NCBI GenBank assembly: GCA_002163135.1
Contig: MAAN01000009.1
Location: forward strand, 62,001-126,000
Direction of reading: 5' to 3'
DNA length: 64,000 nt
Source of the DNA: Alphaproteobacteria bacterium 46_93_T64
GTDB taxonomy: Bacteria; Pseudomonadota; Alphaproteobacteria; Sneathiellales; Sneathiellaceae
Shown here: positions 1-64,000 of the stretch, piece after piece
Numbering within the stretch: position 1 is the stretch's first letter
Layout: each line of letters starts with the position of its first letter
Program-made: the position numbers and the translations under genes
The notes under the pieces: model-generated
What the model was told of the DNA's origin: nothing
The model's database searches: none
The model's input: the letters and a program-made list of their open reading frames with translations, nothing else

Positions 1-749
1 TCAGGAAGTTCCGATAAACGAGAGATTGAATCTAAGAACTTGTGCAACGGATTTCCCATAGGCTCGGATGGGTAAACACCGATATGCGGTGTGATCCTCG
101 GCAATACCTGATCACCTGATATTAAAATGTCTTTCTCTTCACAATAGAGGCAGGCATGCTCAGGCGAATGCCCCCGGCCAATAAGTATCTTCCATTCATT
201 TTCGCCAACTTTTAAGGTCTGCCCGTCTTCAAGACTTTCGACACTCTCTGGCAAATTATAAACGGATTTTCGAAGAAAATTAAAGCCACCTTTACGAACC
301 TTTTCCAGCATTGTTTCGGTAAAGCCGACTTTTTTGTTAAACTTGATTACATGATCAGGCACAGAATCATCTGCTTCGAGATACAACATCCGACCGAATG
401 TCCATTCTCCCATTGTCATGGTAAGCGGGATATCCCACTTTTCAGTAACCCATCCAGCCAATCCCATATGATCAGGGTGAAAATGCGTGCAAATCAGTCT
501 TGTTACAGGCTTTCCTTTAAGGTGTTTTTCAAAAATATCCGCCCAAAGGTTTTTAATTGTGTCTGAGTTAAAACCAGCATCCACCATCGTCCAACCATCG
601 TCTTCTTCGAGCAGATACAGATTTATGAAATCCAGCCCTTTAAACGGAATTGGCATTCGAACCCAATAAATCCCTTCGGCAACTTTCAGCAACTCACCGT
701 CTTCGGGGCGTGTGCCCAGAGGATATGTCATTTCTTGTTTTTTATTCAT
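1..749 (-). CDS. MBL-fold metallo-hydrolase, truncated by window edge (C-terminus missing)
   Basis: Reverse-strand translation MNKKQEMTYPLGTRPEDGELLKVAEGIYWVRMPIPFKGLDFINLYLLEEDDGWTMVDAGF...TRLICTHFHPDHMGLAGW; HxHxDH metallo-beta-lactamase motif. Confidence 0.85.
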   Translation of the reverse strand, partial: MNKKQEMTYPLGTRPEDGELLKVAEGIYWVRMPIPFKGLDFINLYLLEEDDGWTMVDAGFNSDTIKNLWADIFEKHLKGKPVTRLICTHFHPDHMGLAGWVTEKWDIPLTMTMGEWTFGRMLYLEADDSVPDHVIKFNKKVGFTETMLEKVRKGGFNFLRKSVYNLPESVESLEDGQTLKVGENEWKILIGRGHSPEHACLYCEEKDILISGDQVLPRITPHIGVYPSEPMGNPLHKFLDSISRLSELP

Positions 750-768
750 TATTTTTCCTGACATGAAC

Positions 769-800
769 AACTATGGCGGCAGAAACCGCCATAGTTTTTA
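769..800. terminator. Intrinsic terminator-like hairpin
   Basis: AACTATGGCGG-cagaaa-CCGCCATAGTT followed by TTT; 11-bp perfect stem. Confidence 0.7.
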
Positions 801-851
801 GTATCTTAATATTAATGCAGTTTACGTAAACGTCAACTTAACTGCTATTGA

Positions 852-2648
852 TCAGGCGACCAGATTATCTTCATCAATGGCAAAAAGAAGGTCGGCACCT
901 TCCGTGACTGGACCTAAAAGACCAGCAACTTGCGGCAAAATTTGACTGGCAAAAAACTTGGCTGTCACCACTTTTCCGTTCAAAAATGCAACATCAGGAT
1001 CACCTGCTTTCAGGAGCTCTTGTGCTTTAACAGCCGATTTCGCCATCAAATAACCGCCGACGGTCACTGCGAACATTCTCAAATAAGGCGTTGCTCCTGC
1101 TGGAGCCGCGTTTGGATCATTAGGTGCATTGGTGTACATCCAGTCAGTCGCTTCTTTCAACGCCGTTACAGCAACGCCGAGCTGACGAGAGATAGCGCCA
1201 AAATTCTCATCATCGTTTAATTCACGAGCGAGTACTTCCATGTCAGAAAACAATTTCTTAACCGGTGCACCACCATGCAGGGAAAGTTTGCGGCCAATCA
1301 GATCCAAAGCCTGAATACCATTTGTTCCTTCATAGATTGGAAGAATGCGAGCATCCCGATAATATTGACCAACACCAGTTTCTTCAATAAAGCCCATGCC
1401 TCCGTGAATTTGAACTGCCGTAGAAGCTAACTCCACGCCTAAGTCGGTACACCATGCTTTAGAGAGCGGGGTCAAAAGTTCAGCAAGCCCCATACTGGCT
1501 TTACGTTCCTCTGCGTCCGGATGATTGTGACCTTTATCCAAACACGCACCATTGAGATAAACAAGGCAACGCATTGCTTCGATTTGCGCCTTCATGCTCA
1601 TCAGATTGCGGCGAACATCCGCATGTTTAACGATTGAGGAGCTTTCCCCCTTAGCTGCACCCGATGCGCGCCCTTGTTTGCGGTCCAGCGCATATTCTAC
1701 AGATTGCTGATAGGCACGTTCTGCAATTGCTAGTCCCTGCAAGCCAACGTTAAGACGTGCATTGTTCATCATGGTGAACATACATGCCATGCCGCTATTT
1801 TCGCCGCCGATCAAATAACCAACGCATTCACCGTTATCGCCGTAGGACATAACGCAAGTTGGACTTGCGTGGATGCCAATTTTTTCTTCAACCGAAACAC
1901 ATTTCAAATCGTTCCGCTTGCCAAGAGATCCATCTTCATTTACGAGGAATTTAGGTACAATAAACAAAGAAATCCCTTTTGTTCCTGCAGGTGATCCCGG
2001 TGTCCGCGCCAATACAAGATGGATGATGTTCTCAGCCATCTCGTGTTCGCCGTAAGTGATAAAAATTTTCTGCCCGCTTATAAGCCAACTTCCATCCGCA
2101 GCAGGTTCCGCTTTAGATCTTAATGCACCAACATCTGAACCCGCATGGCTCTCTGTCAGGTTCATTGTGGCAGACCATTCCCCGGTTACAAGTTTCTCAA
2201 GATAAGTTTCTTGTTGTTCTTTGGTTCCATGGGCAATCAGCGATTCAATAGCGCCTTGCGTTAGAAGCGGGCAAAGGGCAAAAGCCATATTTGAAGAATT
2301 CCACATTTCAACAGTCGCTAATGAAACAGCTTGAGGCATTGATCCGCCGCCAAACTCTTCCGGCGCAGAAATTCCATTCCATCCGCCTGCGACAAATTGA
2401 GCGTAGGCTTCGTTCCATCCATCTGGTGATGTCACGACACCTTCTGAAACAGATGTGCCGGCAAGGTCACCTACTTTATTGAGCGGCGAAAGTACATTTC
2501 CTGAGAGTTTTGAGGCTTCTTCCAAAACAGCGGCAACAACATCGCTTTCCGCATGCTCAAATTTTTCGATGCCTGCAAGTTCGTCAAGATTAACAACATT
2601 ATTCAAGACAAAGCTCATATCTTTCAGTGGTGCGTTATATTCGCCCAT
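852..2648 (-). CDS. Acyl-CoA dehydrogenase, long (DmdC-like/AcdA-type) with C-terminal extension
   Basis: 598 aa; LTESHAGSDVGALRSKAEP, GISLFIVPKF, QIHGGMGFIEETGVGQYYRDARILPIYEGTNGIQALDLIGRK motifs. Confidence 0.9.
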   Translation of the reverse strand: MGEYNAPLKDMSFVLNNVVNLDELAGIEKFEHAESDVVAAVLEEASKLSGNVLSPLNKVGDLAGTSVSEGVVTSPDGWNEAYAQFVAGGWNGISAPEEFGGGSMPQAVSLATVEMWNSSNMAFALCPLLTQGAIESLIAHGTKEQQETYLEKLVTGEWSATMNLTESHAGSDVGALRSKAEPAADGSWLISGQKIFITYGEHEMAENIIHLVLARTPGSPAGTKGISLFIVPKFLVNEDGSLGKRNDLKCVSVEEKIGIHASPTCVMSYGDNGECVGYLIGGENSGMACMFTMMNNARLNVGLQGLAIAERAYQQSVEYALDRKQGRASGAAKGESSSIVKHADVRRNLMSMKAQIEAMRCLVYLNGACLDKGHNHPDAEERKASMGLAELLTPLSKAWCTDLGVELASTAVQIHGGMGFIEETGVGQYYRDARILPIYEGTNGIQALDLIGRKLSLHGGAPVKKLFSDMEVLARELNDDENFGAISRQLGVAVTALKEATDWMYTNAPNDPNAAPAGATPYLRMFAVTVGGYLMAKSAVKAQELLKAGDPDVAFLNGKVVTAKFFASQILPQVAGLLGPVTEGADLLFAIDEDNLVA

Positions 2649-2774
2649 CGGGGAAATCCTTCTAATAAATTTCTTATCTATATGGCTGCACTTATGCCAT
2701 ATTAAGGGCCGTAAAAAAAATTATTTTGTAACTTAGTTCGTACGAAATATGATCCGAAGTCCTAATGGGTATTT

Positions 2775-3737
2775 ATGTCCTCAAATAATAACATCAAACA
2801 ACCAACTGCAGAAAATTTGCAAACTGCAGCCTCAGCTCTTAAAAGCAGCGAGCTGGTCTCATTTCCAACAGAAACTGTTTACGGTCTCGGCGCGAATGCA
2901 CTGGACGATTCTGCCGTAGCACAGATATTTGAAGCTAAGGGACGCCCGAGTTTCAACCCACTTATTGTCCATTTACCAGATCAAGAGCAGGCGGAGGAAT
3001 ATGTTCGTTTTGATGATACCGCAAATTTACTTGCAAATCATTTCTGGCCCGGACCTCTAACCCTTGTTTTACCGCGAAAGCCAGATTGTAAAATTTCCCG
3101 ATTGGTGAGTGCCGGACTTGAAACACTTGCCATTAGAGTACCTGCAAATAAACTTGCGCGCGATCTGCTTAAGTTATGCGCTCTGCCCATTGCAGCGCCA
3201 AGCGCCAATCCTTCAGGGCAAATCAGCCCGACAAACGCGCAGCATGTAGCAGCAGGACTGGGAGACAAAGTAAGTATCATTCTGGATGGCGGCCCCTGCA
3301 ACATTGGGGTCGAAAGTACTGTTGTGAGTGTTGATGGCGGCGTGGTTACATTGTTGCGGCCGGGCGGTGTTACGCGCGAACAACTCGAAAGCGTTGTTGG
3401 GAATGTTAGTGGGGCTAAAGCAGATAGCGCCATCACCAGTCCCGGCATGCTCCTTAGCCACTATGCGCCGTCCTGCCCGGTACGCCTGAACGCAACGACA
3501 CATAAAGATAGTGAAGACTATTTGGGATTTGGCCCCGGAACAGAAGCATTTGAAACTAAAAACCTTAGTCCTACTTCTAACCTAAAAGAAGCTACTGCAA
3601 ATCTGTTCGCGTTTTTTCATGATCTCGACCGACAAGGCGCGGCAGCTATTGCTGTCGCTCCCATACCTCGTACAGGTTTAGGTGTCGCGATAAACGATCG
3701 CCTACAACGTGCGGCTGCACCAAGAAACAATAAATAA
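2775..3737 (+). CDS. L-threonylcarbamoyladenylate synthase (Sua5/YwlC/YrdC family)
   Basis: FPTETVYGLGANA, KGRPSFNPLIVHL, WPGPLTLVL, ESTVVSVDGGVVTLLRPG; Sua5 C-terminal domain present. Confidence 0.93.
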   Translation: MSSNNNIKQPTAENLQTAASALKSSELVSFPTETVYGLGANALDDSAVAQIFEAKGRPSFNPLIVHLPDQEQAEEYVRFDDTANLLANHFWPGPLTLVLPRKPDCKISRLVSAGLETLAIRVPANKLARDLLKLCALPIAAPSANPSGQISPTNAQHVAAGLGDKVSIILDGGPCNIGVESTVVSVDGGVVTLLRPGGVTREQLESVVGNVSGAKADSAITSPGMLLSHYAPSCPVRLNATTHKDSEDYLGFGPGTEAFETKNLSPTSNLKEATANLFAFFHDLDRQGAAAIAVAPIPRTGLGVAINDRLQRAAAPRNNK

Positions 3738-3747
3738 GGACACCCTC

Positions 3748-5157
3748 ATGCAGTTACTAGACAGACTGGAAGAAATTGTAGGCCCAAAAGGTATACTCCG
3801 TGATGCGTCAGACATGGGTGGCTACCTCACCGAATGGCGTGACAAGTACGAAGGGAAAGCCCTTGCAGTTTTGCTCCCTAAATCAACTGAAGAAGTTTCA
3901 AAAATCGTAACAATCTGCGCGGAAACAAATACTTCAATTGTCCCTCAAGGTGGCAATACAAGCCTGGTGGGGGGGAGCATCCCCTTTATAAGCGGAGATG
4001 AAGTTATCATTTCCCTCAAACGTATGAATGCCGTTCGAGAAATTGATGTCGAAGGTGGAACTCTCACTGTCGAAGCGGGCTGTATTCTTGCGGATTTACA
4101 GCAGAAGTCAGAAGATCTCGGGTTTATGTTTCCGCTTCGTATTGGATCTGAGGGAAGTTGCCAAATCGGCGGCAACATCTCAACGAATGCAGGCGGTGTG
4201 CAGGTCATTCACTATGGCAACACGCGTGAGCAGGTTCTGGGTTTGGAAGTTGTTCTTGCTGACGGTACCGTCTGGGATGGCCTTACAAATTTGCGAAAAG
4301 ATAATACTGGTTACGACCTTAAACAGCTTTTTATTGGCGGTGAAGGCACACTTGGGGTCATTACGGCAGCAGTTGTTAAGATGTATCCCAGGCCAAAATA
4401 TCAACAACTCGCGATGGTCGCCATTCCTGATATAAATGCTGCTGTATCAGTTTTGGGGCTTGCCAGACGCTTAAGCGGTGATCAAGTAACCGCCATCGAG
4501 CTTATCCCACGTATTGCAATCGATTTGGTAACAAAACACGTTCCAAATTTCGCTGATCCCATGCCCGAAAAATACAACTGGCAGGTATTAATTGAACTCT
4601 CCTCCAGCGCCACTGAAGACCTCAAGGGTCTGATGGAAAGTATTCTGGAGGCAGGATTTGAAGAAGGCATTATTCTGGATGCGATCGTTCCAGAAAGTCT
4701 TGCCCAGCAAGGTAAACTTTGGGCGCTTCGCGAAGAAATCTCAGGCGCTCAAAAGCCTGAAGGTGGAAGTATAAAACACGACATTTCAGTCCCAATCGCC
4801 AAAATAGCTGAATTTATCGAACGTGCGGATGCAGCGCTTCAAACCGTTATTCCAAATTTTCGGCCTGTAACCTTCGGTCATATTGGCGACGGCAATTTGC
4901 ACTACAATCCCTTGCAACCTGAAGGAATGGAAAAACACGAATTTCTGGATAAATGGGAAGAGGTTAGCCGCACTGTTCATAACCTTGTTCATGAATTGCA
5001 GGGCAGCATCAGCGCAGAGCATGGTATTGGCCGCATGAAAAAGAACGAGTTAAAACTATACAAGTCTGCGTCTGAACTGGACATGATGCGCAAAATCAAA
5101 AACGCGCTTGATCCAAACGGCATTATGAACCCTGGAAAACTACTCCCCGATCTTTAA
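3748..5157 (+). CDS. FAD-binding oxidoreductase (D-2-hydroxyglutarate/D-lactate dehydrogenase-like)
   Basis: PQGGNTSLVGGS, GGNISTNAGG, GEGTLGVITAA, GHIGDGNLHYN, SAEHGIGRMKK; start moved to ATG 3748, after the Sua5 stop. Confidence 0.88.
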   Translation: MQLLDRLEEIVGPKGILRDASDMGGYLTEWRDKYEGKALAVLLPKSTEEVSKIVTICAETNTSIVPQGGNTSLVGGSIPFISGDEVIISLKRMNAVREIDVEGGTLTVEAGCILADLQQKSEDLGFMFPLRIGSEGSCQIGGNISTNAGGVQVIHYGNTREQVLGLEVVLADGTVWDGLTNLRKDNTGYDLKQLFIGGEGTLGVITAAVVKMYPRPKYQQLAMVAIPDINAAVSVLGLARRLSGDQVTAIELIPRIAIDLVTKHVPNFADPMPEKYNWQVLIELSSSATEDLKGLMESILEAGFEEGIILDAIVPESLAQQGKLWALREEISGAQKPEGGSIKHDISVPIAKIAEFIERADAALQTVIPNFRPVTFGHIGDGNLHYNPLQPEGMEKHEFLDKWEEVSRTVHNLVHELQGSISAEHGIGRMKKNELKLYKSASELDMMRKIKNALDPNGIMNPGKLLPDL

Positions 5158-6947
5158 TGCACGCTATCCAGATAATTTGCACGAGACGCCAAAGCAGGAA
5201 TTAGATCCGCGGTAACGGCTTTGGAAAATGTAAAGCCTTGCGCTTCGTGGCATCCGGCCCTTTTAAGGAAAGCAATCTGCTCTTTATTCTCGACACCTTC
5301 AGCCAGAACCCTCATTCCAAGGTTATAGCCTAGCGAGATAATGGTCATGGCAATGGCTGCGTCATTACTATTAGTCGTCACACCATCGACAAAACTTTTA
5401 TCAATCTTAAGAACAGATGCCGGCAAATGGCTCAGATAACTCAGTGATGAATAACCTGTTCCAAAATCATCGATAGAAAGACGAACCCCAAGCTCCTTCA
5501 ACCGAATCATATTTCGCTTTGTTTGGCCGCGATCTTCCATAATCACGCTCTCGGTAAGCTCAATATCTAAAAGGCTTGCAGGCAATCCTGTTTCGCCTAG
5601 GATGCGGCGCACTAAGGGAACGAAATCCTCACTTTGAAACTCATTCAAAGAAATATTTACGGCAACAGGGAATTCAGGAACTCCACCTGCAGTCCAACGC
5701 ATTCGCTGCAAACAAGCTTCTCGAATAACCCACTCGCTGATCGGACCAAGCAATCCTGATGCTTCCGCGATAGGAATGAATGTATCTGCTGGTACAAAAT
5801 TTCCGTCTGCACGCTGCCAGCGAAGTAAGGCTTCAACGCCCACCATTTTTCCACTTTCCAGACAAATCTGTGGCTGATAGTTCAGTGAAAGTTGCTGTTG
5901 TGACATCCCTTCCCGTAACGCCCGATTAAGCGTAACCCGTCCATGGATTTCGATCTCAATCTGATTGTCATAAAAGCAGAAATTCTGACCGCCGGATTTT
6001 TTTGCATTTGCAAGAGCTGTGCTCGTATTTTTCCAGAGCTGCCCAGTATTATCACCATCTTTTGGAAATAAAGTTAAGCCAATCCGCGGCGTCAAATGGG
6101 GAAGCTTAAAAGTCTCAGGTAAATAGGTGTCAAATACATCGTTAATTAAATGAGGCAGCGCCTCAGCTTCTAGATCATTCTTAACGGGTATACATACACC
6201 GAAACCGTCTCCGGATGTTCGTGCAAGAGAGATCGCGTTTGGAAACATCTGACTAAGTTTATCGGCGGCACGGCAAATCAGATCATCTCCCGTTGAATAG
6301 CCCAACGCAATATTCAGTTCTGCCAGATTTTCCAAAACAAACTGAATAACGACAAACGGCTTCTTCTCTATTTCATTCTGCTCAATATACAGTTCAATGC
6401 TTTTCTTGAAACTGGCTCTGTTTCCAAGTGATGTCAGAGTATCACGAAACGCCAGTTTTTCTGCCTCTTCTAAAAGCAAACTGGTTTCATATCCTCTCGC
6501 GGCATTAACAGAGAAATACTCCAGCAAGCCAATATCCGATTGATCCCAGTCTGTTGTAGATTGCAAGAATATCGCGCCAAGACGCTGTTTACCGCGCATC
6601 AAACATAGTGCAGCCGATTTCTCGGAAAAAGTAGGTTTGCCTGTCTGCAAAGACTGTTTCAATAAAGCGAGTTGATTTGAATGAAGTGTGCCGGGGTTTT
6701 TGCCCGCTTTAGCAACTACCTTGTAGGCGCCATCGTCTGCGGATATCGTCAAAAATGCGCTAAAAGTCAGTGTCTCATACACTGCAGATAGCTCCGACAG
6801 CGTCGTCTGATAAAAACTTTTTGTCTGACGACAAGCTTGCATCAATGATAAAGCCCTTAGCAGTTTCTCTGCCCTTGAAGGTGCCTCTTCTATTTCGCCC
6901 TGCATCTGCAGGAAATCCATCGCGGATGACATAAATACGACCAACAC
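5154..6947 (-). CDS. GAF-like/GGDEF (degenerate)/EAL protein, probable c-di-GMP phosphodiesterase
   Basis: GGDEF position reads SGDGF; EAL domain intact (VEALLRW, DDFGTGYSSLSYL, KIDKSFVDG, LAEGVE). Start may be 6932. Confidence 0.88.
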   Translation of the reverse strand: MLVVFMSSAMDFLQMQGEIEEAPSRAEKLLRALSLMQACRQTKSFYQTTLSELSAVYETLTFSAFLTISADDGAYKVVAKAGKNPGTLHSNQLALLKQSLQTGKPTFSEKSAALCLMRGKQRLGAIFLQSTTDWDQSDIGLLEYFSVNAARGYETSLLLEEAEKLAFRDTLTSLGNRASFKKSIELYIEQNEIEKKPFVVIQFVLENLAELNIALGYSTGDDLICRAADKLSQMFPNAISLARTSGDGFGVCIPVKNDLEAEALPHLINDVFDTYLPETFKLPHLTPRIGLTLFPKDGDNTGQLWKNTSTALANAKKSGGQNFCFYDNQIEIEIHGRVTLNRALREGMSQQQLSLNYQPQICLESGKMVGVEALLRWQRADGNFVPADTFIPIAEASGLLGPISEWVIREACLQRMRWTAGGVPEFPVAVNISLNEFQSEDFVPLVRRILGETGLPASLLDIELTESVIMEDRGQTKRNMIRLKELGVRLSIDDFGTGYSSLSYLSHLPASVLKIDKSFVDGVTTNSNDAAIAMTIISLGYNLGMRVLAEGVENKEQIAFLKRAGCHEAQGFTFSKAVTADLIPALASRANYLDSVH

Positions 6948-7028
6948 ATATACTAAAAAATACGCAAATCTGGAGCACTTAGTTCTTAAATGCCCCCGCT
7001 TACCTTCACTTTAGTGTGAACGGCGGCA

Positions 7029-7079
7029 TAAGCCAAACCTTATAATTAGATTTACGAAAATTATAATACTCTTGGCTTA
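7029..7079. repeat. Bipartite nested inverted repeat at the 3' end of the GST gene
   Basis: TAAGCCAA-acc-TTATAAT-(13 nt)-ATTATAA-tactc-TTGGCTTA. Confidence 0.65.
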
Positions 7080-7778
7080 ATCCGTTGTGGGAGCGTCGGC
7101 CTGCGCCATAAGGAACTTTCGAGCCTTATCGTCCCACTTTCCAGACGGTTTTCCGAATTCACGACCAACTTCATAGCCTCGGCGAAGTCCTGGCTTCGAC
7201 TTAAGCGCGTCATACCACCGACGGACATTAGGGAATTTTTCAAGATCAATCTCTTGACGCTTGTAGGTGATGATCCACGGCCAGCAGGCCATGTCTGCGA
7301 CAGAATAGTCGTCACAGATAAAATCCCGTCCCTCCAGTCGTCTATCAAGAACACCAAATAACCGGAGCGCTTCGTTGTTGTAACGGTCCTGTGCGTAAGG
7401 AATAGTTTCTAGTGCATAAAATTTAAAATGACCATTTTGCCCAAGCATCGGACCAAGGCCGCCCATTTGCCACATGACCCATTCGATCACTTGCATACGC
7501 CCCCGCAGATCCTTGGGCATAAACTTCCCGGATTTCTCTGCCAGATACAGTAAAATTGCACCTGTCTCAAATACAGATACGGGCTCCCCGCCATCCACTG
7601 GATCATGGTCAACAATAGCTGGCATTCTGTTATTGGGGCTAATTTCTAAAAAAGCATCCTGAAACTGATCACCACGCCCAATGTTTACGGGGATTACGTT
7701 ATAATCCAGTCCCATTTCTTCCAGCGCAATTGAAATTTTCCAACCATTTGGCGTTGGCCAATAATATAAATCAATCAT
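7077..7778 (-). CDS. Glutathione S-transferase family protein (YfcG/Ure2p-like)
   Basis: MIDLYYWPTPNGWKISIALEEMGLDY, NNRMPAIVDHDP, FETGAILLYLAEKSG. Confidence 0.88.
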   Translation of the reverse strand: MIDLYYWPTPNGWKISIALEEMGLDYNVIPVNIGRGDQFQDAFLEISPNNRMPAIVDHDPVDGGEPVSVFETGAILLYLAEKSGKFMPKDLRGRMQVIEWVMWQMGGLGPMLGQNGHFKFYALETIPYAQDRYNNEALRLFGVLDRRLEGRDFICDDYSVADMACWPWIITYKRQEIDLEKFPNVRRWYDALKSKPGLRRGYEVGREFGKPSGKWDDKARKFLMAQADAPTTD

Positions 7779-8386
7779 GCGTTTGCCTTCTTCAGCTTTG
7801 CTTCAATCAACGCAATTCTATCGTTTCCGAAGTACATATCGTCATCGTTCAAATACATTGTGGGAGATCCAAAACCGCCTCGCTTCACTAACTCCTCAGT
7901 GTTGATACGCAAGCGATCTTTATAGTTTTGCTCTTTGATTTTCGCAAAAAAATCTGTTTCGTTTAGACCGACATCCCGTACAATACTCTCAAGCACCTCA
8001 TCTTGAGAGATATCCGCAAGCTCGCTCCAGTACCGCTGGAACACTTGTCTAGCGTATGGGACAAGACATCCCGCGTCGAGTGCGACAAACGCACCGCGCA
8101 TCGCTTTGACACTATTAACTGGAAATACAGGCGGCTCCCCAATTTTGACGCCGAGCAGTGTAGCCCAATCTTGCATATCTTTTTTGCCATATGCCTGCTT
8201 CACGGGCACAGGATTGTCTCGGTTTTGATATACTGACGGGTTCACACTATTGAATACGCCGCCAACTAATATTGGACGATATTCAATTTCCACATCCGGA
8301 CAACGACTTGATAGATCCTCTATCCCTTCAAACGCAAGGTAAGTCCAAGGGCTGGAACAATCGAAGAAAAACTCAATTTTTGACAT
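7775..8386 (-). CDS. 2-hydroxychromene-2-carboxylate isomerase / DsbA-like thioredoxin-fold protein
   Basis: MSKIEFFFDCSSPWTYLAFEGIE; RGGFGSPTMYLNDDDMYFGNDR; ATGA overlap with the downstream GST. Confidence 0.87.
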   Translation of the reverse strand: MSKIEFFFDCSSPWTYLAFEGIEDLSSRCPDVEIEYRPILVGGVFNSVNPSVYQNRDNPVPVKQAYGKKDMQDWATLLGVKIGEPPVFPVNSVKAMRGAFVALDAGCLVPYARQVFQRYWSELADISQDEVLESIVRDVGLNETDFFAKIKEQNYKDRLRINTEELVKRGGFGSPTMYLNDDDMYFGNDRIALIEAKLKKANA

Positions 8387-8475
8387 AATACCTCCATTTC
8401 CGCATTGGCAGCGGTTGTTCTTTTTCTCAAGGCTAGAAGATACAGAGATGTATCGTCAACGCAAATTGCAGAAAA

Positions 8476-9588
8476 TTACTGTTGTTGTGATGGCTTGATG
8501 CAACTGTGTTGCCAATAAAATGCGTCAGGAAGTTTCTTGGTAAAAGTCGAAAACGCGCGTCCAGTTTTTGATTTGGTAAATACCCGCCATTTCATTTCAT
8601 GGGGAAATTGCTGATATGGCATTGCAGGCTTGCTCCCTACGGGGATCTCAAAACTGTGGCTAGCCCTACCATTTGTAAATTTTATAGCCTTACTTTTGTA
8701 CACAATTTTCCGGCCATCCATGACTTGCAGTATAACATTACCATCGCCCCGCCCCTTGATCTCCACGTCAAAAGGAGCCTTAATCGGGCAGGATCCCCGC
8801 AAATTTTTCGGCCCATCCAGCACAACCGTTTCTTTGACTTGAAAGAAAGTCGTAATTGGCAGTTTTGGAGTAGCGATCACTTTTCCTGTTTTCAGTTTAG
8901 GAACCAATCGGCTGGTTAGCTTTTTATCAGCTTTATAGATCACATAAATCGGAACAGTTATGTTGGATAAAACACTTGAACGCTCTCCGTATTTCGTTTT
9001 CTTCGTCAATTTGTTGAAGCTATATTTTCTGCATATGGCCTCAAGTGTAACGGGCATTTGAAAGCGAAACTTCTGATCATTTTTAAGAAACTCTAACTTA
9101 ATCGCTTCTGTTTTCAAACGATCCAATTTCCTTTTGAACGCCTCGAATGCATTAAATCGGTAGATGGTTTTGTTGAAAACACTCGGATCTACAACGAGTG
9201 TGTTTACACCCTTAAATTTTTCAATTTCTATGTCTGGATTTGCAAAAGCAGTGTCAGTCCAGTAACGATCCTGTTCTGTTCCGACATCTGTAAGAACGCT
9301 CTCCAAATATCGGCCTGCGCGAACAATGCGAGTTTCTACCGTATCCGGGTTACAGTGAACTTCTCCCTTTAATGAAAATTGAAGAGGGTGATCAACGCTT
9401 GAGATTTTAAAACTGTCCAGCTTATGACGCCTGTCTCCATTTTTAAGAACAATGGTCGGCGCATTCCCTTTCAAAGCAACATGCGCAAAGTCAGCACTGC
9501 TGCCTTCAATTTTCTCCGCTGCCGATAGACTTGGTGTCACGACGACATTAAGGCAAAATAGATAAAGCACTATTACGTTAGTATTCAT
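8476..9588 (-). CDS. Secreted/periplasmic protein of unknown function
   Basis: Long ORF; Met 9588 gives signal-peptide-like N-terminus MNTNVIVLYLFCLNVVVTPSLSAAEK; no recognisable domain. Confidence 0.65.
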   Translation of the reverse strand: MNTNVIVLYLFCLNVVVTPSLSAAEKIEGSSADFAHVALKGNAPTIVLKNGDRRHKLDSFKISSVDHPLQFSLKGEVHCNPDTVETRIVRAGRYLESVLTDVGTEQDRYWTDTAFANPDIEIEKFKGVNTLVVDPSVFNKTIYRFNAFEAFKRKLDRLKTEAIKLEFLKNDQKFRFQMPVTLEAICRKYSFNKLTKKTKYGERSSVLSNITVPIYVIYKADKKLTSRLVPKLKTGKVIATPKLPITTFFQVKETVVLDGPKNLRGSCPIKAPFDVEIKGRGDGNVILQVMDGRKIVYKSKAIKFTNGRASHSFEIPVGSKPAMPYQQFPHEMKWRVFTKSKTGRAFSTFTKKLPDAFYWQHSCIKPSQQQ

Positions 9589-9682
9589 TATTTTAGTCAA
9601 TTTTGAATACCCTGTATTGTTCTTGTTTGGTGACTGCATTTTGCTGTTCCAAACAACGATGTCAATAACCGGCCTCCTTAAC

Positions 9683-9704
9683 CCCGTAATGTTTCCATTA
9701 CGGG
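9683..9704 (-). repeat. Perfect 9-bp hairpin with GAAA tetraloop on minus-strand RNA
   Basis: Plus strand CCCGTAATG-TTTC-CATTACGGG, read on minus as CCCGTAATG-GAAA-CATTACGGG, between two minus-strand genes. Confidence 0.6.
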
Positions 9705-9753
9705 ACTTGCATTAGTTTCTGTCTGGGATATTTTTGAGTGCTCGAATTTAGAA

Positions 9754-12147
9754 CTATTTTCGTTGAATGCCTGTCAGGAATTCTTTTATTTGGTCCTGCA
9801 TATTATGAAAATCTTCAACCATACTATTCGCGGCATTTTGTTGGTTGTCTGCAGCCCCGCCGGTTTTTGAGGCGTCATCGGCAATTTCTGACACTGTGTC
9901 GGTTACGCGCAAAGTGGATTGCGCTGCCGATTGCGCGTTGGATGAGATGTTACCAATAACCGATGCCTGAGTTTCTACAGCATTCGCAATACTTGAAGTC
10001 GCCTCGTCGATTTGCTCAATTGTTTTGGCAATCTCTTCCGTCATGACAACTGAATTGGAAGTAGCTTCCTGAATTGCCGAGATTTGAGCTGTAATCTCCT
10101 CAGTCGCTTTTTCTGTCTGGCTAGCAAGATTTTTCACTTCGCTTGCAACAACCGCAAACCCCTTACCGGCATCACCTGCCCGCGCGGCCTCGATCGTAGC
10201 GTTTAGAGCCAGAAGATTAGTCTGACTTGCAATATCTTCAATAAGTTCGATCACTTGTCCGATACGTTTCGCGGTATCGGCTAAACCGTGCATCGTCTGG
10301 CTGGTAGATGCTGCATGTCCCACTGCTTTTTGACTGATAGTAGATGTATGTTCCACCTGATCCCGAATTTGGGCAACAGAGTTAGAAAGCGTATCCGCCC
10401 CCTCAACAACGATCTGAACATTTGACGCCGTTTCTCGTGATGCCTCATCCATAGATTGGGATTTCATAAGCGTATCTTCGATCATTTGGGCCATGGCACC
10501 AGCATTGGTTTTCACCTGACCTGAGGCAACTTCCACCGCACTCATTTTGCTTGCAATACTTGTATCAAATGCTGCAATCAACTCTTCAATGCGTTTGGCT
10601 TCTTCCTCATCTGCTTTTTTCTGAGCACCAATTTCGTCCGCACGTTGTTCGGCATTACGCCTTTGTTCGTCAACTTCATTCGCCATCTTTTCGCGCGCTG
10701 TTACATCTTCCCATGTAAGCATGTTCCTAACATGTTCACCTTCCGCATTACGAACCGCTGCAACAACAATTTCCAGTTGCTTGTCACCCAACGGCAATAT
10801 TTCAGTTATTGGCAGATCTTCTGTAGAACTAAGCGTCGGAAGATTTTCTTCGTTTACACCAACCACATCCCAAATTTTTGCTTTGTTTTCAGAGGTCTCT
10901 TCAAATTTGACAATAGCCTGCTCATTTCCCACATGATTAACGAAGTAAATGCCTCCATTTAAACCGATCAATGCTGTTGGAATAGGGCTGTCTTCAATCA
11001 TATTGCGAAGCTGGAAGCTATCTTCCACGCTTTTTCGAAGCCTCGCTAGCGCATTGACCATATCCAAGAATTCATCCTTACCAACTTTCGGCAAATCAAT
11101 TTCAGTATGGCCTTTGCTAATCTCAGTGAGCTTATTTGAAAAACTTTTAATTTTCCCAAACAACGTGAAATGCAGCAAGACCCAGCCGACAACCCAAGCA
11201 ACGACAATTCCAATGGCAATCGATACCATGGATGAGTTTCTAATCTGTGTGGTAAGTGCAGTAAAACCACTCACATCCCGTGTAAGATAACCGATTGCCC
11301 ACACGTCTTTATTGGTGCCTGGAAGTTCAATCTTCAGCACATCCAATTGCGACCTAGAGGCCATTTCTGAGCTAGTTTCCCCATCGCTGGACGCATCAGT
11401 TGAAAATTTTCGATAATTATCCTCGATCAAAATGTTGTCGTGGATATCTTTAAAGACGATATCACCGCTTAGATATTCGGCGAGGCCTGTCAAATGCGGA
11501 AAAGGATTGGTGACTGTTTCAATATAGCCGGCGACACGGAAACCTCCAATAGGAGCAATAACGCTATGAACTGCACGTCCTTCTTTCGTTCGCCAATAAA
11601 AGGTGACGGGGATACGCGTCGCTTTTTTGTCTCTGCTCGCAAGTTGCTTTTTAAATTCTGTGATCCCCAAGACGGTTTGACCTTTGCCTTTGGTCGAAGT
11701 TCCCAGCAAATTCAAATCTTTATCAAAGATATTTGTAGTGACAAGATCAAATTCCTGACGCGTGATCACCGCATCATTATGAAAGGCAGTGGCTTGAATC
11801 TCAATATTCTGGGCATTATTATTTTTTACTGCTTTAACAAGCGGCGCAAACCGAGACCAGTCACGAACTTGAGGAACAATCTTATCAGCATATTGCAGGC
11901 GGATCCGGTCATTCACCAAAAAGGTCAACATATCGGTAGCGTTATCTCTAAAACTTTGTAGCGAAAACTCGGTGAATCTTTCTGCGACCTTGGCTTGCCC
12001 GAACATTAATGCTGCAGACATAACGATAGCAAGTGCAAGCAAGATACGCCTCGGCGTCCAAATCAGGCTTGCTTTAATGTCGGAAGAATCAGCTACGGTT
12101 TTATTTTTGAATAGAGCTTTAAATTCAATTTTTTTCATATACTTCAC
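9754..12147 (-). CDS. Methyl-accepting chemotaxis protein (TM-sensor-HAMP-PAS-like-MCP signalling)
   Basis: [47 protein letters not shown] hairpin motif; N-terminal TM; HAMP region. Confidence 0.93.
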
Positions 12148-12255
12148 TACTAAATAAAATCTTCATTGCTTAATAGTGGAAACCTATCACAACATTTCTT
12201 TCCAAAGCCTTACCTAATAAATTCTTCATTAATATTTCGTTTTGGTATCGAAATC

Positions 12256-12927
12256 TTAAACGAACAACAAATGCCCGGTTTTCATCCAGATTGAGGCTCC
12301 CTCCAACCCGATATCAAGAGTTGCAAAATCGTTTTCGGGGAGGCGAAGCCATGAATTTCGGGTAAACGTTTCTCCTCCCAAGATAAACGTACCTTCGAGA
12401 ACGAAAATTTCTGCGCCGCCTTGGGCGCCTACTGACATGTCCCCAGTCTGCCATGTCTCATATGTCACTCGCTCCCTCTGATCTTCAAACAGAAGCACTT
12501 TTTCCACTTCTGTACCCCCATTTGCACCCAATAGATCGGAGGACACAATATCTACAGAAAACTGATTTGTGTCAGTTGGATCAAATTGCCAAAGTTTCAC
12601 GAGTATTGTGCACCCTTTGTCGGAACGGGGTGTATGCGCCGTACCCGGTGGGTTTCGAACATACGTTCCAGCAGGGTAGTCCCCATGCTCATCTTGAAAT
12701 ACACCTTCCAATACGACGAATTCTTCACCACCGTCGTGGCTATGCTCAGAAAATGAACTTCCGGCTGCATACCGCACAATCGTTGTCGCCCGTGCCACTT
12801 CACCTCCGATACGATCCAGCATACGGCGATCGACCCCCTTCATTGGAGACGGATGCCATGGTTCTTTATCGGCATGAACAAATACACGTTTTGAAAAATC
12901 ACTATTAATTTGCATGGGGACCCTCAT
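12256..12927 (-). CDS. Cupin domain protein (ChrR-like double cupin)
   Basis: [45 protein letters not shown]; second cupin [18 protein letters not shown]. Confidence 0.8.
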
Positions 12928-13560
12928 TCAAGTGGCTATGGCTGCACTTTCGCGACTTGCCAAATTATCTGCATATTTTTTCACATTAGGACAGTCTGCT
13001 GGTATATCCAGTTTTACAAATCCGGCGAACAAGAACCCAGCATAAGCGGTAATATCGGCTACGGTAAATTTGTCACCGACTAGAAAATCCTGTTTTTTCA
13101 GTATTGTTTCCATCCAGTGAAGAGTTGCTATGGCTTTTTCCCGTTGTTTTTCGCCCCACTCAGCAATTTGATAAGGCTCGACGTCAGGACCCAGCCCCTC
13201 TGTCGCGTGATGGAAATACGCAGAAATCGCATCCAAAAATCCTGTTTCAACTTTGCGCTGAACCATAGAAATTACACCGCGTTCTTGCGCACCCGTTCCA
13301 GTCAAAACTGGAGTCCCATCCAAATTATCGAGATATTCTGTGATGGCAACGCTTTCTGAAATCATTGTACCATCAGCAAGTTCAAGAACAGGGACTGCTC
13401 CTGAAGGGTTTATCGCTAAAAACGTTTCTGTCTTATGCTCCCCACCCGGAAGATCAACCTGAATGAAGTCCGCCTCCCCCATTAGTCCTTTTTCAGCAAG
13501 CGCCATACGGACACGAGCCGGATTTGGAAAACCTTTAAATTCATAAACTTTCATCATCAA
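12928..13560 (-). CDS. Glutathione S-transferase family protein
   Basis: MKVYEFKGFPNPARVRMALAEKGL, NPSGAVPVLELADGTMISESVAITEYLD. Confidence 0.9.
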   Translation of the reverse strand: MMMKVYEFKGFPNPARVRMALAEKGLMGEADFIQVDLPGGEHKTETFLAINPSGAVPVLELADGTMISESVAITEYLDNLDGTPVLTGTGAQERGVISMVQRKVETGFLDAISAYFHHATEGLGPDVEPYQIAEWGEKQREKAIATLHWMETILKKQDFLVGDKFTVADITAYAGFLFAGFVKLDIPADCPNVKKYADNLASRESAAIAT

Positions 13561-13570
13561 TTCCTTTTAT

Positions 13571-13584
13571 CTATCTACTGATAG
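13571..13584. promoter_or_regulatory. Putative TetR-family operator copy 1
   Basis: CTATC-TACT-GATAG; with flank CTATCTACTGATAGGTA matches copy 2 in inverted orientation. Confidence 0.6.
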
Positions 13585-13604
13585 GTAGATAATACTCAAG
13601 AAAA

Positions 13605-13616
13605 TTGACTTGTCAA
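13605..13616. promoter_or_regulatory. Overlapping divergent -35 elements
   Basis: TTGACTTGTCAA gives TTGACT (+) and TTGACA (-); minus strand has TATTAT 16 nt downstream. Confidence 0.5.
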
Positions 13617-13619
13617 TAC

Positions 13620-13633
13620 CTATCAAGTGATAG
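13620..13633. promoter_or_regulatory. Putative TetR-family operator copy 2
   Basis: CTATC-AAGT-GATAG; reverse complement CTATCACTTGATAGGTA matches copy 1 at 14 of 17 positions. Confidence 0.6.
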
Positions 13634-13644
13634 ATAAATAAAAA

Positions 13645-14196
13645 ATGGTTAGTAAAAACACACAAAACAGAATTGATGAAATCCTTGATGTGACAGAAGA
13701 TCACATGCGCAAGGGTGGCTTTGACGCCGTCAGTTTCAGGGATATTGCAACCGCTGTAGGGATTAAAAGCTCAAGCGTGCATTATCATTTCCCCCACAAA
13801 TCTGATCTCGGGAAAGCTGTTATTGAACGGTATGCAGAGAGGTTCATTAAGTCACTCGGTCAAGCTGACACGAATGCTAAAGACGTCCAAGGGCGAATAA
13901 GACGGCTGGGAGATGCCTATATAGGCGCATTGTCCGATAAAGGAACTATATGCCTTGGTTGCATTTTGGGATCAGAGCTTCCAAGCCTGCCGGAAGATGT
14001 GAGCACCGCAGTGCAAACTTTCTTTGACCAACTACTTGCTTGGACGGCAGCCGCCCTAGGGGGTAGAAGAGATGGCACTGAACGCGCACAATTCATCGTC
14101 AGCAGCTTTCAAGGTGCAATGACACTCTCTGTCACAATGAAAGATCCTAAAATTCTTTCAAGATGTGTAGAGCGCCTTTGCAGCTCAAACTTTTAG
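13645..14196 (+). CDS. TetR/AcrR family transcriptional regulator
   Basis: N-terminal HTH GGFDAVSFRDIATAVGIKSSSVHYHFPHKSDL; divergent from GST-cupin genes. Confidence 0.92.
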   Translation: MVSKNTQNRIDEILDVTEDHMRKGGFDAVSFRDIATAVGIKSSSVHYHFPHKSDLGKAVIERYAERFIKSLGQADTNAKDVQGRIRRLGDAYIGALSDKGTICLGCILGSELPSLPEDVSTAVQTFFDQLLAWTAAALGGRRDGTERAQFIVSSFQGAMTLSVTMKDPKILSRCVERLCSSNF

Positions 14197-14197
14197 C

Positions 14198-15157
14198 TTA
14201 ATCGAAAGCGTCTTCCCAAGATCCTTGAGTGGCAGCCTTTGAATATTCGGTTGAGCGATTTTCGAAGAAATTCGTATGCTCGACCGCATTCAGAATTGCG
14301 TCCAACCAAGGTAGCGGATTTTTTTCCAAATTGTATATTGGCTCAAGGCCTAACTGCACAAGGCGGCGATCCGCGATATAGCGGATATAGGCTTTGATCT
14401 CTTCCGCAGTAATACCTTCAATGTCTCCAGAGCCGAACGCAAGGTCGATAAAAGCATCTTCGTGCGATACAATCTCACGGCAAGCTTGATATAAGCCTTC
14501 GATAAGTTCTTCATTCCAGATTTCAGGGTTTTCCTGAACAAAGGTCCGGAATAATTTGATAATCGAATTACAATGAAGGCTCTCGTCACGAACTGACCAT
14601 GTAACAATCTGGCCCATACCCTTCATTTTGCCGTGCCGCGGAAAGTTCAACAAAATTGCAAAACTGGCGAATAGCTGCAAACCTTCAGTGAACGCACCAA
14701 AAACAGCCAAGGTTTTGGCGATTTCAGCTTTATTGTCCACATTGAACTGCTGCATATAATCGTATTTGTCCTTCATCTCCTTATAATGAAGGAACGCAGA
14801 ATATTCAGTTTCCGGCATACCGATGGTATCCAGAAGATGTGAATAGGCAGCAATGTGTACTGTTTCCATATTCGAAAAAGCGGCCAGCATCATCTGTACT
14901 TCAGTTGGCTGGAAAACGCGCGAGTAATGGCGCATGTAGCAGTTATTTACTTCAATATCTGATTGGGTAAAAAAGCGAAAAATTTGCGTTAAGAGATTCC
15001 GCTCATCTTCCGTCAGGTTTTTATGCCAATCCTTCACGTCATCCGCAAGCGGCACTTCCTCAGGCAACCAATGGATTTGCTGCTGCATAAGCCATGCATC
15101 GTAACACCAAGGGTAGGAGAAAGGCTTATAAACCGGTTTTGCATCAAGCAGTGACAT
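14198..15157 (-). CDS. nrdB: Ribonucleoside-diphosphate reductase subunit beta
   Basis: YKPFSYPWCYDAWLMQQQIHWLPEEVPLADDVKDW; diiron ligand pattern; ATQGSWEDAFD C-terminus. Confidence 0.95.
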   Translation of the reverse strand: MSLLDAKPVYKPFSYPWCYDAWLMQQQIHWLPEEVPLADDVKDWHKNLTEDERNLLTQIFRFFTQSDIEVNNCYMRHYSRVFQPTEVQMMLAAFSNMETVHIAAYSHLLDTIGMPETEYSAFLHYKEMKDKYDYMQQFNVDNKAEIAKTLAVFGAFTEGLQLFASFAILLNFPRHGKMKGMGQIVTWSVRDESLHCNSIIKLFRTFVQENPEIWNEELIEGLYQACREIVSHEDAFIDLAFGSGDIEGITAEEIKAYIRYIADRRLVQLGLEPIYNLEKNPLPWLDAILNAVEHTNFFENRSTEYSKAATQGSWEDAFD

Positions 15158-15205
15158 GAAACACTCTAACTATTGATCAATTAATAAATTCGAACTTTGT
15201 CTGCC

Positions 15206-17077
15206 TTACTGGCAAGCGAGACATTCTTCATAATCTGTTGTCTCGCCAACGACTTCCAGCTTCGGTTTAACAGCAACACCGGCGATCAATTCACGAAGTG
15301 AATCTGGCATATCTTCCTTAGTCGCAACAACTTCAGCCCGCTGAATAGACTTAGAGCGACAATAATACAAGCTCTTCATGCCTTGCTTCCAAGCCTGCAA
15401 ATGGATTTGATGCAGGTCGCGCTTATGAACGTCCGCTGGCAAGAAAATATTCACAGATTGAGACTGATCTATCATGGGCGTGCGATCTGCGGCAAGTTCG
15501 ATAATCCAGCGCTGATCCAATTCGAATGCTGTTTTAAAGACATCTTTTTCATGATCGTCCAGAAAATCCAAATGCTGCACAGAGCCTTCATTCACGGTAA
15601 TAGAAGACCAAATTTCCTCGTTATCGTGACCTCTTTCCGCAAGCAATGCTTTCAAATGCGGATTGCGTACATTGAAGGATCCCGACAAGGTTTTATGTGT
15701 GTAGCTGTTGGCAGCCGTAGGTTCAATCCCGGGGCTGGCACCACCACAAATAATGGAAATTGAGGCAGTTGGCGCGATTGCTGTCTTGTTGGAGAAGCGC
15801 TCATTAAAGCCATAGTCTGCAGCGTCTGGGCAAGCTCCTCGTAAATCAGCCAAGCTTTTTGATGCAGCATCAACATGCTTTTTAATATGTGCGAAGATGC
15901 GGTTATTCCAGACCTTTGCCATGACAGATTCTAGCGGTACGCGCTTGGCTTGCAGCAACGAATGGAAGCCCATGACACCAAGGCCAACACTGCGCTCTCT
16001 CATGGCTGCATATTTTGCCTTAGCCATTTTATCAGGGGCGCTATCAATGAAATCTTGTAAAACATTATCAAGGAAAAGCATCACATCTTCGATGAAGCCT
16101 TCCTCCTCGTTCCACTCGTCATACTTCTCAAGATTAAGAGAGGACAAACAACAAACAGCGGTTCGATCATTGCCAAGATGGTCTCTACCAGTCGGCAGTG
16201 TAATTTCTGCACACAGATTTGATGTCTTCACACTCAAACCTGCGAGTTTATGATGCTCAGGAACCTGTGCATTTACACGATCATTAAAAATCATATAGGG
16301 CTCGCCCGTCTCAACGCGTGCCGTCAGCATACGTATCCAAAGGCTGCGAGCATCCACCTTACGAACAACTGCGCCATCTTTCGGGCTGGTCAGTCCCCAC
16401 TCTTCATTATTTTCTACAGCCCGCATGAAATCGTCAGACACCAGAATTCCATGATGCAAATTAGGAGTTTTCCGATTTGGGTCCCCTCCAGTTGGTCGGC
16501 GAATTTCAATAAATTCTTCGACTTCTGGATGTGAGATGGGGAGATAAACAGCAGCAGAACCCCGGCGAAGTGATCCTTGGCTGATTGCAAGGGTCAAACT
16601 GTCCATCACGCGAATGAATGGAACCACACCTGAAGTCTTCCCAACAGCACCAATGCCTTCGCCGATGGAGCGTAAATTTCCCCAATAGCTGCCGATTCCG
16701 CCACCTTTTGATGCCAACCAGACATTTTCTGTCCACAAATCAACAATGCTATCAAGGCTGTCGTCAGCCTCGTTCAAAAAACAGGATATGGGTAATCCGC
16801 GTGACGTTCCGCCATTACTCAACACAGGGGTTGAGGGCATGAACCAAAGCTTGCTTATATAAGTGTAAATACGCTGGGCATGCGCGTCACCTTCACCATA
16901 AGCACTGGCAACCCGGCCAAATAAATCCTGAAAACTCTCGCCTGGAAGCAAATACCGATCTTCAAGAACTGATCGTCCGAAATCAGTTAAATATTCATCC
17001 CGGCTATGGTCAATATGAACCCTTGCTCCGCCTTTAACTTGCACAACATCCGTCAACAAATCGACCGCATCCAACAT
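15206..17077 (-). CDS. nrdA: Ribonucleoside-diphosphate reductase subunit alpha
   Basis: SNLCAEITLPTG, GVMGFHSLLQ, NKTAIAPTASISIICG, C-terminal EECLACQ. Start proposed at 17077 (MLDAVDLLTDVV) with GAGAGG upstream; the ORF track extends to 17200. Confidence 0.9.
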   Translation of the reverse strand: MLDAVDLLTDVVQVKGGARVHIDHSRDEYLTDFGRSVLEDRYLLPGESFQDLFGRVASAYGEGDAHAQRIYTYISKLWFMPSTPVLSNGGTSRGLPISCFLNEADDSLDSIVDLWTENVWLASKGGGIGSYWGNLRSIGEGIGAVGKTSGVVPFIRVMDSLTLAISQGSLRRGSAAVYLPISHPEVEEFIEIRRPTGGDPNRKTPNLHHGILVSDDFMRAVENNEEWGLTSPKDGAVVRKVDARSLWIRMLTARVETGEPYMIFNDRVNAQVPEHHKLAGLSVKTSNLCAEITLPTGRDHLGNDRTAVCCLSSLNLEKYDEWNEEEGFIEDVMLFLDNVLQDFIDSAPDKMAKAKYAAMRERSVGLGVMGFHSLLQAKRVPLESVMAKVWNNRIFAHIKKHVDAASKSLADLRGACPDAADYGFNERFSNKTAIAPTASISIICGGASPGIEPTAANSYTHKTLSGSFNVRNPHLKALLAERGHDNEEIWSSITVNEGSVQHLDFLDDHEKDVFKTAFELDQRWIIELAADRTPMIDQSQSVNIFLPADVHKRDLHQIHLQAWKQGMKSLYYCRSKSIQRAEVVATKEDMPDSLRELIAGVAVKPKLEVVGETTDYEECLACQ

Positions 17078-17212
17078 AAATTTTATCCTCTCGCCCACAA
17101 GCGCCGCATTTTCATATCCTGCAGGCTGACACGGCGCAAAAAAACGCAGCAAACGGGCATATTTTCCCGATCCTCGCTTCATTTTCTCGACTTCGTGCAT
17201 TCCTGCGAAACC

Positions 17213-17228
17213 ACTACATATTGTAGAA
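17213..17228. promoter_or_regulatory. NrdR-box-like site 1
   Basis: ACTACATATTGTAGAA (reverse TTCTACAATATGTAGT), imperfect palindrome upstream of nrdA. Confidence 0.65.
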
Positions 17229-17242
17229 CTCCCCCCACGCAG

Positions 17243-17258
17243 TCAACAAATTGTAGTG
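17243..17258. promoter_or_regulatory. NrdR-box-like site 2
   Basis: TCAACAAATTGTAGTG; shares TTGTAG core exactly 30 bp from site 1. Confidence 0.6.
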
Positions 17259-17430
17259 TTCTTTTTATAAAAAAATCACTTGACGAGCAGCTTGATTTTC
17301 GTTTTCGCCGTTCTTTCAATAACTTCGGCGGTTTCACACAAATTTAATCTGATTTTCCGGTGACAATATTGTGTAATTGAAAGAACCGACCACACACCTT
17401 CGCAAACCTCAGTTTTTCATAATAAACGCA

Positions 17431-17463
17431 AAAAAATGCGCCAAGAATTTCTTGACGCATTTT
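17431..17463. terminator. Intrinsic terminator
   Basis: AAAATGCGcCAAGaatttCTTGaCGCATTTT, A/T tracts both sides. Confidence 0.75.
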
Positions 17464-17498
17464 CGAACAAAAGTTCAGAATTTTTTATGTTCGGCTGT

Positions 17499-17663
17499 CT
17501 AACTCGACAGCTCGTTTATTTTTTCTTTTAGCCTGAGTTTTTCCCTCTTGAGCTCGGTAATGTGCAGTCGATCAGCCGATGGATGTGTCATTTCTGACTG
17601 GATTTCTTCATCAATGCGGTGGTGTTTTTCCGTTAGCTGTGCAACATACTCAGTTGTGCTCAT
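17499..17663 (-). CDS. YdcH/DUF465 family small protein (54 aa, absent from ORF track)
   Basis: MSTTEYVAQLTEKHHRIDEEIQSEMTHPSADRLHITELKREKLRLKEKINELSS; the HHxIDxxI...LKxxKLxLKxxI pattern typical of DUF465. Confidence 0.85.
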   Translation of the reverse strand: MSTTEYVAQLTEKHHRIDEEIQSEMTHPSADRLHITELKREKLRLKEKINELSS

Positions 17664-17796
17664 GTTTTATCTCCTCTAGTAACAAAGGCGGGCAGCCGTA
17701 TTTTCAGGCTGTAAACAAGTCTATATTACAAAAAATTGAAACAAAATGATATGAATCAATGACATTTTGTCGATTTTTTTTCATTGGATCTACTAT

Positions 17797-18378
17797 ATGC
17801 CTAAAAAACAAAAACTTATCATTGGGATAGCGGGTGCCTCCGGTGCCGTCTATGGCATTAGATTACTTGAAGCCTGCAATGAAATAGGTATCGAAACACA
17901 CTTAGTCATCAGCAAAGCTGCTGAGATTACTATTTTGCACGAGACCAAAACTAGCGCATCTGAGGTCAAAAAGCTTGCCACCAAATCGTATAAAGCGGCT
18001 GATATCGGCGCTGCGATTGCATCTGGCTCCTTTCAAAACGCGGGTATGGTGATTGCACCTTGTTCAATCAGATCAATGTCGGAAATAGCCACCGGTACAA
18101 CTGGCAGTTTGCTAACACGTGCTGCTGACGTTGCTTTGAAAGAGCGTCGTCGACTGGTTCTCATGTTACGGGAAACACCGTTACACAGCGGTCACCTTCG
18201 AAATCTGGCTCTTTTGTCCGATTTGGGCGCCATTATCGCTCCGCCTGTTCCGGCCTTCTACACACACCCCAAGACAATAGACGATATTGTTAATCAGTCA
18301 GTTGGAAGAGTGTTGGATCTAATGGAAATAGACAATGAAATTACCAAGCGGTGGAGCGGCCTTAAAGACGACAATTAA
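17797..18378 (+). CDS. ubiX: UbiX family flavin prenyltransferase
   Basis: KLIIGIAGASGAVYGIRLLEA, IAPCSIRSMSEIATGTTGSLLTRAADVALKERRRLVLMLRETPLHSGHLRNL. Confidence 0.95.
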   Translation: MPKKQKLIIGIAGASGAVYGIRLLEACNEIGIETHLVISKAAEITILHETKTSASEVKKLATKSYKAADIGAAIASGSFQNAGMVIAPCSIRSMSEIATGTTGSLLTRAADVALKERRRLVLMLRETPLHSGHLRNLALLSDLGAIIAPPVPAFYTHPKTIDDIVNQSVGRVLDLMEIDNEITKRWSGLKDDN

Positions 18379-18947
18379 TCCAAATTGGGTGCCGTCACCG
18401 CATTTACATTGTCCAACCAGTTCGGAAACTTGCTCTCCTCAGAAAACACGGCCGCACAAATGATTTTGATGTCGCGCAAATCTTCTTCAGTCAAACCCAC
18501 TTTGCTGCTCTTTAGAACATCGAGAGTGTTTCTCAATGCATGATCAATTTGGCTGTTTTCAGATTGCTGCACGTTCGGATCGCCAGAGAACAAATCACCT
18601 AAGGCTGTTAATTCCTGGCGCTCAGCACTCAATTCATTTTCCAGAATGGAGATGCGAAGGACTTGTATTTTTGTTCCTTCTGTCGCCCTATTTTTTAGAA
18701 AATTTCGAACCTTTCTTAACGGCTTAATCACACTTGTCTGCCACTCGTCACTAATTTTCAGCACACTTTTCAGGATGTTTGTCGAAAACACGCCGTGTCC
18801 AATTTTGCCAGCCCAAACAGAAAACAACAATAGACTTACATCAACATCGCGGCGTTCCTGAAGCGCAAGGCACGCCTCTTTCACTCCGTCCAGGGCATAA
18901 ACTTGAACAACAAAGTCCCATAACGGGCGAGGAAGATTTTCTGCCAT
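18375..18947 (-). CDS. TIGR02444 family protein
   Basis: MAENLPRPLWDFVVQVYALDGVKEACLALQERRDVDVSLLLFSVWAG; start chosen at Met 18947. Confidence 0.78.
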   Translation of the reverse strand: MAENLPRPLWDFVVQVYALDGVKEACLALQERRDVDVSLLLFSVWAGKIGHGVFSTNILKSVLKISDEWQTSVIKPLRKVRNFLKNRATEGTKIQVLRISILENELSAERQELTALGDLFSGDPNVQQSENSQIDHALRNTLDVLKSSKVGLTEEDLRDIKIICAAVFSEESKFPNWLDNVNAVTAPNLD

Positions 18948-19137
18948 GAAGCACCTATAAATAACGGAATCTTGACTTGCAAGGCGATCAACCACATAAC
19001 CTGCCTCACACTTATGATACTAGTCTATCTTATGGAAAAATGTTATTATACGCAGCGTTGGATTCTCACCCCGCAATTAACATATGTGATTTAGACGATC
19101 TAAACTTCGAGTATGTTTTTACAGGAAAAATGCAAGA

Positions 19138-19347
19138 ATGACAGTTATTGACGAACAAGAAGCTTTAAAACAGCGACTTGCCGAACTCAAAACAGAACAT
19201 CGTGATCTTGATATTGCAATTGACGCCCTTATCAATTCAGGTAATTACAATAACCTGCAACTTCAGCGGCTAAAAAAGCGCAAACTTATCCTGAAAGACC
19301 ACATTTTCGTGACAGAAAACGCCTTACTACCTGATATTATTGCTTAA
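19138..19347 (+). CDS. YdcH/DUF465 family small protein
   Basis: LAELKTEHRDLDIAIDALINSGNYNNLQLQRLKKRKLILKDHI. Confidence 0.85.
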   Translation: MTVIDEQEALKQRLAELKTEHRDLDIAIDALINSGNYNNLQLQRLKKRKLILKDHIFVTENALLPDIIA

Positions 19348-19365
19348 GGCTTGGCATAGCGCCGC

Positions 19366-20097
19366 TTACTTATCTTTTTTAATTTGCTGCTTTTGCTCAT
19401 ACATCTTGCTATCCGCTTCTGTTAGCGCTTGCTCTGGGTGTATGCCAGGCTCAATTGACACAATCCCATACGCCAATCCAACGTCCAATCGATTGCCTTC
19501 CCAAAAAATTGGATTACGTTCCAACTCTTGGGGTAGCCTTGACGCTAAAACGACAGCAGCCTCGGTATTTGTCTGCGACAAAATCAAGCCGAATTCATCA
19601 CCGCCGAGACGTCCGACGACATCACTTTCCCGAACACTTTGAATAAGTCGTTTAGAAAATTCTGAAAGTACGAAGTCACCTGCTTGATGGCCGTGCGCAT
19701 CATTAACGCCCTTAAATCCATTCAAATCAATATAGATCAAACTGGCAGGCTCCGCGTAACGTTCAACTGCGGCCTGAACCCGTGTCAACTCGCGCACAAA
19801 AGCGCGCCTGTTATAAATGGGTAAAAGAGGATCTTGATCCGCAAGTTTTTCAGCCTGAGCTAGTCTCTGGTTTACACCTTCCACAGAACGCCGCAAACGA
19901 TCAACTTCCCCCATCAATGACATGATCGCATCACGCACCTTCGGCGTAAGCTCATTTTCCGGAATACCCATGACAGAGGTTGTATCTTGAATAGCACGCG
20001 GTGCCGCCGAGCTTGAATAAGCTGAAGCGGCTGCAGCCGAAGCTGTTTTTCTGGTTGCTACTGTCGCGGCTGGGCGGCCTGTCGGACCAATTTTCAT
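19366..20097 (-). CDS. GGDEF domain diguanylate cyclase
   Basis: DPLLPIYNRRAFVREL, VGRLGGDEFGLIL intact GGDEF. Confidence 0.93.
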   Translation of the reverse strand: MKIGPTGRPAATVATRKTASAAAASAYSSSAAPRAIQDTTSVMGIPENELTPKVRDAIMSLMGEVDRLRRSVEGVNQRLAQAEKLADQDPLLPIYNRRAFVRELTRVQAAVERYAEPASLIYIDLNGFKGVNDAHGHQAGDFVLSEFSKRLIQSVRESDVVGRLGGDEFGLILSQTNTEAAVVLASRLPQELERNPIFWEGNRLDVGLAYGIVSIEPGIHPEQALTEADSKMYEQKQQIKKDK

Positions 20098-20300
20098 GTA
20101 CTGACCTGATAAAGTGCGTTTTCTTTTCTACTGAATCTTAAGGTATTTGCCGGAAAAACACAAAGATTACCAGTCGATTATTAACAATTGCCTTTATGTC
20201 ACTTTCAGATTGAGGCTTTTCTTGCTTCTTGCATGCGCCTGCCTATAATCCGCGCTATATCACGACAAACAATTCTGACCACCGGGAACGGATGAAATAC

Positions 20301-20801
20301 ATGACACAAAGTGGGGCGCGAGTAGGCATAATTATGGGTAGCCAATCAGACTGGCCAATCATGAAACATGCCGCAGATACTTTGGCCGAACTCGGGGTGA
20401 ATTTCGAAGCAAAAATTGTTTCAGCTCACAGAACACCAGATCGTTTGTTTGAGTATGCTAAAAGTGCAAAAGATCGTGGTCTAAAAGTTATTATTGCAGG
20501 TGCCGGTGGTGCAGCTCACTTACCGGGGATGGCCGCATCAATGACCCCAATCCCGGTCTTAGGTGTCCCAATTGAAAGTAAAGCATTAAAGGGAATGGAC
20601 AGCCTGTTGTCGATTGTTCAGATGCCGGGCGGTGTCCCCGTAGGCACACTTGCAATCGGAAAAGCCGGGGCCATAAATGCAGCACTATTTGCAGCACAAA
20701 TTCTGGGTCTGACTGATCAAGATACAGCGACAGCCATTGATGACTGGCGGGAAAAACAAACTTCCGCCGTCGCTGAAGAACCAACTGACATTCCTCAATA
20801 G
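20301..20801 (+). CDS. purE: 5-(carboxyamino)imidazole ribonucleotide mutase
   Basis: [62 protein letters not shown]. Confidence 0.97.
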
Positions 20802-20811
20802 GATAGACCCA

Positions 20812-21900
20812 ATGACCATGATCGCACCGGGACAAACAATTGGTATCCTTGGGGACGGACAACTTGGCAGAATGATGGCACTTGCCGCTGCCGAGCTTGG
20901 GTACAAAACACACGTATTTGGGCAAGATCCGAATAGCCCGGCGGCACAAGTAAGTACTGCCGTTACCATCGCTCAATATACCGATGAAGACGCATTGCGT
21001 AAATTTGCCTCTTCAGTCGATGTAGTCACATTGGAATTCGAAAATATTCCAACGGCAACTCTTGATTTTCTGGAGGCAATCGTCCCTGTGCGCCCGGGAA
21101 AAAAGGTTCTGGAAATCACACAGGACCGGCATCTTGAAAAAAGCTTCCTCAATAGCCTTGGCGTCCCCACAGCCCCTTTTGCAAATGTAGAGTCTCTTGA
21201 AGATCTTCGTGCTGGGATTGCCAGGATCGGAACACCCGCGATCTTAAAGACACGACGTTTTGGATATGACGGTAAAGGTCAGGTTAAAATCAACGCTGCT
21301 ACTGAGATTGATGAAGCGTGGGAAGAAATTGGTGAGCAGCCTGCAATTCTTGAAGGTTTCGTACCCTTTGAACTTGAGATTTCAGTTATCGTCGCTCGCG
21401 GTATCAATGGGGACATACAATCTTATATTCCAGTAGAAAACAAACACAAGAACCACATTCTAGATATCACTTTGGCACCGGCTGACATCTTAATTTCCAT
21501 CTCGGAACATGCCGTAAAATTGGCACACAAAATTGCAGACCAAATCGATCTTGTTGGATTGATGGCCGTTGAAATGTTTGTAACTCGTGATGACGATGTA
21601 CTGGTGAACGAACTGGCACCACGTCCGCATAATTCTGGCCATTGGACGATTGAGGGCTGCACAGCCAGTCAGTTTAAGCAAAGCATCCGTGCCGCGGCGG
21701 GCCTTCCTTTGGCGTCCGCTGAGCGGCATTCCAATGCAGTAATGCGTAACCTGATTGGTGATGATATAAATCACTGGAATGACATTCTCTGTCATCCAGA
21801 GATGAGCCTTCACCTATACGGGAAAGCCGAGGCACGCGAAGGCCGCAAAATGGGCCATGTCACGCGCCTGTTCCCACTGGGTACTGCGCCTAAAGTCTGA
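20812..21900 (+). CDS. purK: 5-(carboxyamino)imidazole ribonucleotide synthase
   Basis: GQTIGILGDGQLGRMMALAAAELGY, TLEFENIP, LKTRRFGYDGKGQ, NELAPRPHNSGHWTIEGC; start set to ATG 20812. Confidence 0.97.
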   Translation: MTMIAPGQTIGILGDGQLGRMMALAAAELGYKTHVFGQDPNSPAAQVSTAVTIAQYTDEDALRKFASSVDVVTLEFENIPTATLDFLEAIVPVRPGKKVLEITQDRHLEKSFLNSLGVPTAPFANVESLEDLRAGIARIGTPAILKTRRFGYDGKGQVKINAATEIDEAWEEIGEQPAILEGFVPFELEISVIVARGINGDIQSYIPVENKHKNHILDITLAPADILISISEHAVKLAHKIADQIDLVGLMAVEMFVTRDDDVLVNELAPRPHNSGHWTIEGCTASQFKQSIRAAAGLPLASAERHSNAVMRNLIGDDINHWNDILCHPEMSLHLYGKAEAREGRKMGHVTRLFPLGTAPKV

Positions 21901-21902
21901 GT

Positions 21903-22634
21903 CTAGGCCCAACCACCAGCAAAATATAGCACCTGCCCTGTGATATAGTCTGACTTATCTGAAGACAGAAATGCGAGATATTCCCCCGCTTCTTCGGGCT
22001 TTCCAAGGCGTCCCAGAGGTATGGGCTTCGTAATTTTCTTTAAAGTCTCTTCGTTTTCCAAAAGCTCTTTTGGAAAATAAGTTGGGCTTTCAATAAAATT
22101 AGGCGCAAGTGAGTTCACTTGAATTCCTGATTTTCCAAGCTCTTTGGCAAGTGTCACCGCCAGCGCGTTCGCGCCACCGCGCGCTGCCACATACATCGAA
22201 TAATTAGGTAAACCATGTTTTGGCACCGCAGACGAGATGAATATTATCTTGCCCGAGCCACGTTTTTTCATATGGGCAGCCACATATTTTGCATAAGTGA
22301 AGCCTCTTACCAACAGCGCATCCAAAGTGTTTCTGAAATCTTCAATATCCGCCTCGTCAATTGAGGCTCTGATAGCTGGATAGGCATCATTATTGACCAG
22401 AACATCCAGATGTCCTGCGATAGCCAATACGGCTTTTAAAACCTCTTCGGGGTCCTGCTCTGCCAGGGGTGTTACACCCGGCACTAATTCAGAAAAGGCA
22501 AGACGGGCATTTTCATCCACGAATGACGCATCTTGCGCAAATACCGTGGCCCCTTCTCTGATTAAAACAGAGGCGCCGGGCTTTCCGACAAAATGGGTCG
22601 CATCAGTGATCAGGATATTTTTGTTTTTCAGCAT
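21903..22634 (-). CDS. SDR-superfamily protein with halohydrin dehalogenase signature motifs
   Basis: N-terminus ILITDATHFVG (T-x4-F-x-G) instead of TGxxxGxG; catalytic SAVPKHGLPNYSMYVAAR (S-x12-Y-x3-R) instead of Yx3K. Confidence 0.75.
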   Translation of the reverse strand: MLKNKNILITDATHFVGKPGASVLIREGATVFAQDASFVDENARLAFSELVPGVTPLAEQDPEEVLKAVLAIAGHLDVLVNNDAYPAIRASIDEADIEDFRNTLDALLVRGFTYAKYVAAHMKKRGSGKIIFISSAVPKHGLPNYSMYVAARGGANALAVTLAKELGKSGIQVNSLAPNFIESPTYFPKELLENEETLKKITKPIPLGRLGKPEEAGEYLAFLSSDKSDYITGQVLYFAGGWA

Positions 22635-22671
22635 TGTTTTTTCCTGTTCGTCAAAATTATGTGACTGAGTT

Positions 22672-23328
22672 CTAGCGTGCTTTCAAATTCCGAAAAAACC
22701 GTGCTGGAGATATAAAATCGGGCGCAGCTGGTTTCTTCGAGAAGAATTTCTTTGTTTTGTATTTGACCTTTTCGAACTGCATGACATTTTCAATACGGCG
22801 ATCCAAGAACGCCCACGTGCTATCGAAATCTTCTGAACTATCATCTAGCCAGAATAATAGTGTCGAGCAATACACCAAAGAAAGTGTAAAGCGCTTCGTA
22901 TAGTAACTGAAATCTGTCGACGTATCACCCGTTGCGTACCACATACGGCTCACGGTGCTCTCCGTCAGTTTAAGGCCAAGAGCAGCGTTCTGCGGCAATG
23001 CCAGCAAAGTAAGCGCGTTCCGAATAGCTTCCCTATAAGGTGCATAGATTTCCAGTCGCAACCTTACAGCTAAGGTAATGCGTTCCCGGATTTTCATTGA
23101 GAGAACATTATGTTCGCTCAACTGCTCTTCCATATGATCATCAGCGTGCTCAATAAAGAACGCGATTAGATCAACGGGCCCGTTCGGAAAATGGCGTTCA
23201 AACAAGAAGGGATCGACTTTTAGATCCTCGGCCGCATGTTTAATCGCTTTTGTAGACCAACCATCGAACAAAACATGTGGCAGTACGGCTTCAAGTAAGC
23301 TTGCCTTTTCTTCGGTTTGAACCGTCAT
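22672..23328 (-). CDS. COQ9 family protein
   Basis: LLEAVLPHVLFDGWSTKAIKHAAEDL; WYATGDTSTDFSYYTKRFTLSLVYCSTLLFWLDDSSEDFDSTWAFLDRRIENVMQFEK. Confidence 0.88.
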   Translation of the reverse strand: MTVQTEEKASLLEAVLPHVLFDGWSTKAIKHAAEDLKVDPFLFERHFPNGPVDLIAFFIEHADDHMEEQLSEHNVLSMKIRERITLAVRLRLEIYAPYREAIRNALTLLALPQNAALGLKLTESTVSRMWYATGDTSTDFSYYTKRFTLSLVYCSTLLFWLDDSSEDFDSTWAFLDRRIENVMQFEKVKYKTKKFFSKKPAAPDFISPARFFRNLKAR

Positions 23329-23343
23329 TTCATTCCTCCAAGA

Positions 23344-23901
23344 TTAGTCAGATACCTTATAGGTTTCCATAAATGCCTGCATTTCTGTTTCATACACCAA
23401 ATTACGCAGATCTGTCATCCGTTCAGGATACAAAATACCGTCTAAATGATCCACTTCGTGCTGAACGACACGCGCATGAAAACCATGAGCCTCTCTTTGA
23501 ACCAAATGCCCTTCCAGATCTTGCCCGCTATATTGTATCTTTGTAAATCGCGGGACAAGTCCACGCAGCCCCGGCACAGACAAACAACCCTCCCACCCCA
23601 GTGCGGTTTCCTCTTCTAGAATTTCGATTTTCGGATTGATCAGAACAGTCTCGGAAATTCCCTCCCCCTCACCTCCGTCCTCCTGAGACAAACGATCGCC
23701 AGGAACAGAAAAAATCACCACTCTTAATAAAATCCCTATTTGCGGGGCTGCCAATCCAACGCCTCCGGCCTCTGCCATACTGAGTCGCATAACCTCAACT
23801 AAACTCCGAATCTCTTCGGTTGTAGGATCGTCAACTGGGGCCGCTAATTCACGGAGTAACGGATTTCCCATCTTCAATATCGGTTTCGCAGTCATTTCCA
23901 C
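23344..23901 (-). CDS. def: Peptide deformylase
   Basis: GVGLAAPQIG, GWEGCLSVPGLRG, QHEVDHLDGILYPERM. Confidence 0.96.
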   Translation of the reverse strand: MEMTAKPILKMGNPLLRELAAPVDDPTTEEIRSLVEVMRLSMAEAGGVGLAAPQIGILLRVVIFSVPGDRLSQEDGGEGEGISETVLINPKIEILEEETALGWEGCLSVPGLRGLVPRFTKIQYSGQDLEGHLVQREAHGFHARVVQHEVDHLDGILYPERMTDLRNLVYETEMQAFMETYKVSD

Positions 23902-24057
23902 TTATCAGCACCCACATATTTATGTTAAATTGCAATTTCTTTGGTTGTTTTCCAAATTATAGCGTTTATACCTTCACAACGGAAAGAGGTCATGCTACTA
24001 AGCACGCCACTTTGTGAACGGATTTAATCACATTCAAGGATAGGAGCACTTTTAGCT

Positions 24058-24258
24058 GTGCAGGTACATGTTCGCGACAACAATGTCGATCAAGCGCTAC
24101 GCGCTCTAAAAAAGAAAATGCAACGTGAAGGCATCTTCCGTGAGTTAAAACTCCGCGGTGCTTACGAAAAGCCATCAGAGAAACGCGCTCGTCAAAAAGC
24201 GGAAGCGATCCGTCGCGCCCGTAAATTGGCTCGTAAACGCGCCCTTCGCGAAGGTTAG
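24058..24258 (+). CDS. rpsU: 30S ribosomal protein S21 (GTG start)
   Basis: [61 protein letters not shown]. Confidence 0.97.
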
Positions 24259-24303
24259 ATCTCGCATCAGAAGACTTTAAAGTCTTCCCTAAAATAATTA
24301 CTC

Positions 24304-24336
24304 AAAGCCGCTCTGGTTCGCCAGATAGCGGCTTTT
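24304..24336 (+). terminator. Intrinsic terminator after rpsU
   Basis: AAAGCCGCT-CTGG-TTCG-CCAG-at-AGCGGCTTTT. Confidence 0.85.
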
Positions 24337-24380
24337 AGTGTTTGTTCAAATAACATTGCTTTGCCGCATTGGGGGATCAC

Positions 24381-25241
24381 ATGCAACCGGAAGAAATCGA
24401 AAGTATTCAAATAGATTTCGCTACGAGCGATGGTTGGATTCTAAAAGCAAATCGTTACGCACCGCCGTCAGGTGACATCAAAGCGATTGTTTTGTTGATG
24501 CCTGCAATGGGATCTCATTCTAGGCCAGCTCGATTTATGGCAAGTGCTCTTGCAAAAATGGGGAATCTTGTCGTTGCACTGGACCCGCGCGGTCACGGTC
24601 AGAGTAAGCCGCACCCAAAACGCGGCATTGATTACGGTTTTGATCATATTTTAAAATACGATCTCCCTGCTGTGGTCGCCTCCATAAAAGAAAATAACCC
24701 TGATCTGCCGATCTTTATGATCGGGCATAGTCTGGGGGGACACTTGTCAGCAATTTTTGCTGCGGAAAATCCCGATGAAATAAGCGGTGTGATAACTCTT
24801 ACGTCTGCCCATCTTCATTCAAAAATAATTGGCCGACCAGCGCTTATTCTTTTCACAGCTTTCGCGGCGATTTCGAAGCTTTTTGGATATCTTCCTGGTC
24901 AACACTTCGGATGGGGAACGCCAATTGCACGGAAGCAAGTCATGGATTGGGCAAAATGGGGTATCACAGGTGTTTTACGAGGAACAGATGGGCGCAATCT
25001 TGAGCCTGTATTAGCGACGTCCGGCACCCCGACATTATGCATCGGCTTTACAGATGATCTTCGCATGGCTCCTACGCGCAGCACCAAAGCATTTTCAGAA
25101 TTAATGCCAGCAGAAATCTCCACGCATTGGGAGATCGCACCTGCAGACGTCAATGCAAAAAAATTAGGACATTTTGATCATTTGCGAACCGGCACTGTTC
25201 TCTGGGAACGCCTCAATCATTGGATAGATGAACGAGCTTAA
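24381..25241 (+). CDS. Alpha/beta hydrolase (serine aminopeptidase/lysophospholipase-like)
   Basis: LMPAMGSHSRPARFMASALAKMG, ALDPRGHGQS, FMIGHSLGGHLSAIFAAENP. Confidence 0.88.
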   Translation: MQPEEIESIQIDFATSDGWILKANRYAPPSGDIKAIVLLMPAMGSHSRPARFMASALAKMGNLVVALDPRGHGQSKPHPKRGIDYGFDHILKYDLPAVVASIKENNPDLPIFMIGHSLGGHLSAIFAAENPDEISGVITLTSAHLHSKIIGRPALILFTAFAAISKLFGYLPGQHFGWGTPIARKQVMDWAKWGITGVLRGTDGRNLEPVLATSGTPTLCIGFTDDLRMAPTRSTKAFSELMPAEISTHWEIAPADVNAKKLGHFDHLRTGTVLWERLNHWIDERA

Positions 25242-26059
25242 ACGTTCGCCATCGCTTTTACGATTTGTTCTGTTTCTGCATTCGCTGGAAACATGCTTTC
25301 GACCATGATCTCTTCTGCGGTTACATCTTGCGGCGTTCCGAAACTGGCGATTGTCGTAATCCATGATAACGTTACGCCGTTCAGCTCCAGCTCAATGGGA
25401 AGTACGGGCAGGGCATCATGGCTGGGATCTTCAAATGAGAAGTCAGTTGGCACGCCCGGATAGGCGAGTACTTCATTGAGGATTTTCACTAACGGATCGT
25501 TTTCGTCGCGTCCGTTGACTTGTCTGTAAGCCCTATGGATCATATGACGCGCAGCTCGCTCCCAATCTTTCACGACAGTTCGAAATCCTTCGGGGTGCAA
25601 CGTCATTCTCAGGATATTTGGCGGGCCCGCCTCCCCGCCCAATTGGAAACCTAGGGCTTGCATCAGCTTGGCGCCCGCATGGTTTATCATCAATACATCA
25701 AAGCATCTGTTCATGACTAAAGCCGGATATGGTTCCTGTTGTTGCAAAATATAATCCAGCGCGCGGCGCACCTGATCGAGCCCTTCTCCCTCTAATGGGC
25801 GTTCTGTATAGGCAGCACGATAGCCTGCATCACTTAGTAACCTGTTCCGATCCCGAAGGGGCAGGTCCATTGTGGCAGCAAGGCGCATCACCATCTCACG
25901 GCTCGGATGCGATCGCCCTGTTTCCAAGAAACTCAAATGACGAGCTGAACTATCCGCTGCCAACGCCAGATCCAACTGACTAAGCCCACGTATCTGTCGC
26001 CATTTACGAAGCAGAGCTCCAAACTCAGATACATTTTTCTTCAACGCTGCTTCCGACAT
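25238..26059 (-). CDS. Helix-turn-helix regulator with MmyB-like ligand-binding domain
   Basis: LRKWRQIRGLSQLDLALAADSSARHLSFLETGRSHPSREMVMRLA; MmyB-type C-terminal half. Confidence 0.9.
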   Translation of the reverse strand: MSEAALKKNVSEFGALLRKWRQIRGLSQLDLALAADSSARHLSFLETGRSHPSREMVMRLAATMDLPLRDRNRLLSDAGYRAAYTERPLEGEGLDQVRRALDYILQQQEPYPALVMNRCFDVLMINHAGAKLMQALGFQLGGEAGPPNILRMTLHPEGFRTVVKDWERAARHMIHRAYRQVNGRDENDPLVKILNEVLAYPGVPTDFSFEDPSHDALPVLPIELELNGVTLSWITTIASFGTPQDVTAEEIMVESMFPANAETEQIVKAMANV

Positions 26060-26209
26060 GATGCTCTCCATTTTGAAACTGGCAGAAACTATAGGCTAAT
26101 AAAAAGACGATAAACATTACCTCTCAGGTAATATTGATGCGATATAAATCAATGCCTTAGCTCTCCAAAACGACGGACGTCCGTCAACTGCTTTTTGCTT
26201 AGGTGTCTT

Positions 26210-26450
26210 TTCGCCCATAAACCAAGTTACTTTTTTCCAATTTAGCTATCGCCATATCCGCTACTTCCTGCTGGATTGGCAGATAGAGATATTCCAGCAT
26301 ATCATCAATTCTTTATTTACTATGACCGGTAATATGCCGAATTTTTCGGAGCCGCATCCCGCCAGTTTGGGATTGATAGCCGTTGTCCGTCTTGAATTTC
26401 TAGCTCAATGTATTTGAATTTCCATTTCCACACTACAGCGGACATTTATT
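26210..26450 (-). pseudogene. Tyrosine recombinase/integrase C-terminal remnant
   Basis: Minus-strand translation QTGGMRLRKIRHITGHSK*RIDDMLEYLYLPIQQEVADMAIAKLEKSNLVYGRKDT*; in-frame TAA after the GHSK segment. Confidence 0.6.
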
Positions 26451-26458
26451 GCAGGCGA

Positions 26459-29400
26459 TTATCTTACAAGATCGTTGAGTAAGACTTGCGCGATGGCCTG
26501 GTCGTCAGGACAATCCCCAGCAGCGATGCTTTTGTAAACAGGATCGAGAACTGACAAGGCTTCCTCAAGCCTGCCTTGATCCTGCCAAAGTTGGGCAAGG
26601 TCAATTGCTGCACGTAATTCCCATAGTTTGGCCCTCTGCTGCCGAGCGACGTCGAGGGCGCTGCCCAAGTGCTTTTCTGCAACGTCATTGTCGCCAACGG
26701 CCTTAGACAAAGATGCCTGCAAACGGTAGAGGTCCGACAAAGCATAGGCCTCGCCTGTTTGGCTGATCATGTCCTGTGCCATACCGGCCAACTCGGCAGC
26801 CTCATCCCGAAGCCCCAGAGCTAAGGCACACCAAGCCATTGCAATACGCGATTGGGGCACAAACATTTTGACCTTCGTTGCAACCATCGCTGCATCTGCC
26901 ATCATGTAGCGCTGGATACTGGTCTTGTCGTCATTTCTGGCTGCCACAATTTCCGACATCATCAACGAAAAGCCAAGCCACACAGTCAGTTTGTGTTCCT
27001 CGGCGATCGGTGCGACTTCCGCTGTACAGCGCTCAAACGTGGCTGTGTCATCTGCAAGCAAACTAAATATGTTCCGCATCATCAGCATATAGCAGATCGT
27101 TTGAGTGTGCCCTGTCGCCCTAGCAAGGCGCTCGGCGTCTTCAGCATGCGCCCAAGAGCGTTGGGTCTGACCTAGTAACTGTGTGTTAAGAGACGCGAAT
27201 ATGTTAATTGTGACGCCGATATCCTGTCCGTACCGATTGGCAAGCCCGGCATGCGTGACGGGATCATAATGCGTCTTGGCAATATCAAGATAGTGACTGG
27301 CTCCGGCCAAATCACCCATGAAGCAGCGTGTAGCCCCAGCGATCCGGTTGGCAACCACCAAAGGCGCCGTTTCCGACGACTTGATCGCCTGCTCGAGCAA
27401 TGTTTCGGCCCGCCGCCATGCTGCTGCGTGCTCTCCTCTGATCCCCTTCGCAATCCACAAACCATACAGGATTGAATATCGCATCGGAGTCTCGCCAATT
27501 TTGTCGGCCAGTGTGAGTGCCAGCTCGAATGCTGCAATCGTTTCGTCAGCGCCATAGCCCATGCGAACCAGTAATGCCATGCCCAATTGAACCTGTAAGG
27601 ACAGGGCATGCTCTATAGCGACCGGAATTCCACTTTCGACCATGGGGTTGATCAGGCCGATAGCATGTCCGAGATGTGCGATGCCTTCATCATAAGCTGG
27701 GCGGGCGATGGCGGATTTGCTCGCTGCCTCCCATAAATCAATGGCGTGATCGGTTTGTTTCGCTGTTTCGGCATGATATGCAAGCACTTCAGGTGCAATG
27801 TCAGGGGCTTTCTCCAGAGCAGTCAGTATAAGGGTATGAATTCCTCGGCGGCGTTCTTTAAGTAGGCTTTCATAGGCTGCGTCGCGTACCAACGCGTGTT
27901 TGAACAGATATGTCGCTTCGGGAGGAAGGCCGCGCCGATAGATCAATTCAGCCTTGATCAAACCGTCCATCGCGGCCGTCAACTCTGCTTCCGCCAGTGG
28001 AGAAATGTTCGCCAGCAAGCGGTGATCAAACTCCCGTCCGATGCAGGCCGCCGTTTGAGCGACTTCTTTGATTGGTTGCAGACGATCTAGTCGCGCCATC
28101 AGACTGTCATGCAGCGTGCTGGGAATAGCCAATGTATCGAGCGGACCGTCCAGAACTAATCGGTTGCCCTCATTCCTCAGAACTCCGGATTCTAGTATCG
28201 TCTTGGTCAGTTCCTCGACAAACAGTGGCACCCCATCTGTGCGACTGGTAATGATGTCAACGACCTCTTCAGGCAAAGCCTTGTTACCGGTCAGTTTGCC
28301 TACAATAGCGGCAATCTGTTCCCGACCTAGACGATTGAGAGCAAACCGAGAAACAATTGGATGACCGCCAAAGCCGTATTCAAAGACGGGACGTGCCGTT
28401 GCTAGGAGCAGAATGGGCTGATCCGCAATGGCATCAAGGGCTAGGTCCAAAAGTTCCAGAGTTGTAGGATCAACCCAATGCAGATCTTCAAATACCAAAA
28501 GCAAAGGTTTGTCTTGTGCCTGCTGAACCACTACTCGAACTAGTGCCTGCATGGTGCGGGCTCGTTGCTGTGTCGGGGTCAAGTTCAGCGCGCCGTACCG
28601 GTCGATTCCATCAATGCCGAGAAGCGCCGCGATCAGCGCAGCCGTTTCACCATCGCCGCCGATGGACGTTTCCAGTTTATCCAACCTAGCCTCTGTTCCA
28701 TCGGTCGCCTTGAACCCGGCCACAAATGAGAGTTGTTGTATGATCGGATAAAATGCGCTGTCTGTGTGATAGGGCGAGCATTGATAACTCATGCGGACAT
28801 GTTCGTCTTGCGCAATGGCGTCAATCACCGCGCGGGTGATACGCGACTTACCAATACCAGCCTCGCCACTGACCAAAATCATTTGCCCACCGCCAGCGCG
28901 TGCCGTAGACCAGCGCTCCAACATAAGTTCTGTTTCCAGCTTACGACCGACTATTGGGGTAAGCACGCCAAGATGACGGGATTCAAATCGGCTCGGCTCG
29001 GTGTTCTCTCCAATAACGCCAAAGGACTGAACCGGTTCGGCGATCCCCTTCAACCCATGTGCGCCCAGAGGGTTTAGCGCGAAAACATTGCCCAGCAGAT
29101 TGACAGTTTCCTGAGGCAAAACTATCTGGTCGGGCTGCGCTAGACCTTGAAGGCGCGCAGCCAGATTAGGTGTTTCACCAACAACCGCTGCCTCTTGCGT
29201 GGCACCGCTGCCTATCAGATCGCCGACAATTACAACGCCAGTCGCTATACCAATACGCGATGCAAGCGGCGTACCATTCGGGCCAGTTGACCGCTTGACG
29301 CTGGCGATAATTTCCAGCCCTCCGCGGACGGCGCGTTCGGCATCATCTTCGTTGGCGTTGGGCCAACCGAAATAACATAAAACGCCATCCCCCATGAACT

Positions 29401-29896
29401 TGGCAACGAACCCGTCATAGCGGGCAACGACACCTGCAACCGTGTTCTGATAGCCGGTGATGATCTCGCGCATGTCTTCGGGGTCAATCCCAGCTGCCAT
29501 TTCCGTCGACCCCACAAGATCGACAAACATTACTGTCAAATGTCGACGTTCCGCATCGGAAGACGAGATGGAGATCGAAGGTTGGGATACTGACGATGCA
29601 TTGGCATCCTCCAATCGCTGGATGGCTCCCCAAACTTTACGGCGCGGTCCAAGAGGCAATCCAAGTTCCTTCAGATCGTCTTCTTCAAGATCAGACAACG
29701 TTTCAAAATCAATTTCGGCGTCTAAAAACGCAGAAATGTGTTTTTCTAAGCCAAGCTCAGTGAGCCAAAGTACAATATCTGACAATTTACTCCCCTCATC
29801 GGGCACAGAAATCACCAATTTTCGCAGTCCATTAGTATCGACAAGACAAACGTTAACCCAAAGCAGTACTTTAGTATAATCTAATGAATATCGCAA
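26459..29896 (-). CDS. SAM domain-class III nucleotidyl cyclase-AAA ATPase-TPR protein
   Basis: SAM-like DIVLWLTELGLEKHISAFLDAEID; cyclase RRHLTVMFVDLVGSTEMA...KFMGDGVLCYFGWP; Walker A VSGEAGIGKSR; Walker B LLLVFEDLHWVD; helical repeat C-terminus. Confidence 0.92.
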   Translation of the reverse strand: MRYSLDYTKVLLWVNVCLVDTNGLRKLVISVPDEGSKLSDIVLWLTELGLEKHISAFLDAEIDFETLSDLEEDDLKELGLPLGPRRKVWGAIQRLEDANASSVSQPSISISSSDAERRHLTVMFVDLVGSTEMAAGIDPEDMREIITGYQNTVAGVVARYDGFVAKFMGDGVLCYFGWPNANEDDAERAVRGGLEIIASVKRSTGPNGTPLASRIGIATGVVIVGDLIGSGATQEAAVVGETPNLAARLQGLAQPDQIVLPQETVNLLGNVFALNPLGAHGLKGIAEPVQSFGVIGENTEPSRFESRHLGVLTPIVGRKLETELMLERWSTARAGGGQMILVSGEAGIGKSRITRAVIDAIAQDEHVRMSYQCSPYHTDSAFYPIIQQLSFVAGFKATDGTEARLDKLETSIGGDGETAALIAALLGIDGIDRYGALNLTPTQQRARTMQALVRVVVQQAQDKPLLLVFEDLHWVDPTTLELLDLALDAIADQPILLLATARPVFEYGFGGHPIVSRFALNRLGREQIAAIVGKLTGNKALPEEVVDIITSRTDGVPLFVEELTKTILESGVLRNEGNRLVLDGPLDTLAIPSTLHDSLMARLDRLQPIKEVAQTAACIGREFDHRLLANISPLAEAELTAAMDGLIKAELIYRRGLPPEATYLFKHALVRDAAYESLLKERRRGIHTLILTALEKAPDIAPEVLAYHAETAKQTDHAIDLWEAASKSAIARPAYDEGIAHLGHAIGLINPMVESGIPVAIEHALSLQVQLGMALLVRMGYGADETIAAFELALTLADKIGETPMRYSILYGLWIAKGIRGEHAAAWRRAETLLEQAIKSSETAPLVVANRIAGATRCFMGDLAGASHYLDIAKTHYDPVTHAGLANRYGQDIGVTINIFASLNTQLLGQTQRSWAHAEDAERLARATGHTQTICYMLMMRNIFSLLADDTATFERCTAEVAPIAEEHKLTVWLGFSLMMSEIVAARNDDKTSIQRYMMADAAMVATKVKMFVPQSRIAMAWCALALGLRDEAAELAGMAQDMISQTGEAYALSDLYRLQASLSKAVGDNDVAEKHLGSALDVARQQRAKLWELRAAIDLAQLWQDQGRLEEALSVLDPVYKSIAAGDCPDDQAIAQVLLNDLVR

Positions 29897-30122
29897 AACC
29901 GAAAATTCGGTATCCCAATTTAGGTGGAAGTTTGGATGAAGTAGGGTTTGTTTTCGCAGATGAAATGTAGATTAGCGGTAACAGTATCGTCGCGAAATCG
30001 ACTAATTAACGCTGTTTGAAGGTGCCGTAAAAGAACACCACGAAAAAGAAATCTCGCATTGGTGATTAATAATCGTTAAAAGCAACATCTTTTCGTAACC
30101 TCACTCATTCTGGAAAATTCTT

Positions 30123-31415
30123 ATGATGTCGAATGCCCTTTGCATTGGTTTGGATTTTGGTACGACTAATACTGTCATAACAACGATCTTACCATCAGGT
30201 GAGAGAATTCATCACAGTTTCAAATCCGACTTAGGAGAGAGCCGAAATTTTAGATCCCTAATTTGTTATTGGGATGATGATGAGTTCGGTAAACCGGTGC
30301 TAAAACACAGTTCAGGTCCATATGGCATTTCCGATTATCTGGAATGGGGATCCGATCAACGTCTCATCATGTCGATGAAATCCTACCTTGGTGATAAAAG
30401 TTTCAGCAGAACACAAATCCTAAGCCGTCAATTAGGGCTTGAAGAAATGATTGCCGATATTTTGCTCGACCTTCTGGAAAACGCGAAAATTTCACTAAAT
30501 GATCAGCCCATAAAGGTCGTTGCAGGCCGCCCAGTTGTTTTTGCAGGTACTCGACCAGATGAGGAATTGGCATTAATGCGGCTGGATAAGGCCTTCGAGC
30601 GCGCAGGACTTTCAAATGTAGAATTCGCGTATGAGCCGGCCGCTGCTGGATATCAATTTGGGAAATCCAATGAAGCAAAAGGACTTGTCCTTGTTGCAGA
30701 TTTTGGAGGCGGAACCAGTGATTTTTCCGTTTTGAAACTCGAGGATGGAACTGATCGTAGGTATCAACCAATTGCACATTCAGGCGTTGGTATTGCGGGG
30801 GATCGCTTCGATGCAAAAATTTTTGATTTTGCAATAGCCCCTATGTTGGGTAAGGGAAGTTCCTACGACTCATTCGGAAAAAGCGTCCCCATTCCGTGGC
30901 AACCTAGCAAGTTTATGTTGCACCGAATGGCGTTTATGGGGAACAAAAAGGAAATCCAATACTGGAAGAGCATGTGCCGGTACTCACATGAGCCTGAGAA
31001 AATTGAAAGACTTGTCCACATAATTGAAGAAGGTCTTTTCTTTCAGATGAACCGCCTTGTTTTAAAAGCAAAAGAAGAGCTTTCTCGCCAACATTCTACA
31101 GTCATTGATCTAAAAGAAATTGGAATAGATGTTGAGATCCCGATCACTCGCCAGGATTTTGAAGCGTGTATTAGTGACGAACTGGAAAAGATAAAAGCAA
31201 GTGTTGAAGCTGTTCTGAACAGTGCCGATGTTTTAAGTGGCCAAATCGATCAAGTTTTCATGACTGGCGGAACTTCATATACACCTGCTGTTCGACAGAT
31301 ATTTATAGAAATGTTTGAAGAAGATAAAATAAGTGGCGGGAATGAATTTAGTACCGTAGCCGATGGATTGGCCGAAATGGCATTTGATCAATTGAGTTTT
31401 CCATTCAAAAAATAA
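30123..31415 (+). CDS. Hsp70 family protein (YegD-like)
   Basis: ALCIGLDFGTTNTVITT, EPAAAGYQFG, LVADFGGGTSDFSVLKL, VFMTGGTSYTPAVRQIF. Confidence 0.9.
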   Translation: MMSNALCIGLDFGTTNTVITTILPSGERIHHSFKSDLGESRNFRSLICYWDDDEFGKPVLKHSSGPYGISDYLEWGSDQRLIMSMKSYLGDKSFSRTQILSRQLGLEEMIADILLDLLENAKISLNDQPIKVVAGRPVVFAGTRPDEELALMRLDKAFERAGLSNVEFAYEPAAAGYQFGKSNEAKGLVLVADFGGGTSDFSVLKLEDGTDRRYQPIAHSGVGIAGDRFDAKIFDFAIAPMLGKGSSYDSFGKSVPIPWQPSKFMLHRMAFMGNKKEIQYWKSMCRYSHEPEKIERLVHIIEEGLFFQMNRLVLKAKEELSRQHSTVIDLKEIGIDVEIPITRQDFEACISDELEKIKASVEAVLNSADVLSGQIDQVFMTGGTSYTPAVRQIFIEMFEEDKISGGNEFSTVADGLAEMAFDQLSFPFKK

Positions 31416-31467
31416 CTTTTGGGCATCTCTCAAATGAGGCCTCCGCTTTGGGCTTTAGGCCAACCCG

Positions 31468-31593
31468 GCACCAATATTTGTAATTGACCGTAAAACTGGC
31501 AAACAACTTGAAGAAACCGTTTCAGGAGAATAATGGATCTGGTGGGCTTATCAAAATACTGGAGCCCATTTTCTTAACAGGATATATCATTGA
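31468..31593 (+). pseudogene. Possible phosphatidylserine decarboxylase N-terminal fragment
   Basis: APIFVIDRKTGKQLEETVSGE*WIWWAYQNTGAHFLNRIYH*, resembling the Psd N-terminal DRxTG...E.V.GE...W.Y region with an in-frame stop. Confidence 0.35.
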
Positions 31594-32160
31594 ACAGCCT
31601 TTTAATGTAGCTGAATCAAATGCAGGCATCTTGTCCCTTTCCAGCAGTTTCGGCTTTTCTTAGCACACAGTGTGCCGTCACGAGATCCTGCACGGGCCAA
31701 GCTCCCATCCCGCCACAATCTTTACACGCGTATGAATAGGCCATATCAATATCGCTCCATCAGTTTCACGATACTAACTCAATTACCCGAACCAAGGTTG
31801 ACCATGGCATCACACCTAAGTTATCGATTGGTGTAGGGTGTGCCAGCGCGTTATTTTGGAAGTAAATTTCCGCTTTGGGTCGAACTGATAAGTAATAAAT
31901 GATCTGAAATCACGTCCGCTTTGTCACACTTTACTGACATTGATGCCCAACAGGTCATCTTACAACCGCAATTCAGCAGAAATTGAACGATCCTGATTAG
32001 ATCTCAAAAGTGCCAGAGGTAGTTGTTCTATATTGATTTAGAGGTGCCTGAATTGCGAACTTTGCAAACGTTCATTTGCATCACGGAATTTGGTGTTTTA
32101 ACGTTCGATACACTCTTGCTGGTGACCACCCTCTCTTAAGAACAACTGGGAACGCATTTT

Positions 32161-32988
32161 ATGAAGCCTTTGTCCGGTAAAATAGCAATAGTGACGGGAA
32201 CATCTGCACCTCGGGGAATAGGGCGCGCGATCGCGATGCGTCTTGCAGAAAACGGGGCTTCGGTTGTTGCAACTGATATGGCGGGCCCCTTACATATTGA
32301 CGACAATATATATAAGAAAGACGAACTCTTAGACTCTTTGGTCATCGACATTAGAAATATGGGCAATTCGGCAATATCGTTAAAGCTGGATGTCGCTAAT
32401 GCTCACGATATTCAAGCTTGCATATCAGCTACAATGCAGGAGTTTGGTCGCATTGATATACTGGTGAACAATGCAGGATCATTGGCGGGTTCTGACAACT
32501 TTCTGTCAACGACAGGTGATCAGTGGGAATCCAGTTTTCGCGTAAATATACTTGGCCCAATGATGCTTTCTCAGGCAGTCATCCCGGAAATGCGCAACGT
32601 TGGCGGCGGGCGTATTATTAATATCGGGTCGACTGGCAGTCTGGGGGCTGAGGCAGGGTTTGGGGCCTACACCGCAATGAAGCATGGGCTGGTTGGTTTG
32701 ACAAAGACAATTGCAGCAGAATTTGGTGCCGATGGTATTTTGAGCAACACCGTCTGCCCCGGATATATAATGACAGATATGCACGCAGCGGCGAATATGC
32801 GTCTGGCAAAAGAAAACGAAATCTCTGTAGAAGAGATGCAAAAGCGGCGCTATGCAAATGTTGCTGTTCGGGACGCCGGGCGCCCCGAAGATGTAGCCGA
32901 AGCCGTAGCTTATTTGGCAGGGCCGAACTCAGCCTATATAACAGGAATAAATTTGCCCGTTAGTGGTGGTGTTCCATTTGGCATTTAA
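32161..32988 (+). CDS. SDR family oxidoreductase
   Basis: IAIVTGTSAPRGIGRAIAMRLAENGA, ILVNNAG, YTAMKHG (Yx3K), SAYITGINLPVSGG. Confidence 0.92.
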   Translation: MKPLSGKIAIVTGTSAPRGIGRAIAMRLAENGASVVATDMAGPLHIDDNIYKKDELLDSLVIDIRNMGNSAISLKLDVANAHDIQACISATMQEFGRIDILVNNAGSLAGSDNFLSTTGDQWESSFRVNILGPMMLSQAVIPEMRNVGGGRIINIGSTGSLGAEAGFGAYTAMKHGLVGLTKTIAAEFGADGILSNTVCPGYIMTDMHAAANMRLAKENEISVEEMQKRRYANVAVRDAGRPEDVAEAVAYLAGPNSAYITGINLPVSGGVPFGI

Positions 32989-33098
32989 GGTTCACAACTA
33001 CGCCTGCAAAGGGTCACTCTCAGGCGAAAGACTGAAACAATATTGACGTCAGCTCCACCCCTGATCGGTCAGCACCAATTTTGGCGACATTTTGAAGC

Positions 33099-33335
33099 TC
33101 ACTTTGCAGGCTTAACGCGGATTTTCCTTTTGTTAATCTTAGAGCCATGTAGCTTCTCGATAGCAGCCGTCGCGTCTTCCTCTAGTTCCATCTCGACAAA
33201 ACCAAATCCTTTCGAAGCACCGGTCTCGTCATCTAAGACAAGGTTAAAAGCTTTAACATTGCCATAGGCTTTAAATAATTTTTCTAAATCTTGTTCATCA
33301 AAATCATACGGCAAGTTGAGGATAATAAGTTTCAT
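33099..33335 (-). CDS. RRM-domain RNA-binding protein
   Basis: MKLIILNLPYDFDEQDLEKLFKAYGNVKAFNLVLDDETGASKGFGFVEMELEEDATAAIEKLHGSKINKRKIRV; RNP1/RNP2. Confidence 0.93.
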   Translation of the reverse strand: MKLIILNLPYDFDEQDLEKLFKAYGNVKAFNLVLDDETGASKGFGFVEMELEEDATAAIEKLHGSKINKRKIRVKPAK

Positions 33336-33703
33336 TTCGGCTCCGATAAAAATAAAAAAGTGAGGCTTCAAGTGTCCTATCAGGACAAGGCTATAATGAA
33401 ACCAAATCCGTTTCAGGTTAAAGCTTCAATACATTAAGTGTTCCTGTGATGCCAAGCGCTTCTTTAGCGATTTGGATATTGTAGTATAAATCCGTCAACT
33501 GCTTCCTGCTCATACTTCGTACCGATTTCAGATTTCTCATTTGTAAGATGGTCTATTTTGACCGACACTTTTAGCAATTTCGGTATTTGTGTCTCATACT
33601 TAACGTGTTTTCGAGCATTACCTCCAAGGTAATTGCGAGCATGACCCCGATTTGCGATTGTGCGCTCACAAGATACGACCGATCAATGGAAAGGATCAGG
33701 ACA

Positions 33704-34114
33704 ATGACGACTACTTCTGCTGATTTACTAAAAAAAACGCTTCTTACCAACGCAATTACGTCTGTTAGTGCTGGGCTTCTATGCCTCGTTGCAAATGGTC
33801 CCCTAACAAGCTTTATGGGGTTGGATAGCAGTCTCTATCTGTACATCTGCGGTGCAGGGTTCGTTCTCTTTGGACTTGATGTGGGCTATACGGCTCTTAA
33901 AGCCATAGACAACGGCCTTTATATCAAAGCCATTATCGCCGCTGATATTTTGTGGGTTGGTGCCAGTGTTGCCCTACTTATCCTTGCACCGCATTGGTTT
34001 AGTACAGCAGGTATGGTTCTGATTGATGTGGTTGCGTTCATGGTTGCCGTTTTTGCAGTCTTTGAAATAGTGGGTTTCCGCAGAATGACACGCCCTAATT
34101 TTCAGCTAGCATAA
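33704..34114 (+). CDS. Small integral membrane protein, unknown function
   Basis: MTTTSADLLKKTLLTNAITSVSAGLLCLVANGPL; about four hydrophobic segments; start chosen at 33704. Confidence 0.7.
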   Translation: MTTTSADLLKKTLLTNAITSVSAGLLCLVANGPLTSFMGLDSSLYLYICGAGFVLFGLDVGYTALKAIDNGLYIKAIIAADILWVGASVALLILAPHWFSTAGMVLIDVVAFMVAVFAVFEIVGFRRMTRPNFQLA

Positions 34115-34120
34115 GACACA

Positions 34121-34155
34121 AAAAAAGGCTGCGGAAAACCGCAGCCTTTTCTTTT
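34121..34155. terminator. Bidirectional intrinsic terminator
   Basis: AAAAAAGGCTGCGG-aaaa-CCGCAGCCTTTTCTTTT between convergent genes. Confidence 0.9.
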
Positions 34156-34168
34156 CTTTAAAGCGTTG

Positions 34169-35563
34169 TTAGAGAGCTTTAATGATATTTTCCACCATCT
34201 TCTTCGCATCAGAGAGAAGCATCATGGTGTTATCTTTATAGAACAGATCATTGTCGATACCGGCATAACCAGAAGACATTGAACGTTTCACGAATAGAAC
34301 CGTTTGTGATTTGTCCACGTCCAAAATTGGCATACCGAAAATCGGACTTTGAGGATCATCACGAGCAGCCGGATTGGTCACGTCGTTCGCACCTACAACA
34401 AAAGCCACATCTGCACCGGCAAAATCAGAATTGATTTCCTCCAATTCAAATACTTCATCGTAAGACACGTTAGCTTCTGCCAATAGAACGTTCATGTGAC
34501 CCGGCATACGGCCCGCAACCGGATGAATAGCATAGGCAACTTCAACGCCTTCTGCTTTGAGCAAATCACCCATTTCACGGAGTGCATGCTGTGCTTGTGC
34601 CACCGCGAGCCCGTAACCCGGAACGATAATCACTTTACCAGCGTTTTTCATGATAAAGGCTGCATCTTCTGCAGAACCCGCTTTATGAGGACGATCCCCT
34701 TTTTCAACAGATACCGCAGCATCGTCGCCGCCAAAGCCACCCAAGATTACGCTGATGAAAGAGCGGTTCATCGCCTTACACATGATGTAAGACAAGATCG
34801 CACCAGAAGAACCCACAAGAGCGCCCACGATAATGAGAGCCGTATTTTCAAGGGTGAAACCGATACCAGCAGCTGCCCAACCTGAATAGGAATTCAACAT
34901 GGAAACCACAACAGGCATATCAGCACCACCAATTGGGATAATGATCAGGAAACCAATTAGGAACGCTAATGCTGTCATTGCCCAGAAGATAGATGGATCT
35001 TGGCCTTTGTCGATACAGAACCAAACAATCAAAGCCATAATCGCAAGACCTATAACTAGGTTCACCAAATGCTGTCCGGCAAATGTCACGGGGCTACCCG
35101 AGACAAGGCCCTGCAACTTGGTGAAAGCAATTACGGAGCCTGAGAATGTAATGGCACCAATAACAACACCAATAGCCATCTCTATCAAGCTAAGGGTCTT
35201 CAGTTCCCCGCCGGCATCAAGAATACCATAGGCTTCCGGGTTATAGAAAGCTGCGGCAGCAACAAGAACCGCGGCCAAACCAACGAGAGAATGGAACGCA
35301 GCCACCAATTGAGGCATTGCAGTCATAGCGATACGTTGTGCGATCACGGCGCCAATGGCACCGCCCAAAACAATACCACCGATAATCCATTCGTATGAAA
35401 CAACGCTTGGATCAAGAATGGTCACAATCATAGCAATAGCCATGCCGACCATACCCATGATATTGCCACGTCTTGAAGTTTCAGGTGAAGACAAACCCCG
35501 CAGTGCGAGGATGAAAAGAATAGCGGCTACCAAATAGGCAAGCGCAGTAATATTTGCAGACAC
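34169..35563 (-). CDS. pntB: NAD(P) transhydrogenase subunit beta
   Basis: PGYGLAVAQAQHALREM, HPVAGRMPGHMNVLLAEANV, VGANDVTNPAARDDPQSPIFGMPILDVD. Confidence 0.97.
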   Translation of the reverse strand: MSANITALAYLVAAILFILALRGLSSPETSRRGNIMGMVGMAIAMIVTILDPSVVSYEWIIGGIVLGGAIGAVIAQRIAMTAMPQLVAAFHSLVGLAAVLVAAAAFYNPEAYGILDAGGELKTLSLIEMAIGVVIGAITFSGSVIAFTKLQGLVSGSPVTFAGQHLVNLVIGLAIMALIVWFCIDKGQDPSIFWAMTALAFLIGFLIIIPIGGADMPVVVSMLNSYSGWAAAGIGFTLENTALIIVGALVGSSGAILSYIMCKAMNRSFISVILGGFGGDDAAVSVEKGDRPHKAGSAEDAAFIMKNAGKVIIVPGYGLAVAQAQHALREMGDLLKAEGVEVAYAIHPVAGRMPGHMNVLLAEANVSYDEVFELEEINSDFAGADVAFVVGANDVTNPAARDDPQSPIFGMPILDVDKSQTVLFVKRSMSSGYAGIDNDLFYKDNTMMLLSDAKKMVENIIKAL

Positions 35564-35574
35564 TGGCGTTCCCC

Positions 35575-35868
35575 CTACTTCTGTTTTTTCTTATACATGG
35601 CAAGCATCCGTTGTGTCACAAGGAAGCCGCCAAAGATATTTATTGATGCAAGAACAATGGCAACAAAGCCAAATATCTTAGCAAGATTAAACTCTGCGGG
35701 GCCCGCAGCGATCAATGCACCAACAATAATCACAGATGAAATGGCGTTTGTTACCGCCATTAAGGGAGTATGCAAAGCAGGCGTAACGCTCCACACCACG
35801 TAATAACCAACAAAAATCGCAAGGACGAAAATTGCCAGTCTGAAAACAGTAGGATCTACCATATCCAT
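35575..35868 (-). CDS. NAD(P) transhydrogenase alpha subunit, transmembrane part (PntA2)
   Basis: VGYYVVWSVTPALHTPLMAVTNAISSVIIVGAL. Confidence 0.95.
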   Translation of the reverse strand: MDMVDPTVFRLAIFVLAIFVGYYVVWSVTPALHTPLMAVTNAISSVIIVGALIAAGPAEFNLAKIFGFVAIVLASINIFGGFLVTQRMLAMYKKKQK

Positions 35869-35870
35869 GA

Positions 35871-37025
35871 TTAATTTCCTCCTTCTGTCAGAAGCGGATG
35901 AACAACTTTACCGTCCCGTGTCAGGCCTGTGCCTTTTACGATTTCATCTGCCCAGTCCATTTCCAAAGCAGCTGTTTCTTTGTTGATCATTGGCTGCAGG
36001 AAATTAAATAGGTTTTTCGAGTAAAGCGCGGACGCATCACATGCAAGTCGGCTTGGAACATTATGATGTCCAACAATTTTAACGCCATTTGCAGTTTCAA
36101 CGACTTCACCAAGTTTGGACTGTGTCACGTTACCGCCCGCTTCCACTGCGAGGTCAACTACAACAGAGCCTTGCTTCATAACCGCAAGCATCTCATCACT
36201 GATCAAAATCGGCGCTTCACGTCCAGGAATGAGAGCTGTTGTAATAACAATGTCCTGTTTCTTTACATGTTCAAAAACAAGTTCAGCTTGTTTCTTCTTG
36301 TATTCGTCAGACATCTCCTTGGCGTAACCGCCTTCACCGTCACCGGTTTCATCGGATTCGACCATAACGAATTTTGCGCCAAGACTTTCAACTTGCTCTT
36401 TGGTCGCAGCACGTACGTCAGTCGCAGTCACAATCGCTCCCAAACGGCGCGCTGTTGCAATTGCCTGAAGGCCTGCAACACCAACACCCATTACGAAGGC
36501 TTTCGCTGGTGCAACTGTACCAGCGGCTGTCATCATCATTGGCATGCCCCTGCCATACTCATTAGCAGCATCCAGTACTGCTTTGTATCCGGCAAGGTTG
36601 GATTGAGAGGAAAGAACGTCCATTGATTGCGCCCGGCTGATCCGTGGAACCAGTTCCATAGCATGCGCTTCAATGCCTGCTGCTGCATAAGCGGCCACTT
36701 GTTCTTTATTTTGAAGAGGTGCCAACACAGAAACAAGCGTCGCACCTTTTTTCATTAATGAAAGTTCGTCTATGCCGCCTTCTTCTTTCGTTAAGGGGCG
36801 TTGGACTTTCAAGACTATATCGGCGTCTTTGAGGGCAGCTACCGCATCCGCGGCTATATTGGCACCGGCGTCTTTGTAATCCTGATCAGAGAAAGAACTT
36901 AAGTTCCCAGCTCCAGTTTCCAAAATCACTTCGGCTCCCAAACCTACAAACTTTTTAACAGTATCAGGAGAGGCTGCGACACGTTTTTCGTGTTCTCGCC
37001 GCTCCATCGGGATTGCGATCTTCAT
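35871..37025 (-). CDS. NAD(P) transhydrogenase alpha subunit, soluble part (PntA1)
   Basis: MKIAIPMERREHEKRVAASPDTVKK, PRISRAQSMDVLSSQSNLAGYKAV, GVGVAGLQAIATARRLGAIVTATDVR. Confidence 0.96.
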   Translation of the reverse strand: MKIAIPMERREHEKRVAASPDTVKKFVGLGAEVILETGAGNLSSFSDQDYKDAGANIAADAVAALKDADIVLKVQRPLTKEEGGIDELSLMKKGATLVSVLAPLQNKEQVAAYAAAGIEAHAMELVPRISRAQSMDVLSSQSNLAGYKAVLDAANEYGRGMPMMMTAAGTVAPAKAFVMGVGVAGLQAIATARRLGAIVTATDVRAATKEQVESLGAKFVMVESDETGDGEGGYAKEMSDEYKKKQAELVFEHVKKQDIVITTALIPGREAPILISDEMLAVMKQGSVVVDLAVEAGGNVTQSKLGEVVETANGVKIVGHHNVPSRLACDASALYSKNLFNFLQPMINKETAALEMDWADEIVKGTGLTRDGKVVHPLLTEGGN

Positions 37026-37132
37026 AATCGATCCTTTTGTACATTATTGATTAGTAGAGTGGCTTCCAGGCGCCCCTGCCAACGCCAAGCTTCGTCATCT
37101 TTCAGATGTTCCTTGAAAGATGTTTCTTCACA

Positions 37133-37261
37133 TCACACCAGCGTAAGTGCCATGAGAGAAAGTAAAATAACTAGAAAAATACTTGTGTATGTCGTGATTT
37201 TAACAAAACTACCGTAAGAGCCATTTTGTTGTTCGATATTCATATTTCCGTGTTCAGACAT
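37133..37261 (-). CDS. aa3-type cytochrome c oxidase subunit IV-like small protein (42 aa, absent from ORF track)
   Basis: MSEHGNMNIEQQNGSYGSFVKITTYTSIFLVILLSLMALTLV; short soluble head plus single TM helix, adjacent to pnt operon. Confidence 0.75.
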   Translation of the reverse strand: MSEHGNMNIEQQNGSYGSFVKITTYTSIFLVILLSLMALTLV

Positions 37262-37432
37262 TTTTTTTACCTATCTAGTTTAGTATCACTTTGCACCGCA
37301 ATATAACAAATCACAGTATCTGAGCAATAGATTGTATCCTGTTTTTAATAATTGCAGTTTTTAAATCAGTTTTTGGCAGATTTACAAGAACTTCTGCTAA
37401 ATAATACCTGTTTTATATTATCGGATGATGAA

Positions 37433-38212
37433 ATGTGTCGCTGGCTTGCCTATTTTGGAACACCAAGAGTCATTGAAGATCTTGTCTATAAGCGAGATCA
37501 TTCTCTAACTGCACAAGCCCGGCATTCCAGTGAAGCGAAACTTGGTGTTCATGGGGATGGGGGCGGACTTGGTTGGTATAGCCATCAAGATGAGCCGGGC
37601 CTTTATCGCAATCCGGGTCCTGCTTGGTCGGATCCCAACCTTCATGAACTTTCAAGGCACATTACCAGTCACATTTTCTTTGCACATGTAAGAGCCTCAA
37701 CCGGTGCGCCGAACATTTTCGTAAACTGTCACCCGTTTCGATATGGCAAATGGCTTTTTATGCACAATGGACAAATTGGTAATTTCTCAAGCTTAAAACG
37801 GGATTTAGAAAAACTGCTAGATGATGAATGTTACGATAGTATTCAAGGGGGTACGGATAGCGAACTGCTTTTCCACTTACTCATTTCAAATGGTATGAAC
37901 GATTGTCCGAAGGTAGCTTTACGCAAAACTATCAGGCAAGTAGAAAATCTGCGAGCGGAGAAAGGCATCAAAGAAGCTTTCCGCGTAACATTTGCGATCT
38001 CAAACGGTGAAAAATTGTGGGCTTTGAGATGGTCAAGCGACACCAAAGCACCGTCATTATATCAAACGATTGATAACGGATCGGTTCTTATCGTCAGTGA
38101 GCCACTTGATAAAGAAACAGAAATTTGGAATGAAATCCTACCAAATAGCTTGCTTTCTTTTTCCATAGGAAATGATGGAGAGATTGAGGAAGAGTTGGAA
38201 CCCTTCCTCTAA
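37433..38212 (+). CDS. Class II glutamine amidotransferase (YafJ-like)
   Basis: Start at 37433 gives MCRWLAYFGTP with catalytic Cys2; HVRASTGAPN; MHNGQIGNF. Confidence 0.92.
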   Translation: MCRWLAYFGTPRVIEDLVYKRDHSLTAQARHSSEAKLGVHGDGGGLGWYSHQDEPGLYRNPGPAWSDPNLHELSRHITSHIFFAHVRASTGAPNIFVNCHPFRYGKWLFMHNGQIGNFSSLKRDLEKLLDDECYDSIQGGTDSELLFHLLISNGMNDCPKVALRKTIRQVENLRAEKGIKEAFRVTFAISNGEKLWALRWSSDTKAPSLYQTIDNGSVLIVSEPLDKETEIWNEILPNSLLSFSIGNDGEIEEELEPFL

Positions 38213-38220
38213 TCCCAAAC

Positions 38221-39993
38221 CTAGAGGTTTTCAAGCTCGTCAATGAAGCCCTCAATAACACTCAATCCTTTAGACCAGAAAGCCGGATCGGACGCATCAA
38301 GATTAAAAGGTGCTAAGAGTTCTTTGTGTCGCATGGTTCCACCTGCTTTTAGCATATCGAAGTATTTTTCCTGGAACCCCTCTTCCGCTTCCTGATACAC
38401 AGCATAAAGAGCATTTACCAAGCAATCCCCGAACGCATATGCATACACATAAAATGGGGAATGGATGAAATGCGGAATGTAGCTCCAGAAATACTGATAC
38501 TCGTCATGCAAACGAATAGCGGGCCCTAGACTTTCCCGTTGAACTTCCATCCAAATCTCACCAATTTGATCTGGAGATAATTCTTCTTTGCGCCTCGCTG
38601 CGTGAAGTCGCACTTCGAATTCATAAAAAGCAATCTGTCGAACTACGGTGTTGAGCATATCCTCAACTTTACCTGCAAGCATAACTCGCTTTTTCGCGGG
38701 ATCTGTTTCTTTTTCAAGGAGGGCGCGGAAAGTAAGCTGTTCTCCAAAAACGCTTGCCGTTTCTGCCAAAGTCAAAGGTGTATCAGCAAGAAGTGCCCCT
38801 TGTGGCCCAGCTAAAACCTGATGAACACCATGCCCAAGTTCATGGGCAAGTGTCATAACATCGCGGATTTTCCCTTGGTAATTAACCAGCAGATACGGAT
38901 GAGCACTGGGAACTGTTGGATGGGCAAAAGCGCCCGGTGACTTTCCGGGGCGAACAGACGCGTCGATCCATGGTTTATCAAAAAACTCCTGCCCCATTGT
39001 CGCAAGTTCAGGGGAAAAACGACCATAGGCATCTAGAACCGTGTCTCGCGCTTCGTCCCATGGAATAAGGCGATCATCATCTTCTGGAAGCGGGGCATTT
39101 CTGTCCCAGTAATCCAGCTTATCCTGTCCCATCCACTTGGCTTTCAAGTGATAATATCGGTGTGACAATCGCGGATATGCATCCTGCACTGCACGAGAAA
39201 GGGCATCCACAACCTCATCTTCAACTTGATTGGACAGATGCCGCATAGACATTGGGCTTTCTGTTTTTCGCCACTCGTCTTCAATCGCCTTATCTTTTGC
39301 AAGCGTATTTGTAATTAATGCAAAAAGGCGTACGTTTTCGCCGAACACTTTTCCAAGGCTTTTGGCTGCCGCCTTTCGCACAGCGCCGTCTTTGTCAGAA
39401 AGCATGTGAAGTACCTGTTGAGACGCAAGCTTTTCGCCGTTCATCTCAAAGCGAAGGCCCGCCATACTTTCATCAAACAATCGAACCCACGCACTTCGAC
39501 CTGAGACATTCTTCTCGTGAAGCATCTTTTCCAGATTGTCTTCAAGCTGATACGGTTTCAGTGCTCGAATATTATCAATCCAAGGCTTGTAGCGAAGAAG
39601 ATCTGCATTTTCATACAAACCCGCAAACTTCTTCTCGTCAATTTTGTTGATCTCTAACGTAAAGAACAACACGTCCGTGGAGATAACGTTGATCCGCTCC
39701 TGCATATTCTGGAAGAATTTTCCTATCTCTGGATCGGACATATCACCAGCATAAACAAGATAGGCGTATGACATGATACGGCCAAGAATTTCTTCGAGCA
39801 CCTCGTATTCTGCAATAGCAGAAGCCATCCCTGCGCCGTCCAATTGGTCCAGCTTTCCTTCATATTTGGCGGCAAATTCTTTGGCACCAGATGCGGAATT
39901 TCGAATATCACCTTCCAACTCAGCAGACGTAGTGGAAGGATATAAATCCGTCAAATCCCATTCAGGTAAATTGGACAAGGCTTGTTCAGACAT
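38221..39993 (-). CDS. pepF: M3 family oligoendopeptidase F
   Basis: TLAHELGHGVHQVLAGPQG (HExGH); YVYAYAFGDCLVNALY. Confidence 0.94.
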   Translation of the reverse strand: MSEQALSNLPEWDLTDLYPSTTSAELEGDIRNSASGAKEFAAKYEGKLDQLDGAGMASAIAEYEVLEEILGRIMSYAYLVYAGDMSDPEIGKFFQNMQERINVISTDVLFFTLEINKIDEKKFAGLYENADLLRYKPWIDNIRALKPYQLEDNLEKMLHEKNVSGRSAWVRLFDESMAGLRFEMNGEKLASQQVLHMLSDKDGAVRKAAAKSLGKVFGENVRLFALITNTLAKDKAIEDEWRKTESPMSMRHLSNQVEDEVVDALSRAVQDAYPRLSHRYYHLKAKWMGQDKLDYWDRNAPLPEDDDRLIPWDEARDTVLDAYGRFSPELATMGQEFFDKPWIDASVRPGKSPGAFAHPTVPSAHPYLLVNYQGKIRDVMTLAHELGHGVHQVLAGPQGALLADTPLTLAETASVFGEQLTFRALLEKETDPAKKRVMLAGKVEDMLNTVVRQIAFYEFEVRLHAARRKEELSPDQIGEIWMEVQRESLGPAIRLHDEYQYFWSYIPHFIHSPFYVYAYAFGDCLVNALYAVYQEAEEGFQEKYFDMLKAGGTMRHKELLAPFNLDASDPAFWSKGLSVIEGFIDELENL

Positions 39994-40044
39994 TTATTAA
40001 ATGCTCCAGAAAGAAGGTATATTTTTATAGATAAGTTAGGTTAC

Positions 40045-40494
40045 TCAACTAACAAGAAAATTGGCGTTTGCAGTCGCAATTGGTTTATTGCGATCCTTCT
40101 GCCAAGCACGCACCCGCATATTCGCCACACGCCGACCAGGCTTGGTGATGACGGCCTCCGCAAAACACTCTTCCACCTTGGCAGAGCGTAGATAATCCAC
40201 CGTAAATGTGATGATTTTAGGAAGCTGCGTAATTTCCTGTGTTAGGAGCAAATGAACCAATGCTGTGCTTTCAAGAAAAGCGCCGACGACACCACCATGC
40301 AAAGCTGGCAAGGTCGGATTCCCAGTGAATTTTTTCTCTTGCGGTAATCTGCAAGTAAATTTGTTATCCGTTTCATGGACTTCCATTCCCAAATACTTGA
40401 AATATGGAATAAGCGAGGAAACTGCTTCCCAATCTTTGGAAGCTTTGGCTTTTAGAATGGACTCTAAAAACTGCTCAGATGAATTGTCCGTCAT
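40045..40494 (-). CDS. PaaI-type hotdog thioesterase
   Basis: PALHGGVVGAFLESTALVHLL; FTVDYLRSAKVEECFAEA. Confidence 0.85.
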   Translation of the reverse strand: MTDNSSEQFLESILKAKASKDWEAVSSLIPYFKYLGMEVHETDNKFTCRLPQEKKFTGNPTLPALHGGVVGAFLESTALVHLLLTQEITQLPKIITFTVDYLRSAKVEECFAEAVITKPGRRVANMRVRAWQKDRNKPIATANANFLVS

Positions 40495-40967
40495 TTTTTG
40501 TCCACCATCTTTTTTGAGGCTTCATTCAAAGGCTTTGAGGCCGTAGATTTCAACATGAATGTGCTAACGCTATTGGCGATGGGATCTTCAGGATCATCGT
40601 GATAGGCAATCGCACGAACAAAAGCGATCTGCTTTGATAATCGATAGCACGTCGCTTTTGCGAACACATCTCGCCCCGGTACCGCTGATTTTAAATAATC
40701 TATTCGGAGATCAAGCGTTGCAATTGGGATGTATTTTTGCATTTTGACGTAAATACACATGCCGCTGGCAGAATCAATCAGGGTTGTAATAATGCCGCCG
40801 TGTAAAACACCCGATACGGGATTCCCAACGAAACGGTCATCGTACGGCAGGCTCATAACAACGCCTGCTTCAGATATTTCTTCAACCTTTACACCGATAT
40901 CCGCACAGTGGGGAATACCAACATCAATTATGTTCTGAATCTGCGATATATCAAATACACCCGACAT
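40491..40967 (-). CDS. PaaI-type hotdog thioesterase
   Basis: NPVSGVLHGGIITTLIDSASGMC; LDLRIDYLKSAVPGRDVFAKA; 4-nt overlap with next gene; start Met 40967. Confidence 0.86.
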   Translation of the reverse strand: MSGVFDISQIQNIIDVGIPHCADIGVKVEEISEAGVVMSLPYDDRFVGNPVSGVLHGGIITTLIDSASGMCIYVKMQKYIPIATLDLRIDYLKSAVPGRDVFAKATCYRLSKQIAFVRAIAYHDDPEDPIANSVSTFMLKSTASKPLNEASKKMVDKK

Positions 40968-40971
40968 AGGA

Positions 40972-41958
40972 TCAGCTTTCCTTTTTATAACTTTTATACC
41001 AATCAACAAATTTGGGGATACCAACCTCCAACAAGGTTTTCGGCTGATAACCTACATCCTTTTGCATCGGACCAATATCAGCAAAGGTCTCTTTGACGTC
41101 TCCTTTTTGCATTGGCAAAAATTCGAGTTCTGCTTTCACGCCTAAAGACTTTTCAAGCGCTCCAACAAGATTCATCAGTGGTTCCGACCGATGGTTACCG
41201 ATATTATAAATACGATAAGGTGGTTTTTCGCTGTCCTTATTTTCAGGCACAGCCTTTAACACCTTCAAGATGCCGCTAACAATATCATCTATATAGGTAA
41301 AGTCCCTTTTCATATCACCATTATTAAAAATTTTAATTGGATCTCCCTTCAACATGGCTTCGGTGAAAGACCAATAAGCCATATCAGGGCGCCCCCAAGG
41401 ACCATAAACGGTAAAAAAACGAAGACCCGTTGTTGGAATTCGATAGAGATGACTGTAGCTATGCGCCATTAATTCATTGGATTTTTTTGTAGCGGCATAA
41501 AGCGAAACGGGCTGATCAACTGATTGTCCAACGGTGTATGGAAGCTCGCGGTTACCTCCATAAACTGAACTGGAACTCGCATATACCAAATGCTCAAGTC
41601 CTCGCAGGTTCCGGCAATATTCCAGAACATTTAGAAACCCCATCAGATTAGAACGGGCATAGGATTGCGGATGTGTGATGCTATACCTGACACCAGCTTG
41701 CGCCGCTAAATGAACGACTTTCGTAATACCGACAAATTTCCCAAGAATATCTGTGAATGTTTCTTCATGAGAAATATCAGCTTTAATTAACTGAAAATTG
41801 GGATACGGCTCTAACTCTGACAGTCTCGCGTTCTTTAGTGAGATGTCATAATAATCGCTCAGGCAGTCTAAACCGATCACTTTTTCGCCTGTCTCAAGTA
41901 ATTCCTTACAGACATGCATTCCGATAAAACCGGCTGCACCAGTAACCAAAATGGTCAT
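40972..41958 (-). CDS. NAD-dependent epimerase (UDP-glucuronate 4-epimerase-like)
   Basis: MTILVTGAAGFIGMHVCKELLETGEKVIGLDCLSDYYDISLKNARL; YAATKKSNELMAHSYSHLYRIPTTGLRFFTVYGPWGRPDMA. Confidence 0.93.
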   Translation of the reverse strand: MTILVTGAAGFIGMHVCKELLETGEKVIGLDCLSDYYDISLKNARLSELEPYPNFQLIKADISHEETFTDILGKFVGITKVVHLAAQAGVRYSITHPQSYARSNLMGFLNVLEYCRNLRGLEHLVYASSSSVYGGNRELPYTVGQSVDQPVSLYAATKKSNELMAHSYSHLYRIPTTGLRFFTVYGPWGRPDMAYWSFTEAMLKGDPIKIFNNGDMKRDFTYIDDIVSGILKVLKAVPENKDSEKPPYRIYNIGNHRSEPLMNLVGALEKSLGVKAELEFLPMQKGDVKETFADIGPMQKDVGYQPKTLLEVGIPKFVDWYKSYKKES

Positions 41959-42143
41959 TTTTTTGCCTCGCGTGCTTATTTCTGCAGTTTATCTTCATTG
42001 AAGAGCATTTATTTCACGTAAAAGTCAAAAAATATTTATCACGTAATATTCTTTCTAAATGTCAGCAATATTGACCTTTATTGATTAAGCTGTTATTTTT
42101 CATATATTATATTATGCGAAACTGCTTGCTAGGGAGTTGAAGT

Positions 42144-45100
42144 ATGCCGCTTGCTAATGTCTCACTCGACGACAAATACTTGCTGGAGAAAGGCCGTGTT
42201 TTCCTTACAGGAATACAGGCTCTCGTTCGTTTACCGCTTATGCTAAAGGCGAGAGATCGTGCCGCTGGATTAAACACTGCAGGATTTATATCAGGATACC
42301 GAGGATCACCTCTTGGCGGTTATGACCAAGCTCTTTGGAAAATTAAGCCGCTGCTCAAAGAAAATGACATCCATTTCGAACCTGGCATCAACGAAGATCT
42401 TGCCGCGACAGCTGTTTGGGGCAGTCAGCAACTGAACATGTATGAAGGCGCCAATTATGATGGTGTTTTTGGTATTTGGTACGGTAAAGGCCCAGGTGTA
42501 GATCGCACGGGCGATGTCTTTAGACACGCAAATTCAAATGGCACGTCAAAATTCGGTGGCGTACTTGCCCTTGCCGGAGACGATCATGGCATAGTCTCCT
42601 CCACAGTTGCCCACCAAAGCGAGCATGGATTTATGGGCTGGATGATGCCTGTATTACATCCTGCAAGTGTTCAAGAAGTTCTTGATTATGGCTTACTTGG
42701 TATTGCTATGTCGCGTTTTTCAGGGCTTTGGGTAGGGTTTAAATGCGTATCGGAAACCATAGAAGGCGGTGCATCTGTTTATGTAGACCCAGACCGGATA
42801 CAGATAAAATATCCTGACATCCAGCTTCCCGAAGGTGGCCTTAACATTCGCGGTAATGACAATCGGTTTGACCAAGAAGTTCGATTGAACGAGCACAAAA
42901 TTTATGCTGCACGTGCCTTTGCCCGAGCGAATAATCTCGACAAAATTGTTATGGATTCGCCAAAGCGCCGTTTTGGCATCGTTACAACTGGGAAAGCCTA
43001 TCTGGATGTCAGGCAGGCCCTTCGTGATCTGGGCATCGATGACAGCCAAGCCGCTGATATCGGCCTCACCGTTTATAAAGTCGGCATGCCTTGGCCGCTG
43101 GATCCTCAAGGAGTTCGAAACTTTGCAGAAGGTCTTGAAGAAGTTCTTGTAGTTGAAGAAAAACGTGCGCTGGTTGAAAACCAGATGAAGGAGCAACTCT
43201 ACAATTGGGATACTGGCGTTCGACCTCGCATTATCGGTGAATTTGATGATGAAGGTGAACATATTTTACCATCAGCGGGAGAGCTCACGCCCGCACGTGT
43301 TGCTAGGGTTATTGCAGCGCGTATTCGGCGTTTTCATACTTCTGAGCAAATCGAAGATCGTCTGACCTTCCTAGACCGCAAAGAAAAACAACTCGACCAA
43401 TCCCCAGCTAAAATCAGCAGAACACCTTTCTATTGCTCTGGTTGTCCACATAACCGTTCAACCGTCGTGCCGGAAGGTAGCCGCGCCGTTGCCGGCATTG
43501 GGTGTCACTTCATGGTGACATGGATGGATCGCAACACAAATGAGTTCACACAAATGGGCGGTGAAGGTGTTCCGTGGGTTGGCCAACAGCATTTCACCAA
43601 GGAAAAGCACATTTTTGCCAATCTGGGTGACGGCACTTATCACCATTCGGGCCTACTTGCTATCCGTCAGGCTATCGCTGCCAAAGCAAATATCACATAT
43701 AAAATTTTGTATAACGATGCAGTTGCAATGACAGGTGGTCAGCCTCTCGATACGCAACTGACACCGTGGCAAATCGCCCAACAAGTTGCAGGAGAAGGCG
43801 CCGTCGCTATTCGCGTTGTCTCAGATGAGCCCAACAAATACCCATCAAATATTGAATGGCCGAAAGGAACAACCTTCCATCATCGCGATGATTTGGATTT
43901 TATCCAGAAATCTATGAGGGAAATAGGAGGCGTTTCTGTTCTTATATTTGATCAAACGTGTGCAGCAGAAAAGCGCCGCCGCCGGAAAAGAGGAACGTTC
44001 CCTGATCCTGCAAAGCGGGTCATGATCAACGATTTGGTTTGTGAAGGTTGCGGAGATTGTTCCGTCAAATCAAACTGTATATCGGTAGAGCCACTTGAAA
44101 CTGAATTTGGACGTAAGAGATCAATCAACCAGTCGAGCTGCAACAAGGACTTTTCTTGTGTAAACGGCTTCTGCCCCAGCTTCGTTACGATTGAAGGCGG
44201 TGCATTACGTAAACCTGCGAAAAGTTCAAAAGATGATCCCGCAGCGGGCCTCCCCATGCCAGTCATTAAGGAAATCACCCAGCCGTATCGCATTTTGATT
44301 ACCGGCATTGGCGGCACCGGAGTTGTCACAATCGGTGCCCTAATGAGTATGGCTGCCCATTTAGAGGGTAAAGGTGTTTCCGTCTTGGATCAGGCCGGAC
44401 TTGCCCAAAAAGGTGGTGCTGTTACTAGCCATATCCATATTGCCCCAACACCAGAAGACATCAACGCCGTTCGTATTCCAGCGGGTCGCGCAGATTTGTT
44501 AATTGGATGCGATATGGTTGTCGCCGGCTCATACGACAGCCTTGCAAAACTGGACGTTGGCATTGCAAAAGCTGTGGTAAATGCACATCCTGCTCCAACG
44601 ATGGACTTTACACTTAATCCGGATGCCCCCTTCCCTGTGCAAAGTACTCTGGACCACATTCAAGCAGCTGTTGGTAAAGAGGATTGCCACCTGATCAATG
44701 CAAGTAACATCGCGACGACGTTGATGGGGGATGCAATTGCAACCAACTTGTTCATGCTCGGGTATGCCTTCCAAATGGGATTTGTTCCCTTATCAATGGA
44801 TGCACTCATGAAAGCAATTGAGCTGAATGGTGTTGCTATTGAAGCCAATAAAAAAGCATTTTCATGGGGCCGTGCTATGGCAAATGATCCTGACTCAGTA
44901 ATTGCAGAAGTTGCAAACCTTTCCGGTCCCAAGGGCTTTATGAAGCCATCAGATGATCTTGACGAAATGATTGCAAGGCGGAAACAGTTCTTGATCGACT
45001 ATCAAGATGCGGCATATGCGCGGCGATATGAAAGTCTGATTAACAAAATTAAAGCCAAAGAAGCTGAAGTTGTAAAAGGCAGTGATACCTTGTCAAAAGC

Positions 45101-45611
45101 GGTGGTCAAGTCACTGTTCAAATTCATGGCCTATAAAGACGAATATGAAGTGGCTCGCTTGTACACCGATACCGGCTTTATGGATAAAGTTGATCGTATG
45201 ATGGAGGGGGATTACCAAGTCAAATACCATCTGGCCCCGCCTCTGTTTGCAAAAAAAGATCCCAACACTGGTGAGCTTAAAAAAGCTGAATATGGACCTT
45301 GGGTGAAGAAAGCATTTGAAATTCTACCACGGTTTAAGTTTCTTCGCGGAACTGCATTTGATCCTTTCGGGTACCTGGCAGAACGCAAAGAAGAACGTCA
45401 GTTGATCAAACAGTTTGAACAGACGTTATCTATCATCATTGATAATTTAAACAGCGACACGTACCCACTTGCCGTAGAAATCGCTGAACTTCCTATGAAG
45501 GTTCGGGGCTATGGCCATGTAAAAGACAAAGCGATAAAGCACTATCAAAGTCAACATCAACACCTAATGACAATGTTCAAAACTCCCGCACCTAAATCGC
45601 AAGCTGCATAG
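42144..45611 (+). CDS. Indolepyruvate ferredoxin oxidoreductase family protein (fused subunits)
   Basis: 1155 aa; FISGYRGSPLGGYDQALW, YCSGCPHNRSTVVPEGSRAVAGIGCHFM, CEGCGDCSVKSNC cluster motif, GIGGTGVVTIGALMSMAAHLEGKGVSVLDQAGLAQKGGAVTSH. Confidence 0.95.
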   Translation: MPLANVSLDDKYLLEKGRVFLTGIQALVRLPLMLKARDRAAGLNTAGFISGYRGSPLGGYDQALWKIKPLLKENDIHFEPGINEDLAATAVWGSQQLNMYEGANYDGVFGIWYGKGPGVDRTGDVFRHANSNGTSKFGGVLALAGDDHGIVSSTVAHQSEHGFMGWMMPVLHPASVQEVLDYGLLGIAMSRFSGLWVGFKCVSETIEGGASVYVDPDRIQIKYPDIQLPEGGLNIRGNDNRFDQEVRLNEHKIYAARAFARANNLDKIVMDSPKRRFGIVTTGKAYLDVRQALRDLGIDDSQAADIGLTVYKVGMPWPLDPQGVRNFAEGLEEVLVVEEKRALVENQMKEQLYNWDTGVRPRIIGEFDDEGEHILPSAGELTPARVARVIAARIRRFHTSEQIEDRLTFLDRKEKQLDQSPAKISRTPFYCSGCPHNRSTVVPEGSRAVAGIGCHFMVTWMDRNTNEFTQMGGEGVPWVGQQHFTKEKHIFANLGDGTYHHSGLLAIRQAIAAKANITYKILYNDAVAMTGGQPLDTQLTPWQIAQQVAGEGAVAIRVVSDEPNKYPSNIEWPKGTTFHHRDDLDFIQKSMREIGGVSVLIFDQTCAAEKRRRRKRGTFPDPAKRVMINDLVCEGCGDCSVKSNCISVEPLETEFGRKRSINQSSCNKDFSCVNGFCPSFVTIEGGALRKPAKSSKDDPAAGLPMPVIKEITQPYRILITGIGGTGVVTIGALMSMAAHLEGKGVSVLDQAGLAQKGGAVTSHIHIAPTPEDINAVRIPAGRADLLIGCDMVVAGSYDSLAKLDVGIAKAVVNAHPAPTMDFTLNPDAPFPVQSTLDHIQAAVGKEDCHLINASNIATTLMGDAIATNLFMLGYAFQMGFVPLSMDALMKAIELNGVAIEANKKAFSWGRAMANDPDSVIAEVANLSGPKGFMKPSDDLDEMIARRKQFLIDYQDAAYARRYESLINKIKAKEAEVVKGSDTLSKAVVKSLFKFMAYKDEYEVARLYTDTGFMDKVDRMMEGDYQVKYHLAPPLFAKKDPNTGELKKAEYGPWVKKAFEILPRFKFLRGTAFDPFGYLAERKEERQLIKQFEQTLSIIIDNLNSDTYPLAVEIAELPMKVRGYGHVKDKAIKHYQSQHQHLMTMFKTPAPKSQAA

Positions 45612-45706
45612 TAATAAATACTGCCAATTGGTTCTGGAATATGGGAACCAATTGGCACTTTCCTGCTCCTGAAACACCTATTAGATTGGGTTTAAAGGAG
45701 ATATAA

Positions 45707-45919
45707 ATGCTATTATTAAAAACAGAATGTGAGACATGTCATGCACCGCTTCCAAACAGCGGACCTGATGCATACATCTGTACTATTGAATGCACTTTTT
45801 GCGAAAGTTGTACTGAAGAAACGCACAAAGGCTTTTGTCCTAACTGCAAGGGGAATTTGGTCTTAAGGCCAACAAGGCCTCAAAAATTTATTGAGAAATA
45901 TCCGCAGCGCGACGAATAG
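45707..45919 (+). CDS. DUF1272 family Cys-rich protein
   Basis: LKTECETCHAPLPNSGPDAYICTIECTFCESCTEETHKGFCPNCKGNLVLRPTRP. Confidence 0.92.
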   Translation: MLLLKTECETCHAPLPNSGPDAYICTIECTFCESCTEETHKGFCPNCKGNLVLRPTRPQKFIEKYPQRDE

Positions 45920-46232
45920 ATTTTCGACCTGAAACTCGTTTTCGTTTTTTAACCGGTTTTTTCTTTCTATTAGGATAATTGGTTTTTTCTTCACGATCGA
46001 ACAAAGGTGCAAGTCCTGATGTCAATGTCCGGATAAGTAAAGCGGCTTCCATGTTCATTTCGATTTTGTCGGTATCGCCTTCAGCTGCATCTTCATGACG
46101 GCGTGCTGCAGCTTTCAAGATGCGCTTGACTTCGCGCTCGGACAGTATGCCTTTGATTACCATCTCTTGAAGCAATAGCTCGATAATCGTTAGGGCAGCA
46201 AAGCCGGTTCTTTCAACTGAAAAACGCTGCAT
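45888..46232 (-). CDS. Hypothetical protein with basic C-terminal tail
   Basis: 114-aa ORF with adjacent terminator; RKKKPVKKRKRVSGRKSIRR tail; 32-nt antisense overlap with DUF1272 gene. Confidence 0.6.
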   Translation of the reverse strand: MQRFSVERTGFAALTIIELLLQEMVIKGILSEREVKRILKAAARRHEDAAEGDTDKIEMNMEAALLIRTLTSGLAPLFDREEKTNYPNRKKKPVKKRKRVSGRKSIRRAADISQ

Positions 46233-46242
46233 TTTTCCTCAC

Positions 46243-46282
46243 AAAAAAGGCTGTGCCATCTCATGATGACACAGCCCTTTTC
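46243..46282. terminator. Intrinsic terminator
   Basis: AAAAAAGGCTGTGccatctcatgatgaCACAGCCCTTTT. Confidence 0.85.
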
Positions 46283-46312
46283 ACTTAATACGTGCAGAAG
46301 GAATTTCAAGTA

Positions 46313-47629
46313 CTATTCAGCAGGAACAGCTTCCCATGTTCCTTGGCGAGTTAGATACTCTGTTCCATCGTTTCTATAGAACGTGTCCGCACCGGTTTCT
46401 TTCAGTACTTTAAGCATCGCCGGCACCGGTTCCCCTGCGGTCTCTAGCTTAGCGATAACTTTAGCTGGTGATAGTTGGTCCAAAAGTTCAAACGGACCTT
46501 TTGCCCAGCCAAATCCCCACCGCATGGCACGGTCGATATTTACGATGTCATCTGCAATTTCCGGGACAAGATCAGCCGCATAAAGAAGCGTTCCACCCAT
46601 GATATCCCATACAAGCTTACCGCGTTCATCATCGGCAAAAAATACAGTTTCTGTATTTCCATGCACGTCCTCTAACGAGATACGGTCTGCAGAACGCCAG
46701 GTCTCGTTTGTCAGATCAAAGATTTCTTTTGTCTTGGTTCCGTCTTCCGCGATATTCAGACGATAAAAGCCGCCTTTTGCCTTCCGGCCCAGTTGACCGC
46801 GTTCAAGCATTGCCTGCTCTACTTTTGGGAAACACGTGAAAGCGCGTCCAACGTCTACATCAGGTAAATTGACGTTCAAATTCTTGCCAACGAGATCCAT
46901 GATATCCAACCCGATCAGGTCAATCAGACCATACAAACCGGTCGGCGGCAATCCAACAGGCTTGCTGAGCAATGCATCTACCTGTTCCATGGTCATCCCG
47001 TTTTGTAGCGCGGCACCAGCTTTATGCAAGCCTGAAAGCATGAAAAAACAGCCGATACGATTACCGATGAAATTCACCGTATCTTTCGCATAGACCACAC
47101 CTTTACCTAGCTTATTTCCGCAGAAATCAGCAAGGGCATCGGTCACGTCTTCGGTAGTATCTGCACTTGGAATAAGCTCCATTAAACGCATAATTTTCAC
47201 TGGATTGAAGAAATGCGTCACTACAATGTCTTTACGAAGACGTTCTGGCATACCGTCAGCAATATCTTTAAGCGGAATACCAGACGTGTTTGTAGAGACG
47301 ACTGAACCATCACGGCGCAATGGTTCAAGTTTCGCGAAAAGATCACGTTTTACCGTAACATCTTCAACAATGGCTTCACAGATCCAGTCATAATCCGCAA
47401 TTTTGCCCAAATCGGTTTCAAAACTGCCGAGGGAAATTCGATCGGCAGAAGTCGGATCTTCGAATGCAGGAGGACGAATATTCTTCATCCGGTCCAAAGA
47501 AGCCTCCGCAGCTTCCATCGTTACATCAAGCAACAGAACATTTGCGCCTGCGTCAGCAGAAGCCGCCGCGATCCCTAAACCCATTGTTCCGCCGCCAAGC
47601 ACGGCAACTGATTTAACTTCTCTCGTCAT
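46313..47629 (-). CDS. 3-hydroxyacyl-CoA dehydrogenase
   Basis: SVAVLGGGTMGLGIAAASADAGANVLLLDV; VSTNTSGIPLKDIADGMPERLRKDIVVTHFFNPVKIMRLMELIP; start Met 47629. Confidence 0.95.
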   Translation of the reverse strand: MTREVKSVAVLGGGTMGLGIAAASADAGANVLLLDVTMEAAEASLDRMKNIRPPAFEDPTSADRISLGSFETDLGKIADYDWICEAIVEDVTVKRDLFAKLEPLRRDGSVVSTNTSGIPLKDIADGMPERLRKDIVVTHFFNPVKIMRLMELIPSADTTEDVTDALADFCGNKLGKGVVYAKDTVNFIGNRIGCFFMLSGLHKAGAALQNGMTMEQVDALLSKPVGLPPTGLYGLIDLIGLDIMDLVGKNLNVNLPDVDVGRAFTCFPKVEQAMLERGQLGRKAKGGFYRLNIAEDGTKTKEIFDLTNETWRSADRISLEDVHGNTETVFFADDERGKLVWDIMGGTLLYAADLVPEIADDIVNIDRAMRWGFGWAKGPFELLDQLSPAKVIAKLETAGEPVPAMLKVLKETGADTFYRNDGTEYLTRQGTWEAVPAE

Positions 47630-47745
47630 CACAATTCCTCGGTTACAAACTGCTATCCAGCAATTACTCAGTTTCTCTCTCATCAGTTACCATTTGACGC
47701 CAAACAATTAAACTGAAAAGTAACAGAGAGAAGTTCAAAACATCC

Positions 47746-48162
47746 CTAATTGGCTGTCTTTTTCCTCACCACACTGAAGGTTGCGCTCGCACGTGCGATT
47801 AATCGATCATTTGCTTTGACAATGCATTGAGCAAAGCAAAGCCGACCACCAGCCTTTAACACTTCAGCATCAAACAACAGCCACTCTCCGATTTCCCCTG
47901 ACGAAATAAAGTCCGTAACAAGGGAGGCCGTTACTAACCGTGCGCCATCTCCAAGTGCAACACCGCACGTAATCCCCATTGTGTTGTCTGACAAAGCCGC
48001 GATTAAACCGCCGTGAACGAACCCTCTGCTATTGGTGTGCGGGGGTGCGATGGTAAGACCCAATTGTACGCGATCCGGGAGTATGTTGGAGTAAATTGGT
48101 TCCCACGGAGCAGTAAAGTCACTTTTTCTAAAATGCGGTTTAAAACCATTTGGTATTTGCAT
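47746..48162 (-). CDS. PaaI-type thioesterase
   Basis: NSRGFVHGGLIAALSDNTMGITCG; ASLVTDFISSGEIGEWLLFDAEVLKAGGRLCFAQC. Confidence 0.85.
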   Translation of the reverse strand: MQIPNGFKPHFRKSDFTAPWEPIYSNILPDRVQLGLTIAPPHTNSRGFVHGGLIAALSDNTMGITCGVALGDGARLVTASLVTDFISSGEIGEWLLFDAEVLKAGGRLCFAQCIVKANDRLIARASATFSVVRKKTAN

Positions 48163-48193
48163 TGGAAGGACATCCTCATTATTATTTTATTTG

Positions 48194-48205
48194 TAGACCA
48201 GTCTA
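48194..48205. promoter_or_regulatory. Putative TetR-family operator
   Basis: TAGAC-CA-GTCTA palindrome between divergent thioesterase and TetR gene. Confidence 0.6.
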
Positions 48206-48239
48206 TATAATAATTTATTTCGAACAACGGCAATTATTG

Positions 48240-48806
48240 ATGAGCACAAAACCCAACCACAAACGGAAAATAATTCAGAGTGCAATTCGGCTGTTTAGAA
48301 GAAAAGGGTATTCAGCAACTGGGCTCAACGAAATTTTGAAAAGTAGTGGCGCCCCAAAAGGCTCCCTTTACTACTATTTCCCACATGGTAAGGAAGAACT
48401 AGGCGCTGCCGCCGTTAAAGCAGCTTCAGAAACAGTTTTAAAAACGCTTGAAGAATTGGAGCTGAATTCAGAAAATGGTCAGGACTTCTTCAGTCGCTAT
48501 TGCCATATGGTTGCCTACTGGATTACCGCTTCGGGCTATAGTGAAGGATGCCCCATCACAACGACACTGCTCGAAATGTCCTCAATCTCCCCCAAAATCG
48601 AAAAAGCAGGAAGCATGGGATTTTCGTTGTGGAAAGATGTTTTCACCCGAGTATTACTGAAAGACGGCCTGTCAAAAGAGGAGGCCATTGAGATAAGCTT
48701 GACGCTCCTCTCTTCTATTCAGGGCGCTATTTTACTCTCACGCGTTTCTCGTAACACTGACGCCCTTAAAGCTGTCGGGAAACACTGCTACCAATCACAC
48801 AAATAA
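48240..48806 (+). CDS. TetR/AcrR family transcriptional regulator
   Basis: IIQSAIRLFRRKGYSATGLNEILKSSGAPKGSLYYYFPHGKEELG; start Met 48240. Confidence 0.93.
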   Translation: MSTKPNHKRKIIQSAIRLFRRKGYSATGLNEILKSSGAPKGSLYYYFPHGKEELGAAAVKAASETVLKTLEELELNSENGQDFFSRYCHMVAYWITASGYSEGCPITTTLLEMSSISPKIEKAGSMGFSLWKDVFTRVLLKDGLSKEEAIEISLTLLSSIQGAILLSRVSRNTDALKAVGKHCYQSHK

Positions 48807-48846
48807 AAAAACGCAGTTACACGACCGCAAAAAGAGCTGCGTTTCC
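48807..48846. terminator. Intrinsic terminator
   Basis: AAAAAACGCAG...CTGCGTTT between convergent genes. Confidence 0.7.
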
Positions 48847-48870
48847 AATTGTCGATTCCACGTATTGAGA

Positions 48871-49272
48871 TTAAGCGTCGAGTGACAACGCAAAATCTTT
48901 GATGACTTCTTCAGTGATCTTAGAAGTAGGAAATTCTTCTTTGACCTTAATTAGAATTTCACTAGCATCTAGCCCATCGGCGTGATGCTCCATAATCATT
49001 CTTTGAATTTTCTCACGCTGAGGCTTCGTTTTGGCAACAGCGATACGAACTGAGGCATCTTTGGCTTCAAGAAGCTTCTGAAGAGCCACCATTTTCTGTG
49101 AATGGTTTGGCAGCTGATCTACCAATGAATGTGCCAGTTTATTGAATGGCTTACTGACATTCTGAAGACCTTCTGGAAGATGTTGAAAGTCAAAAAATGA
49201 CAACATGTCTTCGTAAGGTGCACGTGCGATTGCAGCTTGACGTTTTGCAATATCTTCAGGTTTCTTCGCCAT
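48871..49272 (-). CDS. Small helical protein with phage-like hairpin core; possible distant Acb2/Tad1-type hairpin domain
   Basis: FDFQHLPEGLQNVSKPFNKLAHSLVDQLPNHSQKMVALQKLLEAKDASVRIAV plus C-terminal EKIQRMIMEHHADGLDASEILIKVKEEF. Confidence 0.6.
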   Translation of the reverse strand: MAKKPEDIAKRQAAIARAPYEDMLSFFDFQHLPEGLQNVSKPFNKLAHSLVDQLPNHSQKMVALQKLLEAKDASVRIAVAKTKPQREKIQRMIMEHHADGLDASEILIKVKEEFPTSKITEEVIKDFALSLDA

Positions 49273-49465
49273 AAACTAGTCTCCTAAAATATACGTCTGA
49301 TATATCAACAAACGTTTTACGGTCAAAATATTCTCACAGATCACGATACTACGCCCAAAGTTTGACTAAATTCTTAATCAAATTTGCAAATAGCAAAAAA
49401 ATTACCTCACTCTTTTCGGCTACCTTTCCATGCAGCCCAAGCAAACCGTTAGGGACACTTACCGC

Positions 49466-50062
49466 TCAAGGTAAATGTGGTTGTACAGTCGCATTAGCAC
49501 GGCGAGCGAATTCATCCTTTTGCCCGACTGGTGCGATATAATGAATTATATCTTCGGCTGTTTGCCAGTCTGTTTTTCTAGCGATTGCCCATGCGGCTAG
49601 ATAATGCGAGGCAAGACATCCCCCCGCAGTTGCAACGTTACCAGTAACGTGCAAAGGCTGTTCGCTTATTATGAGACCTTTTTCAATAAGGCTCGGGGCC
49701 GTCATCGTATCCGTGGATACGGCACTCTTTAACAAATCCAACTGCTGTAAAATCAACGCACCAGAGCATTGAGAACCGATGAGTTGCCAACTTGGGTCTA
49801 ATGAAAATGTGTTTAAAAAATCAGGATTATTCGCATATTCGGCAGTTTTCATACCACTTCCGAAAAGAACAATATCTGCGTCATTTGCATAGCTTAAGGG
49901 TTGCTGTGCGAAAATTTTAACGCCGTTCATCGACGTGACCGTTTCTGTCGGACAACAGATCTGTACTGTCCAACCATCTAACCGAACACGTCCAAAGATA
50001 GCCATTGCGACGAAGCTGTCGAGTTCGTTAAAGGCATCAAGTGTAATGATTGCAATTTTCAA
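49466..50062 (-). CDS. DJ-1/PfpI family protein
   Basis: MKIAIITLDAFNELDSFVAMAIFGR; nucleophile elbow GSQCSGALILQQ. Confidence 0.87.
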   Translation of the reverse strand: MKIAIITLDAFNELDSFVAMAIFGRVRLDGWTVQICCPTETVTSMNGVKIFAQQPLSYANDADIVLFGSGMKTAEYANNPDFLNTFSLDPSWQLIGSQCSGALILQQLDLLKSAVSTDTMTAPSLIEKGLIISEQPLHVTGNVATAGGCLASHYLAAWAIARKTDWQTAEDIIHYIAPVGQKDEFARRANATVQPHLP

Positions 50063-50075
50063 ACGACATCTCCCT

Positions 50076-50120
50076 TAAAAAAACAGGGCGGGTTCTCATA
50101 AGATCCCACCCTGTCATTTC
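50076..50120. terminator. Intrinsic terminator
   Basis: AAAAAAACAGGGCGGG...CCCACCCTGTCATTT. Confidence 0.8.
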
Positions 50121-50133
50121 ATGTTCAGAAAAC

Positions 50134-50445
50134 TTAAAAGGCATCGCCTTCAGGTGAGATTTCATTTGCCTCAAGATCTGCTTCTGACGGTGCAATATCG
50201 TCAAGCATACCCAAAGCGTGCTTATACAGATCGATCATATATTCTTGTTCTTGATATTCAGCTTTGTCCATTTTGCGAAACTTTAAGATTGCGCGCATAG
50301 CCTTCACGTCAAATCCTGTGCCTTTTGCTTCCGCAAAAACTTCCTTCAAATCCTCAGAAAGGGATTTCTTTTCTTCTTCCAAGCGTTCGATACGCTCGAT
50401 ATAGGACAGTAGATGATCTGCTGCAACGCCGCCAACATCAGCCAT
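50134..50445 (-). CDS. gapR: DUF2312 protein, GapR-like nucleoid-associated protein
   Basis: HLLSYIERIERLEEEKKSLSEDLKEVFAEAKGTGFDVKAMRAILKFRKMDKAEYQEQEYMIDLYKHALGM. Confidence 0.94.
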   Translation of the reverse strand: MADVGGVAADHLLSYIERIERLEEEKKSLSEDLKEVFAEAKGTGFDVKAMRAILKFRKMDKAEYQEQEYMIDLYKHALGMLDDIAPSEADLEANEISPEGDAF

Positions 50446-50496
50446 AATTTACCTCATATTTAATCTGGGTTAGTGTCGAATTTTGAATATTAATAT

Positions 50497-51567
50497 TTAT
50501 TTTGCTACTGATTTTCCGACAGAACCTAATTCGGCAAATGCCTGATCAAGTCGTTCAATCATTGTCTCTTCACCGCGACGCAGCCATTTTCTGGGGTCGT
50601 AGAATTTCTTCAAAGGCTGGTCTGTTTCCGGGTGGATTTGATGTAAGAATGCCATCGAATTTTCTGTCACGAACTCACCAACACCTTTGGAAAACGCAAA
50701 TTGTGTGTCGGTATCAATGTTCATTTTGAACACGCCATAGTCGATTGCTTCTTTGATATTTTCTGCAGAAGAGCCTGATCCACCGTGGAACACGAGATCC
50801 AATGGTTTCTCAGATGACAGGCCGTGTGTGGCACTCACAAGTTTCTGGGATGCCTCCAAAATTTCTGGTCGAAGAACAACATTCCCAGGTTTGTAGACAC
50901 CATGAACATTACCAAATGACGCTGCGACAGAAAAATGTCCGATTGGGTTCAGACGATCATAAGCTTCCAGAACGTCTTCCGGCTGTGTGTAAAGTTTGCT
51001 GTTGTCGATTGTATCAACATCACTACCAACACCATCTTCTTCACCGCCCGTGATTCCAAGCTCGATCTCAATGCTCATGTCCAGATCAACAACACGCTTT
51101 AGAAGCCTTGCAGATTCAGAAAGGTTCTCATCCAAAGGTTCCTCTGACAGATCGACCATGTGAGAACTGAAAAGCGGGACACCAAATTTCTTTTTATGAT
51201 CTTCACCGCGATCGATGAGCGCATCAATCCAAGGGATAAGTTTCCGGTTTGCATGATCTGTATGCAGAACAACACAAATACCATAATGTTTCGCCAGCAA
51301 ATGAACATGCTGGGCAGCAGAGACCGCACCTAAAATCATAGCTTCTGCCGCATCAAGGCCTTTGCCTGCATAGAAACTCGCACCACCGTTAGACAATTGA
51401 ATAATAACATCGGAGCGGTTTTTTGCAGCAGCTTCCATGACAGCATTGATTGAGTCTGTTCCCACGACATTTACGGCAGGAAGAGCATAACCACCCGCCT
51501 TACATTCGCTAATTAGTTTCCGGTATTCTTCACCAAAAACAACACCTGCTGGTAGTTGATTTGTCAA
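50497..51567 (-). CDS. fbaA: Class II fructose-bisphosphate aldolase (probable TTG start)
   Basis: VVLHTDHANRKLIPWIDAL, MVDLSEEPLDENL, EIELGITGGEEDGVG, LVFHGGSGSSAENIKEAIDYGVFKMNIDTDTQFA; no in-frame ATG near the homologous start. Confidence 0.93.
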   Translation of the reverse strand: MTNQLPAGVVFGEEYRKLISECKAGGYALPAVNVVGTDSINAVMEAAAKNRSDVIIQLSNGGASFYAGKGLDAAEAMILGAVSAAQHVHLLAKHYGICVVLHTDHANRKLIPWIDALIDRGEDHKKKFGVPLFSSHMVDLSEEPLDENLSESARLLKRVVDLDMSIEIELGITGGEEDGVGSDVDTIDNSKLYTQPEDVLEAYDRLNPIGHFSVAASFGNVHGVYKPGNVVLRPEILEASQKLVSATHGLSSEKPLDLVFHGGSGSSAENIKEAIDYGVFKMNIDTDTQFAFSKGVGEFVTENSMAFLHQIHPETDQPLKKFYDPRKWLRRGEETMIERLDQAFAELGSVGKSVAK

Positions 51568-51714
51568 TTGTAAGCCCTTTTTGTCATGCCGAGTATATGC
51601 ACAGTGAAACTGAGCATATACAATTACGTTGTTTGCTTGGATCAAAATCCTAAAAAAATATTGATGTGATTTACAGCCTTGCACATGTCCAAGTCAATCA
51701 CTGCACCAATATTG

Positions 51715-52011
51715 TTAGTCCTTCGGTTTATTTTCTTCAAAACCAGCCAATTGTTCCGCTGTTGCCTCGCTTTGATATTTTTCTTTCCATTCGGCATATG
51801 GCATTCCGTAAATGATCTCCTGCGACTGCGCCTTATCCATTTCAACGCCGCGCTCATTCGCGGCCTGCAGATACCATTTAGATAAGCAGTTACGGCAAAA
51901 ACCTGCAAGGTTCATCAGGTCAATGTTCTGAACATCTGTGCGTTCGCGAAAATGGTCCCGCATCCGACGATATGCTGCGGCTTCTAACTCAAGTGTTTTT
52001 TGATCTGTCAT
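51715..52011 (-). CDS. DUF1244 family protein
   Basis: AYRRMRDHFRERTDVQNIDLMNLAGFCRNCLSKWY...EIIYGMPYAEWKEKYQ. Confidence 0.93.
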   Translation of the reverse strand: MTDQKTLELEAAAYRRMRDHFRERTDVQNIDLMNLAGFCRNCLSKWYLQAANERGVEMDKAQSQEIIYGMPYAEWKEKYQSEATAEQLAGFEENKPKD

Positions 52012-52040
52012 CCCTACCACCTATTTTTATAACTATTGCC

Positions 52041-53183
52041 CTAGCTTAAACCTGTTACCGTTTCTTTCAAAACTTGATCAACAACTTTTTGAAGAGCTTG
52101 CTTGTTTTCAATCCCGTTAGCCTTTGCAGCACGGTAGACTTCCAGCTGCCGCTCGGCTGACGTTCCGCGGTCAAGAATTGTCCGCGCATGTAACACTTCT
52201 TTTGTACAGCCCAGTGCATCGGCATCTTCTTCGACGAGGCCAATAATTTCTTCAATCAAATCACGTGTCGGAACAGGCCCCGGAATTCCAAAATCGATAA
52301 GTGATCCTTCAACGCCGAAACGTTGTGCTAACCATCTATTTTCTGCCACCAGTGTTCTAGGGTATACTCGCCAACGTTGATTACCTCGCCGAAGGCGATA
52401 TAACATTCTGAGCAAGCTGGAATAAATTGCGGCAATGCAAAGGGCGTCTTCCATGAGAGAGCAGACATCCGTCATCCTCATCTCAAGCGTAGGGAATTTG
52501 GACGATGGACGCAGATCCCACCAGATTTTTGAACCGTCCTCAATTGATCCGGCTTCAACCATGATCTTGATCAGCCGTTCATACTCACCATAGCTGTCGA
52601 ACCGATCCGGAACACCGGTCCGCGGCAAACTATCAAAAACGCTTAATCGATAAGATTTAAGACCGCTCTCTTCTCCCCGCCAAAACGGCGATGAGGTACT
52701 AAGCGCCAACAGATGGGGGAGAAAGTACGAAACCTGATTCATTAGATCGATACGTAATTCATCGTTATCAATACCGCAATGAACATGCATTCCGCATATC
52801 ATTAAACGACGGACCACCGCCTGCAAATCTTGTGCGATTATATCATAACGTTCTTTTTTTGTATGTTTCAGCAGATGCCAATCTGCAAACGGGTGTGTGG
52901 ACGCTGCCATCAACCCCAGCCCATGATTTCGTGCGACTTCAGAAACGGTAGAGCGAAGCTCACTTAACGCGTCCCGCGCTTCGGTAACATTATTGCAAAC
53001 ACGCGTTCCGATTTCGATTTGAGAACGCAAGAACTCCGGTGTCACTTGATGATCAGGCAAGCGTTCTTGGCATTCCTTCAAAATTTCCGAAGGGGGGTCA
53101 ATGGCTAAATCCCGTGTTTCAGGGTCTACTAGCAGATACTCTTCCTCAATCCCGATGGTAAAGGCTGGTTCTTTCAGTGCCAT
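52041..53183 (-). CDS. Carboxylate-amine ligase (GCS2/YbdK-like)
   Basis: FTIGIEEEYLLVDPETRDL; CGMHVHCGI; WWDLRPSSKFPTLEMRMTDVC; start Met 53183. Confidence 0.93.
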   Translation of the reverse strand: MALKEPAFTIGIEEEYLLVDPETRDLAIDPPSEILKECQERLPDHQVTPEFLRSQIEIGTRVCNNVTEARDALSELRSTVSEVARNHGLGLMAASTHPFADWHLLKHTKKERYDIIAQDLQAVVRRLMICGMHVHCGIDNDELRIDLMNQVSYFLPHLLALSTSSPFWRGEESGLKSYRLSVFDSLPRTGVPDRFDSYGEYERLIKIMVEAGSIEDGSKIWWDLRPSSKFPTLEMRMTDVCSLMEDALCIAAIYSSLLRMLYRLRRGNQRWRVYPRTLVAENRWLAQRFGVEGSLIDFGIPGPVPTRDLIEEIIGLVEEDADALGCTKEVLHARTILDRGTSAERQLEVYRAAKANGIENKQALQKVVDQVLKETVTGLS

Positions 53184-53202
53184 TGTAATCTCCTTGACCC
53201 TG

Positions 53203-53958
53203 CTATTCTTTATTCTCAAACATCTTACGCTGAATTTGCCGGACAACATCTACCATAAGGTTTGCCCAGTGTTCTGCGCCATGATGCGTATCGATGAGGT
53301 CCTGCCGAATTTCAACGACAACATGCGGGATATCTTTTTTGGTTCCATGTTCATTCATAGTATAGCCGAGAGGTTCACGCGCAGAATATGGCTCGTTATC
53401 CCCCACAACCAATGTCGGGTTTTTACGTAAAGCCTCTAACATTGGTAAAGCGATGCGATCATCTTGATCCCAAAGGACGCCAATATGCCACGGCCGTTCA
53501 AAATCGTTCATAATAGGTGTGAAACTGTGCATCGAAATGACGATTGGTGTTTCCTCCAAACTACATTTCTTTTCAAGTAGCTCAGACACTTTGGCATGGT
53601 AGGGTTTAAAAAAACGATCTACCCGCTTCTTGCGCTCGCTGTCACTTACGTTTTCATTTGTAGGAACCGTCACACCATCACTAATATATGGCGTAGATGA
53701 AGGATCATCTGGATAACGGTTCGCATCGATAAGGAGCCGTGAGAATGTAGAGAATATTGCTGTGGCTTCCAGCTTCTCACACATTCTTCGGGTAACATCT
53801 TCAATGCCAATATCCCACGCTACATGACGGCGCAGCAAAGATGGGTCGGTGATACCCAGTGAGTTATACCTCTCTGGTATATGACGGCTTGCATGATCAG
53901 CTATCAAAAATATCGGAGACGAGTTCTCAGGATTTAAAAGTGTAAAAGGATCTGGCAT
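53203..53958 (-). CDS. N-formylglutamate amidohydrolase family protein
   Basis: IFLIADHASRHIPERYNSLGI; HVAWDIGIEDVTRRMCE; VISMHSFTPIMN; VEIRQDLI. Confidence 0.92.
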   Translation of the reverse strand: MPDPFTLLNPENSSPIFLIADHASRHIPERYNSLGITDPSLLRRHVAWDIGIEDVTRRMCEKLEATAIFSTFSRLLIDANRYPDDPSSTPYISDGVTVPTNENVSDSERKKRVDRFFKPYHAKVSELLEKKCSLEETPIVISMHSFTPIMNDFERPWHIGVLWDQDDRIALPMLEALRKNPTLVVGDNEPYSAREPLGYTMNEHGTKKDIPHVVVEIRQDLIDTHHGAEHWANLMVDVVRQIQRKMFENKE

Positions 53959-54053
53959 TTATTGAACATCTTCAGGAATTAATACTCCCTTATGATATTC
54001 CACAATTAGCAGCGAAGAAAAGGCCTCGTTCAACGAAAAGCCGTTTTTATTTT

Positions 54054-54551
54054 TTAAACATGCCATCTTTCTTCAATGGCGTAGGCTATTCCAAGGAAAT
54101 CCGCGTCTTCTTCCATCATCCCGCCAGGAGCAAGCCACCAATCCGTCATTTCATTATTAAAATAAGTAACTGGATCAGATACACCGATTGTTTCCAGCTC
54201 TGCTATTCTTTCAACCGCCCATCCATAAGTATATTTTTTGTCCGAAAGCTGGCCGCGCAACATTTTTTCACGCGCAAGTAATTCTTCGCCGCTTACTTCG
54301 CACCCGATGCCTTGTTGTTCCTGCAATTGCCTTGAAACCACAACAAATGAAGGCTCTTGGCGTATTTCATCATCTGGTTGCGATAAAGCATATTGCCAAA
54401 CTTGTTGGACACGCGGGAAAATATGTATGCGAATTTCGCCCACACAAAAACCAATTGCATCGGCACTATTAACGAGTACCCGTTGCAATGTTTCTGCCAC
54501 ACCCCCGCGAAAGGTCCAGCGAACCCGCCTTTGATCCAAAACAATTTTCAT
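54054..54551 (-). CDS. Hypothetical protein
   Basis: 165-aa ORF MKIVLDQRRVRWTFRGGVAETLQRV...DWWLAPGGMMEEDADFLGIAYAIEERWHV; family not recognised with confidence. Confidence 0.65.
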   Translation of the reverse strand: MKIVLDQRRVRWTFRGGVAETLQRVLVNSADAIGFCVGEIRIHIFPRVQQVWQYALSQPDDEIRQEPSFVVVSRQLQEQQGIGCEVSGEELLAREKMLRGQLSDKKYTYGWAVERIAELETIGVSDPVTYFNNEMTDWWLAPGGMMEEDADFLGIAYAIEERWHV

Positions 54552-54720
54552 AGCAAATACTATGTCTATTTATTTTCTTAATTTTTCCTTAACTTTTTGG
54601 CCAAAGTCACTAAAAGGTTTAATTTGAGAGAACATTTCTTTTTTAGGCAATATTCCAGTAACATATTGTTCATATCACTTAAAAAGATTTTTCAATTCTA
54701 TATTTATAAAGAAAATTACT

Positions 54721-56157
54721 ATGCGCAGACTGAGGAAAACGAAAATTTTAGCAACATTAGGCCCTGCGAGCACCGAGCCTGAGATTGTTGAAAAACTTCA
54801 TCTTGCAGGTGTAGACGTCTTTCGTCTCAACTTCAGTCATGGCGAACACGCAGATCACAAAGACAGGTATGACACGATCCGCGCACTGGAATTGAAACAA
54901 GGTCGACCAATAGGAATACTTGCGGATTTGCAAGGCCCGAAAATTCGTGTCGGAACTTTCCAAGATACAAGTATCATTCTCGAAAACGGGGCATCTTTCC
55001 AGTTGGATCTAGACGAAACCCCTGGAGACATCAACAGAGTGTCCCTCCCCCATCCAAAAGTGATGGAGTCCTTGGAAGTTGGGACGAACTTGTTGCTAGA
55101 TGACGGGAAACTCAATCTCAAAGTGACCTCTACTGGCGATCATACTGTAACTTGCGAAGTTATCACCGGCGGGAAGCTATCAGACCGCAAAGGTGTCAAT
55201 ATTCCCAATGCTATTATCAAAGTCAGCGCCCTAACTGAAAAAGATCGCCGTGATTTGGATTTCGCTCTTGAAATTGGCGTGGACTGGATAGCTCTCAGTT
55301 TCGTTCAGCGCCCAGAAGATGTAGCAGAAATTAAGAAAATTGTAGCTGGTCGTGCAGGCGTAATGGCCAAAATCGAAAAACCGGCAGCCGTTGAACATCT
55401 TGAAGGTATTATTGAACTTTCAGATGCTATTATGGTCGCTCGCGGTGATCTTGGAGTAGAAATACCGCTGCAAAAAGTACCTTCTATTCAAAAGCAAATC
55501 ATTGCTATGGCGCGAGAGGCTGGAAAGCCTGTTGTTGTCGCAACGCAAATGCTTGAAAGCATGATCACTTCTCCTGTCCCCACACGTGCCGAAGTAACCG
55601 ATGTCGCAAATGCTATATATGATGGCGCGGATGCTGTCATGCTTTCCGCTGAAAGTGCAGCGGGCGATTTTCCAATTGAAGCTGTGACAACCATGAGTGA
55701 TATCGCTGAAGAGATCGAAATTGATCCTATCTACCGCAAAATGATGGATGCTCATCACGGACTACTGGAAGCCACCACAGCTGATGCAATCAGCGCGGCC
55801 GCGTCACAAGTTGCAAGCACCATCAGCGCCACTGCTGTTGTCACTTACACAACTTCTGGCTCAACAGCTCTTAGAGCTTCACGAGAACGCGGAGAAACAC
55901 CTGTACTGGCTTTAACCCCCTCACTAAACACTGCAAGAAGGCTGGCCATTGCATGGGGTTTGCATTGCGTCTTTACTAAAGATGCAGAAAACTTCTCAGA
56001 TATGGTCGAGAAAGCGTGTAACACATGCTTTAAGGAAGGCTTCTCTCGCCCAGGTGAGCGCATTGTTATAATGGCGGGTGTCCCCTTCGGAACACCCGGA
56101 TCAACTAACATCCTGCGAATTGCGTGGGTCGGCGAGAAAAAACTTAATTCCGCTTGA
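54721..56157 (+). CDS. pyk: Pyruvate kinase
   Basis: TKILATLGPASTEPEIVEKL, RLNFSHG, ADLQGPKIRVG, MVARGDLGVEIPLQKVPSIQKQII, TQMLESMITSPVPTRAEVTDVANAIYDGADAVMLSAESAAG. Confidence 0.98.
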   Translation: MRRLRKTKILATLGPASTEPEIVEKLHLAGVDVFRLNFSHGEHADHKDRYDTIRALELKQGRPIGILADLQGPKIRVGTFQDTSIILENGASFQLDLDETPGDINRVSLPHPKVMESLEVGTNLLLDDGKLNLKVTSTGDHTVTCEVITGGKLSDRKGVNIPNAIIKVSALTEKDRRDLDFALEIGVDWIALSFVQRPEDVAEIKKIVAGRAGVMAKIEKPAAVEHLEGIIELSDAIMVARGDLGVEIPLQKVPSIQKQIIAMAREAGKPVVVATQMLESMITSPVPTRAEVTDVANAIYDGADAVMLSAESAAGDFPIEAVTTMSDIAEEIEIDPIYRKMMDAHHGLLEATTADAISAAASQVASTISATAVVTYTTSGSTALRASRERGETPVLALTPSLNTARRLAIAWGLHCVFTKDAENFSDMVEKACNTCFKEGFSRPGERIVIMAGVPFGTPGSTNILRIAWVGEKKLNSA

Positions 56158-57447
56158 TTATGAAAGTACATCTGGTTTTGGGCCGCCGCTGGCCCAGTCC
56201 AGAAGTTGGACTGTATGTACCGCCGGTATATCCATGCCGGATGCAATCTGCGCTATACAGCCTATATTTCCCGCAGCTACCAAATCAGAGTCAACCGATT
56301 TGATATTTCTTACTTTTCGCTTTTTCAAACGGTCAGAAAGCTCAGGTTGTAGTAGATTATACGTCCCCGCGGAACCACAACAAATATGTGCCTCTGGTAC
56401 CCCTTGGACTTCAAACCCTGCTTTTACTAGCAATGCCTTAGGTGTGTCAGTAACACGTTGACCATGCTGCAAAGAACAAGCGGAATGATAGGCTATCTTT
56501 AACTCAGATTTGAAATTCTCTGTATCAAGTTCAAGGTCTGCCAGAAATTCGGTAATATCCATTGTAAGTTCAGCTACTTTTGAAGCTTTATCCGAGACGT
56601 CTGGATCAGTTTCAAACATATGTCCATAATCTTTTACGGTTGTGCCGCAACCCGAAGTATTAATTATAATCGCGTCAAGCCCTTCACCGATAATCTCTTC
56701 ATGCCAAGCATTTATGTTCTTACGCGCAAAGGCAAGTGCAGGGTCTTCTTGTCCCATATGAAGCGGCAGTGCGCCGCAGCACCCCGCTTCTTTCGGAATA
56801 ATCACTTCAACGCCATGACGAGTAAGTAACCGGATTGTGGCATCGTTGATATCCGGGGATAGAACTTTCTGCGCGCAACCTGTCATTAAAACCACACGCT
56901 TTGAAGCCTGTTTATTTGCCGCAGTGTGATTTGAGACTTCGTCCAAAATGGATCGCTGAGGAATTGATCCCGGCGCCATTTCCAGCATAGCCCGCAGGCG
57001 ACCGGAAAAGAATCCCTTTATTGGCTTTGCCATTGTCGCACCAAGCAAAGCCAATCGGAATAAATTTGGCCTTGATAGGATTACCCCGAGTGTTTTCCGT
57101 AAAATTCGGTCAAATATTGGCCTCGTGTGCGTTTCTTCCACATACTGTCGAGCATGATCAACCAAATGCATGTAATCCACACCGGATGGGCACGTTGTCA
57201 TACAGGAAAAGCACGACAAACAGCGATCCAGATGTTTAACGGTTTCCGTATTTGCTGGCGCACCACTTTCCAGCATTTGCTGGATCATATAAATACGGCC
57301 GCGCGGGCTGTCCCGTTCATCCCCAAGTTCTATATAAGTTGGGCAAGTCGCCGTACAGAACCCGCAATGTACGCAGTTGCGTAAAATTTCATTAGATTGT
57401 GCAAACTTTGGATCGGCCAATTGCGCAAGAGTAAAATCTGTTTTCAT
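56158..57447 (-). CDS. glcF: Glycolate oxidase iron-sulfur subunit
   Basis: CVHCGFCTATCPTY, CLSCFSCMTTCPSGVDYMHLVD, CCGALPLHMGQ, CSLQHGQRV, CCGSAGTYNLLQPELS. Confidence 0.96.
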   Translation of the reverse strand: MKTDFTLAQLADPKFAQSNEILRNCVHCGFCTATCPTYIELGDERDSPRGRIYMIQQMLESGAPANTETVKHLDRCLSCFSCMTTCPSGVDYMHLVDHARQYVEETHTRPIFDRILRKTLGVILSRPNLFRLALLGATMAKPIKGFFSGRLRAMLEMAPGSIPQRSILDEVSNHTAANKQASKRVVLMTGCAQKVLSPDINDATIRLLTRHGVEVIIPKEAGCCGALPLHMGQEDPALAFARKNINAWHEEIIGEGLDAIIINTSGCGTTVKDYGHMFETDPDVSDKASKVAELTMDITEFLADLELDTENFKSELKIAYHSACSLQHGQRVTDTPKALLVKAGFEVQGVPEAHICCGSAGTYNLLQPELSDRLKKRKVRNIKSVDSDLVAAGNIGCIAQIASGMDIPAVHTVQLLDWASGGPKPDVLS

Positions 57448-57464
57448 GTCAATTATTGACGCCT

Positions 57465-58685
57465 TTAGTAAGGGTACATCCGACCTGGGTTTAAGATACG
57501 AGCCGGATCAAACCCTTCTCGTATACTTTCAGAAATTCTAGTAAGGACACTATTTTGAGGCTGGAAAGGCAATATATTCTGTCGTTGCTCAGCACTTCCT
57601 CTAATCAAGGTCGCATGACCACCTGACTTCAAATTTCCTCGCAGTATGTTTCCGCCCGCCTGATCTACATGAGACGGGAGTGACACCCAGATTAATCCTC
57701 CAGCCCAATCCATATAATATTCCAAGGCGGGCAATTGTTCCTCCAGTGCTTTGATGTAGTCAGACGCCTCAGATGGTGGCAGAGAGATCCGCCATACAGT
57801 TGTTGATTGGTCTGCGACAAAAGCCTCCGCATTGGCCAGATAGGTCCACAATTTTTCTGACCGATGTCCGTGGAGTTCTTCAACTTGTCCCCGGCTTTTA
57901 AACATTTCGCATAACGCAGCGCATCTAAATTCTGATGAGGGACCTGATCCTTCCACAGAGATAGCAGTAACTGCACCGCCAATGTTGGATACAAATTCAA
58001 TATCGCTTCCGTTGGCTATATTCTGAGGCAGGTAAGCCGCAGCGCTTACCTCATGAATGGAAGACATCGCATCACGAAGACTATTCACAGCCTCAACAGG
58101 GTTCTGACCGTAAATAAGAACCGTCCGTTTCTTCACTGCCTTGGGAAGCACTTTAAATGTAAGACTTGTACACACAGCGAGTGTTCCGTAGCTTCCCGCA
58201 ACCAATTTGCAAAGATCGTATCCTGTTACGTTTTTCATAACGCGACTGCCCGTCTGAAACGATTGAGCACGACCAGTAAAGCCGCTGACCCCAAGGAGAT
58301 GATCCCGAGCCGCGCCGGCCTTTATTCTTGTTGAGCCCGATAGATTACTGGCAAAAATGCCGCCAATTGTTGATTGTCCTGCATCTCCACCCAAAAGCGG
58401 TCCGTAATCGGGGGGTGAAAAGGCCATCTGTTGCCCGCTTTCATCCAGCGTTTTTGTTATTTCGGTAAGCCGACTACCCGCTTTTGCCTTCATGACCAAT
58501 TCTGCAGGTTCATAAAGCTCAATGCCTTGCATATCAGCCAGACGGATTTCAGCATCTGCATCTAATGGTCGCCCAATGGATGATTTGCTTGCCGCGCCAT
58601 TTACTGAAAGTTTTTTCTTTTCCGCCAGCGCCCATTCCAGAACTTCCTGAACCTGCTCAGCAGAGGAAATATTAAACTTGTCCAT
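57465..58685 (-). CDS. glcE: Glycolate oxidase FAD-binding subunit
   Basis: GGDAGQSTIGGIFASNLSGSTRIKAGAARDHLLGVSGFTGRAQSFQTGSRVMKNVTGYDLCKLVAGSYGTLAV. Confidence 0.96.
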   Translation of the reverse strand: MDKFNISSAEQVQEVLEWALAEKKKLSVNGAASKSSIGRPLDADAEIRLADMQGIELYEPAELVMKAKAGSRLTEITKTLDESGQQMAFSPPDYGPLLGGDAGQSTIGGIFASNLSGSTRIKAGAARDHLLGVSGFTGRAQSFQTGSRVMKNVTGYDLCKLVAGSYGTLAVCTSLTFKVLPKAVKKRTVLIYGQNPVEAVNSLRDAMSSIHEVSAAAYLPQNIANGSDIEFVSNIGGAVTAISVEGSGPSSEFRCAALCEMFKSRGQVEELHGHRSEKLWTYLANAEAFVADQSTTVWRISLPPSEASDYIKALEEQLPALEYYMDWAGGLIWVSLPSHVDQAGGNILRGNLKSGGHATLIRGSAEQRQNILPFQPQNSVLTRISESIREGFDPARILNPGRMYPY

Positions 58686-58688
58686 TAC

Positions 58689-60182
58689 TTAAAACCTCGG
58701 CAAATCAGGGAAAGGCAACTCGCCATTATGAACATGCATTTTTCCAAGTTCAGCACATCTATGTAAAATCGGGAAAACCTTTCCGGGATTTAACCGTCCG
58801 TCTGGATCGAAGGCACATTTCAACCTCTGCTGCTGCTTGAGATCATCTTCACTGAACATTTCGCCCATCAAATCACGTTTCTCGACCCCCACACCATGCT
58901 CCCCCGTTAGCACGCCGCCAACTTCAACACATAATTTCAAAATATCGGCACCAAACTTTTCACATTTCTCAAGATCACCAGGAATATTGGCATCGAACAG
59001 AATAAGGGGGTGCAGGTTACCGTCTCCTGCATGAAAGACATTTGCAACACGCAAACCATAATGCTCTGAAAGTTCGTTCATGCGCGCTAAAACCTTAGGT
59101 AACTGGCTTCGAGGGATGGTTCCATCCATACACATATAATCTGGAGAAATACGGCCGATGGCAGGAAATGCAGCTTTTCGCCCCGCCCAAAAGGCTATTC
59201 TCTCCTGCTCGCTTTGGCTTTGCTTGATAACAGTCGCCCCACATGCGCCCGCTATTTTTTCAATAGCTGAATTGTTATGTTCAATCTCGACTACAGGGCC
59301 GTCTAACTCCACAATCAGTAATGCCTCAACATCCAATGGATATCCGGCATGGCAAAATTCTTCTGCCGCATGAATGGCATAACGGTCCATCATTTCCATA
59401 CCTGCCGGAATAATTCCTGATCCGATAATTTTACCGACGCACTCTCCAGCTTGTTCACTTGACGGAAATCCGATCAGTTGCGCGGTGATATGTTCAGGGC
59501 TTCTTAGAAGTCGTACAGTAACTTCTGTTATCACACCCAGAAGGCCCTCAGACCCGGTAACAACCCCCATCAGGTCATATCCTCCCGCATCGAGATGTTT
59601 ACCCCCTAGTTGGATGATTTCCCCTTCCATGGTTATCATTTCGACACCAAGAACATTATTCGTGGTTAGACCATACTTCAGGCAATGAACACCGCCTGAA
59701 TTTTCAGCGATATTTCCGCCTATTGTGCAAGCGATTTGACTGGAGGGATCTGGCGCATAATAAAAGCCATCAGATTTCACGGCATCAGTGATGGCGAGAT
59801 TTGTTACACCTGGCTCTACAACCGCACACCGGTTATCGTAATCAACTTCAATAATTTTGTTGAACTTTCCAAGCCCTAACAGCACGCCATCAGCTAGGGG
59901 TAAGGCGCCGCCGGACAAGGATGTTCCAGCACCTCTCGGCACAACGTTGACTTTCTCGTCAGCGCAGTATTTTAGGATTTCCGAAATTTCCTGCTTTGTT
60001 TCAGGTAGTACGGCGATCATAGGTAGTTGACGGTATGCACTCAGACCATCGCATTCAAAAGCGCGGAGACCTGCCTCTTCGTCAATCACACCTTCCGGAT
60101 TCTTAATTATTTTTCGAAGTCCGGCGACGAGCAGATCTCGTTTTGCAAGAACCTGCGGGTCGGGTTTTGGCATCATCACCAT
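58689..60182 (-). CDS. glcD: Glycolate oxidase subunit, FAD-linked
   Basis: VPRGAGTSLSGGALPLADGVLLGLGKF, GGNIAENSGGVHCLKYGLTTNNVLG, NVFHAGDGNLHPLILFD, GVLTGEHGVGVEKRDLM. Confidence 0.97.
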   Translation of the reverse strand: MVMMPKPDPQVLAKRDLLVAGLRKIIKNPEGVIDEEAGLRAFECDGLSAYRQLPMIAVLPETKQEISEILKYCADEKVNVVPRGAGTSLSGGALPLADGVLLGLGKFNKIIEVDYDNRCAVVEPGVTNLAITDAVKSDGFYYAPDPSSQIACTIGGNIAENSGGVHCLKYGLTTNNVLGVEMITMEGEIIQLGGKHLDAGGYDLMGVVTGSEGLLGVITEVTVRLLRSPEHITAQLIGFPSSEQAGECVGKIIGSGIIPAGMEMMDRYAIHAAEEFCHAGYPLDVEALLIVELDGPVVEIEHNNSAIEKIAGACGATVIKQSQSEQERIAFWAGRKAAFPAIGRISPDYMCMDGTIPRSQLPKVLARMNELSEHYGLRVANVFHAGDGNLHPLILFDANIPGDLEKCEKFGADILKLCVEVGGVLTGEHGVGVEKRDLMGEMFSEDDLKQQQRLKCAFDPDGRLNPGKVFPILHRCAELGKMHVHNGELPFPDLPRF

Positions 60183-60237
60183 ATCAACGCACCTTTACAT
60201 TTAAACTGTAAGTGCAATATAGCGATAGTTTAGACAC

Positions 60238-60275
60238 AAAAAAACCGCTCCTGCATAGCAGAGCGGCTTTTTTTC
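60238..60275. terminator. Bidirectional intrinsic terminator
   Basis: AAAAAAACCGCTCctgcatagcaGAGCGGCTTTTTTTC. Confidence 0.9.
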
Positions 60276-60324
60276 ACCATCCAGAAATCCTGCGATGAAT
60301 TTCTTGCTAGATCACGTAAGGGAA

Positions 60325-60450
60325 TTAACCCTGACGCGCCTTGAAGCGTGGATTTGTTTTGTTGATTACATAGACGCGGCCTTTACGGCGTACGACGCGG
60401 CAATCACGATGACGTTTTTTCGCAGATTTGAGCGAGTTAAGAACTTTCAT
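60325..60450 (-). CDS. rpmJ: 50S ribosomal protein L36
   Basis: [41 protein letters not shown]; start Met 60450. Confidence 0.96.
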
Positions 60451-60575
60451 GACACAGATCCCAAAAAACTGTTCTGAATTTGAAGGCCGGAACATACTGG
60501 CCCAATTATAGTCTGTCAATGAAGAAAAAGGCCTTAAACCAACACTTCTTCTTCACTGGTATAAAATACGGTCAG

Positions 60576-61517
60576 CTATTGGATTTCAGCTGGCACTCTT
60601 GCGTAAATTCTGAAAACCTTAAGTGCCCCAGTTTCCATGGCCTGTACTCGCGAAGTCCACAACTCTCCTTCGCGTAAGACCCATCCATGAAGGTGACCAC
60701 TTTTTTCTCCGCTACCTGTGAGCGTCGCATATTTTGAAAATGCTTTAAGAACATTGGCCTTGTATTCCGCAGTTGTATCCTCTGCAATACTCACTTCGAA
60801 GCCTGCTTTCGTGAGTAGGGTACGAATCTGTTGAACGTCCACAACATGCGGAGTATTTGGTTCAGCCTCTATCCATTTAACGATTGCTGGGTCTTCAATG
60901 GTAGCTCCGTCAAGCATATAGTCAGACATCATGAATTGACCCTCTGGTTTCATCATGCCGAAAATCCGCCTGAAACAATCGAGTTTGTTTTTCACACAAA
61001 ACAAGGCTTCAGATGAATAAACAACATTCGCAGATTTGGATTTAGCTTCGAATTTTTCAAAATCGATATGCTTGTATTTAATATATTTTGAAAGGCCAGC
61101 CATCTTCGTCAGGTTTGTGCTGGCCTCCACCAACTCTTCGCTTTCTTCATACGCGTCTACATACGTATCAAATTGTTCGACCACCCAATGAGAAAAACCA
61201 CCAAGGCCAGAACCTAGCTCCGCTATACTCATTGTCTTGTTGAGACCCATGGGATTTGTCAGGCGTTTTTTTGCAGAATCCGGAATGCAACGTGTCATTC
61301 CGTCACCGAACAACGTAATCACAGATTTTTGACGGCTAACGGACCAACCTTGCACCGTCGGTGGCCCGTCATCTTCAATTGGCAAGTCTTCAGCTACAGT
61401 AACAACTGTTTCTGATTTTTCATGCAGCTCATATCCGTCCCACCAAAGTTTAAGCCGCTCTTTCAAAGGCAACTTTTCACCCGTGCTCTCTTTTGGATCG
61501 CCCACTTCGGCTTCCAT
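60576..61517 (-). CDS. Class I SAM-dependent methyltransferase
   Basis: MSIAELGSGLGGFSHWVVEQFDTYVDAYEESEELVEAS; VVYSSEALFCVKNKLDCFRRIFGMMKPEGQFMMSDYM. Confidence 0.85.
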   Translation of the reverse strand: MEAEVGDPKESTGEKLPLKERLKLWWDGYELHEKSETVVTVAEDLPIEDDGPPTVQGWSVSRQKSVITLFGDGMTRCIPDSAKKRLTNPMGLNKTMSIAELGSGLGGFSHWVVEQFDTYVDAYEESEELVEASTNLTKMAGLSKYIKYKHIDFEKFEAKSKSANVVYSSEALFCVKNKLDCFRRIFGMMKPEGQFMMSDYMLDGATIEDPAIVKWIEAEPNTPHVVDVQQIRTLLTKAGFEVSIAEDTTAEYKANVLKAFSKYATLTGSGEKSGHLHGWVLREGELWTSRVQAMETGALKVFRIYARVPAEIQ

Positions 61518-61619
61518 GTTACATACCCTTATTGTTTACTTCGTACTCATTGACATCAGTTCGTTGTCAAAATAATGCCAGAAAATCATTAACCGTATGT
61601 AAACTGCATTACAACCCTA

Positions 61620-63233
61620 TTAATTAGTAATTTGTGAAAGATATTCGTCTCTTAACTCTCTTTTCAAAATCTTTCCAATTGTGCTTCTGGGCAAATAATT
61701 CCGTAACAAGATGGCAGAGACACGCTGTGTTTTCCCAAGCCTCTCATTCACCCATAGCTTAATGTCATCCTCGGTATCTTTGGCGCTATTCTCAAGCACA
61801 ACCAGACCCAAAGGGGTTTCTCCCCATTCATCACTTGGGATCGCAATAACGGCAACATCGGAAACTGACGGGTGCTTAATAAGTTCGGCTTCGATATCTG
61901 CCGCATAAATATTGAACCCACCTGACAAAATCATGTCTTTCTTACGATCTAACAGATACAAGAAACCATCTTCGTCCAAACGGCCCATATCACCGCTTTT
62001 ATAGAATTTATCGCCTTCTGGCGAGATCCATATCATTGCATCGGTCAAGTCCTGCCGCCCATGATACCCGGTCATCATCGCACCTGAGCGGCCAACGATT
62101 TCACCGATCTCACCGACGGGTAATTCGAGTCCTTCATCCGTTATTATTCGAATTTCCGCACCTTCTCCCGCCTTACCGACGGATGCAAGTTTATCGGGAA
62201 ACTCCGTTGCAGAGAGGACCGTTCCGATACCACCTTCAGTCAGACCATAAATTTCGATCATTTTACCCGGCCAGCGATCCAGCGCATCGCGCTTCACATT
62301 TTCTCGTAGCGGGGCACTCGTTGAAAGTTTGACCTCAAAACTATCCAGATCGAAATCATCGAATTTCTCGAAACGAAGCAGTCGCTGGTATTGCACGGGC
62401 ACAAGCATTGTATGCGTTGCACGCTCTGCCTCTGCCAGTTTCAAATACTCTTCCGTGTCGAATTTTGGCATTAGAACAACACGTCCGCCCAAAGCCATAG
62501 TCGGAAGAAGGGCAACCAAAGTCGTATTTGAATAAAGTGCGGTTGCGATCATCGTAACGGCACCTTTATCAAGCCCCATGGCTTTAAAGCGAATTACATG
62601 CTCATAGCGCATGTAGTGGCTTTGTTCGATCCCTTTGGGAACGCCTGTCGTTCCAGAACTATAAATCAGATTAAAGGCGTCTTCAGGTTGGATATCAACA
62701 ATAAGATCTTCATCAGAAGCGCCGCGCATGAGCTCTTCAAAGCCACGCCATCCGTCAGCTTCAAAATCAAAGGCGATATAACCGTCCTCAATCAAGCACT
62801 CGATCCTTCCGTGAAAGGGCGATATCAAATCAAGAGTTGCCTTCGACGCAAATAACATTTGTGACCCGCTGTCACGCAACATTCCTTCCAGTTGCGTACT
62901 TGATGCCATACCGGATAGAGGTACGATACAAACGCCCGCTTGCAAACTTCCCAAATAAACTGTGATATATTCAATGCTGCTTCTCGCCAAAACAGCGACT
63001 TTATCACCGCGGCCCAGCCCTCGCCCCGCCAACATATTTGAAACCTGATTGACGCGGCAAATAAGCTCCCGCCAAGAAACAGCAGCTCCCTCTACTTTTA
63101 AAACCAACAAGTCTGGATTTTCTTGAGCAGCGCGTTGCACTAACCTCGGAAATGGGACAAACCCATCATCCTCATTAAAATTCGAATTTGTCCCTGTTTC
63201 TGGTGCCGGCGTTCCGCTCATGTCATCCTCCAT
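61620..63233 (-). CDS. AMP-dependent acyl-CoA synthetase/ligase
   Basis: NLIYSSGTTGVPKGIEQSH, EIYGLTEGG, YKSGDMGRLDEDGFLYLLDRKKDMILSGGFNIYAADIEAEL; start may be 63221. Confidence 0.95.
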   Translation of the reverse strand: MEDDMSGTPAPETGTNSNFNEDDGFVPFPRLVQRAAQENPDLLVLKVEGAAVSWRELICRVNQVSNMLAGRGLGRGDKVAVLARSSIEYITVYLGSLQAGVCIVPLSGMASSTQLEGMLRDSGSQMLFASKATLDLISPFHGRIECLIEDGYIAFDFEADGWRGFEELMRGASDEDLIVDIQPEDAFNLIYSSGTTGVPKGIEQSHYMRYEHVIRFKAMGLDKGAVTMIATALYSNTTLVALLPTMALGGRVVLMPKFDTEEYLKLAEAERATHTMLVPVQYQRLLRFEKFDDFDLDSFEVKLSTSAPLRENVKRDALDRWPGKMIEIYGLTEGGIGTVLSATEFPDKLASVGKAGEGAEIRIITDEGLELPVGEIGEIVGRSGAMMTGYHGRQDLTDAMIWISPEGDKFYKSGDMGRLDEDGFLYLLDRKKDMILSGGFNIYAADIEAELIKHPSVSDVAVIAIPSDEWGETPLGLVVLENSAKDTEDDIKLWVNERLGKTQRVSAILLRNYLPRSTIGKILKRELRDEYLSQITN

Positions 63234-63283
63234 AAATTAAGAGCAGACAGAATAACCACTCACAAGAGGATTGCAAACGCCCA

Positions 63284-64000
63284 TTACTTCAGTGCTGAAA
63301 TTCCACCTTTCTCTTTGATGTAATTCATAACTGTTGTCGCCATCAGGGTACCTGCAGCCTTATCAATCACGTGCTTGCTTTTCTTCAACATTGCAAATCC
63401 GTCACCCCCGCCCGCGACATAATCATTTGTCGCCAATGTATAGATCTTATTTGGGTCTACAGGTTCACCATTGATGCTCACTTGTGAAACTCTACTTCCC
63501 GCGGGATTTTTCGTATCAAAAATAAAACTGACACCTACAAAATGGCCAAACCGACCGGCACCATCTTCCACTTTGGAGACACTGTGTTCCAACAATTTCA
63601 AAATATTTGAACCACTAACTTCCAGCAACACTGTGACATTTCCAAAAGGTAATTCACGTAAAATGTCTTTTCGTGTGAGGACACTTCCCGCTTCATATTC
63701 ACGGTCTCCGCGAATACCACCGCCATTAGTAAAACCGATATCAGCCTTAACTTCTTCCTTCATAGCAAGGGCAATGAATCTCCCGAATGTGGTTTGCTTT
63801 GTCCGAACGGATATTCGGCGTGTATCAAGCGGGATATGTGTTTCACCTACGGCTACATCAAGTTTCTTATCAAGAAGTGTGCCGAATTTTTCTGTCATGC
63901 CCGCAATTGTTGCGTCCGGCACCACATTTGAAGTCGCCAAAATCTTCCAACTCGGAATAACTGACAGGTATTTGCGACCTCGTTTTTCTTTCCGTTCCAC
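63284..64000 (-). CDS. 5'-nucleotidase C-terminal domain protein (truncated by window edge)
   Basis: ADIGFTNGGGIRGDREYEAGSVLTRKDILRELPFGNVTVLLEVSG; YTLATNDYVAGGGDGFAML. Confidence 0.9.
   Translation of the reverse strand: MERKEKRGRKYLSVIPSWKILATSNVVPDATIAGMTEKFGTLLDKKLDVAVGETHIPLDTRRISVRTKQTTFGRFIALAMKEEVKADIGFTNGGGIRGDREYEAGSVLTRKDILRELPFGNVTVLLEVSGSNILKLLEHSVSKVEDGAGRFGHFVGVSFIFDTKNPAGSRVSQVSINGEPVDPNKIYTLATNDYVAGGGDGFAMLKKSKHVIDKAAGTLMATTVMNYIKEKGGISALK

Follow-up and report, generated by a model that had tools for sequence, protein, structure and literature searches.

The window, a 64,000-nucleotide stretch of contig MAAN01000009.1, belongs to a Sneathiella-group genome of 4.0 Mb and carries an intact gene whose predicted product resembles the halohydrin dehalogenases (HHDHs), enzymes of a known kind that interconvert haloalcohols and epoxides (Table 1). 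The COQ9 family and def genes named as its neighbours in the preliminary description are indeed found upstream on the same strand, while the gene converging on its other end, which we take to be purK from sequence similarity rather than from a family search, probably has its true start at an internal ATG of the open reading frame. Scans for promoters and terminators were uninformative, the consensus matches numbering about double the mean for shuffled sequence.

Table 1. Features of the HHDH locus, with positions counted from the first nucleotide of the window.
Feature	Coordinates	Strand	Remarks
purK-like gene	20737..21900	+	convergent with the HHDH gene, 2 nt between
HHDH homologue CDS	21903..22634	-	intact, ATG start, TAG stop, 243 aa
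PNFIESPTYFP, residues 178-188	22071..22103	-	loop equivalent to the HheC halide site
HHDH motif 2, S135-AVPKHGLPNYSM-Y148-VAA-R152	22179..22232	-	S-x12-Y-x3-R triad; SDR lysine replaced by arginine
NNDAYP, residues 81-86	22377..22394	-	NNAG at the same place in ordinary SDRs
HHDH motif 1, T10-DATH-F15-V-G17	22584..22607	-	predicted nucleophile/halide pocket replacing the glycine-rich NAD(P) loop of SDRs
COQ9 family gene	22672..23328	-	37 nt upstream of the HHDH gene
Peptide deformylase gene (def)	23344..23901	-	15 nt from COQ9
Alpha/beta hydrolase gene	24369-25241		nucleophile elbow GHSLGG, with Ser and not Asp

The Pfam families matched by the 243-residue protein are adh_short and adh_short_C2 only, and none of the best 25 NCBIfam models reaches its own cut-off. 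The default annotation as an SDR, which the preliminary description had rightly supposed, is therefore to be expected, since these collections recognise only the SDR superfamily. The published definition of HHDHs rests on two motifs with mechanistic meaning, T-x4-F/Y-x-G and S-x12-Y-x3-R (PMC4989007, PMC11976700). Both can be read in the translated frame, where, as had been proposed, the first stands in place of the NAD(P)-binding glycine loop and the second in place of the Yx3K of ordinary SDRs. The protein thus lacks the classical SDR loop T-G/A-x3-G/A-x-G (it reads TDATHFVG) and the classical S-x10-14-Y-x3-K, having Arg152 at the position of the lysine. In the alignment with SDRs, F15 falls opposite a glycine of the glycine-rich loop and R152 opposite the lysine; the compared SDRs carry Gly, Ala/Val, Lys and Gly/Val at the positions equivalent to F15, D83, R152 and N179, respectively, and the ordinary SDRs read in this genome have Y-x3-K and mostly G-x3-G-x-G. 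The loss of the glycine-rich loop suggests that the enzyme would work without an NAD(P) cofactor; HHDHs are cofactor-free homotetramers.

The two motifs seldom arise by chance: among 625 non-homologous proteins of the same loci, motif 1 was found in seven (counted in the first 50 residues only), motif 2 in 15, and both together in none. They are present in nearly all homologues with at least 44% identity and in none of the distant SDR matches, and the relatives that keep them also share the change from NNAG to NND and the halide-pocket residues N179 and Y186. Across 36 homologues, G17, N82, S135, R152, N179 and Y186 are invariant, and Y148 is found in at least 90%.

In a sequence search of the PDB the best ten matches were all dehalogenases, ahead of every ordinary SDR: E-values were 8.8e-67 for entry 6a41, about 1e-49 for HheC and about 1e-40 to 1e-41 for HheA, compared with 1.3e-29 for the first ordinary SDR (FabG). 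An AlphaFold2 model of the window protein, built from the 36 homologues (mean pLDDT 94.6, pTM 0.92), was used for a fold search of the PDB, and the top 14 matches were again dehalogenases, with TM-scores of 0.97 for 6a41 (rmsd 1.4), 0.92-0.94 for HheC and 0.91-0.92 for HheA; the fold is not decisive on its own, because SDRs share it at a TM-score of about 0.89, the value obtained for FabG. A maximum-likelihood tree of 65 proteins, which included 18 ordinary SDRs (seven of them from the same genome) and covered the HHDH types A to D, placed the window protein with HheA, HheB, HheC, the HheD-like structures and 6a41 in a clade with 100/100 support, apart from all 18 SDRs. Within this clade it belongs to the A/C branch, the B/D references being separated at 100/100. 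The phylogeny called for in the preliminary description thus speaks against a position inside the ordinary SDRs, and the identification as a candidate HHDH made there is supported by the sequence, fold and tree comparisons alike.

Considering sequence, tree, fold, and the conserved triad and anion pocket together, we judge it very probable that the gene encodes a cofactor-independent HHDH of the HheA/HheC branch. The protein adds a member to an already known family, and its catalysis is predicted. Some points call for caution: the nearest structure, 6a41, is only 47% identical, no halogenated-substrate pathway surrounds the gene, and the catalytic Tyr or Arg is missing from some homologues in the A/C branch, so that not every member of the branch need share the reaction.

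The likeness to 6a41 extends over the full length of the protein and includes both motifs, NNDAYP and the N-x6-Y-F-P loop. This entry belongs to a different alphaproteobacterial family (f66), and in the tree the Sneathiella group is not its sister; a protein encoded by one of the alphaproteobacterial genomes (G379) shares 98.4% identity with it. The depositors label this structure only a "dehalogenation enzyme", and no paper on it was found in a literature search. HheC of Agrobacterium radiobacter AD1 (1pwx and variants), which is paired with an epoxide hydrolase in a haloalcohol route (PMC11976700), is 41% identical to the window protein. Its residues T7, F12, G14, D80, S132, Y145, R149, P175 and N176 correspond to T10, F15, G17, D83, S135, Y148, R152, P178 and N179, and its F186/Y187 lie opposite Y186, a pocket match predicted from aligned residues. 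HheC differs in a halide loop three residues longer, in W139 where the window protein has Leu142, and in a C-terminal extension, the window protein ending at GGWA. HheA (4z9f) and HheA2 of Arthrobacter sp. AD2 (1zmo) share both motifs, a loop of the N-P-T-Y-F-P type and 37% identity, but form a long separate branch in the tree. HheB (4zd6) and the HheD-like structures (7b73, 8xxb) likewise carry both motifs and fall in the same overall clade, but occupy a 100/100 branch of their own, with 28-34% identity to the window protein. A text search of the literature for Sneathiella together with halohydrin dehalogenase gave no match, published HHDH lists lying outside its reach.

Orthologues were found in 23 of the 26 genomes of the GTDB family, namely in 22 of the 25 members of the genus (64-89% identity for the orthologues, 64-100% over all 22 genomes) and in one genome of the sister genus (51%). 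The gene is single-copy and nearly always convergent with purK; about half of the genus and also the sister-genus genome keep the order def, COQ9, HHDH gene on one strand. In three genomes no match reached 1e-30, and only SDR-level matches were seen. In one of them (G013, L132:1504-4070) purK converges, 2 nt away, on the SulP transporter gene that in other members of the genus flanks the HHDH gene on the side away from purK; since SulP there follows purK directly, the HHDH gene is cleanly absent and dispensable in this genome. Assembly gaps may explain the absence from the other two, because G020 has no purK match and G025 stops close to purK. In the tree the genus is a single clade (100/97), and the data do not reject a clade uniting it with the sister genus (p-AU 0.345). 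Selection on the gene in the genus is purifying, dN/dS being 0.07-0.12 in the five pairs with estimable dS (the other pairs are saturated). The gene thus appears to be chromosomal, dispensable and inherited vertically, and its COQ9 neighbourhood may reflect inherited gene order only.

No genes of a halogenated-substrate pathway or of pollutant degradation were seen around the HHDH gene. An epoxide hydrolase adjoining it, as would mark a catabolic operon, is missing for the EHN and LEH (limonene-type) families: EHN had no match in any of the 26 genomes of the GTDB family, and LEH was not found in the gene's own genome. These absences agree with the earlier remark that no haloalkane pathway is obvious here; one type-II haloacid dehalogenase scored above its cut-off, on another contig of the same genome. 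A different setting was observed on plasmid NZ_CP089591.1 of Microbacterium sp. J1-1 from activated sludge (L134:2835-6477), where genes for a haloalcohol dehalogenase, an epoxide hydrolase and glpK lie between IS1634 transposases; this homologue, 36% identical to the window protein, is associated with a mobile element and an epoxide hydrolase, unlike the chromosomal gene of Sneathiella. The window HHDH is best read as a stand-alone chromosomal enzyme, and its conserved setting in the genus is suggestive of a non-catabolic one.

Beyond the genus, 45 of 385 sampled Alphaproteobacteria genomes (about one in nine) contain a match at 1e-30, the true count being slightly lower because at least two of the matches (L120 and L122) carry SDR motifs; L020 and L120 are ordinary SDRs. 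The rarity ascribed to HHDHs in the preliminary description therefore does not hold as an unqualified claim, even allowing for these few SDRs. The neighbouring genes in other alphaproteobacterial families vary (SulP, aminotransferase, Mrp antiporter, GMP synthase, ABC transporter, amidohydrolase) and include no common partner. A partnership with an SDR, COQ9 or an epoxide hydrolase was rejected as a general rule, adjacency to COQ9 being confined to about half of Sneathiella and one sister genome.

Several of these homologues depart from the canonical residues. Three from different alphaproteobacterial families (L117:7995-8735(-), L118:7968-8726(+) and L119:7953-8732(-)) have Ala or Pro at the catalytic Tyr, while motif 1, the Ser and Arg of the triad and the Asn of the halide loop are retained; they form one grouping (96/82) beside a Tyr-containing relative, and the first adjoins genes for a TetR regulator and an RPE65-type carotenoid oxygenase. 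Tandem HHDH pairs occur in small genomes (1.6-2.3 Mb) of family f97 (L109:7986-9479 and L112:7995-9475), one copy of each pair lacking the aromatic residue of motif 1 and having Gln at the catalytic Arg. Two homologues of family f40 (L090:8001-8732(+) and L091:4576-5310(+)) have an intact triad and would be missed by the published motif, because Trp replaces its Phe/Tyr (TSATHWAG, TFATHWAG). A further homologue lies within a long co-directional gene run (L106:3056-16728) that also encodes an acyl-CoA dehydrogenase-like protein and its paralogue, a thiolase, an asparagine-synthase-like amidotransferase and a carboxyltransferase-like protein, and that may be a biosynthetic operon.

By homology to the established mechanism of HheC, Tyr148, its pKa lowered by Arg152, would take the hydroxyl proton of a beta-haloalcohol whose hydroxyl group is held by Ser135, and the oxygen would then displace the halide from the adjacent carbon. 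The leaving halide would enter a pocket that Phe15 and the 178-188 loop (Asn179, Phe180, Ile181, Tyr186) make up in the place of the NAD(P) site, and in the reverse reaction small anions would open epoxides. Much less confidently, we suggest that the enzyme of Sneathiella may act on natural halohydrins or epoxides by itself, in housekeeping or detoxification, and not as part of a pollutant-degradation operon.

That the protein is an ordinary NAD(P)-dependent SDR bearing the motifs by chance, as the SDR-only verdict of the Pfam and NCBIfam models might suggest, is scarcely credible given the lost glycine-rich loop, the exchange of Lys for Arg and the position in the HHDH clade. A catalytically inactive pseudo-enzyme could be imagined from the branch members without Tyr or Arg, but is very unlikely, as the triad is intact in the window protein and in every Sneathiella orthologue and selection is purifying. 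The Microbacterium plasmid shows that mobile cassettes of an HHDH and an epoxide hydrolase exist; a recently acquired pollutant-degradation gene of this kind is nevertheless most improbable for Sneathiella, and is largely refuted by the synteny common to the genus and its sister genus and by the conservation described above, including the single clade of the genus, its possible union with the sister genus and the lack of EHN and LEH enzymes.

More weight is due to an enzyme of HHDH fold whose native reaction is another one, either the opening or closing of a particular cellular epoxide by an anion or some other acid-base reaction in the pocket, with dehalogenation as a promiscuous activity. 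A stable gene among housekeeping neighbours, the missing epoxide hydrolases and the changing neighbourhoods in other Alphaproteobacteria all fit such an enzyme, and a 2016 review could not exclude other physiological functions for HHDHs (PMC4989007). Against it, the triad and halide-pocket positions are all as in tested HHDHs and no alternative substrate is indicated; we hold it possible but doubtful. It is compatible with the preferred assignment to the HHDHs, from which it differs in physiological use and not in family. A broader and still more tentative proposal is that the HHDH of Sneathiella and other Alphaproteobacteria is ancestral, has passed down vertically and serves natively in something other than haloalcohol catabolism, and that this pool supplied the catabolic HHDHs known from the A/C branch.

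HHDHs are useful in epoxide chemistry, and their natural function is unsettled. The main importance of the present gene is that an HHDH appears as a stable part of the chromosome in a whole genus, and that no genes for pollutant degradation adjoin it. The wider alphaproteobacterial set is a source of HHDH enzymes hidden under the SDR label, and a single-copy, syntenic HHDH in a culturable genus, naturally absent from at least one member, offers a clean knockout system in which the natural function of these enzymes could be addressed.
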